NCBI GenBank assembly: GCA_015233245.1
Contig: JADFYB010000012.1
Span: 1-38,986, forward strand
Reading direction: 5' to 3'
Length of the DNA: 38,986 bases
Source: Nitrospirota bacterium
GTDB lineage: Bacteria > Nitrospirota > Thermodesulfovibrionia > Thermodesulfovibrionales > Magnetobacteriaceae
The notes under the pieces are model-generated. The model saw only the letters and a program-made list of their open reading frames with translations, searched no databases and had not been told where the DNA came from. Position numbers and translations under genes: made by a program. Positions 1 through 38,986 of this stretch are shown here, piece by piece (position 1 is the first letter of the stretch; each line of letters starts with the position of its first letter).

Positions 1-876
1 GTGGGTAAACCTCATGCTGCGATAAAACCTAAAAAACCCGAGGACTGGGGGTTTTCGACAAATGACTTATCTACTGACACCAGACAGGTAAGAAACGTTC
101 AACGCACAATAGAGGAGCTGCTCTTAACAAAACACCCGCTTATGGCCAAAGGCTATAAGTACATACTGCATACGCCAAAGTATCGCCACGGGGCACACAC
201 CACCCCCAGTGACACAGACCTTGTAGCCGTGTGGTTTGGTCCCTTTACGGATGTTTACAGGAGAGACAAGAGGGCTCCTTTTGTTACAGAGATATATGTG
301 GATATAAACCCGCTTGACGCTAAGGATTTAGGGTTAAATGACGGTGACTATGTCTACATAGATGCCGACCCAGAAGACCGCCCTTACAGAGGCGCCAAAA
401 AGACCGACCCCTACCACAAAGTGGCACGTCTTTTGTGCAGAGCCCGTTACTACCCCGGCACTCCGCGCGGCGTTACCAGAATGTGGCATAACGTCTATCC
501 GGCAACAATAGGCAGTGTAAAGGGACATGAAACACGTCCGGACGGCCTTGCCAAAAACCCGGAGACAAACTATCAGTCGATGAGCAGATATGGCAGCCAT
601 CAGAGCACAACCCGTGCATGGATCAGACCCACTCTTCTGACGGATTCACTTGTTCATAAGACGATGTTTGGGCAGACACTTGACAAGGGGTTTGAGCCGG
701 ATATCCACTGTGCTAACGGCGCTCCCCGTGAAGGATTTGTAACAATAACGAAGGCTGAGGACGGAGGGATAGGAGGCAAGGGCCCGTGGAAACCGTTTAA
801 GGATGGCATACGGCCTACTCAGGAAAATGAAACCATGAAAGCATATATAAACGGCAAGTTTATTAAGGCTAAATAA
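1..876 (+). CDS. Nxr/Nar-like molybdopterin oxidoreductase, catalytic alpha subunit (C-terminal part only)
   Basis: This is the last 291 residues of a large molybdenum-bis-MGD enzyme of the type II DMSO reductase family; the rest lies before the window. The visible part matches the C-terminal molybdopterin-dinucleotide-binding domain: a [22 protein letters not shown] segment (split here as [13 protein letters not shown], residues 94-106, then [17 protein letters not shown]) typical of that beta-barrel, then [18 protein letters not shown] and [13 protein letters not shown]. The Fe-S beta subunit follows after 17 bases, and a haem-b gamma subunit and a NarJ-like chaperone come next, which fixes the family. 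The likely role is periplasmic nitrate reduction or nitrite oxidation, but direction and substrate cannot be read from this fragment. The GTG at position 1 is in frame but is not believed to be the start. Any Tat signal and the Mo-ligand residue would be upstream. Confidence 0.88.
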
Positions 877-893
877 GAAGGAGACTCTGCCAC

Positions 894-2027
894 ATGCAAA
901 TGCGAAAGGTATATAACTGGCAATTAGGCAGAAATGCCTCGTACGTGTACCCTCAGAACAGGCCTAAAAAGCAGTGGGCTATGGTGTTTGACCTAAATAA
1001 GTGCATAGCGTGTCAGACCTGCTCTTTAGCCTGTAAGACCACCTGGACCTCAGGGCGCGGTCAGGAGTACATGTACTGGAACAACGTTGAGACAAAGCCC
1101 TACGGCGGCTACCCGACTGCATGGGATATGGGGATACTGTCAAAGCTTGGAATGCAGGATTGGGACGGTAATAAGTACGCTGGACGCACACTGTTTGAGG
1201 CTGCCGAAAAGGATGAGAAAATACTTCAGCATATAGCCGCCGAGGAGGACTGGGCTCATCCAAACATTGGAGAGGATGAGATAACCGGAATGGTTGGTAA
1301 GGGCGACTACATCACCATGCCGCACAAGATATGGATGTTTTATCTGCCCCGGACGTGTGCCCACTGTACGTATCCGGCGTGTTTGTCGGCATGTCCACGG
1401 AAGGCAATTTACAAGCGCCCCGAGGACGGCATAGTGTTGGTGGATCAGTCCAGATGCCGCGGTTACAGGGAATGCGTAAGGGCCTGCCCGTACAAAAAGC
1501 CAATGTTTAACGCTGAGACCAGAATCTCTGAAAAGTGCATCGGCTGCTACCCAAAAATTGAGCAGGGACTGATGACCCAGTGTATTACAAACTGTATCGG
1601 AAGAATACGATTAGGAGGGTTTGTAAACACGCCCGATAAGGCTGTTAAGGAAAATCCGATAGACTACCTTGTGCATATAAGAAAGCTGGCCCTTCCGCTC
1701 TATCCACAGTTTGGAACGGAGCCTAATTTGTTTTACATCCCTCCGATACACGTGCCAACCACGTACCTTAAACAGATGTTTGGCCCTCAGGCGGAAAACG
1801 CCGTTAAGACATATCTTGAGATAAGAAATGATATGACGCTTAAAGGACTTCTGGTACTATTTGGCAGTATGGAGCGGATAATAAGCTCCTTCAGGGTGGA
1901 TGGTAAAACGGCGGCAGGGTTTGATGAAAAGGGCAATGAAATAGTGAAGGTGCCTGTTACTGAGCCAACCTTTATAAGAGAGTTTTATGATGCAAAGCTA
2001 CAGGCCTACAGGCACAATACACCATAG
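894..2027 (+). CDS. Nxr/NarH-like iron-sulfur beta subunit
   Basis: This is the electron-transfer subunit (377 aa) that wires the molybdenum site to the haem-b subunit. Four ferredoxin-like Cys groups are visible: C37-x2-C40-x2-C43-x3-C47 (CIACQTCSLAC), C155/C158/C163/C167 (CAHCTYPACLSAC), C188-RGY-RE-C194-x3-C198, and C215/C218/C230/C234. In the third group Tyr191 stands where a fourth Cys would be. In NarH-type subunits a non-Cys residue here goes with a [3Fe-4S] cluster, so three [4Fe-4S] plus one [3Fe-4S] are predicted. The start ATG has a good AAGAAGGAG ribosome site about 10 bases upstream; a second ATG two codons later is possible. The gene lies 17 bases after the alpha gene, clearly in one operon. 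It is shorter than E. coli NarH (about 510 aa) and closer in size to periplasmic type II family beta subunits. Confidence 0.93.
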   Translation: MQMRKVYNWQLGRNASYVYPQNRPKKQWAMVFDLNKCIACQTCSLACKTTWTSGRGQEYMYWNNVETKPYGGYPTAWDMGILSKLGMQDWDGNKYAGRTLFEAAEKDEKILQHIAAEEDWAHPNIGEDEITGMVGKGDYITMPHKIWMFYLPRTCAHCTYPACLSACPRKAIYKRPEDGIVLVDQSRCRGYRECVRACPYKKPMFNAETRISEKCIGCYPKIEQGLMTQCITNCIGRIRLGGFVNTPDKAVKENPIDYLVHIRKLALPLYPQFGTEPNLFYIPPIHVPTTYLKQMFGPQAENAVKTYLEIRNDMTLKGLLVLFGSMERIISSFRVDGKTAAGFDEKGNEIVKVPVTEPTFIREFYDAKLQAYRHNTP

Positions 2028-2055
2028 GAGAGTGAGGGAGAGCATGGAGGATTCT

Positions 2056-2949
2056 ATGATAAAAAAATTAACACTATACATAGTGCTGACAATGATGGTT
2101 TTTGGTGTGGGTCAGGCTTTTGCTGAGGAGGTTAAAGGAACAGCGGAAAAACCCTTTGTTGAGATAACCTCCTACCATAAGGATACGGATGTAAGCAAAG
2201 TCGGTATAAACGATAACCTATGGAGCGGTGTGGCTTCTTACAGGCAGCCTCTTGAGAAACAGTATCTCGTGGTGCCAAAACCCGTTGAAGTCGGAGTCAA
2301 AGAACTTGTGGTTCAATCAATAAACGATGGCAAGTACATAGCGTTCAGGCTTGTGTGGAAAGATGCAACCGAAAACAGTAGCATCAAGGTAACGGGTTTT
2401 TCCGATGCGGCAGCCATTGAGTTTCCGGTAAAGACTGATCCACTCCCGCAGTACATTATGGGGCAGACGGATATGCCTGTTCATATACTGTACTGGAGGG
2501 CATGGAGATCAAAGGACACCAAGGACGGTTTCCAGACAATTGACACCGCTTATCCGAATCTTACCTCTGACATGTACACATTTGACTACAAGGTGAAGGG
2601 TAAGGGAACCGAAAAGACTCAGGAAGAGAAGGATATGTTTATTCCCGGAAAGGCTGCCGTAAATCCGCGGTCGGTTCCTCACAAACAGATTATAGAGGAG
2701 CTTAACGCTGAGGGCCCGGGCACTTTGAAAACGAAAAACGTTGAAAACACAACCGGCGAATCACACTGGAGTGACGGCACGTGGACACTTGTTATCAGAA
2801 GGCCCCTTAAGGTGGATGATGCTGTATCTGCACAGTTAGTGGTTGGAAAGAAAACCCCCATAGCTTTTGCTGTTTGGGAGGGGGAGAGAAAGGAATCAGC
2901 AGGACGTAAAGCCGTAAGTCCCTCGTGGGCAGAGGTCTTGGTTCAGTAA
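2056..2949 (+). CDS. Periplasmic haem-b gamma subunit of the molybdoenzyme (ethylbenzene-dehydrogenase-like)
   Basis: This is a secreted protein of about 297 aa matching the haem-binding gamma subunits (EB_dh domain) of type II DMSO reductase family enzymes, which pass electrons between the Fe-S subunit and periplasmic cytochrome c. The N-terminus MIKKLTLYIVLTMMVFGVGQ followed by AFA-EE is a clear Sec signal peptide. The C-terminal half contains SHWSDGTWTLVIRRPL, the strand pattern usual near the end of this domain. The frame is open from 1987, overlapping the beta gene, but the ATG at 2056 is preferred: GGAGG lies at 2046-2050, five bases upstream, and it starts directly at the signal peptide. 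An ATG at 2044 is the alternative. The axial haem ligands (usually Met and Lys) were not assigned. Confidence 0.85.
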   Translation: MIKKLTLYIVLTMMVFGVGQAFAEEVKGTAEKPFVEITSYHKDTDVSKVGINDNLWSGVASYRQPLEKQYLVVPKPVEVGVKELVVQSINDGKYIAFRLVWKDATENSSIKVTGFSDAAAIEFPVKTDPLPQYIMGQTDMPVHILYWRAWRSKDTKDGFQTIDTAYPNLTSDMYTFDYKVKGKGTEKTQEEKDMFIPGKAAVNPRSVPHKQIIEELNAEGPGTLKTKNVENTTGESHWSDGTWTLVIRRPLKVDDAVSAQLVVGKKTPIAFAVWEGERKESAGRKAVSPSWAEVLVQ

Positions 2950-3656
2950 TGGGTGCGGAGTCACTATACATATATAAGATTCTGTCTTTGGGTCTTACCT
3001 ACCCGGATAAGAGCAACTTTGATCTCATGGATGAAATCCTGCAAAGGGTGGCGGACATATTTGAAAGTGAGCTGGGTGACGCCGTCCTTGACTTCAGAGA
3101 TAAATTTAATGCGGCAAAAGGTGAGATAAACGAGCTTCAGTCGGAGTATCTTAGAACTTTTGATGTTGGCGCACTGGTTACACCGTATGAGACAGAGTAC
3201 CTGACGGAGAAAATATCCCGTAAGCCGCATGAGTTGGCAGACATTGCCGGTTTTTATGAGGCATTTGGCGTACATGTAAACGATCAGTTGGCTGGCAGAG
3301 AGGCGCTTGACCATATATCGGTGGAGTTTGAGTTTATGGCAATTTTGCTCATGAAGCAGGAGTATGCGCAGAGTAAGGGATTAGAGGAACAGCTGTTTAT
3401 AGTGAGAGAGGCTAAGGAAAATTTTTTTAAGGAACACATAAGCAGGTGGATATTTAAGTATCTAAGGCTTCTTGATAATGCCAGCGTGTGTGAGTATTAC
3501 GTGAGCGCTTTAAATCTGCTTAACCGGCTTATGGAGGCAGAGTGTATTGAGTATGGGCTGGATGCGGCAAGTTTAAAAACTGAAACAAACACCGCTTTCC
3601 ATAATGTAGTCGAGGAGGATTTTACGTGTGGGTGTATGGCTGACAGCAAGGAATAA
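2949..3656 (+). CDS. TorD/NarJ-like molybdoenzyme assembly chaperone
   Basis: This is a cytoplasmic, mostly helical protein of about 235 aa, probably the dedicated chaperone that holds the alpha subunit until the molybdenum cofactor is inserted and before export. The family call comes from its place in the operon (fourth gene after alpha, beta and gamma), the size, and TorD-like features such as the early YIYKILSLGLTYPD segment, LQSEYLRTFDVG near residue 65, and an acidic, all-helical composition. The ATG at 2949 overlaps the gamma stop as TAATG, implying translational coupling; an in-frame GTG at 2925 would extend further into the gamma gene and is less likely. The tail CGCMADSKE carries two close Cys residues, which is unusual but unexplained. 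Confidence 0.78.
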   Translation: MGAESLYIYKILSLGLTYPDKSNFDLMDEILQRVADIFESELGDAVLDFRDKFNAAKGEINELQSEYLRTFDVGALVTPYETEYLTEKISRKPHELADIAGFYEAFGVHVNDQLAGREALDHISVEFEFMAILLMKQEYAQSKGLEEQLFIVREAKENFFKEHISRWIFKYLRLLDNASVCEYYVSALNLLNRLMEAECIEYGLDAASLKTETNTAFHNVVEEDFTCGCMADSKE

Positions 3657-3692
3657 AAATATGAAAAACATTATGAATAAAGAGGGAGAAAA

Positions 3693-5099
3693 ATGCCAAG
3701 TAAATTCTATTTAATGTTAATGTTTTTATCCGGAGTTGTTTTCATGGTAGGAATAGGACTCTTTGCACATGAGTATGCGACACCTGAGTGGAGGAAGTAT
3801 CAGGTGGAGTATAAGGATTTTGTGAGAAGTAACGCTAAAGATGAGGCAACTGCCAGGTTAGCGGAGAGTATGGATATTGGGATTCAACAGATATACTTAA
3901 AGACCTTAGGCAGGATAGACAGGTGCACGAGCTGTCATGTGGGTGTGGAAAACCCGATGATGGCCAAAGCAGCGCTTCCTCTCAGACAGCACAGCGGTGA
4001 CTATCTGAAAAACCATCCGGCGGACCGTTTTGGTTGCACGGTTTGCCATTTTGGGCAGGGCAGAGCGACTAACAAGGTTGCTGCCCATGGTTTAGGCCAT
4101 GAAACCCACTGGGATAATCCCATATTGCCTGTGGAGTATGTCCAGAGCTCATGTGCCCAGTGCCATGATATGGAAATGTTGAAGGACAAGGGTGGAGAGA
4201 TGGTTGTAAAGGGTAAGAAACTCTTTCTTGAGCGGGGCTGTAAGGGCTGCCATAAGCTTGACAGTACGGGTGGCGTCATAGGTAAGGCTCTCGATGGAGT
4301 TGGCTCACAACCTATAGCATATTTCTCTATGAAGAACGTTCAGGGTGAAAAAACCGTGTACACGTGGATGAAGCAGCACTTTGATGACCCAAGAAACATT
4401 GTTCCGACAAGTGAAATGAAGACAGAGTTAACCGATCAGGAGGCTGAGTATATAACAAATTACGTGCTTTCTCTGAGGACACAGGAAATCCCTAAAAAGT
4501 ACCGGAGGATTAATACAACTCCGGAGGCGGAAAAAACCGGAGAGGACCTCTACAGAATGTACTGCGTGGCTTGTCATGCCGATGGTAAGACAAGCTCCTT
4601 CGATGAGGTGTTTAAGAGGACGGTTCCTGCGATTTCAAACCCTGCGTTTTTAAAAGCGGCTACAAATGATTATCTTAAAAAGGTAATAGAAGAGGGGCGC
4701 GCGGGGACTCAGATGACGGCATGGAAAGCATCGGCAGCAGGCCTCACAGAGGCTGAGATTAAGAGCATCGTAGAGTATGTGTCAAAGGACAGACCTGAGC
4801 AACAGGGTGAGCCGTTTGGATATCAGATTACTAATGGAGATTCAAAGGCAGGAGAGGACCTTTTCAGAGTGCGGTGTGTGGATTGTCATGGTAAGAACGG
4901 CCAGGGTGGTATTGGACTGAATCTCAGAAATCCTGTAGTGCAAAAAGAGGCTTCCCCTGAGTTTCTGGCTACAACCATTCGGGACGGCCGAGAGGGCACC
5001 CATATGGCATCTTTTGGTAAAGGCGGTTCCGGTTTGAGCGATAAAAACATTGCTGATATCGTTGCCTATATTAAGACATTTTCAGGAGTAAAAAAATAA
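3693..5099 (+). CDS. Membrane-anchored six-haem cytochrome c
   Basis: This 468-aa c-type cytochrome is probably the periplasmic electron partner of the upstream molybdoenzyme. Six CxxCH haem sites are visible: CTSCH (C78), CTVCH (C115), CAQCH (C154), CKGCH (C183), CVACH (C291) and CVDCH (C395). An N-terminal hydrophobic segment (about residues 5-25) lacks an obvious cleavage site and should anchor it in the inner membrane. The last three haems each sit in a class I-like domain of about 85 residues with a candidate distal Met (SEMKTEL, TQMTAW, THMASF). The first three are packed into an N-terminal module with extra His residues (HGLGHETHW) that could serve as distal ligands. The RBS is GAGGGAG ahead of the ATG; the gene is 36 bases after the chaperone gene. 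A hairpin after the stop probably ends the operon. Confidence 0.9.
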   Translation: MPSKFYLMLMFLSGVVFMVGIGLFAHEYATPEWRKYQVEYKDFVRSNAKDEATARLAESMDIGIQQIYLKTLGRIDRCTSCHVGVENPMMAKAALPLRQHSGDYLKNHPADRFGCTVCHFGQGRATNKVAAHGLGHETHWDNPILPVEYVQSSCAQCHDMEMLKDKGGEMVVKGKKLFLERGCKGCHKLDSTGGVIGKALDGVGSQPIAYFSMKNVQGEKTVYTWMKQHFDDPRNIVPTSEMKTELTDQEAEYITNYVLSLRTQEIPKKYRRINTTPEAEKTGEDLYRMYCVACHADGKTSSFDEVFKRTVPAISNPAFLKAATNDYLKKVIEEGRAGTQMTAWKASAAGLTEAEIKSIVEYVSKDRPEQQGEPFGYQITNGDSKAGEDLFRVRCVDCHGKNGQGGIGLNLRNPVVQKEASPEFLATTIRDGREGTHMASFGKGGSGLSDKNIADIVAYIKTFSGVKK

Positions 5100-5116
5100 C
5101 GTAAAAGTAGTTTGTG

Positions 5117-5141
5117 GGGCATCCCATTAAACGGGGTGCCC
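5117..5141 (+). terminator. Hairpin after the cytochrome gene
   Basis: GGGCATCCC and GGGGTGCCC form a 9-bp stem with one G-U pair and a 7-base loop, starting 17 bases after the cytochrome stop codon. No strict T tract follows, so it could be an imperfect terminator or a 3'-end stabilising structure. Confidence 0.6.
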
Positions 5142-5182
5142 TCATTGCAATAAATCAAAAGCCTTCTATACAAAAACTATAC

Positions 5183-5223
5183 AATAAATAAGAAAAATAA
5201 CCATAGTTTTTTTCTTATTTATT
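5183..5223. terminator. AT-rich perfect inverted repeat, likely bidirectional terminator
   Basis: AATAAATAAGAAAAA (5183-5197) and its exact reverse complement TTTTTCTTATTTATT (5209-5223) form a 15-bp stem with an 11-base loop. It lies between convergent genes (the cytochrome on plus, purE on minus). A-rich and T-rich arms make it able to act in both directions, although the stem has almost no GC. Confidence 0.45.
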
Positions 5224-5231
5224 AACTACTT

Positions 5232-5298
5232 ATACCGAGTTGCGTTCAAAGATATAAATATAAAAGACATGGATTCCTGTTTGGAAGCTACTTGGTAT
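5232..5298. repeat. Short copy (A) of the ATACCGAGT-ended palindromic repeat
   Basis: This 67-bp segment begins ATACCGAGTTGCGTTCAAAG and ends GCTACTTGGTAT; its two ends are inverted, imperfect copies of each other (GCAACTCGGTAT against GCTACTTGGTAT). The left end is identical over more than 20 bases to the copy at 29768. It lacks the internal palindrome of the other two copies. Its right end touches the purE stop codon, so the element appears to have inserted exactly at the gene end. Confidence 0.7.
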
Positions 5299-5822
5299 TA
5301 TAACTTTTTTTCGCCCTCTCTTATACTGAACCTCCTATATAAAATATTAGATTTCTCAACAAGCGATTTCCGTGTGTTTTCTCTGTAGTCTTTAAGTTTA
5401 TCCAAAATTTCAGGATGCTTGATGGATAATATTGAAGCGGCAAGATATGCGGCATTAGCTGCTCCGTTTATGGCAACTGTGGCAACCGGAACTCCTGTGG
5501 GCATCTGCACGGTAGAGTAAAGGGCGTCAAGGCCGTTTAGTTCCCCTGATTTAATGGGAATTCCTATAACCGGAAGAGTTGTGTTTGCGGCTATCGCTCC
5601 TGCCAAATGTGCCGCCATTCCAGCTGCCGCTATGATTACCTCAATGCCCCTTTGGCGGGCACTCTTAGCATACGAGGCTGTTTTTTCCGGCATCCTGTGA
5701 GCCGATGACAACGTTACCTCAAACGGCACTCCTAACTCCTTCAACACTGAGACAGCTTTTTCCACAATCGGGCTATCATTTTCACTTCCCATCACAATTC
5801 CCACAATCGGGTTATCTTGCAA
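5298..5822 (-). CDS. purE: PurE, N5-carboxyaminoimidazole ribonucleotide mutase
   Basis: Class I PurE moves the carboxyl group of N5-CAIR to C4 in de novo purine synthesis (cytoplasm). Family signatures are clear: IVGIVMGSENDSP near the N-terminus (phosphate binding), SAHRMPEK, AAGMAAHLAGAIAANT, and MPTGVPVATVAINGAANAAY. The frame is open to 5945, inside the neighbouring ligase gene, but the extra 41 residues do not look like PurE. A TTG at 5822 with GGAGG nine bases upstream gives a 174-aa protein of normal length starting just before the first beta strand, so that start is chosen. An ATG at 5912 is the alternative. No purK is seen next to it. The gene may be co-transcribed with the upstream ligase gene, 70 bases away. 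Confidence 0.93.
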   Translation of the reverse strand: MQDNPIVGIVMGSENDSPIVEKAVSVLKELGVPFEVTLSSAHRMPEKTASYAKSARQRGIEVIIAAAGMAAHLAGAIAANTTLPVIGIPIKSGELNGLDALYSTVQMPTGVPVATVAINGAANAAYLAASILSIKHPEILDKLKDYRENTRKSLVEKSNILYRRFSIREGEKKL

Positions 5823-5892
5823 TTGTCCAATCCTCCGTTTTTCTAAATTCTGAGACTCTTTACTGTATCTTTTCGTACAGTGGTAAACTGCA

Positions 5893-7599
5893 CTATTGTT
5901 TAACCTCTTCATACAGGGAATCAAGGAGTTTTTTAAATGTATCACAGACCCGGTTTCGTTTTAGTTTAAGAGAGGGGGTCAGAAATCCCTCTGAGACTGT
6001 CAGATGGCCACTATGAATATAGAATTTTTTGATTGTTTCAAAAGATGCCAGATTTCTGTTGACTCTGTCAATACTTTTTTGGACAGTTTCACGTATGGAT
6101 ATATGGTTAATCAGTTCATAGTAGTTTGAAAAGACAATCACACTGCTGTTTGCATAAGATTTAACGGCAGCCTCTTTAAGAGTGATTAGTGCGGTAATGT
6201 ATTTTCTTTCATTTCCATAGAGTACAATGTGTTCAATGAGAGGGTCATCCTTAAACTGTGCCTCAATTAACTGCGGAGATATGTTTTTGCCGCCTGAGGT
6301 TACTATGATTTCTTTTTTTCTACCTTTGATTTTTAAAAATCCGTGTTCATTAAACTCACCGAGGTCACCGGTTTTAAACCATCCGTCTTCTGTAAATGTC
6401 TCTGACGTAGCTGCCGGGTCTTTGTAGTATTGGTTAAAAATATTTGTACCTTTGGCTAAGATTTCACCATCCTCCGCTAACTTTAACTCAACAGACGGAA
6501 ATGGTTTTCCTACGGAGTTAAAATCAAAATCATCGGGTCTGTTCATAGTAAGCGTTGGGGAACATTCGGTAAGGCCGTATCCCTCAATTATTAACATGCC
6601 GGCTTTAAGAAAAAACTCCTTTGCCTCTGTTTTAAGGCCTGCACCGCCTGAAAGACAAAACCCAAGCCTTCCTCCGGTTAACTCACGGAGTTTATCAATT
6701 TGCGCAGATGAATTCACAGAATCAAGATATAGCTTTTCCCAATAAGCAGGAACGCTCATAAACACTGTGGGATGTACCTCCGGCATCTTTGTCAGCACCT
6801 CAGCCGGAGTTGTCAGATATGTGGTAAACCCAAGCGTGTTTCCTAACCCGTACTCACCCCAGCCAAATATGTGAGACATAGGAAGCCACAGTAAATCCAC
6901 ACGCACCTCCGGAATAAGAGAGCCAAGGGTATTTATCCAATCTGTGGCATTTTCATAGAGGTTTCTGTGTGTAAGCACCACCCCCTTGGGCCTGCCAGTG
7001 GTTCCGGATGTGTATAAAATTGCTGCAACGTCATTGACGTTAAACTCATCAATAAGTTGTTTGAACTCATCCGTCACACTCTCTGACATGGCAAAGCCTG
7101 CACTTAGCGCATCGTTAAAAAAGATCGCTTTATTTTCTAATTCTCTGTAGGATTCCACCTGAGTTCCCATTACAATTATATTTTTAACGTTAGGAATATC
7201 AGGAAGAACGTTTAAAACAACCGGCAGCATGTCAGTCTCAGTTATAAGCACTTGCGCATCGCAGTGATTGATTATATACCCGGCCTCAGAAGGAGTGTTG
7301 GAGTGATACACGGGAACAAATACACTGCGGGTGGCATGTATTGCCATTAGAGAAAAAGTCCACTCGATGCGGTTTTTTGCAAATATTGATACCTTTACGC
7401 CGTGCCCTGCGCCGATAGATTTCAGATAGAGCGTAAGCGCTGCGGAGTTTCTAAGGAACTCTCCCCACGTGGTAGTTATCCAGCCGTTTGTGCCATCTGA
7501 GGACATAAAACGAGGAGCATCAGGAGTTTGGCTGCCTCGCTCATAAAGGATAGCGGCATCTGATTTGTATTGCCGGCTGTCAGTAATGTCTTGTATCAT
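5893..7599 (-). CDS. AMP-forming long-chain acyl-CoA synthetase
   Basis: This 568-aa ANL-superfamily enzyme activates a carboxylic acid, probably a fatty acid, to acyl-AMP and then acyl-CoA. Motifs visible: the P-loop-like ILYTSGTTGRPKGVVLTHRN (residues 195-214), the adenine site GYGLTECSPT, the hinge region GWFKTGDLGEFNEHGFLKIKGRKKE, and SGGKNISPQLIE. This is the FadD/FAA1-like layout, with the long-chain family C-terminus rather than a short acetyl-CoA synthetase end. Its start overlaps the stop of the upstream membrane-protein gene (ATGA), so translation is coupled. Substrate chain length cannot be read from sequence. A role in lipid recycling or glycan acylation is possible from the membrane-protein neighbour but is only a guess. 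Confidence 0.9.
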   Translation of the reverse strand: MIQDITDSRQYKSDAAILYERGSQTPDAPRFMSSDGTNGWITTTWGEFLRNSAALTLYLKSIGAGHGVKVSIFAKNRIEWTFSLMAIHATRSVFVPVYHSNTPSEAGYIINHCDAQVLITETDMLPVVLNVLPDIPNVKNIIVMGTQVESYRELENKAIFFNDALSAGFAMSESVTDEFKQLIDEFNVNDVAAILYTSGTTGRPKGVVLTHRNLYENATDWINTLGSLIPEVRVDLLWLPMSHIFGWGEYGLGNTLGFTTYLTTPAEVLTKMPEVHPTVFMSVPAYWEKLYLDSVNSSAQIDKLRELTGGRLGFCLSGGAGLKTEAKEFFLKAGMLIIEGYGLTECSPTLTMNRPDDFDFNSVGKPFPSVELKLAEDGEILAKGTNIFNQYYKDPAATSETFTEDGWFKTGDLGEFNEHGFLKIKGRKKEIIVTSGGKNISPQLIEAQFKDDPLIEHIVLYGNERKYITALITLKEAAVKSYANSSVIVFSNYYELINHISIRETVQKSIDRVNRNLASFETIKKFYIHSGHLTVSEGFLTPSLKLKRNRVCDTFKKLLDSLYEEVKQ

Positions 7600-8447
7600 T
7601 TTTCCCTTTTGCGGCTGAGTTTAAGCACTGGCTTGTAATCATCAAACTGCGGCCATAATTTTATAGGGTGGTTTGGGTCCTTCTCCCATATAGCTATTTC
7701 AGTTCTCCAATCAGGCCAATTTTCATTAACAGTTGCTTTCATTCTGGTTCTGTATTCTGCCATTGATGTGGTTAGTGCGGTTACCGTCAGGGCAAAAGCT
7801 AATATGGATGATACTTTCAGAAAAGAGTTCTTATTAAATTTAACATAAGATAATATTAGTACCATTAGCATTACTCCTGGGGCATACGCATACCTTGCCC
7901 CCCCCATAATATCCATTGAGGTTAATATAAGCATTATCGAACAAAATATTATTCCTATGACCAATAACCATCTGTTTACATCTGAGATTGATTTATAAAT
8001 CAGCCAGATTAAATATATGGCAACCGGTACAACAAATATTAGATATATAAGATTGCTTAAAATTAACTGTGTAAAAGCATAGCCAAAAATAGGCAACATA
8101 AAGTTTTCTACAAGATAAAGTGACAGGACACTATGAATATCTCTGTTATTAAACCTTTGTGGAAATCCAGTTGTATAGTATGAGTGGATTATTACGGCTA
8201 CCTGGCAAACAGACGTGAAAACCAGTATGGTGGCATGAATTGTATGCTCACGGCATTTCCTGTGAAAAGCACGTAAAATATAAATCGGAGTAAGATAACA
8301 CGAGGGTATGCCGGCAAAACCTGCAATTAAAAGCAGCAGGCGGTAAGCCCATATTTTGAATGTAGTCTCTCCTTCTACCTTTGAAACTAAAATTAAAAAA
8401 GCAGCGAGAAACAAGAAATACTGCGAGGTTGCTGGTGCTATCCACAT
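7596..8447 (-). CDS. Polytopic membrane protein, 3' part of a frameshifted gene
   Basis: This 283-residue frame has about six to eight hydrophobic helices and a charged C-terminal tail (WPDWRTEIAIWEKDPNH). It has no recognised catalytic motif. The frame is open upstream of its first Met, through ITTLITIFVLSTGD, back to the run of seven A (T at 8492-8498) where the 5' part ends. Adding one A makes a single continuous protein of about 415 aa with the 8489-8842 part. The ATG at 8447 is therefore probably internal. The general shape (N-terminal acidic YDEDGW motif in the first part, many TM helices) recalls GT-C membrane glycosyltransferases or their uncharacterised relatives, but no function can be assigned. 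The stop overlaps the acyl-CoA ligase start. Confidence 0.75.
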   Translation of the reverse strand: MWIAPATSQYFLFLAAFLILVSKVEGETTFKIWAYRLLLLIAGFAGIPSCYLTPIYILRAFHRKCREHTIHATILVFTSVCQVAVIIHSYYTTGFPQRFNNRDIHSVLSLYLVENFMLPIFGYAFTQLILSNLIYLIFVVPVAIYLIWLIYKSISDVNRWLLVIGIIFCSIMLILTSMDIMGGARYAYAPGVMLMVLILSYVKFNKNSFLKVSSILAFALTVTALTTSMAEYRTRMKATVNENWPDWRTEIAIWEKDPNHPIKLWPQFDDYKPVLKLSRKREK

Positions 8448-8488
8448 ATCTCCAGTTGATAGAACAAATATTGTTATTAATGTTGTAA

Positions 8489-8842
8489 TTATTTTTTTAA
8501 GTAGGTATCAAAGAAAAATGAGCGTCCCCATAAAACAATGGCAAGGGGAATCAGTTGAATGAAAAAAGCAATAAAAGCAAAGATAGCCGGAGCAAACGTT
8601 AGTGGTACTATAGAGGACAGATACGCCGATATATTTAAAAAAACGTCTAAATATCCTTTATGAGGATGAACTACAAAGAGAGATTTAAAAAAAGAATTCT
8701 CATAGGCATATTTAAAAAAACACCAACCGTCTTCGTCATAAAATCTTGGAGCTGTAAGAAGGATAGGCGCTCTGAGAAAAATAACTACAGCAAGCACTGA
8801 CAGTATGCAAGTGTTAAGAATGTCTTCTTTTTTTGAAGTCAT
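8489..8842 (-). CDS. Polytopic membrane protein, 5' part of a frameshifted gene
   Basis: These are the first 117 residues of the same membrane protein as the 7596-8447 frame. One TM helix (about 12-31) is followed by an extracytoplasmic loop with APRFYDEDGWCFFKYAYEN and HPHKGYLDVFLN, then further TM helices. Acidic first loops of this kind occur in GT-C fold transferases, but this is weak evidence. Reading stops in YLKK-TAA directly at a seven-A run; a -1 slip at A-AAA-AAA would continue as LKKIITTLITIF into the 3' part. The start ATG at 8842 has an AGGCGGA ribosome site, so the 5' end is intact and probably expressed. Whether the break is real, programmed or a sequencing error cannot be decided here. 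Confidence 0.75.
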   Translation of the reverse strand: MTSKKEDILNTCILSVLAVVIFLRAPILLTAPRFYDEDGWCFFKYAYENSFFKSLFVVHPHKGYLDVFLNISAYLSSIVPLTFAPAIFAFIAFFIQLIPLAIVLWGRSFFFDTYLKK

Positions 8843-8971
8843 AAAAGTCCGCCTTTCTTTAATGTTTCTATCGGAGTATATTTTAAAATATTTGGTGATT
8901 AAAAAGATAATTAGTATGTGTTAACAATTTTCTTTTTTGAAGATTTCTATTTGCTATTGCAAAAAACCTTT

Positions 8972-9000
8972 TTGAGAATTGATAAAATTACAGCTATGAT
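8972..9000 (+). promoter_or_regulatory. Sigma-70-type promoter of guaBA
   Basis: TTGAGA (8972-8977), a 17-base spacer and TATGAT (8995-9000) match the housekeeping consensus well. Transcription would start near 9007, giving a leader of about 40 bases before guaB. The divergent gap 8843-9047 is AT-rich and holds no other recognised feature. Confidence 0.65.
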
Positions 9001-9029
9001 GTTAAAATACAATTCTTAAAAATTTATAA

Positions 9030-10513
<1,484 letters not shown>

Positions 10514-10514
<1 letters not shown>

Positions 10515-12052
10515 TGTTTGAAGATAAAATCCTGATACTGGACTTTGGCTCCCAGTACACTCAGCTTATAGCGCGCCGCATTCGGGAACGACATGTTTAT
10601 TCAGAGATTTTCCCATTTAATGCGCCGTTTGACAAAATTGAAAAATTTAACCCCAAGGGGATAATACTTTCCGGGGGGCCTGCTAGTGTGTTTGACTCAG
10701 ATGCCCATCTGATTGGCATGGAGATATTTTCTCTCGGCGTTCCAATTTTGGGTATATGCTACGGTATGCAACTTATGGCGCATCTTTTAGGCGGTACAGT
10801 TGAGAAATCCTCAAGGCGGGAATATGGTAAAACTGAGTTTACAGTCACCGATGATACGGATTTGTTGCAGGGAGTGAGTAAAACCTCAACCGTGTGGATG
10901 AGTCATGGCGATAATGTAGTTACGTTGCCTGGTGGTTTTACAGTCATAGGGCGGACCCGGAATGCTCCATTTGCAGCAGCAGTGGCAAAAGACGATAAAC
11001 TCTACGCACTTCAGTTTCATCCCGAGGTTGCACACACTGCTGAGGGCGGCACAATAATTGGCAATTTTCTTTTTAATATATGCTGTTGTAGCGCCTCATG
11101 GGAGATGGCATCCTTTATCGAGTGGGCAACATCGGAAATTCAAAACACAGCTTGTAACAGCAAGGTAATCTGTGCCTTAAGCGGCGGGGTGGACTCCTCT
11201 GTGGCGGCACTTCTTATTCACAACGCCATAGGTAAGCAACTGACCTGTATATTTGTGGATAATGGGCTTTTAAGAAAAAACGAGCGGGAAAAGGTTGTTG
11301 AAACCTTTCAGAAGTATTACCATATTAACCTGATAACGGTTGAAGCATCAGAGCGGTTTCTGACTAAACTTGCCGGAGTAACCGACCCGGAGAAAAAGAG
11401 AAAAATCATCGGAAATGAGTTTATTACAGTGTTTGAGGAGGAGGCCCATAAGATAGAGGGCGTGGATTATCTTGCCCAGGGGACGCTCTACCCGGACGTT
11501 ATAGAAAGCGTATCTTTTAAGGGACCATCTGCCACAATAAAATCCCACCATAATGTCGGCGGGTTGCCGGATGTGATGAAACTTAAACTTGTTGAACCTC
11601 TCAGGGAGCTATTTAAAGACGAGGTCAGGTTAATCGGACTTGAGCTTGGGCTTCCTGAGGAGATTTGTTATCGTCAGCCTTTTCCAGGTCCAGGGCTTGC
11701 CATAAGATGTATAGGTGAGATTACAGCCGGGCGTCTCCATATTCTCAGAGAAGCTGATGCCATAGTACTTGAAGAGGTAAAAAGAGCAGGACTTTATAAG
11801 GACACATGGCAATCGTTTGCCGTCCTTTTACCAATAAAAACCGTAGGGGTTATGGGTGATGAGAGAACCTATGAGCATGTGATTGCCATTCGAGCGGTTA
11901 ATAGTGTTGATGGGATGACGGCAGACTGGGCAAAGTTCCCTTATGACGTCTTATCAAATATATCCAACAGGATAATAAATGAGGTAAAGGGCGTAAACCG
12001 AGTGGTTTATGATATAACGAGTAAACCGCCAGGAACGATAGAGTGGGAGTAA
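10514..12052 (+). CDS. guaA: GMP synthase (glutamine-hydrolysing) GuaA
   Basis: GuaA aminates XMP to GMP using glutamine and ATP. The 512-aa protein has both domains complete. The class I glutamine amidotransferase domain shows GGPASVF, the nucleophile loop GICYGMQ (Cys82), and HPEV (His169, Glu171). The ATP-pyrophosphatase domain follows with [10 protein letters not shown] (PP-loop, 223-229), then the dimerisation domain ending in the family tail KPPGTIEWE. It is coupled to guaB by a one-base overlap. The length and end match full-length GuaA. Confidence 0.97.
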
Positions 12053-12085
12053 GACTTTTCTGATAGTCTGCAGTTATTGCTTATA

Positions 12086-12094
12086 TGGTATAAT
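12086..12094 (+). promoter_or_regulatory. Extended -10 promoter at the PAS gene
   Basis: TGG followed by TATAAT (12089-12094) is an extended -10 element. The ATG at 12101 lies six bases after it, at the expected transcription start, so the mRNA would be leaderless. No clear -35 box or ribosome site is seen. Confidence 0.45.
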
Positions 12095-12100
12095 ATGGCA

Positions 12101-12763
12101 ATGTCAGTAGAAAATAATAGCCTTAACATAGAACTGTCTAAAGAAATAGCGGAACGTGAGAAACTTGAGAAGTCTCTACAAATAGCCATGTTAACCCAAA
12201 AGGAGATGCAATATAAGCTTGAACAGATTGCACTTAATGAGAAAAACTATCGTCAACTTGTACAACTTTCACAAGAGGGCATATGGGCTATTGATGAAAA
12301 AAACATTACCATATTTGTTAACAATGCGATGATTGATATGCTTGGGTACACATATAGTGAAATGATTGGTGCGCCACTGTTTAGTTTTATGGAGGAGGAG
12401 GAAAAACATAAGGCTGAAAAGCATGTGATACGTCAAAGAGATGGAATAGGAGAAAGAATTGAAAGTCGTTTAATATGTAAAGATGACTCGATAATTGATG
12501 TACTTGTCGCTGCCTCCCCTACTATAGACGAAAAAGGAAACATTATAGGTGCTTTTGCTATTGTCTCAGATATAACTGCCCGCAAAAATCAGCAGAGGCT
12601 AATAAAAAGCTATCTGAAAGAAATAGAATCAATAAATACAGCATTAAAGATCCAACTTTCTAAAGCTGAGATGGGACATGAGCGGTTAATAGCAAGCTAT
12701 CTGAAAGAAATCGAATCTATGAATGTAGCATTAAAGACCCAACTTTCTGAAGCGGAGATTTGA
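12101..12763 (+). CDS. Stand-alone PAS domain protein with coiled-coil ends
   Basis: This is a soluble protein of about 220 aa with one PAS domain (about residues 50-160) and no output domain. An N-terminal coiled coil (SLNIELSKEIAEREKLEKSL) leads into the PAS core: LVQLSQEGIWAIDEKNITIFVNN, split as LVQLSQEGIWAID and NITIFVNNAMIDMLGYTYSE, then the PAC end IIGAFAIVSDITARK. The C-terminus has two near-identical 29-residue units with the motif SYLKEIESxNxALKxQLSxAE, which should form another coiled coil. It could be a truncated histidine kinase or cyclase, or an adaptor that dimerises with another PAS protein. The frame extends back to a TTG at 12077, but ATG 12101 fits the -10 box best; ATG 12095 is also in frame. 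It lies 48 bases after guaA. Confidence 0.72.
   Translation: MSVENNSLNIELSKEIAEREKLEKSLQIAMLTQKEMQYKLEQIALNEKNYRQLVQLSQEGIWAIDEKNITIFVNNAMIDMLGYTYSEMIGAPLFSFMEEEEKHKAEKHVIRQRDGIGERIESRLICKDDSIIDVLVAASPTIDEKGNIIGAFAIVSDITARKNQQRLIKSYLKEIESINTALKIQLSKAEMGHERLIASYLKEIESMNVALKTQLSEAEI
12596..12760 (+). repeat. Tandem 87-bp coding duplication in the PAS gene
   Basis: Two units (12596-12682 and 12683-12760, the second slightly shorter) encode RLIKSYLKEIESINTALKIQ and RLIASYLKEIESMNVALKTQ. DNA identity is high, with mostly silent or conservative differences, suggesting a recent in-frame duplication. Confidence 0.8.
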
Positions 12764-12846
12764 TATAAAGTGTAAATAAAATGCCTTAGGGTTGCTGACC
12801 CTTGGCTGCTATTTTTAAGGCGATAGGGGTTCGTTCCTTTTTTGCG

Positions 12847-12876
12847 TTGAAAAGAAATCTGCTTTCGTGATACAAT
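12847..12876 (+). promoter_or_regulatory. Promoter of ispA-dxs
   Basis: TTGAAA (12847-12852), 18 bases, then TACAAT (12871-12876) preceded by TGA, i.e. an extended -10. It would start transcription near 12883, about 60 bases before ispA. Just upstream, AGGGT/ACCCT (12788-12802) forms a weak hairpin after the PAS gene. Confidence 0.55.
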
Positions 12877-12944
12877 TAGGGTGTGATAAACACTATACTG
12901 GTAAACTTAGACGACAAGACGGTTAATTCAACGTCAATAGGTTT

Positions 12945-13844
12945 ATGACAAAAGGCGCGATGGACTTAAACACATATTTAGCTGAAACAAAGTCTCTGAC
13001 AGAGGATTTTTTAAAGATGTATTTTCGGCAACCCGGAGAACCTGAGGTGTTGTTTGATGCGATGCGGTATTCTCTGTTTGCCGGAGGAAAGAGAATCAGG
13101 CCAATACTTTGCCTGACCGCCTTTGAGGCTTGCGGTGGAGTTGGCACTGACATATTGCCTCAGGCAGCAGCCCTTGAGTTAATTCACACATATTCGCTGA
13201 TTCACGACGATCTTCCGGCTATGGATAACGATGATTTAAGGCGCGGAAAGCCCACAAATCATAAGGTGTATGGCGATGCAATGGCTATTTTAGCCGGAGA
13301 TGGGCTTTTAACTGAAGCCTTTAGAATGTTTACAATAGTGGCAGGTGATTACGACATCACTAAATACATTTTACCTGCCATTAAAGAACTTGCCGCCTCA
13401 GCCGGACTCTATGGGATGGTGGCAGGGCAAGCACTTGATATTATCTCAGAGGGTAAGACACCTGATAAGACTACTCTTGAGTTTATTCACAGAAATAAGA
13501 CAGCAGCGCTGCTTAAGACCTCGGTGCGTCTTGGCGGCATTCTCTATGGAGCCAAAAAACCTGATATTGACGCTCTTAGCAACTATGGAGAGGCCATTGG
13601 GCTTGCCTTTCAGGTAGTGGATGACATCTTAGACGTAACTGGCACTACTGAGGAACTGGGAAAGCCACAAGGTTCCGATGACAATAAAGATAAAATGACC
13701 TATCCTGCCCTGTATGGAATAGAACGGTCAAAGGAAATAGCCCGGGAATTAATAAACCGGGGTTTAGAATCGGCGGAGTTTTTTAAAGACAAAGCAATAT
13801 GGCTAAAGGAGATAGCAAATTATCTTCTAAAGAGGACAAATTGA
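12945..13844 (+). CDS. ispA: Short-chain polyprenyl diphosphate synthase (farnesyl diphosphate synthase-like)
   Basis: This 299-aa enzyme condenses IPP with DMAPP or GPP to make farnesyl or geranylgeranyl diphosphate. The first Asp-rich motif is DDLPAMDNDDLRRGKPTNHK, with the two extra residues between Asp groups typical of bacterial type II FPP synthases; the second is VVDDILDVTG (225-229). FAGGKRIRP and AGDGLLTEAF are also present. Two starts are possible, ATG 12945 and ATG 12960 (MDLNTYLAE); homologues usually begin near the second, and neither ribosome site is strong (AATAGG, AAAAGG). The stop overlaps the proposed dxs start, so the two isoprenoid genes form a coupled operon. Confidence 0.93.
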   Translation: MTKGAMDLNTYLAETKSLTEDFLKMYFRQPGEPEVLFDAMRYSLFAGGKRIRPILCLTAFEACGGVGTDILPQAAALELIHTYSLIHDDLPAMDNDDLRRGKPTNHKVYGDAMAILAGDGLLTEAFRMFTIVAGDYDITKYILPAIKELAASAGLYGMVAGQALDIISEGKTPDKTTLEFIHRNKTAALLKTSVRLGGILYGAKKPDIDALSNYGEAIGLAFQVVDDILDVTGTTEELGKPQGSDDNKDKMTYPALYGIERSKEIARELINRGLESAEFFKDKAIWLKEIANYLLKRTN

Positions 13845-15739
13845 CAGTTTCAAATGACAGTGACGACTACTTTTCCCTCCTATCAGAGGTAAAATCACCT
13901 GAAGACATAAAACTACTTTCGTTAGATGAGCTTTCAGACTTAGCCCGTGAGATACGTGATGTTATAATCAAGCGGGTATCTATAAACGGTGGGCATTTGG
14001 CATCCTCACTGGGCGTGATTGAGCTTACACTTGCGCTTCACTACGTGTTTAGGAGTCCTGTGGATAAAATCATATGGGATGTCGGACATCAATGCTACCC
14101 TCATAAGCTTATAACCGGACGCTTTGGACGTTTTCATACTCTGAGGCAACACGGTGGGCTTTCCGGCTTCCCTCGCCGGGATGAAAACCCACATGACGCC
14201 TTTGGAACCGGCCACAGTTCAACCTCTATTTCGGCAGCTCTGGGGATGGCTGAGGGCGGATACAGGCTTGGCAGGTACAATAAGGTTATAGCCGTAATTG
14301 GTGACGGCGCTCTTACTGGTGGACTTGCCTTTGAGGGCTTAAACAATGCCGGACATTTAAAGCGGGACCTGATTGTTGTGTTAAATGACAATGAGATGTC
14401 TATATCTAAAAACGTGGGCGCCCTGTCCTCCTACCTGACACGTGCCATGGGGAGCAGTATCTATCAGAAATTCAAAAAAGAAACAAAAACTATATTTGAA
14501 ATAATCCCAAAGGTGGGAGGCCATTTCTCAAAATTAGCCCAACGGACTGAAGACACTCTGAAGTGTTTTTTCATTCCCGGGATGTTATTTGAAGAGCTGG
14601 GGTTTACCTACATGGGGCCGGTTGACGGCCACGACATCGCAGGATTGATTGATGCCTTCGAAAGCGTAAAAACCCAACAGGGCCCTATACTGATTCATGC
14701 CATCACAAAAAAAGGCAAGGGATATGAGTTTTCAGAGATGAAACCGTCGCGGTTTCATGGTGTCGGACCATTTGAGACAGATACCGGTGAACCAAAAAAG
14801 TGCGCACAATGTCCGTCTTTTAGCGAAATATTTGGCAGAGCACTGACAGAGGCAGCTAAGGCTGATCCTAAAGTGGTAGCGATAACGGCTGCGATGAAAG
14901 AGGGAACCGGGCTAAGAGAGTTTGCTGAAACGTTTCCGGGCAGATTCTATGATGTTGGGATAGCCGAACAACATGCCGTAACGTTTGCCGCAGGGCTTGC
15001 CGCATCGGGAATTAAACCTGTGGTTGCAGTGTATTCAACATTTTTGCAGAGGGCATATGATGAGGTTATTCATGACGTATGCCTTCAGAATCTGCCGGTA
15101 GTGTTTGCAATAGACAGAACGGGAATCGTAGGGGAGGATGGCCCAACGCATCACGGTCTTTTTGATATTTCATTTCTAAGAAGTATTCCAAATCTGACCA
15201 TCATGACCCCTAAAAACTCAACTGAGATGAAAGATATGCTTGCGCTTGCTTTTAAACTTGCCACTCCGTGCGCTATCCGGTACTCAAGAGACACAGTGCC
15301 GGACGAGCTTGAAGAGATTAACTCAACATTGGAACCAGGAAAGGGTGAAATCATCAGAGACGGTACAGATGTCGCAATTTTAGCCTCTGGGCAAAGCGTT
15401 AGTTATGCGCTCTTAGCTGCAAAGCGGTTAGAGAACTCTGGAGTGTCGGCAAGTGTTGTCAATATGAGATTTATAAAGCCTCTTGACGGAGACTTGATTG
15501 TAAAGCTGTCACAGAAAGTGAAAGCAATCGTCACTGTAGAGGAAAACGTGACAGCAGGAGGATTTGGGGGCCTTGTGCTGGAATTCCTTAACGCCTCAGG
15601 CCTTAACAATGTAGCAGTTAAGGTGTTGGGAATTGCTGATAAATTTGTCGAACACGGCAGACAAGATATATTAAGAAAATTGTATGGCATTGATGACGAT
15701 GGAATTTATCAGACTGTTATGGGTGTTCTTAGTAAATGA
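13841..15739 (+). CDS. dxs: 1-deoxy-D-xylulose-5-phosphate synthase Dxs
   Basis: Dxs makes DXP from pyruvate and glyceraldehyde-3-phosphate with thiamine diphosphate, the first step of the MEP isoprenoid pathway. Visible features are INGGHLASSLGVIELTLALH, WDVGHQCYPHKLITGR, the ThDP/Mg motif GDGALTGGLAFEGLNNAG, the catalytic Glu in YDVGIAEQHAVTFAAGLA, and a transketolase C-domain ending near VEHGRQDILRKLYGID. The frame is open from an ATG at 13799, but a TTG at 13841 has AGAGG five bases upstream and overlaps the ispA stop as TTGA. It gives 632 aa, close to the 620 of E. coli Dxs, so it is preferred. If the ATG is used the protein gains 14 polar residues. Confidence 0.95.
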   Translation: MTVSNDSDDYFSLLSEVKSPEDIKLLSLDELSDLAREIRDVIIKRVSINGGHLASSLGVIELTLALHYVFRSPVDKIIWDVGHQCYPHKLITGRFGRFHTLRQHGGLSGFPRRDENPHDAFGTGHSSTSISAALGMAEGGYRLGRYNKVIAVIGDGALTGGLAFEGLNNAGHLKRDLIVVLNDNEMSISKNVGALSSYLTRAMGSSIYQKFKKETKTIFEIIPKVGGHFSKLAQRTEDTLKCFFIPGMLFEELGFTYMGPVDGHDIAGLIDAFESVKTQQGPILIHAITKKGKGYEFSEMKPSRFHGVGPFETDTGEPKKCAQCPSFSEIFGRALTEAAKADPKVVAITAAMKEGTGLREFAETFPGRFYDVGIAEQHAVTFAAGLAASGIKPVVAVYSTFLQRAYDEVIHDVCLQNLPVVFAIDRTGIVGEDGPTHHGLFDISFLRSIPNLTIMTPKNSTEMKDMLALAFKLATPCAIRYSRDTVPDELEEINSTLEPGKGEIIRDGTDVAILASGQSVSYALLAAKRLENSGVSASVVNMRFIKPLDGDLIVKLSQKVKAIVTVEENVTAGGFGGLVLEFLNASGLNNVAVKVLGIADKFVEHGRQDILRKLYGIDDDGIYQTVMGVLSK

Positions 15740-15930
15740 TACATGAGCCTATGTATTGCAAAGAAAGACAATATTGCAATTTGTGTAGGTAATCGTTTAC
15801 AATTAAAAGACAGATCAAGCTATTAGGATGTTTTACATAAGGTAGTTTGCTGTATGAGCTTAAATGATGGTGCAGCGGCAAGGTTTTACAAACTTGTACC
15901 TATAAATGCCAAGGAGAAGATGGCCATAAG

Positions 15931-17010
15931 GTGTCAGTACCGTTTTTTTCAGTCGTCATAGATACTTACAATTATGCTAATTATTTAGAGCAGGCAATAG
16001 AGTCGGTCTTAAGTCAATCGTTTCCCCTCAAAGATGTAGAGATAATTGTGGTTGATGACGGTTCTACCGATGATACATCCACGCGTGTTAAGAGGTTCAA
16101 CAAAGCAATAACCTATGTATATAAGGAAAACGGCGGACAGGCTTCGGCCTTAAATGCCGGCTTCTCACGTGCTAAGGGCTCGCTTGTCTCACTTTTGGAT
16201 GCGGATGACTATTGGTATAAAGATAAGTTAAAGGTTGTGGCCGAAAACTTTGAAAAATTCGATGCGGTGGATGTTATTAACCACAATCTCAGCATATTGG
16301 ATGAAAACGGTGGAGATGAATACCTGTGGAACCAGGATGAGGGCGATGTTGCATTCAGGCAATATAACTCTGAAGATTACCTCAGAGGTGTCTTTATCCC
16401 TGTTGTACCGACATCCGGAAATAGTTTCAGGACGGATTGCCTTAAAAAAACTCTGCCTGTTCCACAATCCTACAGAGTCTGTGCCGACTCATATCTGCAC
16501 ACGGTATTGCCTCTTGTTGCAAGAAACATTCTTTACATACCTAAACCTCTGGGCGGCTATAGAATCCATGGTAAAAACTGCTGGTCAAATCACGATACCT
16601 TTACGATAGAGAGGATAATTGAAAAAGAATCACTCAACTTACGTGACCTGCAGAAGTGGATGGACGACATGGCTATAAATAACAGACTGATAGTAAACAA
16701 AATGCAGATGGCAATAAACAGAAAAAAAATATTTTTTTATAACGGCAACGGTGAAAAACTTAAGGCTCTTAAGGAGGCAATTTTATATAAAGATTTTGCC
16801 CAGATAAGCCCTCCGCTATCTTACAGGTTGTTAAAGCGAATCTCAGTTGTTGCAAGTGCTGTGATACCTCCGGATACTTACCATGAGCTTTGCGAAAAGA
16901 CCTATTTCATATACGTGTGGCTTATGAAAAAATTTTGGAAAGGGTTAAAATACGCTCCCATAATGAATAAAATTGCTAATAACAAAATGTGTTCGTCTAA
17001 AAAGAAGTGA
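15931..17010 (+). CDS. Family 2 glycosyltransferase (GT-A fold)
   Basis: This 359-aa inverting sugar transferase probably builds a surface glycan. The start PFFSVVIDTYNYANYLEQAI is the usual GT2 opening; IIVVDDGSTDDT and the metal-binding LLDADDYW (DxD region, about residue 91) follow. ENGGQASALNAGFSRAKG is also typical. The C-terminal 130 residues are basic and less conserved, with no TM helix, so it should be a peripheral membrane or cytoplasmic enzyme. The GTG start has AAGGAG 14 bases upstream, which is a long spacing. The gene stands alone between dxs and the convergent histidine kinase. Donor and acceptor are unknown. Confidence 0.88.
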   Translation: MSVPFFSVVIDTYNYANYLEQAIESVLSQSFPLKDVEIIVVDDGSTDDTSTRVKRFNKAITYVYKENGGQASALNAGFSRAKGSLVSLLDADDYWYKDKLKVVAENFEKFDAVDVINHNLSILDENGGDEYLWNQDEGDVAFRQYNSEDYLRGVFIPVVPTSGNSFRTDCLKKTLPVPQSYRVCADSYLHTVLPLVARNILYIPKPLGGYRIHGKNCWSNHDTFTIERIIEKESLNLRDLQKWMDDMAINNRLIVNKMQMAINRKKIFFYNGNGEKLKALKEAILYKDFAQISPPLSYRLLKRISVVASAVIPPDTYHELCEKTYFIYVWLMKKFWKGLKYAPIMNKIANNKMCSSKKK

Positions 17011-17041
17011 GTAATCTTAATTATGAATATTAAACTTTGCT

Positions 17042-19279
17042 TTATGTTGCAACCGGTAGTTGTATGATAAATTGTGCACCATCTTCAATGTTTAAAACAG
17101 ATATTTTCCCGTGCATCTTTTCTTCTATGATCGTTTTTGACATATAAAGGCCAACCCCTGTGCCCTCAGATCCTTTTGTTGAAAAATAAGAGTCAAATAT
17201 TTCCCCTATTACATCATCAGGAATACCACCTCCATTGTCTCTTATTGAAACTATAATTTCAGAGTTGTCCTCGGTATTGCCGACAGAGATTTCTATTTTC
17301 CCTTGCAGTTGAGTATCGGTCTTCTTTTTTGAAACAATTGCATCTTTAGCGTTATTCAAAATGTTTAGCAGCACCTGTTTGAACTCACTGGGATACCCTT
17401 CTGTAAGCAGTGCAGCGCCCTGTGTGGTTTTAATAAAAATATCTATATGGCTTTTGTTAAATATTTGCAAAAACATCGAGAGTAATTCTTCTATGGCAGT
17501 GTTTACATAAAAATGGACTTTCTTTTTTGCCGGTATGAAAAAGTTTCTGAAATCATCTATTGTTTTTGACATAAATTCAATCTGTTGTAACGAGGCGCTG
17601 ACTGATTCCTCGATGTATCTTGCATCCAGTTCACCAAAGGTAAAAGCATCCTTCACATCATTAACATTTAAAGCCAGAGCATTCAGGGGCTGCCTCCACT
17701 GATGCGCTATTAGTCCAATCATCTCTCCCATGCTTGCCATCTTAGACTGCTGAATAAGTAATTGCTCCTTTTGTTTGTTTTTTTGCTCCTCAAGTTTTTG
17801 CATGGTTATATCGCGGGCTGTTATTACAACACCTTTCATCCCTCCGCCCTCTGCATATTCCGGAAAGAACCTTGCGTGAAAATAGATTGTTCCGCCGGGT
17901 GTTTCAAAGTCGTAATAAGCCTCTTGTGTTTGACAGGTATTAAAAACATTTTGCAGCAGTTCTTTCCACGATAAAGCAATGTCTTTCGACAGAAATATTT
18001 TTGAATCTATCGGTTCACCTATAAAATAATCGAGGTCAACAGAGCTGTCAAGCCTGCTGCAAACGGGGTTCATATAAAGACAAATGTAATTGTTGTCATA
18101 TCGAATGATTAAGTCCTGGCTGTTTTCAACCAGTGCGCGATATTGTTCCGTGCTTGACGTCATTTTAGTGGCATATGACGAAAGGGATTCCGCCATTTTA
18201 TTTAAGGCAATGGCAAGCGAGGTAAATTCATTTTTCCCTTTTAGCCGTAATCTGTTTGTAAGGTTGCCGGTAGATATCTCCTCAGCAAAAGACTTGCACT
18301 CCTTCACATCCCTCGATATTACAGTGGATATAATGTACGCAATGATTAACGTGCCTAAAAGAATAAGAAAACCGCAACCCCACCTTATTAAGGATATTGT
18401 ATCTTCGCTGTCCTCTCTTTTTTGCCTTGAGGCAACGACGTTATTGAAAGCCTCCTCATTAAGAGAAGCCAGTAGAGGTTCTATAGTGCGTATGGATTGA
18501 ACGTAATTGTTATTAATAGTCCTGATCTCGTCGGATGTTTGACAATATAGCTGGAAAAAACCGGCGTATGAATCAGCCAGAGTAATGAGCCTGGATTTAA
18601 TGTCAGATGGTAATTGTGCTAATGCAATATTTCTCTTAAATGTATCGCTGTCCTCACGATGTTTTGTAACGTAGAGGTCCCTGTTTTGTATGATGTAATT
18701 TTTTTCATCTCTGCGAAGCATCAGTAAGTCTGATTTAAGCTGAGAGTTTTTTTGCATATCTAAAACTGACTCAATCTCCCGTGAGCTACTCTGCAGTGCA
18801 CCATAAGTCCCCGAATTAGAGAAACCAAGTGCCATGTATTTATCTGTTAAATTAAAGATAGTAGTCTGATACTTATCCAATTCCATGTCTATTTTATAGG
18901 TAATTTCTTTGATATTCTGATTGCTTGTTAAAGACCGGATATGGCCCATAATATTCTTAATCTCAGAGACATAGGTAAGTATTGGCGTTATATATCTTGA
19001 TTTAGCCTCGTTATAGCCGAAATCCTTGTACGTAAGAATAAAGTTTTCCATATTAATTCGGGCTTTAAGCATTGTGGAATTGGCATCCATGCACAGGTAA
19101 GAAATCCTGTCCAGATTATCTTCTTTTGCAAACATCGCATCGAGTGTGACATCCTCTTTCCATTCGACAAAAGTTCCCAGAACTATAAAAAGTATAGAAG
19201 CCAACGTGAAGCTTATATACAGAACAGTTCTTATGTTTAAACGGCCAATGCAGCTGTTTGCGCTGTCCAATATTTTCAT
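17042..19279 (-). CDS. Membrane histidine kinase with HBM-like sensor, HAMP and PAS
   Basis: This 745-aa sensor kinase has TM1 (about 18-36), a periplasmic helical region of about 255 residues (40-295), TM2 (298-322), HAMP (322-372), PAS (378-495), a HisKA-like dimerisation domain with the phospho-acceptor in IAHQWRQPLNAL (His526), and an ATPase domain with the N box LLNILNNAKDAI (about 637-648), DNGGG (681-685) and GTGVGLYMSK. The segment LMLRRDEKNYIIQNRDLY (186-203) resembles the RRxEKDFLLR signature of helical bimodular (HBM) sensor domains. The start has GGAG eight bases upstream. It lies 42 bases after the gene for a PstS-like binding protein and probably reads its ligand state, as in TorT/TorS. 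No response regulator gene is next to it. Confidence 0.93.
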   Translation of the reverse strand: MKILDSANSCIGRLNIRTVLYISFTLASILFIVLGTFVEWKEDVTLDAMFAKEDNLDRISYLCMDANSTMLKARINMENFILTYKDFGYNEAKSRYITPILTYVSEIKNIMGHIRSLTSNQNIKEITYKIDMELDKYQTTIFNLTDKYMALGFSNSGTYGALQSSSREIESVLDMQKNSQLKSDLLMLRRDEKNYIIQNRDLYVTKHREDSDTFKRNIALAQLPSDIKSRLITLADSYAGFFQLYCQTSDEIRTINNNYVQSIRTIEPLLASLNEEAFNNVVASRQKREDSEDTISLIRWGCGFLILLGTLIIAYIISTVISRDVKECKSFAEEISTGNLTNRLRLKGKNEFTSLAIALNKMAESLSSYATKMTSSTEQYRALVENSQDLIIRYDNNYICLYMNPVCSRLDSSVDLDYFIGEPIDSKIFLSKDIALSWKELLQNVFNTCQTQEAYYDFETPGGTIYFHARFFPEYAEGGGMKGVVITARDITMQKLEEQKNKQKEQLLIQQSKMASMGEMIGLIAHQWRQPLNALALNVNDVKDAFTFGELDARYIEESVSASLQQIEFMSKTIDDFRNFFIPAKKKVHFYVNTAIEELLSMFLQIFNKSHIDIFIKTTQGAALLTEGYPSEFKQVLLNILNNAKDAIVSKKKTDTQLQGKIEISVGNTEDNSEIIVSIRDNGGGIPDDVIGEIFDSYFSTKGSEGTGVGLYMSKTIIEEKMHGKISVLNIEDGAQFIIQLPVAT

Positions 19280-19321
19280 CTTAGAATCTCCATATTGGCA
19301 TTTTTAGATGCTCTGATGATA

Positions 19322-20239
19322 TCACTCCTCGTAGGGAACGAAGTCATATTGTACGATTATATCATTGACCGCAGAGGAGAGACAGTAGTTGATGAATTCT
19401 TTCTCCAGGCCGGATGGAAGTGTTTTCGTAACAAGAGAGAGAGCACGGGAAATTGGATAATTCATGGTAATGATATTCCTGTTTGTGGGCATAATGTGGT
19501 CAACAGGTATAATCTTAACAGCGTCTCCTGCTTGTACTTTACGCTGCGCTTCTCCCGATGAAACATATGAAATTGCATTTGGATTAGTTGTCACCGCATT
19601 TATTATTACTGAATTATCACCATCGATAAACTTGCCGGTTAACATGTCGTTACTAAATTTGAAATAATCGTAGAAGAGCTCGGTTGAGGCCCCTCTCCTT
19701 GTTTTCAACACCACAGATATGTTGGCATCAATGCCTCCGGCTTGTTTCCAGTTGGTAATCTTACCGGTATAAATGTCAAATATCTGCTTATTGCTGAGAG
19801 TAACAACGGGGTTATTTTTATTTATGATGATGCTGACACCGTCCCTGGCGATAGTAAAACCGAAAAGGTCCTTCTCCTTATCGGTAAGAGCACGGGATAC
19901 CATCCCGATTTTGGATTTTCCCTCCCTGACGTCTTTAATGCCCCGGGCTGAACCGCCACATTGTACGTCAAGGCTAACTTTAGGATACAACGAATGAAAT
20001 TTGTTACCTATAGCCTTTATCAGTGGACACATAGTGCTGGAACCTGTGATCATTAGGTTCCCTTCTATCTTAAGTTTATCGTTGCCATTTACATCCAGTG
20101 CGTGGCTTACTCCGGAACACATAAAAAAACTGCCAAAAAACATGCAGACTATAAGACACGCTATAGATGATAAAAACACTCTTTGTAAGCTAAAAGAATC
20201 GAATAAGGCAGAAATTTTCGACAAAAAAAGATATAACAT
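19322..20239 (-). CDS. PstS-like periplasmic substrate-binding protein
   Basis: This exported phosphate-type binding protein is about 305 aa. An N-terminal hydrophobic segment (LSSIACLIVCMFFGSFFM, around residues 23-40) forms a long signal peptide or anchor. The mature part has the PstS-like ligand loops ITGSSTMCPLIKAIG, CGGSARGIKDVREGKSKIGM and the IYTGKITNWKQAGG motif found in phosphate-binding family members. The oxyanion ligand is probably phosphate, not proven. The ATG at 20239 has a GGGGG ribosome site about eight bases upstream; a GTG at 20257 precedes that site and is rejected. No pstC, pstA, pstB or phoU is nearby. The next gene in the operon is a histidine kinase, so a sensing role is more likely than transport. 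Confidence 0.85.
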   Translation of the reverse strand: MLYLFLSKISALFDSFSLQRVFLSSIACLIVCMFFGSFFMCSGVSHALDVNGNDKLKIEGNLMITGSSTMCPLIKAIGNKFHSLYPKVSLDVQCGGSARGIKDVREGKSKIGMVSRALTDKEKDLFGFTIARDGVSIIINKNNPVVTLSNKQIFDIYTGKITNWKQAGGIDANISVVLKTRRGASTELFYDYFKFSNDMLTGKFIDGDNSVIINAVTTNPNAISYVSSGEAQRKVQAGDAVKIIPVDHIMPTNRNIITMNYPISRALSLVTKTLPSGLEKEFINYCLSSAVNDIIVQYDFVPYEE

Positions 20240-20325
20240 CTGTTGTCCCCCTTTCACTTCACAACGTTATTAATTTTACCTATTATTCTTATCTTTAGTA
20301 AAGCAAACAGGTTTAATTTTAAAAT

Positions 20326-21006
20326 TTACTTTACAGAGGGAAACTTTATATATTTTTCCCAGATAAAAAGGAGTTTTTGGGTTGCCCACAGGTCTCCGGC
20401 ACAGTATCTTGCGATTTTTTCAAACTCTCCCGACCTAAACAGGTCTTTTACCTCATATCCTGTGACCCCATCGGATTTTGGGCTTTTTATGCCAAACGTG
20501 CGGCACCACACATCTAGGCTGAACCGTCTTTTTGAGGCGCCAAAGAAGTTAAGTCTGTCCATTAAATCAATGTGCTCAGTGCCGTAACGGTTAGGGAGGA
20601 GTTCTCGTGTTGGCATAACTCTGCATACGGCGCTTCTTACCAAAACAAAGGGGCAGTCAAACACCCGTCCGTTAAACGTTACAAAGGTATCGTACTTTTT
20701 TATAGTTTCCCAAAACTGAGATAATACATCGCTTTCAGTGCCTGGATAGTATGATATATTGTCCTCATCAAAAGGCTTAACTGTGCCTCCCTGAGACTGA
20801 AAATACACTGCTCCTTTTTCAGTATCAGGGTTGAGCATTCCAATGGCTACTACTTCAGCCGTGTTTGGATAAAAGGAGAGGCTGTCTTTTGCAGCCTTCA
20901 CCTCATCCTCCGTGTTTGTCCACTTTAGAAAATACTCCTGTAACCCGCTGTCAAGGCTTTCAAAGTCAAACCCTGCAGTCTCTATGTCAAAGATTACACG
21001 GGACAT
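20326..21006 (-). CDS. DEDD-family 3'-5' exonuclease (PolB proofreading-like)
   Basis: This predicted 226-aa exonuclease has the DnaQ/RNase H fold. Exo I is FDIETAGFDF (Asp7, Glu9), Exo II is TFVTFNGRVFDCPFV, and Exo III is IARYCAGDLWATQKL, where Tyr-x3-Asp suggests the DEDDy subtype. SLDVWCRTFGIKSPK and HIDLMDRLNFFG fit the stand-alone PolB-like exonuclease group found in many bacteria. It contains no polymerase domain. It starts two bases after the ctpA stop, so it shares the ftsEX-envC-ctpA transcript, although no functional link is obvious. Substrate (DNA or RNA) is not known. Confidence 0.85.
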   Translation of the reverse strand: MSRVIFDIETAGFDFESLDSGLQEYFLKWTNTEDEVKAAKDSLSFYPNTAEVVAIGMLNPDTEKGAVYFQSQGGTVKPFDEDNISYYPGTESDVLSQFWETIKKYDTFVTFNGRVFDCPFVLVRSAVCRVMPTRELLPNRYGTEHIDLMDRLNFFGASKRRFSLDVWCRTFGIKSPKSDGVTGYEVKDLFRSGEFEKIARYCAGDLWATQKLLFIWEKYIKFPSVK

Positions 21007-21007
21007 A

Positions 21008-22306
21008 TCAGCTGGTTTTATTACTTTTCTTCAGTGTATCCCCGGTTTTTAATATATCTATAGCTCTTTGAAGCTGTGTGTCGTCCTTCTCTTCAAGCTC
21101 AAGCGGTGTTGAGTCTGACTCTTCACCCTCTTTGGTTTCAATCTGTTCGTTTTGCAGATGTCCGGTTAAGTCCTTTTCCCTTAGCACTTTGTGATCTTTT
21201 CCATTTTCAGATTTAATCTTCACTATTATATCTGGTGTTATTCCGGTGTTTTGGATGGAAATCCCGTTAGGGGTATAGTACCTTGCGGTAGTAAGCCTTA
21301 ACCCTGAGCCGTCACTAAGCCCAAGCACACTCTGAACCGAGCCTTTCCCAAAGGTGGTCACACCCAGAATAACTGCCCTGTTCCAGTCCTTGAGAGCCCC
21401 TGCCACTATCTCTGAGGCGCTTGCAGATCCCTCATTTACCAGCACCACCATGGGCAACATATCAAGCTTGCCCTCTGACTCCGTATAGAAGTCCTTCTTA
21501 TCCCCTGAACGATCCTTTATGTAAACGACCAGTTTGTGTGACGGTAAAAACTGCTCAGCCACACCCACAGCGCTCTGTAACAACCCGCCCGGATCATTTC
21601 TTAAATCTACTATCACCGAGGTTATCTTTTTTTCCTTCAACGTGTTAATTGCTTTAACCAGATCCTGCACGGTTTTTTCCTGGAACTGGCTGATTTTTAT
21701 ATACCCGATGTTCCCTTCAAGCACCTTATGTTTTACGCTCTTAACTTTAATAATCTCTCTTGAGATTGTAAAGTCTTTTGGTTCAGTCCATCCCTTTCTG
21801 AGGATTGAGAGAATAACCTTTGTTCCCCTTGGGCCCCGCATCTTATTGACCGCATCCATGAGAGTCATCTTGTCGGTAATTTCGCCGTTGACCTTTGTTA
21901 TAACATCTCCAGCCTTTATTCCGGCCAAATATGCAGGTGTATCTTCAATAGGTGCAATTACCGTCAGAAGACCGCCCTTTTTGCCTATCTGTATGCCTAC
22001 GCCGCCAAACTCGCCCTTGGTGTCAACCTTCATCTCCTTATACATGTCCGGTGTCATAAAGGCCGAATGGGGGTCAAGAGAGCTGATCATACCCTTTATA
22101 GCGCCATAAATTAAATCCTTGGTTTTAACCTCCTCCACATAACTGCTTTTAACCAAAGATATAACCTCCGTAAACAGCTTTAATTCCTGATACGTTTCCG
22201 ACTCAGCGCTTACGGACTTTACCGTCCACCTTCCAACTGCCACTCCGCTTGCTATTATTACGACAAAAGCCGTCCAAATGAGCAAGTGCTTTAGTCTTTT
22301 ATTCAT
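21008..22306 (-). CDS. ctpA: Carboxyl-terminal processing protease, S41 family
   Basis: This 432-aa periplasmic, membrane-anchored serine protease has one N-terminal TM segment (about 8-24), a helical cap with DPHSAFMTPDMYKEM, a PDZ domain (about 95-180; EFGGVGIQIG, TPAYLAGIKAGDVI), and the protease core with VDLRNDPGGLLQSAV. The Ser-Lys dyad is visible as NEGSASASE (Ser296 likely) and FGKGSVQ (Lys321). The C-terminal tail is acidic (EEKDDTQLQ). It lies 26 bases after envC, in the order ftsE-ftsX-envC-ctpA. CtpA-type proteases trim or degrade cell-wall hydrolases and lipoproteins, so a role in limiting the hydrolases activated by EnvC is plausible. Confidence 0.95.
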   Translation of the reverse strand: MNKRLKHLLIWTAFVVIIASGVAVGRWTVKSVSAESETYQELKLFTEVISLVKSSYVEEVKTKDLIYGAIKGMISSLDPHSAFMTPDMYKEMKVDTKGEFGGVGIQIGKKGGLLTVIAPIEDTPAYLAGIKAGDVITKVNGEITDKMTLMDAVNKMRGPRGTKVILSILRKGWTEPKDFTISREIIKVKSVKHKVLEGNIGYIKISQFQEKTVQDLVKAINTLKEKKITSVIVDLRNDPGGLLQSAVGVAEQFLPSHKLVVYIKDRSGDKKDFYTESEGKLDMLPMVVLVNEGSASASEIVAGALKDWNRAVILGVTTFGKGSVQSVLGLSDGSGLRLTTARYYTPNGISIQNTGITPDIIVKIKSENGKDHKVLREKDLTGHLQNEQIETKEGEESDSTPLELEEKDDTQLQRAIDILKTGDTLKKSNKTS

Positions 22307-22332
22307 TTATCCCTCCTGAACATCCTTTATAA

Positions 22333-23466
22333 TTATCGTTGTTTAAGCCATTGCATAGGGTCAACTGGCTTTCCCTTATATCTTACCTCAAAGTATATTC
22401 CTGTTGCATTTAAAACACCAGAGGCGCCTGCTATGCCCAACATGTCGCCTTTCTTTACGTACTCACCCTGTTTTTGTGATATGCTGCTCAGATTAGCATA
22501 CACCGTGTGATACCCCAGGCCGTGGCTTAGTATAACCACCTGGCCTAATCCCTTAAAGGTATCTGCATACACCACTTTCCCCTCGTACACGGCACGCACC
22601 TTTTCGTTGTCATTGGTGCTTATGTAGATGCCGTATCTGAAAACCGGTGTTTTAAACTGTGGGTCCTGATGCGATCCATAAGGTATTGAAACCTGCCCTC
22701 TTACCGGCCATGGCAAAGAGCCCTTCAGAGACCGGAATTCATTTCCCTGTTCGGACAAATCGGAATCGCTCCGTTGTATTATCTCTTTTATCTGTTTTGA
22801 TGTGGATTCAAGCTCATTTAGTAAAGATGCATATTTGAATTGCTCCTTTTTCACCGACGACAAAATGTGCTCATGCTCCTGTTTTTTCTTTATCAGGGAG
22901 TTTTCTGCGGCTACCAGCTGTTCATTTCGTTGATTTATATCCCCGTACATCCCCTTAAGGGACTTTTCTTTATCAGAGAGCTTTGCAGATAAGTCCCTGT
23001 ACTCTTTCATCTGTTTATACTCTGTGGTAGTCAGTCTGGCCATGTATTTGTTTACTTTTAAAAGCTCATTAAAATCCTCGGCATTGAGCACCACTATTAA
23101 TCTGTCCAGTCCGTAGCCGTAGCGTTGTATCAACTGAAACCGTCTCTTCAGGTTTTTTTTGACTGTCTGCACAGCTTTTGTTGTTTTAGCAATATCTGCC
23201 TTAACCACTTTTATATTATCCTCTAAGTCTTTTATTTTTTTCCTGTCTCTTATGATTTCGGAATTTATTTTATTAAGTTCACGACCGGCTCTTTCTATGT
23301 CAGTCATTATGGAGCTTTCTTTTTTCTTTGCCTTATCCAGCTTCTCCTTATTTGCCTTTATATCATCCTGTATTTTTTTGTATTTTTCCTTAAGTGCCTC
23401 AGCGTGGCAGTCTATGCCGTAAAGCAGAAACACGAAAATAAATAAATAACACATTTTTATCTTCAA
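22333..23466 (-). CDS. envC: EnvC-like murein hydrolase activator
   Basis: This is a secreted 377-aa protein. The signal peptide is KIKMCYLFIFVFLLYGIDCHA. A long Lys/Glu-rich coiled coil (about 25-245) follows, then a LytM (M23) domain (about 255-377). The LytM active site is degenerate: the zinc ligand region reads FRYGIYIS instead of HxGxD, and the usual HxH end reads YFEVRY. It should therefore not cut peptidoglycan itself but activate amidases, as EnvC does for AmiA/AmiB. Its start overlaps the ftsX stop by four bases (ATGA), matching the known partnership in which FtsEX binds the EnvC coiled coil and drives it with ATP. The preceding gene pair confirms the assignment. Confidence 0.93.
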   Translation of the reverse strand: MKIKMCYLFIFVFLLYGIDCHAEALKEKYKKIQDDIKANKEKLDKAKKKESSIMTDIERAGRELNKINSEIIRDRKKIKDLEDNIKVVKADIAKTTKAVQTVKKNLKRRFQLIQRYGYGLDRLIVVLNAEDFNELLKVNKYMARLTTTEYKQMKEYRDLSAKLSDKEKSLKGMYGDINQRNEQLVAAENSLIKKKQEHEHILSSVKKEQFKYASLLNELESTSKQIKEIIQRSDSDLSEQGNEFRSLKGSLPWPVRGQVSIPYGSHQDPQFKTPVFRYGIYISTNDNEKVRAVYEGKVVYADTFKGLGQVVILSHGLGYHTVYANLSSISQKQGEYVKKGDMLGIAGASGVLNATGIYFEVRYKGKPVDPMQWLKQR

Positions 23467-24332
23467 TACCTGACTCGTCCCACAGCAAGCACGGCCCCCC
23501 CAAGTCCCAACATCAAACCAATTACCGGAAACAGTAAAAACACCGTAAAAGGAATGTTAACTACTGCAAACAGGGGGATTTCTGCTGTAAGTTTAGAAAG
23601 CGTAATTTTATTAAGCACCTGAAGCATGACAGCCCCGCTAAGTCCGCCACAAAAACCAACTATAGCGCCCTCCAGAAAAAAAGGCAGCCTGATAAACCCT
23701 CTGGTAGCGCCCAGTAGTTTATATATCTCTATTTCCTCCTTTCTCCTGTAAAAAAGTATTTTAACAGTCGTATAACTTATGAAAACCACGGCACAGGCAA
23801 AGGTGGTGGAAAGCGTAACACCGATAGTTCTGACTCCGTGTTTTAAGGCAGAAAGGGATTCCATCTGTGCCTGTCCAAACTCCACATCGTCAACTGCCCT
23901 GTGAGTCTTTAGTTTTGATATTAATGCTTTTATATCGGATGTTTTAACATCTTCATCACTCTTAAATTTGATTTCAAAAGAATTAAAAAGAGGATTTTCG
24001 CCAAATCCCTTTAATATAAAATCATCAGACTTAAAAACCTTTTTGAGGTCCTCCATAGCAGCCTCCTTTGAGATGAAGTCAACGGTTTTCACAAGTTTGC
24101 TCCGTTTGGCTTCACTTTCTACGGCTGCTATCTCCTCCTTTGAAGCATCATCTTTAAGTACAACAAGAGAGGAAAGTTTCGAGGGTATTTTTGACGTAAG
24201 CCTCTCCACATTATAGAGGACAAGCAGTATGGCAAAGAAGATAAACAATAATACGCCCAGAGTAGCCATTGTCAGGAAATTAATCCACTTTTCCCTTAAA
24301 ATGCTCTGTAGCGCCATTTTAACTGAAAACAT
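23463..24332 (-). CDS. ftsX: Cell-division ABC transporter permease-like protein FtsX
   Basis: FtsX (289 aa) is the membrane part of FtsEX. It has the expected four TM helices: one near the N-terminus (WINFLTMATLGVLLFIFFAI), a periplasmic loop of about 110 residues (about 50-165) that in homologues binds EnvC, and three C-terminal helices. The region RRKEEIEIYKLLGATRGFIRLPF, between TM2 and TM3, is the FtsE coupling segment typical of this family (here quoted in two parts: RRKEEIEIYKLLGA and TRGFIRLPF). It starts one base after ftsE ends and overlaps envC by four bases. Confidence 0.95.
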   Translation of the reverse strand: MFSVKMALQSILREKWINFLTMATLGVLLFIFFAILLVLYNVERLTSKIPSKLSSLVVLKDDASKEEIAAVESEAKRSKLVKTVDFISKEAAMEDLKKVFKSDDFILKGFGENPLFNSFEIKFKSDEDVKTSDIKALISKLKTHRAVDDVEFGQAQMESLSALKHGVRTIGVTLSTTFACAVVFISYTTVKILFYRRKEEIEIYKLLGATRGFIRLPFFLEGAIVGFCGGLSGAVMLQVLNKITLSKLTAEIPLFAVVNIPFTVFLLFPVIGLMLGLGGAVLAVGRVRY

Positions 24333-24333
24333 C

Positions 24334-24996
24334 TTATGCTATCTCTTCTTTAGCAAGTGTGCCCTCATCCAGGTAAAAAACCCGCTTACCGGTATTGGTA
24401 AACAGCGATCTGTTGTGAGTGGCAATGAGTATAGTTGTGCCTTTATTGTTTATGTATTTAAATATTTTCATGATGTTGTCTTCGTTTTCAGCGTCAAGGT
24501 TACCGGTAGGCTCATCGGCAAGCATGACGGTGGGTTCGCCCACGATGGCTCGCGCCAGTGTGATTCGCTGCTGTTCGCCTCCGGAGAGTGTTGCCGGGTA
24601 TTTATCGGACTTGTGTCTTAGATTTACCAGTTTCAGCACACTGTGGACACGTTCTTTGGTTTCCCTCTCCATAATCCCCCTGATTCGGAGCGTCAGTGCG
24701 ATGTTGTCAAATACTGTCTTATTATTTAACAGTTTAAAATCCTGAAACACAACACCTATATTTCGCCTTAGGAACGGGATTGTAGCCTCTTTAAGGTTGG
24801 ATGTATTAAAACCGGCAATGGTTATTGTTCCATCATCGGGTGTTTCGGCAAGGTAGAGGAGTTTAAACAAAGTAGTCTTCCCTGCGCCGCTAGGACCTGT
24901 AACAAAGGCAAGTTCCCCTTTTTTTATAGAGAAACTAACGTTTTTTAAAGCCGCCTGCGCATCGTAGTACTTTGAAGCCTTATCAAGCACTATCAT
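24334..24996 (-). CDS. ftsE: Cell-division ATP-binding protein FtsE
   Basis: This 220-aa ABC ATPase powers FtsX and so controls septal cell-wall hydrolysis. It has Walker [15 protein letters not shown], the Q-loop [10 protein letters not shown], the ABC signature [15 protein letters not shown], Walker [13 protein letters not shown] and the H-loop [11 protein letters not shown]. The length and lack of a TM part match FtsE. It is the first gene of the tight ftsE-ftsX-envC-ctpA-exonuclease series. The 80 bases upstream contain TATAAT- and TATACT-like boxes but no convincing -35 partner. Confidence 0.96.
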
Positions 24997-25076
24997 CTAT
25001 GCTCGTCTCAGTTCCTTTCGCTTGTATTGCATTTATTTAGTATATACCACTCATTATAACAAAATATAATCAGTAA

Positions 25077-26276
25077 TTATAAGGGATTGGATTTTTTATT
25101 TTTTTCTACAGGAATTAAGTGATTTTTTATAATCATAAGTGGAATAAGTGGATTAATTTTTTCAAGAGCCTTGAACTCATTTGAATGTACAGGAAATATA
25201 ATGACGTCATCAGATTTAGCTACAGCCGTTTTAGCTCTTGTTGAGTTGCAGAGCATTTCTTGTACGCCAAAAGTATCGCCGGACATTTTTTGAACCTGAG
25301 GCTGACCATCCTCGATAAGTGAAACAAGCCCGCTCACTACGTAGTAAAAGCTGTCAGCCTGCACCCCTTTGTCATATATAGGTAGACCGTCCCTGAGACT
25401 TAGCGTAAACCTTGCAAGTGCTTTAGCTCCTGGCTTGGAGGTACGCAAAGAGAGTAGAGATTCAACTGCTATCAGCCTGATTTGTGAACAAGACGCTGTT
25501 AACTCCACCCCTAAAATCAAAACATAAAAGTACATATAAACCCAGAAAAACACTACAAAAATTGCCTTCAGAGAGCCAAAAACAAATCCCATCTGTGGAT
25601 TGATGTGCATTAAAAAGGCAAACGAGGGCCTTAACGCTATCCACGCTATGGCAGTCAGTGAGGCGCCGGCAACGATATGCTTAAGCTTTACCTTAACCGG
25701 TATAAACAAGTAATAAAACAGTATTAATCCTGAAAGTGTGAGAACAAAGTTACCCGTAACATCTATTAAATCAAAGTAAGCATTAATATCCTTTATAATA
25801 GGTTTAATTATTTCTATATAGATTACCTCTCCAAGAACAAGAAACACTAAGAGAAACATAAGGATAAACGTTGAGAGCACATCTGAGGCTAATTCTCTAA
25901 GAAATGACCGGTTAATTTTTTCCTTAAAAACACTGGAAAATAGCGTTTTTAAACCATTCACAAGAGGAAATGTAAACCATACACAGACAGCAATACTGGC
26001 TATGCTCCAGTGGTCCTCTGCGATGTAGAGTTTTCTCGCCTCCTTAATTATTATGTCCTGAGAGTAGGGCAGAAAGAGTGAGATCGTTTTTTTAAAGTTA
26101 AGAAATACAACATCTGAGGACATTATGTATTTTCCCAGCAGCAGAAAAATCAGAAGCAAAAACGGGATAAAAGATAAAAGTCCCTGATAGGTCAGCGCTG
26201 AAGCCAGAAGTGTACCGTTGTTTTTTCTGAAATGCCGTATGGTCTCACATATTATAAACCAGTAGTAAGCTGTCAT
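25077..26276 (-). CDS. YihY/BrkB-family membrane protein with C-terminal cyclic-nucleotide-binding-like domain
   Basis: This 399-aa protein joins two parts. Residues 1-265 form a YihY/UPF0761-type membrane domain: ASALTYQGLLSFIPFLLLIF is the family hallmark, with about six TM helices and a polar PVKVKLKHIVAGASLTA loop. Residues about 285-372 look like a cNMP-binding beta-roll: ARFTLSLRDGLPIYDKGVQA, DSFYYVVSGLVSLIEDG and GDTFGVQEMLCN follow its strand pattern, although the phosphate-binding cassette (normally GExx...RxA) is only partly kept (FGVQEMLCNSTRAKTAVA). The function of YihY proteins is unknown. The tail suggests control by a nucleotide or another ligand. It begins 32 bases after the membrane-TPR gene and has an AAGGT ribosome site. 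Confidence 0.85.
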   Translation of the reverse strand: MTAYYWFIICETIRHFRKNNGTLLASALTYQGLLSFIPFLLLIFLLLGKYIMSSDVVFLNFKKTISLFLPYSQDIIIKEARKLYIAEDHWSIASIAVCVWFTFPLVNGLKTLFSSVFKEKINRSFLRELASDVLSTFILMFLLVFLVLGEVIYIEIIKPIIKDINAYFDLIDVTGNFVLTLSGLILFYYLFIPVKVKLKHIVAGASLTAIAWIALRPSFAFLMHINPQMGFVFGSLKAIFVVFFWVYMYFYVLILGVELTASCSQIRLIAVESLLSLRTSKPGAKALARFTLSLRDGLPIYDKGVQADSFYYVVSGLVSLIEDGQPQVQKMSGDTFGVQEMLCNSTRAKTAVAKSDDVIIFPVHSNEFKALEKINPLIPLMIIKNHLIPVEKNKKSNPL

Positions 26277-26308
26277 GCCTTTACCTTACACATTGAAGTC
26301 TCTGACTG

Positions 26309-28426
26309 CTAATTTGCCGGAGAATTTTTTTTGTAATTTTTATACTGAAGCAGCATCTTTTCAATCTTGTCTTTCCACAGCGTGTCATTATCAGGGGCTT
26401 TCTTCAGAGCAAAGGTGAATAATGTAAAAGCCTCGTCAGTTTTTCCTGTAGTAAAAGCAAGGAGTCCCAGAGCGTACAGGTCATCGTATGTGCTGCTATA
26501 GGTAAAGACATCAACGCCTTTTGAGAGCATTTCGTATGCTTTTTCATCTTGTTTAAGGTTTGAATAACTGTACCAGAGTTTTTTGTAAACATCCTTTTTT
26601 ACCGCATCCTCGGTTGCATTAGATAGAGCTGCCTTAAACGCTCGGATTGCCTCCTCGTACTTACCTTGTCTGTTAAGCAAATCCCCTTTAAGCATAAAAC
26701 CGCGCGGGTTAAGAGGGGAGACCCGTATCATTGCATTGGCACAGACTAAAGCTTCTCCGTATTTTTTTTCCTCCGTAAGTATAATGGCAAGAACCTGATT
26801 AACAAGCTCAATGTCAGGGTCAATTGAGTTGATACTCATCATTTCTTTTAAGAAGGACTCACGGACATCAGGTGTTAATTGTCTTAGATCCAGCCCTGTC
26901 AGTGTGAAAGGATCAATTGTCTTAAGGGCGTACTTCTCTGTAATCTCAGGGTTCTTTGCATACAAAACCTCAATGTCGTCAAAAAACACGACCCTGTACT
27001 CCGGATGTTTTGAAGATATGAGGTACCTAAACGTTCCGTTAAGCAATGAGACAATTATATAGTCAGGTTTGTAGGTATTGAGGAACTCTCCTAATGCTGA
27101 GGGATTTGTAAATGAACTTAAAACATTAAACATATCCTCGTCTTTAAACAAAAACGGGATTTCCATATCCATAAATATTTTATAGCGCGGGTACAGTTCC
27201 CACTCCAGATATCCACCGCTGTTGGGGTGATTCATAAGTGTGCCGCCAGTGTCCGCCTTTTTTAAAAATGATACGATACCGTGAGGAAGCACGGATTTTG
27301 ATACGGGGACTGATTTAAGCAGCATCCGCACGTTTATAAATGGAATGGACATAAGAATCAGGGATATTACTGCTATGGCAGGAGTGGGAAACATCGGCTT
27401 TGTGTGTTTTTTGATAGGAGGGTTTGCACTAAGCACAGGTAGAGCAAGTAGCGAAAACTCAAGTGAAAACCTGTTTGCCTTAAAAATAAGAACTGCTGCA
27501 GCAATAAACATAATAAAGTGGCTAAGCTGCACTTTTTTGATATTTGCCGCAATTGCTGTAACTGCTACAATTAAAAACAAATTAAAAACGGTTTGATAAG
27601 GCACATCTGTTGTGTTTACAAGAAACGAAAAGTAATCAGACAGCGGCAGCTTTACCAGTTCTGTTATGTACTCAGAAGCGTACCGGGTACTGATAAAGGG
27701 TGCCTTAAGCAGCGCAACCCCATTAGGGGTGAAATAAACGCAACACAAGACTAACGTCAGAGACAGCAAAAAGACATATTCATCTTTTGTAAAATTTCTT
27801 TTTTGCCTTACCCTTAAAACATAAGCTTCAAAAAGATACGCTCCGGCAATGAGAATCATAACCGGATACTCTATGCCGTGAAAGTTAACCCACAAGGTTG
27901 CTATTAAGGGGAGAGTCCAGGCTTTTTCCCTTTTAAATTCCAATATATACAAAAATGCCGCCATACACAAATAGCTGACAGCGTGAGGACGGCTTTGTAA
28001 CCCTCGCGGCAACAGCAGGAGAAAGTACATGGAAAATATAAATGTGACATAAGGCAATGACTTATTTTTGTTTTTTAACAGGAACATAAACACAATCAGT
28101 TCTGTAATCATAAAAATAACCGATCGCACAAAAACCAGACCAGAGATGCTAAATAAGCTGTAAATCTTATAATTAAACACCTGAAACAGCCAATAGTAGT
28201 CAACCCAGTGTCTTTGAGGAGATATAAAGGAAAAGTAAGATGCCGTTGGGATTTCCATATGGTTCATTATGTATCTGCCGCCACTTAAGTGATAAAATAT
28301 ATCAGTGTCTCCTTTAAGAACAGGCAGCGTGCTTATTGAAATCATTGTATAAAGCACAAGCGCAATAAGATATATTATGCAAAGCGCATTTAAGGAAAAT
28401 TTATCAAATACTTTTCGTATTATCAT
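26309..28426 (-). CDS. Large polytopic membrane protein with C-terminal TPR repeats
   Basis: This protein is about 705 aa. The first about 380 residues hold roughly ten TM helices and an early extracytoplasmic loop LKGDTDIFYHLSGGRYIM, a layout like GT-C membrane glycosyltransferases. A periplasmic stretch with PNSGGYLEWELYPRYKIFMD (about residues 395-415) also occurs in uncharacterised proteins of this type. The C-terminal 170 residues contain two to three TPR units (YGEALVCANAMIRVSPLNPR, KYEEAIRAFKAALSNA, KTDEAFTLFTFALKKAPDN). ATG 28426 is chosen; a TTG nine bases earlier is also in frame. The start overlaps the methyltransferase gene by 23 bases, so they are co-expressed. The enzyme activity is not established; protein or lipid glycosylation is the best guess. 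Confidence 0.72.
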   Translation of the reverse strand: MIIRKVFDKFSLNALCIIYLIALVLYTMISISTLPVLKGDTDIFYHLSGGRYIMNHMEIPTASYFSFISPQRHWVDYYWLFQVFNYKIYSLFSISGLVFVRSVIFMITELIVFMFLLKNKNKSLPYVTFIFSMYFLLLLPRGLQSRPHAVSYLCMAAFLYILEFKREKAWTLPLIATLWVNFHGIEYPVMILIAGAYLFEAYVLRVRQKRNFTKDEYVFLLSLTLVLCCVYFTPNGVALLKAPFISTRYASEYITELVKLPLSDYFSFLVNTTDVPYQTVFNLFLIVAVTAIAANIKKVQLSHFIMFIAAAVLIFKANRFSLEFSLLALPVLSANPPIKKHTKPMFPTPAIAVISLILMSIPFINVRMLLKSVPVSKSVLPHGIVSFLKKADTGGTLMNHPNSGGYLEWELYPRYKIFMDMEIPFLFKDEDMFNVLSSFTNPSALGEFLNTYKPDYIIVSLLNGTFRYLISSKHPEYRVVFFDDIEVLYAKNPEITEKYALKTIDPFTLTGLDLRQLTPDVRESFLKEMMSINSIDPDIELVNQVLAIILTEEKKYGEALVCANAMIRVSPLNPRGFMLKGDLLNRQGKYEEAIRAFKAALSNATEDAVKKDVYKKLWYSYSNLKQDEKAYEMLSKGVDVFTYSSTYDDLYALGLLAFTTGKTDEAFTLFTFALKKAPDNDTLWKDKIEKMLLQYKNYKKNSPAN

Positions 28427-29417
28427 CAGTTCCAACTATATCAGACAGTGTGTCTTTTTTTATCGCAAAAACTTCAGTAACACCGCCTCTTTTTTTCACG
28501 TATGATTCATAGAGTGAGAGCATTAAGGAGATGGGCGCAAAAAATATAAATAAAAAAATAATTATAAATACATAAAATTTAGAAACATCTTTAATCAGTC
28601 TCTTTGACCACTCCATATCAAGGATATATGAGTAGAGGAGGTTTTTCTTAACCCCTGCTGAGTTTAAAAGGCTTTGAAGCCAGCCAAACGGTGAGTACTC
28701 AAGGTCGAAACGCCGCACCTTTACAACTTCAAATCCATGCTGTTCTATAACACGCATCAGTCCGTCCCCGGTAAAGTGGCTGAGGTGATAGGGAATATCG
28801 AGGTGAAACCAGTTTTCTTTGCCATAGGAGGCCTGAATGCTTGAAAAATCAGGTACTGAGATGACAATAAGTCCGCCTGATTTAAGCAGGCTGTTGCATT
28901 TATTGAGCATTTCAAGCGGCCACGGGACGTGTTCAAGAACGTGGTTTAAAGTTATTACATCAAATGAGGCAGCGGTGAAAGTCCATAAATCCGGATGTCC
29001 GGATATACAGTTGATACCAAAAGTCTCCGACACATTTGCAGCAGTTGGTTTGTCAAACTCTACAGCAGAAACATCCCAGCCGTGCTGCTTCATAATGTGT
29101 AGAAACAGACCACGCCCGCAGCCTATGTCAAGAATGCTGCCGTTTTTTTTGAAAAGCTCTATCCGCCTTCTGCGAAAGTGTCTGAAGGCAATTATAAAGT
29201 ACTCTATAAAAGGGACAAACCGCCTCCCTTTCTTTTCACGGTACTTGCCAACTTCATAGAGTTTAGACAGTTGTGAGTTATTGGGTTCAGGATCAGTCAT
29301 GCCAATTTTGCATCTGTTGCAGAAAAAAACGCTATAGCGTTTATTGCTGAATGTAATATCAGACAGAGACGGCGCAAGTATCTCAGAGGCGCAAAACTTA
29401 CAGATGACTCCGGCCAT
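28404..29417 (-). CDS. SAM-dependent methyltransferase with N-terminal zinc ribbon and C-terminal TM segment
   Basis: This 337-aa class I methyltransferase starts with a four-Cys zinc ribbon (C6-x2-C9 and C33-x2-C36, FCNRCKIGMTDP). The SAM site follows: motif I SILDIGCGRGLFLHIMKQ (94-111), VSAVEFD, and the DVITLNHVLEHVPWPLEML acidic/His motif typical of methyltransf_23 enzymes. Near the C-terminus is a hydrophobic helix (KFYVFIIIFLFIFFAPISL) that may hold it at the membrane. Zinc-ribbon methyltransferases of this kind often sit in polysaccharide clusters and modify sugars or lipid carriers; that role is inferred. It lies 19 bases after acyP and overlaps the next gene. Confidence 0.85.
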   Translation of the reverse strand: MAGVICKFCASEILAPSLSDITFSNKRYSVFFCNRCKIGMTDPEPNNSQLSKLYEVGKYREKKGRRFVPFIEYFIIAFRHFRRRRIELFKKNGSILDIGCGRGLFLHIMKQHGWDVSAVEFDKPTAANVSETFGINCISGHPDLWTFTAASFDVITLNHVLEHVPWPLEMLNKCNSLLKSGGLIVISVPDFSSIQASYGKENWFHLDIPYHLSHFTGDGLMRVIEQHGFEVVKVRRFDLEYSPFGWLQSLLNSAGVKKNLLYSYILDMEWSKRLIKDVSKFYVFIIIFLFIFFAPISLMLSLYESYVKKRGGVTEVFAIKKDTLSDIVGTDDNTKSI

Positions 29418-29436
29418 CTATCTGCTTAACACCGTG

Positions 29437-29724
29437 TCAGTATCTGATGGAAAAAGTTTCAAACTCTCCCTTATACTCCTGCCACGTTAACTTGACATTG
29501 GTTACAAGAGCGCCGGGAGGCCCCTTATAACAGGCGGCTACCACCTTTGCCACGGCACTTTCTGCTCCCTCAAAGAGTGCTTCGACATCGCCATCATGCA
29601 GATTTTTGACCCATCCGCGCACACCCTCCCTGCGGGCAGTCTCAGCCGTAAATGCCCTGAAACACACACCCTGCACCCTGCCCTCAATCGTCAGATGTGC
29701 CCGCTTATGCCCCTTTTGACCCAT
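29437..29724 (-). CDS. acyP: Acylphosphatase
   Basis: This small 95-aa enzyme hydrolyses acyl phosphates such as acetyl or carbamoyl phosphate. Both active-site regions are present: EGRVQGVCFRAFTAE (catalytic Arg23) and GWVKNLHDGDVEALFEG (Asn41). The fold length matches the family (about 90-100 aa). It is the first gene of the long minus-strand series that runs to the histidine kinase. The ATG lies nine bases after an extended -10 box and has no ribosome site, so a nearly leaderless mRNA is predicted. Confidence 0.95.
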   Translation of the reverse strand: MGQKGHKRAHLTIEGRVQGVCFRAFTAETARREGVRGWVKNLHDGDVEALFEGAESAVAKVVAACYKGPPGALVTNVKLTWQEYKGEFETFSIRY

Positions 29725-29733
29725 TATAGGGCG

Positions 29734-29742
29734 ATTATAGCA
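29734..29742 (-). promoter_or_regulatory. Extended -10 promoter of acyP
   Basis: On the minus strand TGC is followed by TATAAT. The acyP ATG begins nine bases later, leaving room for a leader of only about 2-3 bases. No good -35 box is visible. The neighbouring repeat begins 25 bases upstream. Confidence 0.45.
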
Positions 29743-29767
29743 AAATACTTATAAAAATTTCTCACTC

Positions 29768-29942
29768 ATACCGAGTTGCGTTCAAAGATAAAACGACAAA
29801 GATGAGATTGCCACACCCCCTGCGGGGGTTCGCAATGACGGCGTGGGGGACTGTACATGGACGTCCCTGTCCGTCATTACGAGGAGCGTTAGCGACGTGG
29901 TAATCTCCTCTTTAATATTATATTTAGACTACTACTTGGTAT
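29768..29942. repeat. Copy B of the palindromic MITE-like repeat
   Basis: This 175-bp element has ATACCGAGTTGC at one end and CTACTTGGTAT at the other, as in the copy at 5232. Inside is a second palindrome: GAGATTGCCAC ... CGCAATGACGG on the left against CCGTCATTACG ... GTGGTAATCTC on the right, with a small ACCCCC-TGC-GGGGGT hairpin. It fills most of the 311-bp gap between the divergent acyP and wbaP-like genes; beyond it only AT-rich leader sequence is seen. No open reading frame is inside, so it would need a transposase in trans if mobile. Confidence 0.8.
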
Positions 29943-30035
29943 CAGCAACCCATTTAAGCATGTGATAAAACCGCTTCTTTCTTTTTCCGGCACACGAAAG
30001 GTAAAATAAGAAAATGTTTTTAATGGAAAGTTAAA

Positions 30036-31457
30036 ATGAAAAAGTTCATACAGGTCTGTTCACTGATTTTGATTGACATTGCAGCCTACTACGGCTCGTT
30101 GTATCTGTCGTGGCATGTAAGGGAAAATCTGTTACCCTTTTTTTTTACATTTGAGACAGCAAACTATAGCTTTTACTACTATATCAGGTTGTGGTGGATT
30201 CCGGCCATTTTTGTTTTTTTTATAGCTAATCAGCAGATTTATACGGCAAGGACAACGTTCTGGGATGAAAACAAAAAACTCTTTCATGCTATAACCCTGG
30301 CCTTTGTAGTGCTTATGGCTGTGGTCACTCTGGGGCGTATTCCGGGGCTTGTCTCACGGCCTGTGCTGGTCTGTTTGTGGTTATTTTCTTTTTTTGTTTA
30401 CCCCGTATTTCATTTATATGGCAAAAAGCTGTTGTTTCAAATCGGCATATGCAAGGAAAAAGTTCTTGTGCTTGGAGCCGGTAAGACCGGAAAACTAATC
30501 TCAAAAGGGCTTGCCAGAGAAACCCACATTGGCTATGACGTGATAGGATATCTTGATGATGACACGGAAAAGATAGGCACTTATATTGACGGGAAAAAAG
30601 TCTTTGGCTCGGTCAGACATTACACGAAATTTGTAAAAGAGCTTAGAATAAACACCATTATAATAGCAATGCCGTCTTTGGGCCCTGAGTTAACATCTTC
30701 AATGGCGTTTGAAATTCAACAGAAAGTAAAAAACACCCTGATAGTGCCAAATCTCTATGGCGTAGCGTTGTTAAACACCGAGCTTATGCATTTGTTCTAT
30801 GAGGAGATATTTTTGCTTAAGGTGAGAAACAACCTGAAGTATATCGTTAACAGGGTACTTAAGAGAGTGTTTGACCTCATCGTAAGCCTTGCTCTTATGC
30901 CTTTTGTGCTTGTGCTTATGACGGCATTTGGTATAGCTATAAAGTTACAGTCAGCTGGTCCAATCATCTATTCACATGAAAGAATAGGTAGAAACGGCAA
31001 ACTGTTCAAGTGTTATAAGTTCAGAACGATGGTTAAGGACTCTGAGGATCTTCTTACCGAGCTTTTAAACAGCAATCAGGAGCTTAGGGAGAAGTGGGAA
31101 AAGTACTGGAAACTTCCAAATGACCCGCGGATTACTCGTATAGGAGCGTTTTTAAGAAAAACCTCCCTGGACGAACTGCCGCAGATTTTTAATGTATTAG
31201 GGGGGAGTATGAGTTTAGTTGGCCCACGTCCGTATTTATTAAGAGAGATGGATGCCATAAAAGACCATCTCGATGCCATCACTACGGTTGCTCCCGGAAT
31301 AACCGGCCTTTGGCAAGTCTCAGGCCGAAACAACACCACTTACGAAAACAGGATAAGGCTTGACATCTGGTACATAATGAACTGGTCACTGTGGCTTGAT
31401 GTTTTTATACTATTGAGAACCATAAAGGTGGTTCTTTCTATGAAAGGGGTCAGTTAA
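30036..31457 (+). CDS. wbaP: WbaP-type undecaprenyl-phosphate sugar phosphotransferase
   Basis: This initiating enzyme of O-antigen, capsule or exopolysaccharide synthesis (473 aa) transfers a sugar-1-phosphate to undecaprenyl phosphate on the cytoplasmic face. The N-terminal third has four TM helices; the middle has a nucleotide-binding-like domain (VLVLGAGKTGKLISKGLARE; YDVIGYLDDD). The C-terminal bac_transf domain begins with RVFDLIVSLALMPFVLVL and shows GPIIYSHERIGRNGK, CYKFRTMVKDSE, RKTSLDELPQIFNVLGG and SLVGPRPYL, covering the conserved catalytic residues. The layout matches WbaP (long form) rather than PglC. The RBS GGAAAG is six bases before the ATG. LolA starts immediately after its stop. 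Confidence 0.92.
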   Translation: MKKFIQVCSLILIDIAAYYGSLYLSWHVRENLLPFFFTFETANYSFYYYIRLWWIPAIFVFFIANQQIYTARTTFWDENKKLFHAITLAFVVLMAVVTLGRIPGLVSRPVLVCLWLFSFFVYPVFHLYGKKLLFQIGICKEKVLVLGAGKTGKLISKGLARETHIGYDVIGYLDDDTEKIGTYIDGKKVFGSVRHYTKFVKELRINTIIIAMPSLGPELTSSMAFEIQQKVKNTLIVPNLYGVALLNTELMHLFYEEIFLLKVRNNLKYIVNRVLKRVFDLIVSLALMPFVLVLMTAFGIAIKLQSAGPIIYSHERIGRNGKLFKCYKFRTMVKDSEDLLTELLNSNQELREKWEKYWKLPNDPRITRIGAFLRKTSLDELPQIFNVLGGSMSLVGPRPYLLREMDAIKDHLDAITTVAPGITGLWQVSGRNNTTYENRIRLDIWYIMNWSLWLDVFILLRTIKVVLSMKGVS

Positions 31458-32069
31458 ATGAAAAAAATATTGGTAGTTTTTATTCTGTTAATCACGTCAT
31501 CAACTGCGTTTGCTGCTAAACCGTTTGTCTCTGTGATTAAGGACTACTATGAATCGGTAAAAGACATAAGGGGGAGTTTTGTTCAACTAAGCAAGTTAAA
31601 GGATTTGGAAAAGGAACTGACATATAGTGGGAGCTTTTATATAAAACCACCGAAGCGGATGTCCTGGCGGTATGAGGGCAATGAGAGTCAGGAGGTTTAT
31701 ATAAATGAGGGGGAATTGATAATTTATCAGAAAAAAAATGCTCAGGCTTTTCGGTCAAAATATGATGAAAGGACAATCGGCCAGACACCGCTTGCGCTTT
31801 TAAGGGGTTTTAAGGATGTCCAGACAAATTATAATGTTGAGGAAAAAGACGGTGTCATAAGATTTACACCAAAACAGTCGAATTTCAATCTCCGGTATTT
31901 TGATATTTATCCGTCAAAGGAGGGGTTTCCAATCAAAAAAATAGTGGTTTATGATAAAAATGAAAACGTGGTTGAGCTGACTCTTTCTGGTGTCAGGATA
32001 AACACCGGATTAGAGGATTCTTTGTTTAAGTTTACGCCTCCTTCAGGGCTTTCCATAATAGATAATTAA
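31458..32069 (+). CDS. lolA: LolA-like outer-membrane lipoprotein carrier
   Basis: This 203-aa periplasmic protein has a clear signal peptide (KKILVVFILLITSSTAFA). The LolA fold is recognisable from VKDIRGSFVQLSKLKDLEKE, YSGSFYIKPPKRMSWRYEG and the end GLEDSLFKFTPPSG. LolA ferries lipoproteins from LolCDE in the inner membrane to the outer membrane. Its ATG follows the wbaP-like stop codon with no gap, so the two are co-translated, an uncommon pairing. No lolB is nearby. A paralogue devoted to glycan or lipid export is also possible. Confidence 0.88.
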   Translation: MKKILVVFILLITSSTAFAAKPFVSVIKDYYESVKDIRGSFVQLSKLKDLEKELTYSGSFYIKPPKRMSWRYEGNESQEVYINEGELIIYQKKNAQAFRSKYDERTIGQTPLALLRGFKDVQTNYNVEEKDGVIRFTPKQSNFNLRYFDIYPSKEGFPIKKIVVYDKNENVVELTLSGVRINTGLEDSLFKFTPPSGLSIIDN

Positions 32070-32146
32070 AAACCAGGGCAGAGTATATGCACCAGAAATC
32101 TGATTTAAGAAAGTTATATACTAAAGTAAAACTGGAGGTGGAGAAA

Positions 32147-32428
32147 ATGCCTATAACGATTGATTTTGCCGATAGCGATATTTATAAGGAAGCTGAGGAG
32201 AAGGGATTGCTTAAGGGTAAACAAGAGGGGCTGTTTGAGGGTAAGCGTGAGGGGCTGCTTGAGGGGATTGAGTTAGGACTGGAGCTCAAATTTGGTTTAG
32301 ACGGACTTGAGATAATGAATATAGTTAGAGCTATAAACTCTGTAGATAAATTAGAGGAGTTTAAAAACATTATCAAAAAAGCTGGTTCCGTGGATGAATT
32401 GAAGGAGTTTTTGGGAAAGAGCGTGTAG
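32147..32428 (+). CDS. C-terminal remnant of an Rpn/PD-(D/E)XK transposase-like protein
   Basis: This is a short acidic/basic repeat protein (93 aa from ATG 32147; 113 aa if the in-frame ATG 32087 is used). GLLKGKQEGLFEGKREGLLEG followed by a helical tail ending VDELKEFLGKSV is the usual C-terminus of Rpn-family recombination-promoting nucleases and related annotated transposases (the first motif reads as repeats of KGKQEG, EGKREG). The nuclease domain is missing. Because ATG 32147 has a strong GGAGG-TGGAG ribosome site, the remnant could still be expressed. It sits between lolA and a nested repeat element, a plausible site of past rearrangement. Confidence 0.6.
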   Translation: MPITIDFADSDIYKEAEEKGLLKGKQEGLFEGKREGLLEGIELGLELKFGLDGLEIMNIVRAINSVDKLEEFKNIIKKAGSVDELKEFLGKSV

Positions 32429-32449
32429 GAAAAGATTTTATCCGCAACT

Positions 32450-32705
32450 TGAGACCGTTGCAAAATTCCCAAAATGGGGGAAAAGTATTTCCCAATTAAT
32501 ACCGAGTAGCAGCCTAAAATATAATAATGATGAGATTACCACGTCGCTATCGCTCCTCGTAATGACGGATAGGTACGCCCACGCACAGCCCACGCCGTCA
32601 TTGCGAACCCCCGCAGGGGGTGTGGCAATCTCATCCTTTTTCTATAACATTTTGTTATATTTTTGAACTCAACTTTGGTGTTATAATATTTTTGCAACGG
32701 TCTCA
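32450..32705. mobile_element. 256-bp MITE-like element with perfect 16-bp terminal inverted repeats
   Basis: TGAGACCGTTGCAAAA (32450-32465) is exactly reversed as TTTTGCAACGGTCTCA (32690-32705). No coding frame lies inside; instead it contains copy C of the ATACCGAGT family. After the right end, TCATCTGCGTCATCTGCGG (about 32719-32737) is another simple repeat-like motif. Together these fill the 340-bp gap between the Rpn remnant and the Asp-box gene. Target-site duplications could not be seen. Confidence 0.7.
32499..32682. repeat. Copy C of the palindromic repeat, nested and inverted
   Basis: This copy begins ATACCGAGTAGCAGCC and ends TTTTGAACTCAACTTTGGTG, a diverged reverse complement of the ATACCGAGTTGCGTTCAAAG end. 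Its interior (GAGATTACCACG ... CGTAATGACGG ... CCGTCATTGCG ... GGGGGTGTGGCAATCTC) is copy B in the opposite orientation. It lies entirely within the 32450-32705 element. Confidence 0.75.
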
Positions 32706-32768
32706 GATTGCTTTTTTCATCTGCGTCATCTGCGGATTAATACGTTTTCTTTTAAAAATTCCCTTGTA

Positions 32769-34286
32769 TCAATAGACAGTATAAGTGAAATACTTATACT
32801 CGTAAGTATTCCAACTTGTATCATAAATTATTTCAAAATAATAATAGGTACCTGTTTCAGCGCCATATGGAACATACGAATATAGATTGCTTGCAGACAA
32901 TGTTTGTCCTGATGATATAGTTATACCGCTATTTAGAACAAGCCATGTCCCACTTGGTGTATAAACATAAGCGTACATGTAATAGGTAGAACTTGAACTA
33001 TTAATAACGGTTGAGGAATACGGCCCTAAATTACCACCACGAGAGACTGCTGTTGCTGTCGGTGCTGTTAGTGTATGCGTGAGTGATGAGGAAGATGATA
33101 CGCCGGTGTAGATATAAGTTGGATAACCACCAGCAACCAGCTTAGTACCATCTGATGATGATGCGATAGGTGTCCAATTTCTACTACCAGCACTAGTTTG
33201 CGCAGTCCATGTAGCGCCTGAATCTGTTGATGTATAAATATAATCTGAAGAATTACCACCACCAGCTGTAGCAGCAATTTTTGTTCCATCTGATGATGAA
33301 GCTATTGACCACCAATATCTGTTGCCACCACTAGTTTGCTCTGTCCATGTAGCGCCTGAATCTGTTGACAAATAAATGTATCCACTAGTAGCAGCAGCAG
33401 CGAGTTTTGTTCCATCAGAAGATGATGCTATTGACCACCAATATCTACTGCCGGCACTCGTTCGCTCTGTCCATGTAGCACCTGAATCTGTTGAGGTATA
33501 AATATAGCCACCATAAAGGACAGCAGTGAGTTTTGTCCCATCTGAGGAAGATGCTATTCCGTACCAAACTCTGCTACCAGCACTTGTTCGCTCTGTCCAC
33601 GTAGTACCTGAATCTGTTGAAGTATAAATATAACCTCCATAATTTGTAGCAGCGATTTTTGCTCCATCTGATGATAACGCCATTAAGCGCCAATATCTGC
33701 TGCCGGCACTTGTTCGCTCTGTCCACGTAGTACCTGAATCTGTTGAGGTATAAATGTATCCACCAGAAACTCCAGCTGCAAGTTTTGTCCCATCTGATGA
33801 TGACACAATTGACGTCCAATTTCTGCTGCCAGCACTTGTTCGCTCTGTCCACGTAGTACCTGAATCTGTTGAGGTATAAATGTATCCACTAGGATTAGTA
33901 GTAGCAGCAGCGATTTTTGTTCCATCTGATGATGAAGCTATTGCCCACCAATATCTGCTACCAGCACTCGTCCTCTCAGTCCATGTGTAACCGGATGAAG
34001 TCGTTCCTGATGCTGTAGTTGTCGTAGTGGATGCAGTTGTTGTGGTGCCTGCTGTCGTGGTAGTTGTGGCTCTCGTTGTGGTAGTTGTTGACGCTGTTGT
34101 GGTTGAGGTGGTTGGTGCTGTTGTGGTTGAAGCTGTTGTGGTTGAAGCTGTTGTGGTTGTATCGATACCGATACCACCGATATCAGCAAATGAATAACTA
34201 CTAAAAACAAATAAAAAAACGCTGCATATTAATAATATTCTTAACTTCTTCATAAACACACACTTTTTAATCGAACCATAAAACAC
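32769..34286 (-). CDS. Secreted Asp-box (BNR-like) seven-repeat protein with Thr-rich stalk
   Basis: This 505-aa exported protein has a signal peptide (MKKLRILLICSVFLFVFSSY, then SFA), a Thr/Ala/Ser-only linker (about residues 38-95), seven repeats of about 40-46 residues, and a C-terminal beta-rich domain of about 100 residues. Each repeat reads like WTERTSAGSRxWxxIASSSD followed by GTKxAA, and YIYTSTDSGTTW between repeats is a perfect Asp box (S-x-D-x-G-x-T-W), seen six times. A seven-bladed beta-propeller is predicted. Catalytic sialidase residues (Arg triad, Tyr, Glu) are not evident, so binding or adhesion is likelier than hydrolysis. A GTG start at 34286 has GGGAGGTG ten bases upstream; ATG 34253 is the alternative and would begin at the signal peptide. 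Confidence 0.82.
   Translation of the reverse strand: MFYGSIKKCVFMKKLRILLICSVFLFVFSSYSFADIGGIGIDTTTTASTTTASTTTAPTTSTTTASTTTTTRATTTTTAGTTTTASTTTTTASGTTSSGYTWTERTSAGSRYWWAIASSSDGTKIAAATTNPSGYIYTSTDSGTTWTERTSAGSRNWTSIVSSSDGTKLAAGVSGGYIYTSTDSGTTWTERTSAGSRYWRLMALSSDGAKIAATNYGGYIYTSTDSGTTWTERTSAGSRVWYGIASSSDGTKLTAVLYGGYIYTSTDSGATWTERTSAGSRYWWSIASSSDGTKLAAAATSGYIYLSTDSGATWTEQTSGGNRYWWSIASSSDGTKIAATAGGGNSSDYIYTSTDSGATWTAQTSAGSRNWTPIASSSDGTKLVAGGYPTYIYTGVSSSSSLTHTLTAPTATAVSRGGNLGPYSSTVINSSSSTYYMYAYVYTPSGTWLVLNSGITISSGQTLSASNLYSYVPYGAETGTYYYFEIIYDTSWNTYEYKYFTYTVY
33085..33985 (-). repeat. Tandem coding repeats, about 120-135 bp each
   Basis: Seven in-frame DNA repeats encode the Asp-box units. The nucleotide conservation is high, especially around TCTGTCCAYGTAGYACCTGA (plus strand), which means recent expansion or gene conversion. 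The adjoining stretch 33993-34165 is a low-complexity GTTGTGGTTG-type run encoding the Thr-rich stalk. Confidence 0.8.
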
Positions 34287-34423
34287 TATCGCTCAACACC
34301 TCCCTGCCTTTTGTAACATAATAAAGCGCATATTAAAAAAAAGTCAAGCAAATATTTTTTATGGTTTTTTGTTAAAACAACAAACTGAAAATTGTTTTCT
34401 GAACGTGAGTAATACCCGAAAGA

Positions 34424-34452
34424 TTGACAGGAAATTTCTAACGTGATATACT
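34424..34452 (+). promoter_or_regulatory. Near-consensus promoter of the small coiled-coil gene
   Basis: TTGACA (34424-34429), a 17-base spacer ending in TGA, and TATACT (34447-34452). The ATG at 34459 lies six bases beyond the -10 box, so transcription should start at or beside the start codon (leaderless). This is the best promoter in the window. Confidence 0.75.
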
Positions 34453-34458
34453 GAAGAC

Positions 34459-34689
34459 ATGAGCGTGATAGCAATACCAGAAGTCTTAAGAAAGAAGCTT
34501 GGCGATGACGGCGCAGAAGCCCTTATTAAGATTATTAACGAGGCTGATTCAAGCTCTCGTAAAGACTTAACCACTAAAGCTGACCTTGAAAGCGCTAAAT
34601 CGGACATCATCAAGTGGGTAGCGGCTATGCTTGTTGCGCAGGCCGGATTAATGGCTGTCTTGTTTCGGTTGTTAGGGCTTCTTAAATAA
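34459..34689 (+). CDS. Small CCDC90/DUF1640-like protein with coiled coil and TM helix
   Basis: This 76-aa protein starts with IPEVLRKKLGDDGAEALIKI, a pattern shared by small bacterial CCDC90-like (LA_3696-type) proteins. A coiled-coil part (SSRKDLTTKADLESAKSDI) and a C-terminal TM helix (WVAAMLVAQAGLMAVLFRLL) follow. Proteins of this sort are often found beside mobile or toxin-like genes but have no settled function. No ribosome site precedes the ATG; the promoter geometry predicts a leaderless mRNA. It is divergent from the Asp-box gene. Confidence 0.72.
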   Translation: MSVIAIPEVLRKKLGDDGAEALIKIINEADSSSRKDLTTKADLESAKSDIIKWVAAMLVAQAGLMAVLFRLLGLLK

Positions 34690-34695
34690 TTTTCT

Positions 34696-34779
34696 ATGAA
34701 TAAAATCTTTTCACAGGAAAAGATTGATGATTTGCTTAGAGGTGTAAGGGTTGACGGCGAATCCAGAAAACATCTTTGA
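34696..34779 (+). CDS. Possible 27-residue ORF resembling a FliM N-terminus
   Basis: ATG at 34696 opens MNKIFSQEKIDDLLRGVRVD and ends seven residues later at TGA. SQEKIDDLLRGV is close to the SQEEIDALLRGV motif at the start of FliM/FliN-type flagellar switch proteins, which binds CheY-P in FliM. The rest of such a gene is absent, and no ribosome site is visible. It may be a degenerate fragment or chance. It sits six bases after the coiled-coil gene. Confidence 0.2.
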   Translation: MNKIFSQEKIDDLLRGVRVDGESRKHL

Positions 34780-34834
34780 ATATGAAAACCCGCATAGTCA
34801 TAGTTCTTAATACTCAGGAAACAATAGCTAATTT

Positions 34835-35842
34835 ATGAAATCAGACAGCAACTCTCTGATTCTTGCCATAGATACATCCTGTGACGATACCTCGGCAGCA
34901 GTCATACGCGACGGTCGGAGTGTTTTATCGAGCATAGTGTATGGTCAGGGAGAAATACACAGCCTCTACGGCGGAGTGGTACCGGAGGCGGCCTCAAGAC
35001 GGCACACGGAAATGATTTGGCCTACCGTAAAGCTTGCCCTTGAACAATCTAATACAGAATTTAGCCAATTATCGGCAATAGCCGTTTGTTGCGGCCCGGG
35101 GCTGATTGGCTGCCTTATAGTTGGAACATCATTTGCAAAAGCTATGGCCTATGCATCAAACCTGCCCCTTATTGGGGTAAATCACCTTGAGGGACACATA
35201 TGTTCTGTTTTTTTAACCCATGAACCGGTTTTCCCACACATATCCCTCATCGTATCAGGCGGACACACCAGCCTCTACTTAGCACGCGCTATGGGCGCTT
35301 ACGAGGAGATAGGCCGCACACGGGATGATGCTGCGGGGGAGGCTTATGATAAGGTTGCAAAAATGCTTGGGCTTGATTATCCCGGAGGCCCTCTTATTGA
35401 TAAGTTAGCGAAAAATGGCAACCCAAAAGCAGTTAATTTCCCACGGGCACTGATTAAGGGCACACTTGATTTCAGCTTTAGCGGGCTTAAGACCTCCGTA
35501 AGAAATCACCTGTTATTGAACAGCAACATATCAACAGAGGATATATGCGCATCGTTTCAGGCTGCTGTGATTGACACAATTATTACAAAGTTACTGTGGG
35601 CTGCTGAAATTCATGGAATTAACACGCTTACCATATCAGGTGGGGTAGCTGCAAACGAGGGACTGCGGCAGCGGTTGCTGTCACTTAAAAACATGAGGAT
35701 ACTTATGCCGCCTAAAGAACACTGTACCGACAATGCCGCTATGATTGGCCTTGTGGGTGATTACTACTTCAGACAGGGAGCAGTCTCAGCTTTAACCCTT
35801 AACCCTAAAGCTTGTTTGCCGTTAACCGCAAACTGCGGTTAG
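34835..35842 (+). CDS. tsaD: tRNA N6-adenosine threonylcarbamoyltransferase TsaD
   Basis: TsaD (335 aa) moves the threonylcarbamoyl group to A37 of ANN-decoding tRNAs (t6A), working with TsaB, TsaC and TsaE. Family motifs are complete: ILAIDTSCDDTSAAVI, VPEAASRRHTEMI, the metal ligands in GVNHLEGHICSVF (His117, His121), VSGGHTSLYL, DDAAGEAYDKVAKMLGLDYPGG (quoted in parts: DDAAGEAYDKVAK, MLGLDYPGG), SGGVAANEGLRQRL, and the final Asp in CTDNAAMIG. The ATG at 34835 has only a weak CAGGAAA upstream. Length is normal. None of the partner genes is nearby. Confidence 0.96.
   Translation: MKSDSNSLILAIDTSCDDTSAAVIRDGRSVLSSIVYGQGEIHSLYGGVVPEAASRRHTEMIWPTVKLALEQSNTEFSQLSAIAVCCGPGLIGCLIVGTSFAKAMAYASNLPLIGVNHLEGHICSVFLTHEPVFPHISLIVSGGHTSLYLARAMGAYEEIGRTRDDAAGEAYDKVAKMLGLDYPGGPLIDKLAKNGNPKAVNFPRALIKGTLDFSFSGLKTSVRNHLLLNSNISTEDICASFQAAVIDTIITKLLWAAEIHGINTLTISGGVAANEGLRQRLLSLKNMRILMPPKEHCTDNAAMIGLVGDYYFRQGAVSALTLNPKACLPLTANCG
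35823..35841. terminator. Hairpin overlapping the tsaD stop
   Basis: TAACCGCA, a 3-base loop and TGCGGTTA form a perfect 8-bp stem spanning the last codons of tsaD. It lies between convergent genes but has no T tract, so it is a weak terminator candidate or an mRNA 3'-end structure. Confidence 0.35.
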
Positions 35843-35850
35843 TCCTGCCC

Positions 35851-35964
35851 TCAACAACTGTGATAAGTCAACACATGGTCAAACAGCTCAACTGGGCTCT
35901 CAAATCTGTCACCGCAGTATGGGCAGTCGGGAATTTTAGGTATCGGTATTGTCTCTGTTGTCAT
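35851..35964 (-). CDS. 37-residue C2H2-type zinc-finger mini-protein
   Basis: This small minus-strand gene has a strong ribosome site (GGAGG, eight bases before the ATG). It encodes 37 residues: an N-terminal MTTETIPIPKIPD, then CPYCGDRFESPVELFDHVLT with YHSC at the end. The spacing C-x2-C-x12-H-x4-H is a classical C2H2 finger, including the aromatic (Phe) and hydrophobic (Leu) core positions. It is convergent with tsaD, ending nine bases from its stop. It could bind DNA, RNA or protein; it is too short to be a Ros/MucR regulator. The clear ribosome site and finger spacing argue against chance. The AT-rich 155 bases upstream (to 36119) hold no certain promoter. Confidence 0.72.
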   Translation of the reverse strand: MTTETIPIPKIPDCPYCGDRFESPVELFDHVLTYHSC

Positions 35965-36119
35965 GCCTGATCCCTCCGTACAATGTTTCGCTGGGTCAGT
36001 TAAATGTTTTTTTAATATGTGAACACCACATTACATCTGACATATAATAACAAATTAATAATTTTTATAAACAGACTAATGGCAAAATATGCTACTTAAA
36101 TGTAAAATATCAACACAAT

Positions 36120-37070
36120 ATGAGAAATGTGCACGCACACAAAGTTGCCGTTGTGATTCCGGCTTACAGAGTTAGCCATTATATCGGTGATGTGATAAAA
36201 ACCATTCCTGCCGAGGTTTCTGAGATTATTGTTGTGGATGACTGTTGCCCGGAAAACTCCGGTAAAGCTGCTCAATTAGCAGCTGATAACCGGGTCAGCG
36301 TACTTTATAATGCTAAAAACATGGGTGTAGGTGGTGCCGTTATTGAGGGTTATAAAAAGGCGCTGGAGCTTAATTGCACAGTTATCGTTAAAATGGACGG
36401 CGATGGTCAAATGAATCCCGCTTATCTGAAAGATTTGATTGCTTCCATGATAGAGGGCTCTGCAGATTACTCAAAAGGTAACAGATTTTTCAATTTCAAA
36501 GCGCTTAAGGCAATGCCCTTTATTCGTCTTTTTGGTAACAGCGCTCTGTCTTTTGCGGTTAAGTTATCATCCGGATATTGGAACCTTGCTGATCCCACAA
36601 ACGGCTACACCGCCATATCCTCCGAAACTCTGAAAAAACTTGATCTTGAAAAAATATCCGTAGGATACTTTTTTGAATCCAGTATGTTGATAAATTTAAA
36701 CATCATAAACGCTGTCGTAACTGATGTTAACATTCCTGCAAAGTATGGGGATGAGAGAAGCTCACTCAGTATTGCAAAAGTGCTTCTAAGTTTCCCATCT
36801 AAACTAATGTCTGGTTTCTTAAAGAGGATTTTATTTAAATATTTCATCTATGATTTCAATATGGCCTCTGTGTATATGCTTTTAGGGATTCCAATGTTTT
36901 TGTTTGGCGTATCCCTGGGGCTTTATGAATGGGTACAGTCGTCCCTTACCGGACTTATCAGATCTCCTGGCACTATAATGCTTACAGCCCTTCCAATTAT
37001 CGTATCATTTCAAATGCTCCTTCAAGCCATAAACATTGACATTTCATCAGTGCCAAGGAGACGATGTTGA
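36120..37070 (+). CDS. Family 2 glycosyltransferase, polyprenyl-phosphate type
   Basis: This 316-aa enzyme resembles DPM1/ArnC-like transferases that load a sugar onto a polyprenyl phosphate for use outside the membrane. GT-A motifs are VVIPAYRVSHYIGDVIKTIP, EIIVVDDCCPENSG, NMGVGGAVIEGYKKA and the metal site VKMDGDGQMNP. Two TM helices lie near the C-terminus (MASVYMLLGIPMFLFGVSLG and IMLTALPIIVSFQMLLQA). It overlaps the next gene, a GT-C-like membrane protein, by seven bases; such pairs often make and then use a lipid-linked sugar. No ribosome site is obvious before the ATG. Confidence 0.88.
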   Translation: MRNVHAHKVAVVIPAYRVSHYIGDVIKTIPAEVSEIIVVDDCCPENSGKAAQLAADNRVSVLYNAKNMGVGGAVIEGYKKALELNCTVIVKMDGDGQMNPAYLKDLIASMIEGSADYSKGNRFFNFKALKAMPFIRLFGNSALSFAVKLSSGYWNLADPTNGYTAISSETLKKLDLEKISVGYFFESSMLINLNIINAVVTDVNIPAKYGDERSSLSIAKVLLSFPSKLMSGFLKRILFKYFIYDFNMASVYMLLGIPMFLFGVSLGLYEWVQSSLTGLIRSPGTIMLTALPIIVSFQMLLQAINIDISSVPRRRC

Positions 37071-38704
37071 AAGACACTACTGTTACAGTGATAGTTCCTA
37101 TGTCAGATAAATCTAACAAAATACAATTTAAAAAGATATTTATGAGAAGAGATGCTGCTTTGTACGGTTTATATTTAGTAGTGAGTTTAATTGGTTTACT
37201 TTTTTTTGTGCCGCATAATGATGAGATTATCTATGCCCAGCACGCACACTTAATACACTCTGACTGGAAAACGTATAAGTATGTTTCTATGGATGGTTCT
37301 TTTGGGGGCGATTATAAAGAACCACTTCAGTACTGGATAACGTCACTTACCGTTGATACCTGGGATAGTCCAATTTGGGGCGTAAGGTTATGGTCGCTAA
37401 TAACAGGTTTTTGCGGCTTCTTTTTTGCAAAAAAGCTTATTGCTGAAATCTGGAATGAAAAAGCCTCGATGTTTTTTGTCCTTCTTATGTTTTTTTCATC
37501 ATATTTTCTTTATTTTAATGTTATAGCACTTTATGAGGTATATATATATGGATTCGGTATTACTTTTCTGTACTTTCTTTACCGTTATATTGAAAACGGC
37601 AGGTTTTATTGGGCAATTTTATCCTTGTTGTTTTTGGTTCTTTTAATGTTATGTAAAGAGTCTGCTAAACTGTGGCTTGTTTATACTTTTTTTATCCCAC
37701 TTTTTATCAGAGGTGGTAGTAGTGAAAGCTTCCGGAAAACTCTGGCCGATTTCAAACGTAGATTGCTAATCAGTTATGGAAAAATTATTCTTATCTTTTT
37801 ATGTTCCTATCCTTTGATTCACATGTTGCTTCCATCTGAATTTGATGCAGTTCACAAGGCGTGTATTAATGAGACTTTCCACAGGACAATTTCAGAGATG
37901 TTGGATTTTCCTTTTTCTGATTGGTTTGCAAATACTAAATTCTATTTATCAGATGTTTTATTTATGGACTATTCTTATCCTGTTTTCGTGTTTTTTCTTT
38001 TGTTAGTCTGTGGTATTTGTTTTTCTGGAAAAAGACATGTAACGTTCATTCTTTTGATTTTTTTATGGTTATGTTCTTTTATGATACAGGTAGTTTTCAT
38101 GAAACTTACTTTAGTAAGACACTTCGGTATGGGATTATATTTTTGGTACTTTCCGGTTGCCGTTTCAATGGCGTTAGTGTATGAAAAAATTAAGTCCATT
38201 AAAAAATATGTCATAGTTTTTTGGACAATTTTGGTTTCTATCGGGCTTTGGCAGGCAGGCAATAATTACTACAATCTGTTAAAATACGGTCAAATAGATA
38301 TTGCTATGGCTGAGACAAAAGCACAGTGGGCAAACGGTCTTGGTGTTTATGAGATGCTGGACAAGCTAAAGGGCTTGGATTCGGGTGTTTTAATATACGA
38401 GCCACAATGGGGATACCCTGGAACTACTATCGAGGTATTTTCTAAAACTCTCCCAAAACTAACCATAACGCCGCTTACAAATGAGATACTTCCTCACCTT
38501 CATGAGTTTAAAGATAAAACTAATAACGATAAAAAAAACATGTACATACTTGTTGACAGGAGGTCTGGGACAAACCCAATGATTAACTCCATCATAAATG
38601 ACCCTGATTTGTGTGCAAAGAATGAAATTATACCCAAAATTTATAAAAATGAAATTCTTACAAGGTCATGTTATGTCATATGTAAAAATGAATACTTAAA
38701 ATGA
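37064..38704 (+). CDS. GT-C-fold membrane glycosyltransferase-like protein (ArnT/PMT-like)
   Basis: This 546-aa protein has about ten to twelve TM helices. The first extracytoplasmic loop has FFVPHNDEIIYAQHAHLI, with the acidic pair typical of GT-C catalytic loops, and YKEPLQYWITSL, matching the PPL-like patch of ArnT/PMT_2 enzymes. The C-terminal about 140 residues form a periplasmic domain. It probably transfers the sugar made by the upstream GT2 enzyme from its lipid carrier to a glycan, lipid or protein. The start ATG overlaps the upstream stop; AAGGAG is only three bases before it, so TTG 37067 is an alternative. Confidence 0.82.
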   Translation: MLKDTTVTVIVPMSDKSNKIQFKKIFMRRDAALYGLYLVVSLIGLLFFVPHNDEIIYAQHAHLIHSDWKTYKYVSMDGSFGGDYKEPLQYWITSLTVDTWDSPIWGVRLWSLITGFCGFFFAKKLIAEIWNEKASMFFVLLMFFSSYFLYFNVIALYEVYIYGFGITFLYFLYRYIENGRFYWAILSLLFLVLLMLCKESAKLWLVYTFFIPLFIRGGSSESFRKTLADFKRRLLISYGKIILIFLCSYPLIHMLLPSEFDAVHKACINETFHRTISEMLDFPFSDWFANTKFYLSDVLFMDYSYPVFVFFLLLVCGICFSGKRHVTFILLIFLWLCSFMIQVVFMKLTLVRHFGMGLYFWYFPVAVSMALVYEKIKSIKKYVIVFWTILVSIGLWQAGNNYYNLLKYGQIDIAMAETKAQWANGLGVYEMLDKLKGLDSGVLIYEPQWGYPGTTIEVFSKTLPKLTITPLTNEILPHLHEFKDKTNNDKKNMYILVDRRSGTNPMINSIINDPDLCAKNEIIPKIYKNEILTRSCYVICKNEYLK

Positions 38705-38711
38705 CAATGAT

Positions 38712-38986
38712 ATGTACAACTTAAATAAATTATCAGGTACTGTTGTAATTCCACCCGGCAAGGTCAGTAATTCAGTTACAGTGATAATTCCTAACTATAA
38801 CGGACATACGTATCTTGGTGATTGCCTTAACTCTCTGAGAAACCAGACTTACAAAAAATTTGAGATAATTGTCGTGGATAACGGCTCAACCGATGGCTCA
38901 GTTGACTTTATAAAAGAAACTTTTCCTGAAGTAAGACTGATTTCCTTTAATAAAAACACTGGTTTTTCACATGCCTGTAATGCGGC
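38712..38986 (+). CDS. Family 2 glycosyltransferase, N-terminal part (cut by window end)
   Basis: This frame runs from ATG 38712 off the end of the window (91 codons). SVTVIIPNYNGHTYLGDCL, IIVVDNGSTDGSVDFI and NKNTGFSHACNA are the opening motifs of rhamnosyltransferase-like GT2 enzymes (WbbL type). It follows the GT-C gene by seven bases, extending the glycan cluster. No ribosome site is clear; the first about 20 residues (MYNLNKLSGTVVIPPGKVSN) precede the usual start of the domain. Confidence 0.85.
   Translation, partial: MYNLNKLSGTVVIPPGKVSNSVTVIIPNYNGHTYLGDCLNSLRNQTYKKFEIIVVDNGSTDGSVDFIKETFPEVRLISFNKNTGFSHACNA

Follow-up and report, generated by a model that had tools for sequence, protein, structure and literature searches.

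The principle of a periplasmic binding protein that reports to a transmembrane receptor is known from several systems. The closest precedent for the gene pair described here is PstS-CtpL of Pseudomonas aeruginosa, in which PstS, a Pst subunit with a double role, binds to and is read by the HBM receptor CtpL, a chemoreceptor with a helical bimodular periplasmic domain (PMC4926252, PMC5126104). In TorT-TorS and XylFII-LytS a periplasmic binding protein acts on a sensor kinase, TorS and LytS being the readers (PMC6321045); TorT and LuxP are reported to differ in structure and phylogeny from the oxyanion-type binding proteins, to which AioX belongs (PMC5908839). AioX (with the kinase AioS), ArxX and ArrX are Class II oxyanion-type proteins that turned from transport to sensing, are linked to kinases and gained a pocket cysteine; in AioX this is Cys106, which binds arsenite and is missing in the transport relative PhnD, its closest structural homologue, and the protein is encoded with a response regulator and arsenite oxidase (PMC5908839). 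In some HBM receptors the ligand is a small molecule bound directly, organic acids in the case of McpS and McpK (PMC5126104), and pst genes are associated with arsenic islands (PMC3834237).

The 38,986-base stretch of Nitrospirota DNA analysed here (the window) is one entire contig (G000:C266) of a 3.47-Mb draft genome, and encodes a PstS-like periplasmic binding protein, PS, directly before a sensor histidine kinase. As in PstS-CtpL, a PstS-family protein is matched with a receptor whose periplasmic domain is helical and bimodular, but PS is a dedicated protein separate from Pst, its gene stands next to that of its sensor, and the canonical loop 4 is missing. The TorS sensor fold also fits our sensor model (Z 15.7); in contrast to TorT-TorS, however, PS is a PstS-family protein and some orthologous sensors drive GGDEF outputs rather than kinases. 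With AioX, PS shares the Class II oxyanion type, the apparent change from transport to sensing, the link to a kinase and the gain of a pocket cysteine, but it appears to lie in the PstS branch, scoring as PBP_like_2/PstS with no PhnD-type family among its Pfam matches. The closest sequence relatives of PS, at 40-50% identity, belong to arsR-pstSCAB operons and the pstSCAB genes of arsenic islands (PMC3834237) but, unlike the pair, these operons serve transport, carry genes for a permease and an ATPase, and have no receptor. The PS-sensor pairing, its exchangeable outputs and the altered pocket appear new.

Results

A binding protein gene next to a sensor kinase gene

The original prediction, made from the window alone, placed a PstS-like gene 42 bases upstream of a kinase gene, assigned the kinase a 255-residue periplasmic region and saw no adjacent pst or response regulator gene. 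The gap is exactly 42 bases, about 260 periplasmic residues separate TM1 from TM2, and inspection of the neighbours revealed neither a pst nor a response regulator gene adjoining the pair (Table 1). The PS reading frame extends from a GTG (19322-20257, minus strand), from which residues are numbered here, but AAAGGGGG shortly before the ATG at 20239, the start in the original prediction, makes that ATG the better start. The kinase runs in the order TM1, periplasmic part, TM2, HAMP, PAS_4, weak HisKA and HATPase_c, with Pfam matches to HAMP, PAS_4 and HATPase_c; its phospho-acceptor region, AHQWRQPL, is a weak HisKA match. A glycosyltransferase gene flanks the pair on one side; on the other, the sequence reads as genes for a predicted exonuclease of 226 aa and for an S41 peptidase.

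Table 1. Coordinates in the window of the gene pair and of the features discussed
Feature	Position	Strand	Remarks
PstS-like periplasmic binding protein (PS)	19322..20239	-	ATG start; in-frame GTG upstream at 20257; signal peptide without lipobox
Transmembrane sensor histidine kinase, 745 aa	17042..19279	-	HBM/TorS-type periplasmic domain, HAMP, PAS, HisKA-like, HATPase_c
Intergenic spacer, 42 bases	19280..19321	-	GGAG precedes the kinase ATG
Periplasmic six-helix bimodular domain, residues ~39-298	18386..19165	-	Fold of McpS and TorS
Helix 1-2 turn YKDFGYNEAKSRYIT, residues 84-98	18986..19030	-	Among the most conserved stretches
Cys77 (GTG numbering), pocket loop 1, TGSSTMCPL	20027..20029	-	Cys in every paired member sequenced there
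Cys100 (GTG numbering), pocket loop 2, DVQCGGS	19958..19960	-	Cys in all 5 independent paired members
Pocket loop 4 ISVVLKTRRGASTELFYDYFK	19658..19720	-	Canonical PstS: R-x-x-G-S-G-T; varies within the paired group

Two other regions of the window can be mentioned. From what their translations resemble, positions 1-5099 hold a DMSO-reductase-family type II enzyme operon (a NarG/NxrA-like end, an iron-sulfur subunit, a haem-b subunit, a TorD-like chaperone and a multi-haem cytochrome c), and positions 32769-34286 encode a secreted protein of 505 aa that combines a threonine-rich linker with repeats of a WTERTSAGSRxW block and looks like a BNR/sialidase-type beta-propeller.

Conservation of the pair and variety of its outputs

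Searching 199 relatives with the sensor half gave four strong matches besides the window, from the sister species (93%) and from three genomes in other families of the order (31-33%), and in all four a PstS-like gene lies directly upstream of the sensor gene, the contig beginning inside it in two. For one of these (L016/L032), the missing upstream part of the gene is supplied by another contig, L030. The latter, from an Omnitrophota bin, was rejected as a separate lineage, being 99.9% identical to L032 over 1307 bases, and is probably a binning error; L030 and L032 are filed under Omnitrophota and Nitrospirae, respectively, and have similar groundwater isolate names. Sensor relatives scoring at 75-85 bits, mostly MCPs, had no PstS-like neighbour at those loci checked.

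When PS alone was used to search 176 genomes of the order, orthologues were found in exactly the five sensor-carrying genomes (417-562 bits, with the next best match at 175). The chance of the same five of 176 being drawn is 1/C(176,5) = 7.5e-10, phylogeny ignored, and the pairing is more than chance. There are only five independent paired members, including one that shares 93% identity with the window, and they amount to four distinct proteins. Their genes are 42 or 45 bases apart, overlap by 11 bases (L015 and L016) or leave a 3-base gap (L017), and their surroundings differ from genome to genome, the sister species excepted, so that the adjacency recurs in four unrelated contexts. The output is a histidine kinase in three of the five (window, sister species and G131), GGDEF-EAL in G138 and PAS-PAS-GGDEF in G171: the conserved unit is the binding protein plus the sensor half, and outputs are exchangeable. 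The search of relatives proposed as a check on the original prediction has turned up a pairing that is conserved and exclusive, in the same 5 of 176 genomes, and family searches gave no pst locus using PS as its binding subunit.

Predicted fold of the sensor domain

An AlphaFold2 model of the sensor from 12 aligned sensors (pLDDT 89, pTM 0.72) has six helices, with helix 1 and helix 6 long. In Foldseek against the PDB, the best match was the McpS ligand-binding domain (E 1.7e-4), with TorS (E 0.046) ranked below McpS and intervening unrelated helical chains. In VIA-align, McpS-LBD came top of all chains (Z 17.7, rmsd 2.3, 215/238 residues), and LytS-N from its complex with XylFII (Z 16.3, 122 residues) and TorS (3i9y; Z 15.7, 213/229 residues) likewise exceeded the helical-bundle background of about 13-14 that the program quotes; the McpS and TorS alignments span both modules of the sensor. 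The model thus agrees with the HBM/TorS-type fold first proposed for the kinase. The Pfam HBM model, PF16591, did not match the window sensor domain and reached 18.6 bits, below its 29.8-bit cut-off, with the full protein of the L032/L016 orthologue; among the aligned sensors, a domain scan hit one sequence, at E 6.1e-5, and a PDB sequence search with the sensor gave no match. Given that the Pfam model misses the window and stays below cut-off in one orthologue, an HBM fold is supported, membership of PF16591 is not.

The kinase motif quoted in the original prediction, LMLRRDEKNYIIQNRDLY, is present in the sensor, and the first module carries a decayed second copy, ARINMENFILTY, which fits a domain of two modules. 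Conservation is highest in the DLLxxRRxEK helix and where helix 1 turns into helix 2 (GYNEAKSRYI); this turn, an insertion missing from most looser relatives, is a candidate docking surface for PS.

Relatives, pocket and ligand of the binding protein

By sequence, PS belongs to the PstS family, with 121 bits against Pfam PBP_like_2 (above cut-off), a profile match to PstS 4gd5 at E 4.7e-44, and 168 bits against TIGR02136 (below the 206.6 cut-off). Besides the paired proteins, scanning 84,980 genomes brought out a set that stands sharply apart, at 40-50% identity to PS, with hosts that include Nostoc, Calothrix, Methylotenera, Pseudobdellovibrionaceae and Moraxellaceae. Downstream of the inspected members come pstC- and pstA-like genes, and a pstB-like gene where read further; in many, an ArsR-like regulator lies just upstream (PF01022 matched in 3/3 tested), and others adjoin an ArsM-like methyltransferase or an LMWPc/arsC-like gene. 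In the tree, the five paired proteins group at 100/99 support and join this arsenic-operon set, also at 100/99, with receptor-adjacent PstS-like proteins of the same order just outside both. By identity and tree, the nearest relatives of PS are binding proteins encoded in pstSCAB operons, of which most adjoin arsR, arsM or arsC-like genes. Co-option of PS from an arsenic transporter was considered and dropped, with the receptor-adjacent L110, L112, L114 and L116 branching outside both groups. The pstSCAB-type operons at L034-L050, from cyanobacteria, Betaproteobacteria, Gammaproteobacteria and Bdellovibrionota, have arsR, arsM or LMWPc neighbours and an invariant NKAEGRSTLELF loop in the binding protein; they may serve phosphate-selective uptake under arsenic, or some other function.

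Loop 4 of canonical PstS (R-x-x-G-S-G-T) coordinates phosphate. PS keeps most of pocket loops 1-3 and of the GDN loop, but this conserved phosphate-binding loop 4 is absent from all distinct paired members, where it reads KTRRGAS, REKSKPV, PQKGYSS or RERQKNV, as against NKAEGRSTLELF throughout the arsenic-operon set. No other PstS-like protein in the comparison has the loop 1 or the loop 2 cysteine, the arsenic-operon set having Ala at the Cys77 position and Ser, Thr or Ala at that of Cys100. Since loop 4 differs in each distinct paired protein, the case for phosphate loses its main sequence support, and a canonically bound phosphate is unlikely as the PS ligand; the suggestion of phosphate as ligand is not supported, this part of the PstS pocket having decayed in the paired group.

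Two views of the stimulus have to be weighed. It is possible, if doubtful, that PS binds phosphate like any PstS and reports it to the kinase, in a kinase version of PstS-CtpL (PMC4926252): such a role would suit its family and its retained loops, but it has to accommodate a non-canonical loop 4 in four distinct paired members and two cysteines gained beside the pocket loops. Equally tentative is a sensor of arsenic, another metalloid or a thiol, the PstS-family counterpart of AioX-AioS, whose cysteines would either bind the ligand or make up a redox-sensitive disulfide. The two cysteines are invariant solely in the paired group, the sister group lies in pstSCAB operons with many arsR, arsM and LMWPc/arsC-like neighbours, and AioX, with its arsenite-binding cysteine, sets a precedent (PMC5908839); however, reading the sequence beside the five pairs, whose neighbours were family-scanned in part, revealed no arsenic gene, and the loop cysteines may instead form a structural disulfide. 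They could bind a metalloid, as Cys106 of AioX does, or form a disulfide. Our leading guess, still unproven, is an oxyanion or metalloid, which may be related to arsenic and which the two loop cysteines may hold or gate.

A probable two-piece receptor

Because PS always lies directly before a sensor of matching architecture, the two probably form one receptor, and we consider it likely that they encode a single two-piece transmembrane device in which PS docks on the HBM/TorS-type domain. Soluble PS would bind a small, probably anionic, periplasmic ligand and dock on the six-helix domain of the kinase; once docked or changed by ligand, the complex would shift the helices that cross the membrane and lead into HAMP and PAS, and this shift would alter kinase activity. 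We infer the physical contact, the direction of signalling and the ligand. An AlphaFold2 model of PS and the kinase joined in a single chain, built by reading through the two in-frame stops between the genes (TGA and TAA, taken as Ser), has confident domains but a pTM of 0.52, too low to fix how the two are placed relative to each other; the short tether and the absence of the dimer may have hindered it. Two observations count against the reading: there are only five independent paired members, and the sensor relatives at 75-85 bits have no PstS-like neighbour at the loci checked.

With some HBM receptors binding small ligands directly, the sensor could have a ligand of its own, sharing operon and stimulus with PS without touching it. 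McpS and McpK, whose HBM domains bind organic acids (PMC5126104), are examples of this and the fused-chain model does not demonstrate contact, but we regard this arrangement as distinctly unlikely: the sensor co-occurs exclusively with a transporter-free binding protein, its conservation peaks at one turn and the RRxEK region, and PstS-like genes beside receptors recur in the order.

That PS is an ordinary Pst subunit, apart from its permease and beside a kinase by accident, would suit the pstC-pstA genes that lie without an adjacent pstS on another contig (C162) of the genome, but is very improbable and largely refuted by the PS-sensor adjacency kept in four contexts, by permease proteins closer to canonical Pst types than to the arsenic-operon type, and by a different PstS (L023, contig C255) with orthologues at 77-94% identity in the other three members of the genus searched. 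All four genus members have a PstC of one kind, and two of them, G001 (a single contig) and G002, are without PS. As these two species keep PstC and a different PstS in the absence of PS, the latter is not the Pst subunit and is not needed by the Pst transporter, so that, with no permease gene adjacent either, the view that the pair is not a transport system has held. On C162, an EAL-domain-like protein, as read from its sequence, follows pstC-pstA on the same strand (L029:5543-8785).

Discussion

PS and its sensor are thus best read as a probable two-piece receptor. A more specific scheme, which we think unlikely as a whole, is a dedicated PstS-family sensing branch, sister to the binding proteins of arsenic-operon transporters and independent of AioX, in which two gained pocket cysteines detect a metalloid or redox state and a portable HBM sensor serves varied Nitrospirota outputs: kinases, diguanylate cyclases and GGDEF-EAL proteins.

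In the order, the next-best 20 PstS-like loci are followed directly by a gene for a two-TM receptor-like protein in 10 cases and by one for a pstC-like permease in 8; a family scan of five of the ten receptor-like proteins found an MCP signalling domain in four and a kinase in one. Binding-protein-to-receptor pairs look common in this group, with the window pair as one distinct type. The receptor-adjacent loci come from ten other genomes (L110, L112, L114-L117, L119, L125, L126 and L129), and four of the ten PstS-like proteins keep a GRST/GSST-type loop 4. The window's own genome has a second binding-protein/kinase pair on contig C63 (L024:3567-8877), where the gene for a 354-aa PBP_like_2 protein, 83-97% conserved in the three other genus members searched, overlaps the start of that for a 1426-aa multi-PAS histidine kinase.

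With half of the next-best loci adjoining receptor-like genes, our data suggest that many Nitrospirota 'PstS' annotations are sensor parts. PS offers a clear example, open to testing, of a binding protein of the transport type that is given over to signalling, and its nearest relatives, which are still in transport operons, can serve as natural controls. One binding protein and sensor wired to three kinds of output would, moreover, help to show how an HBM domain reads a docked protein.
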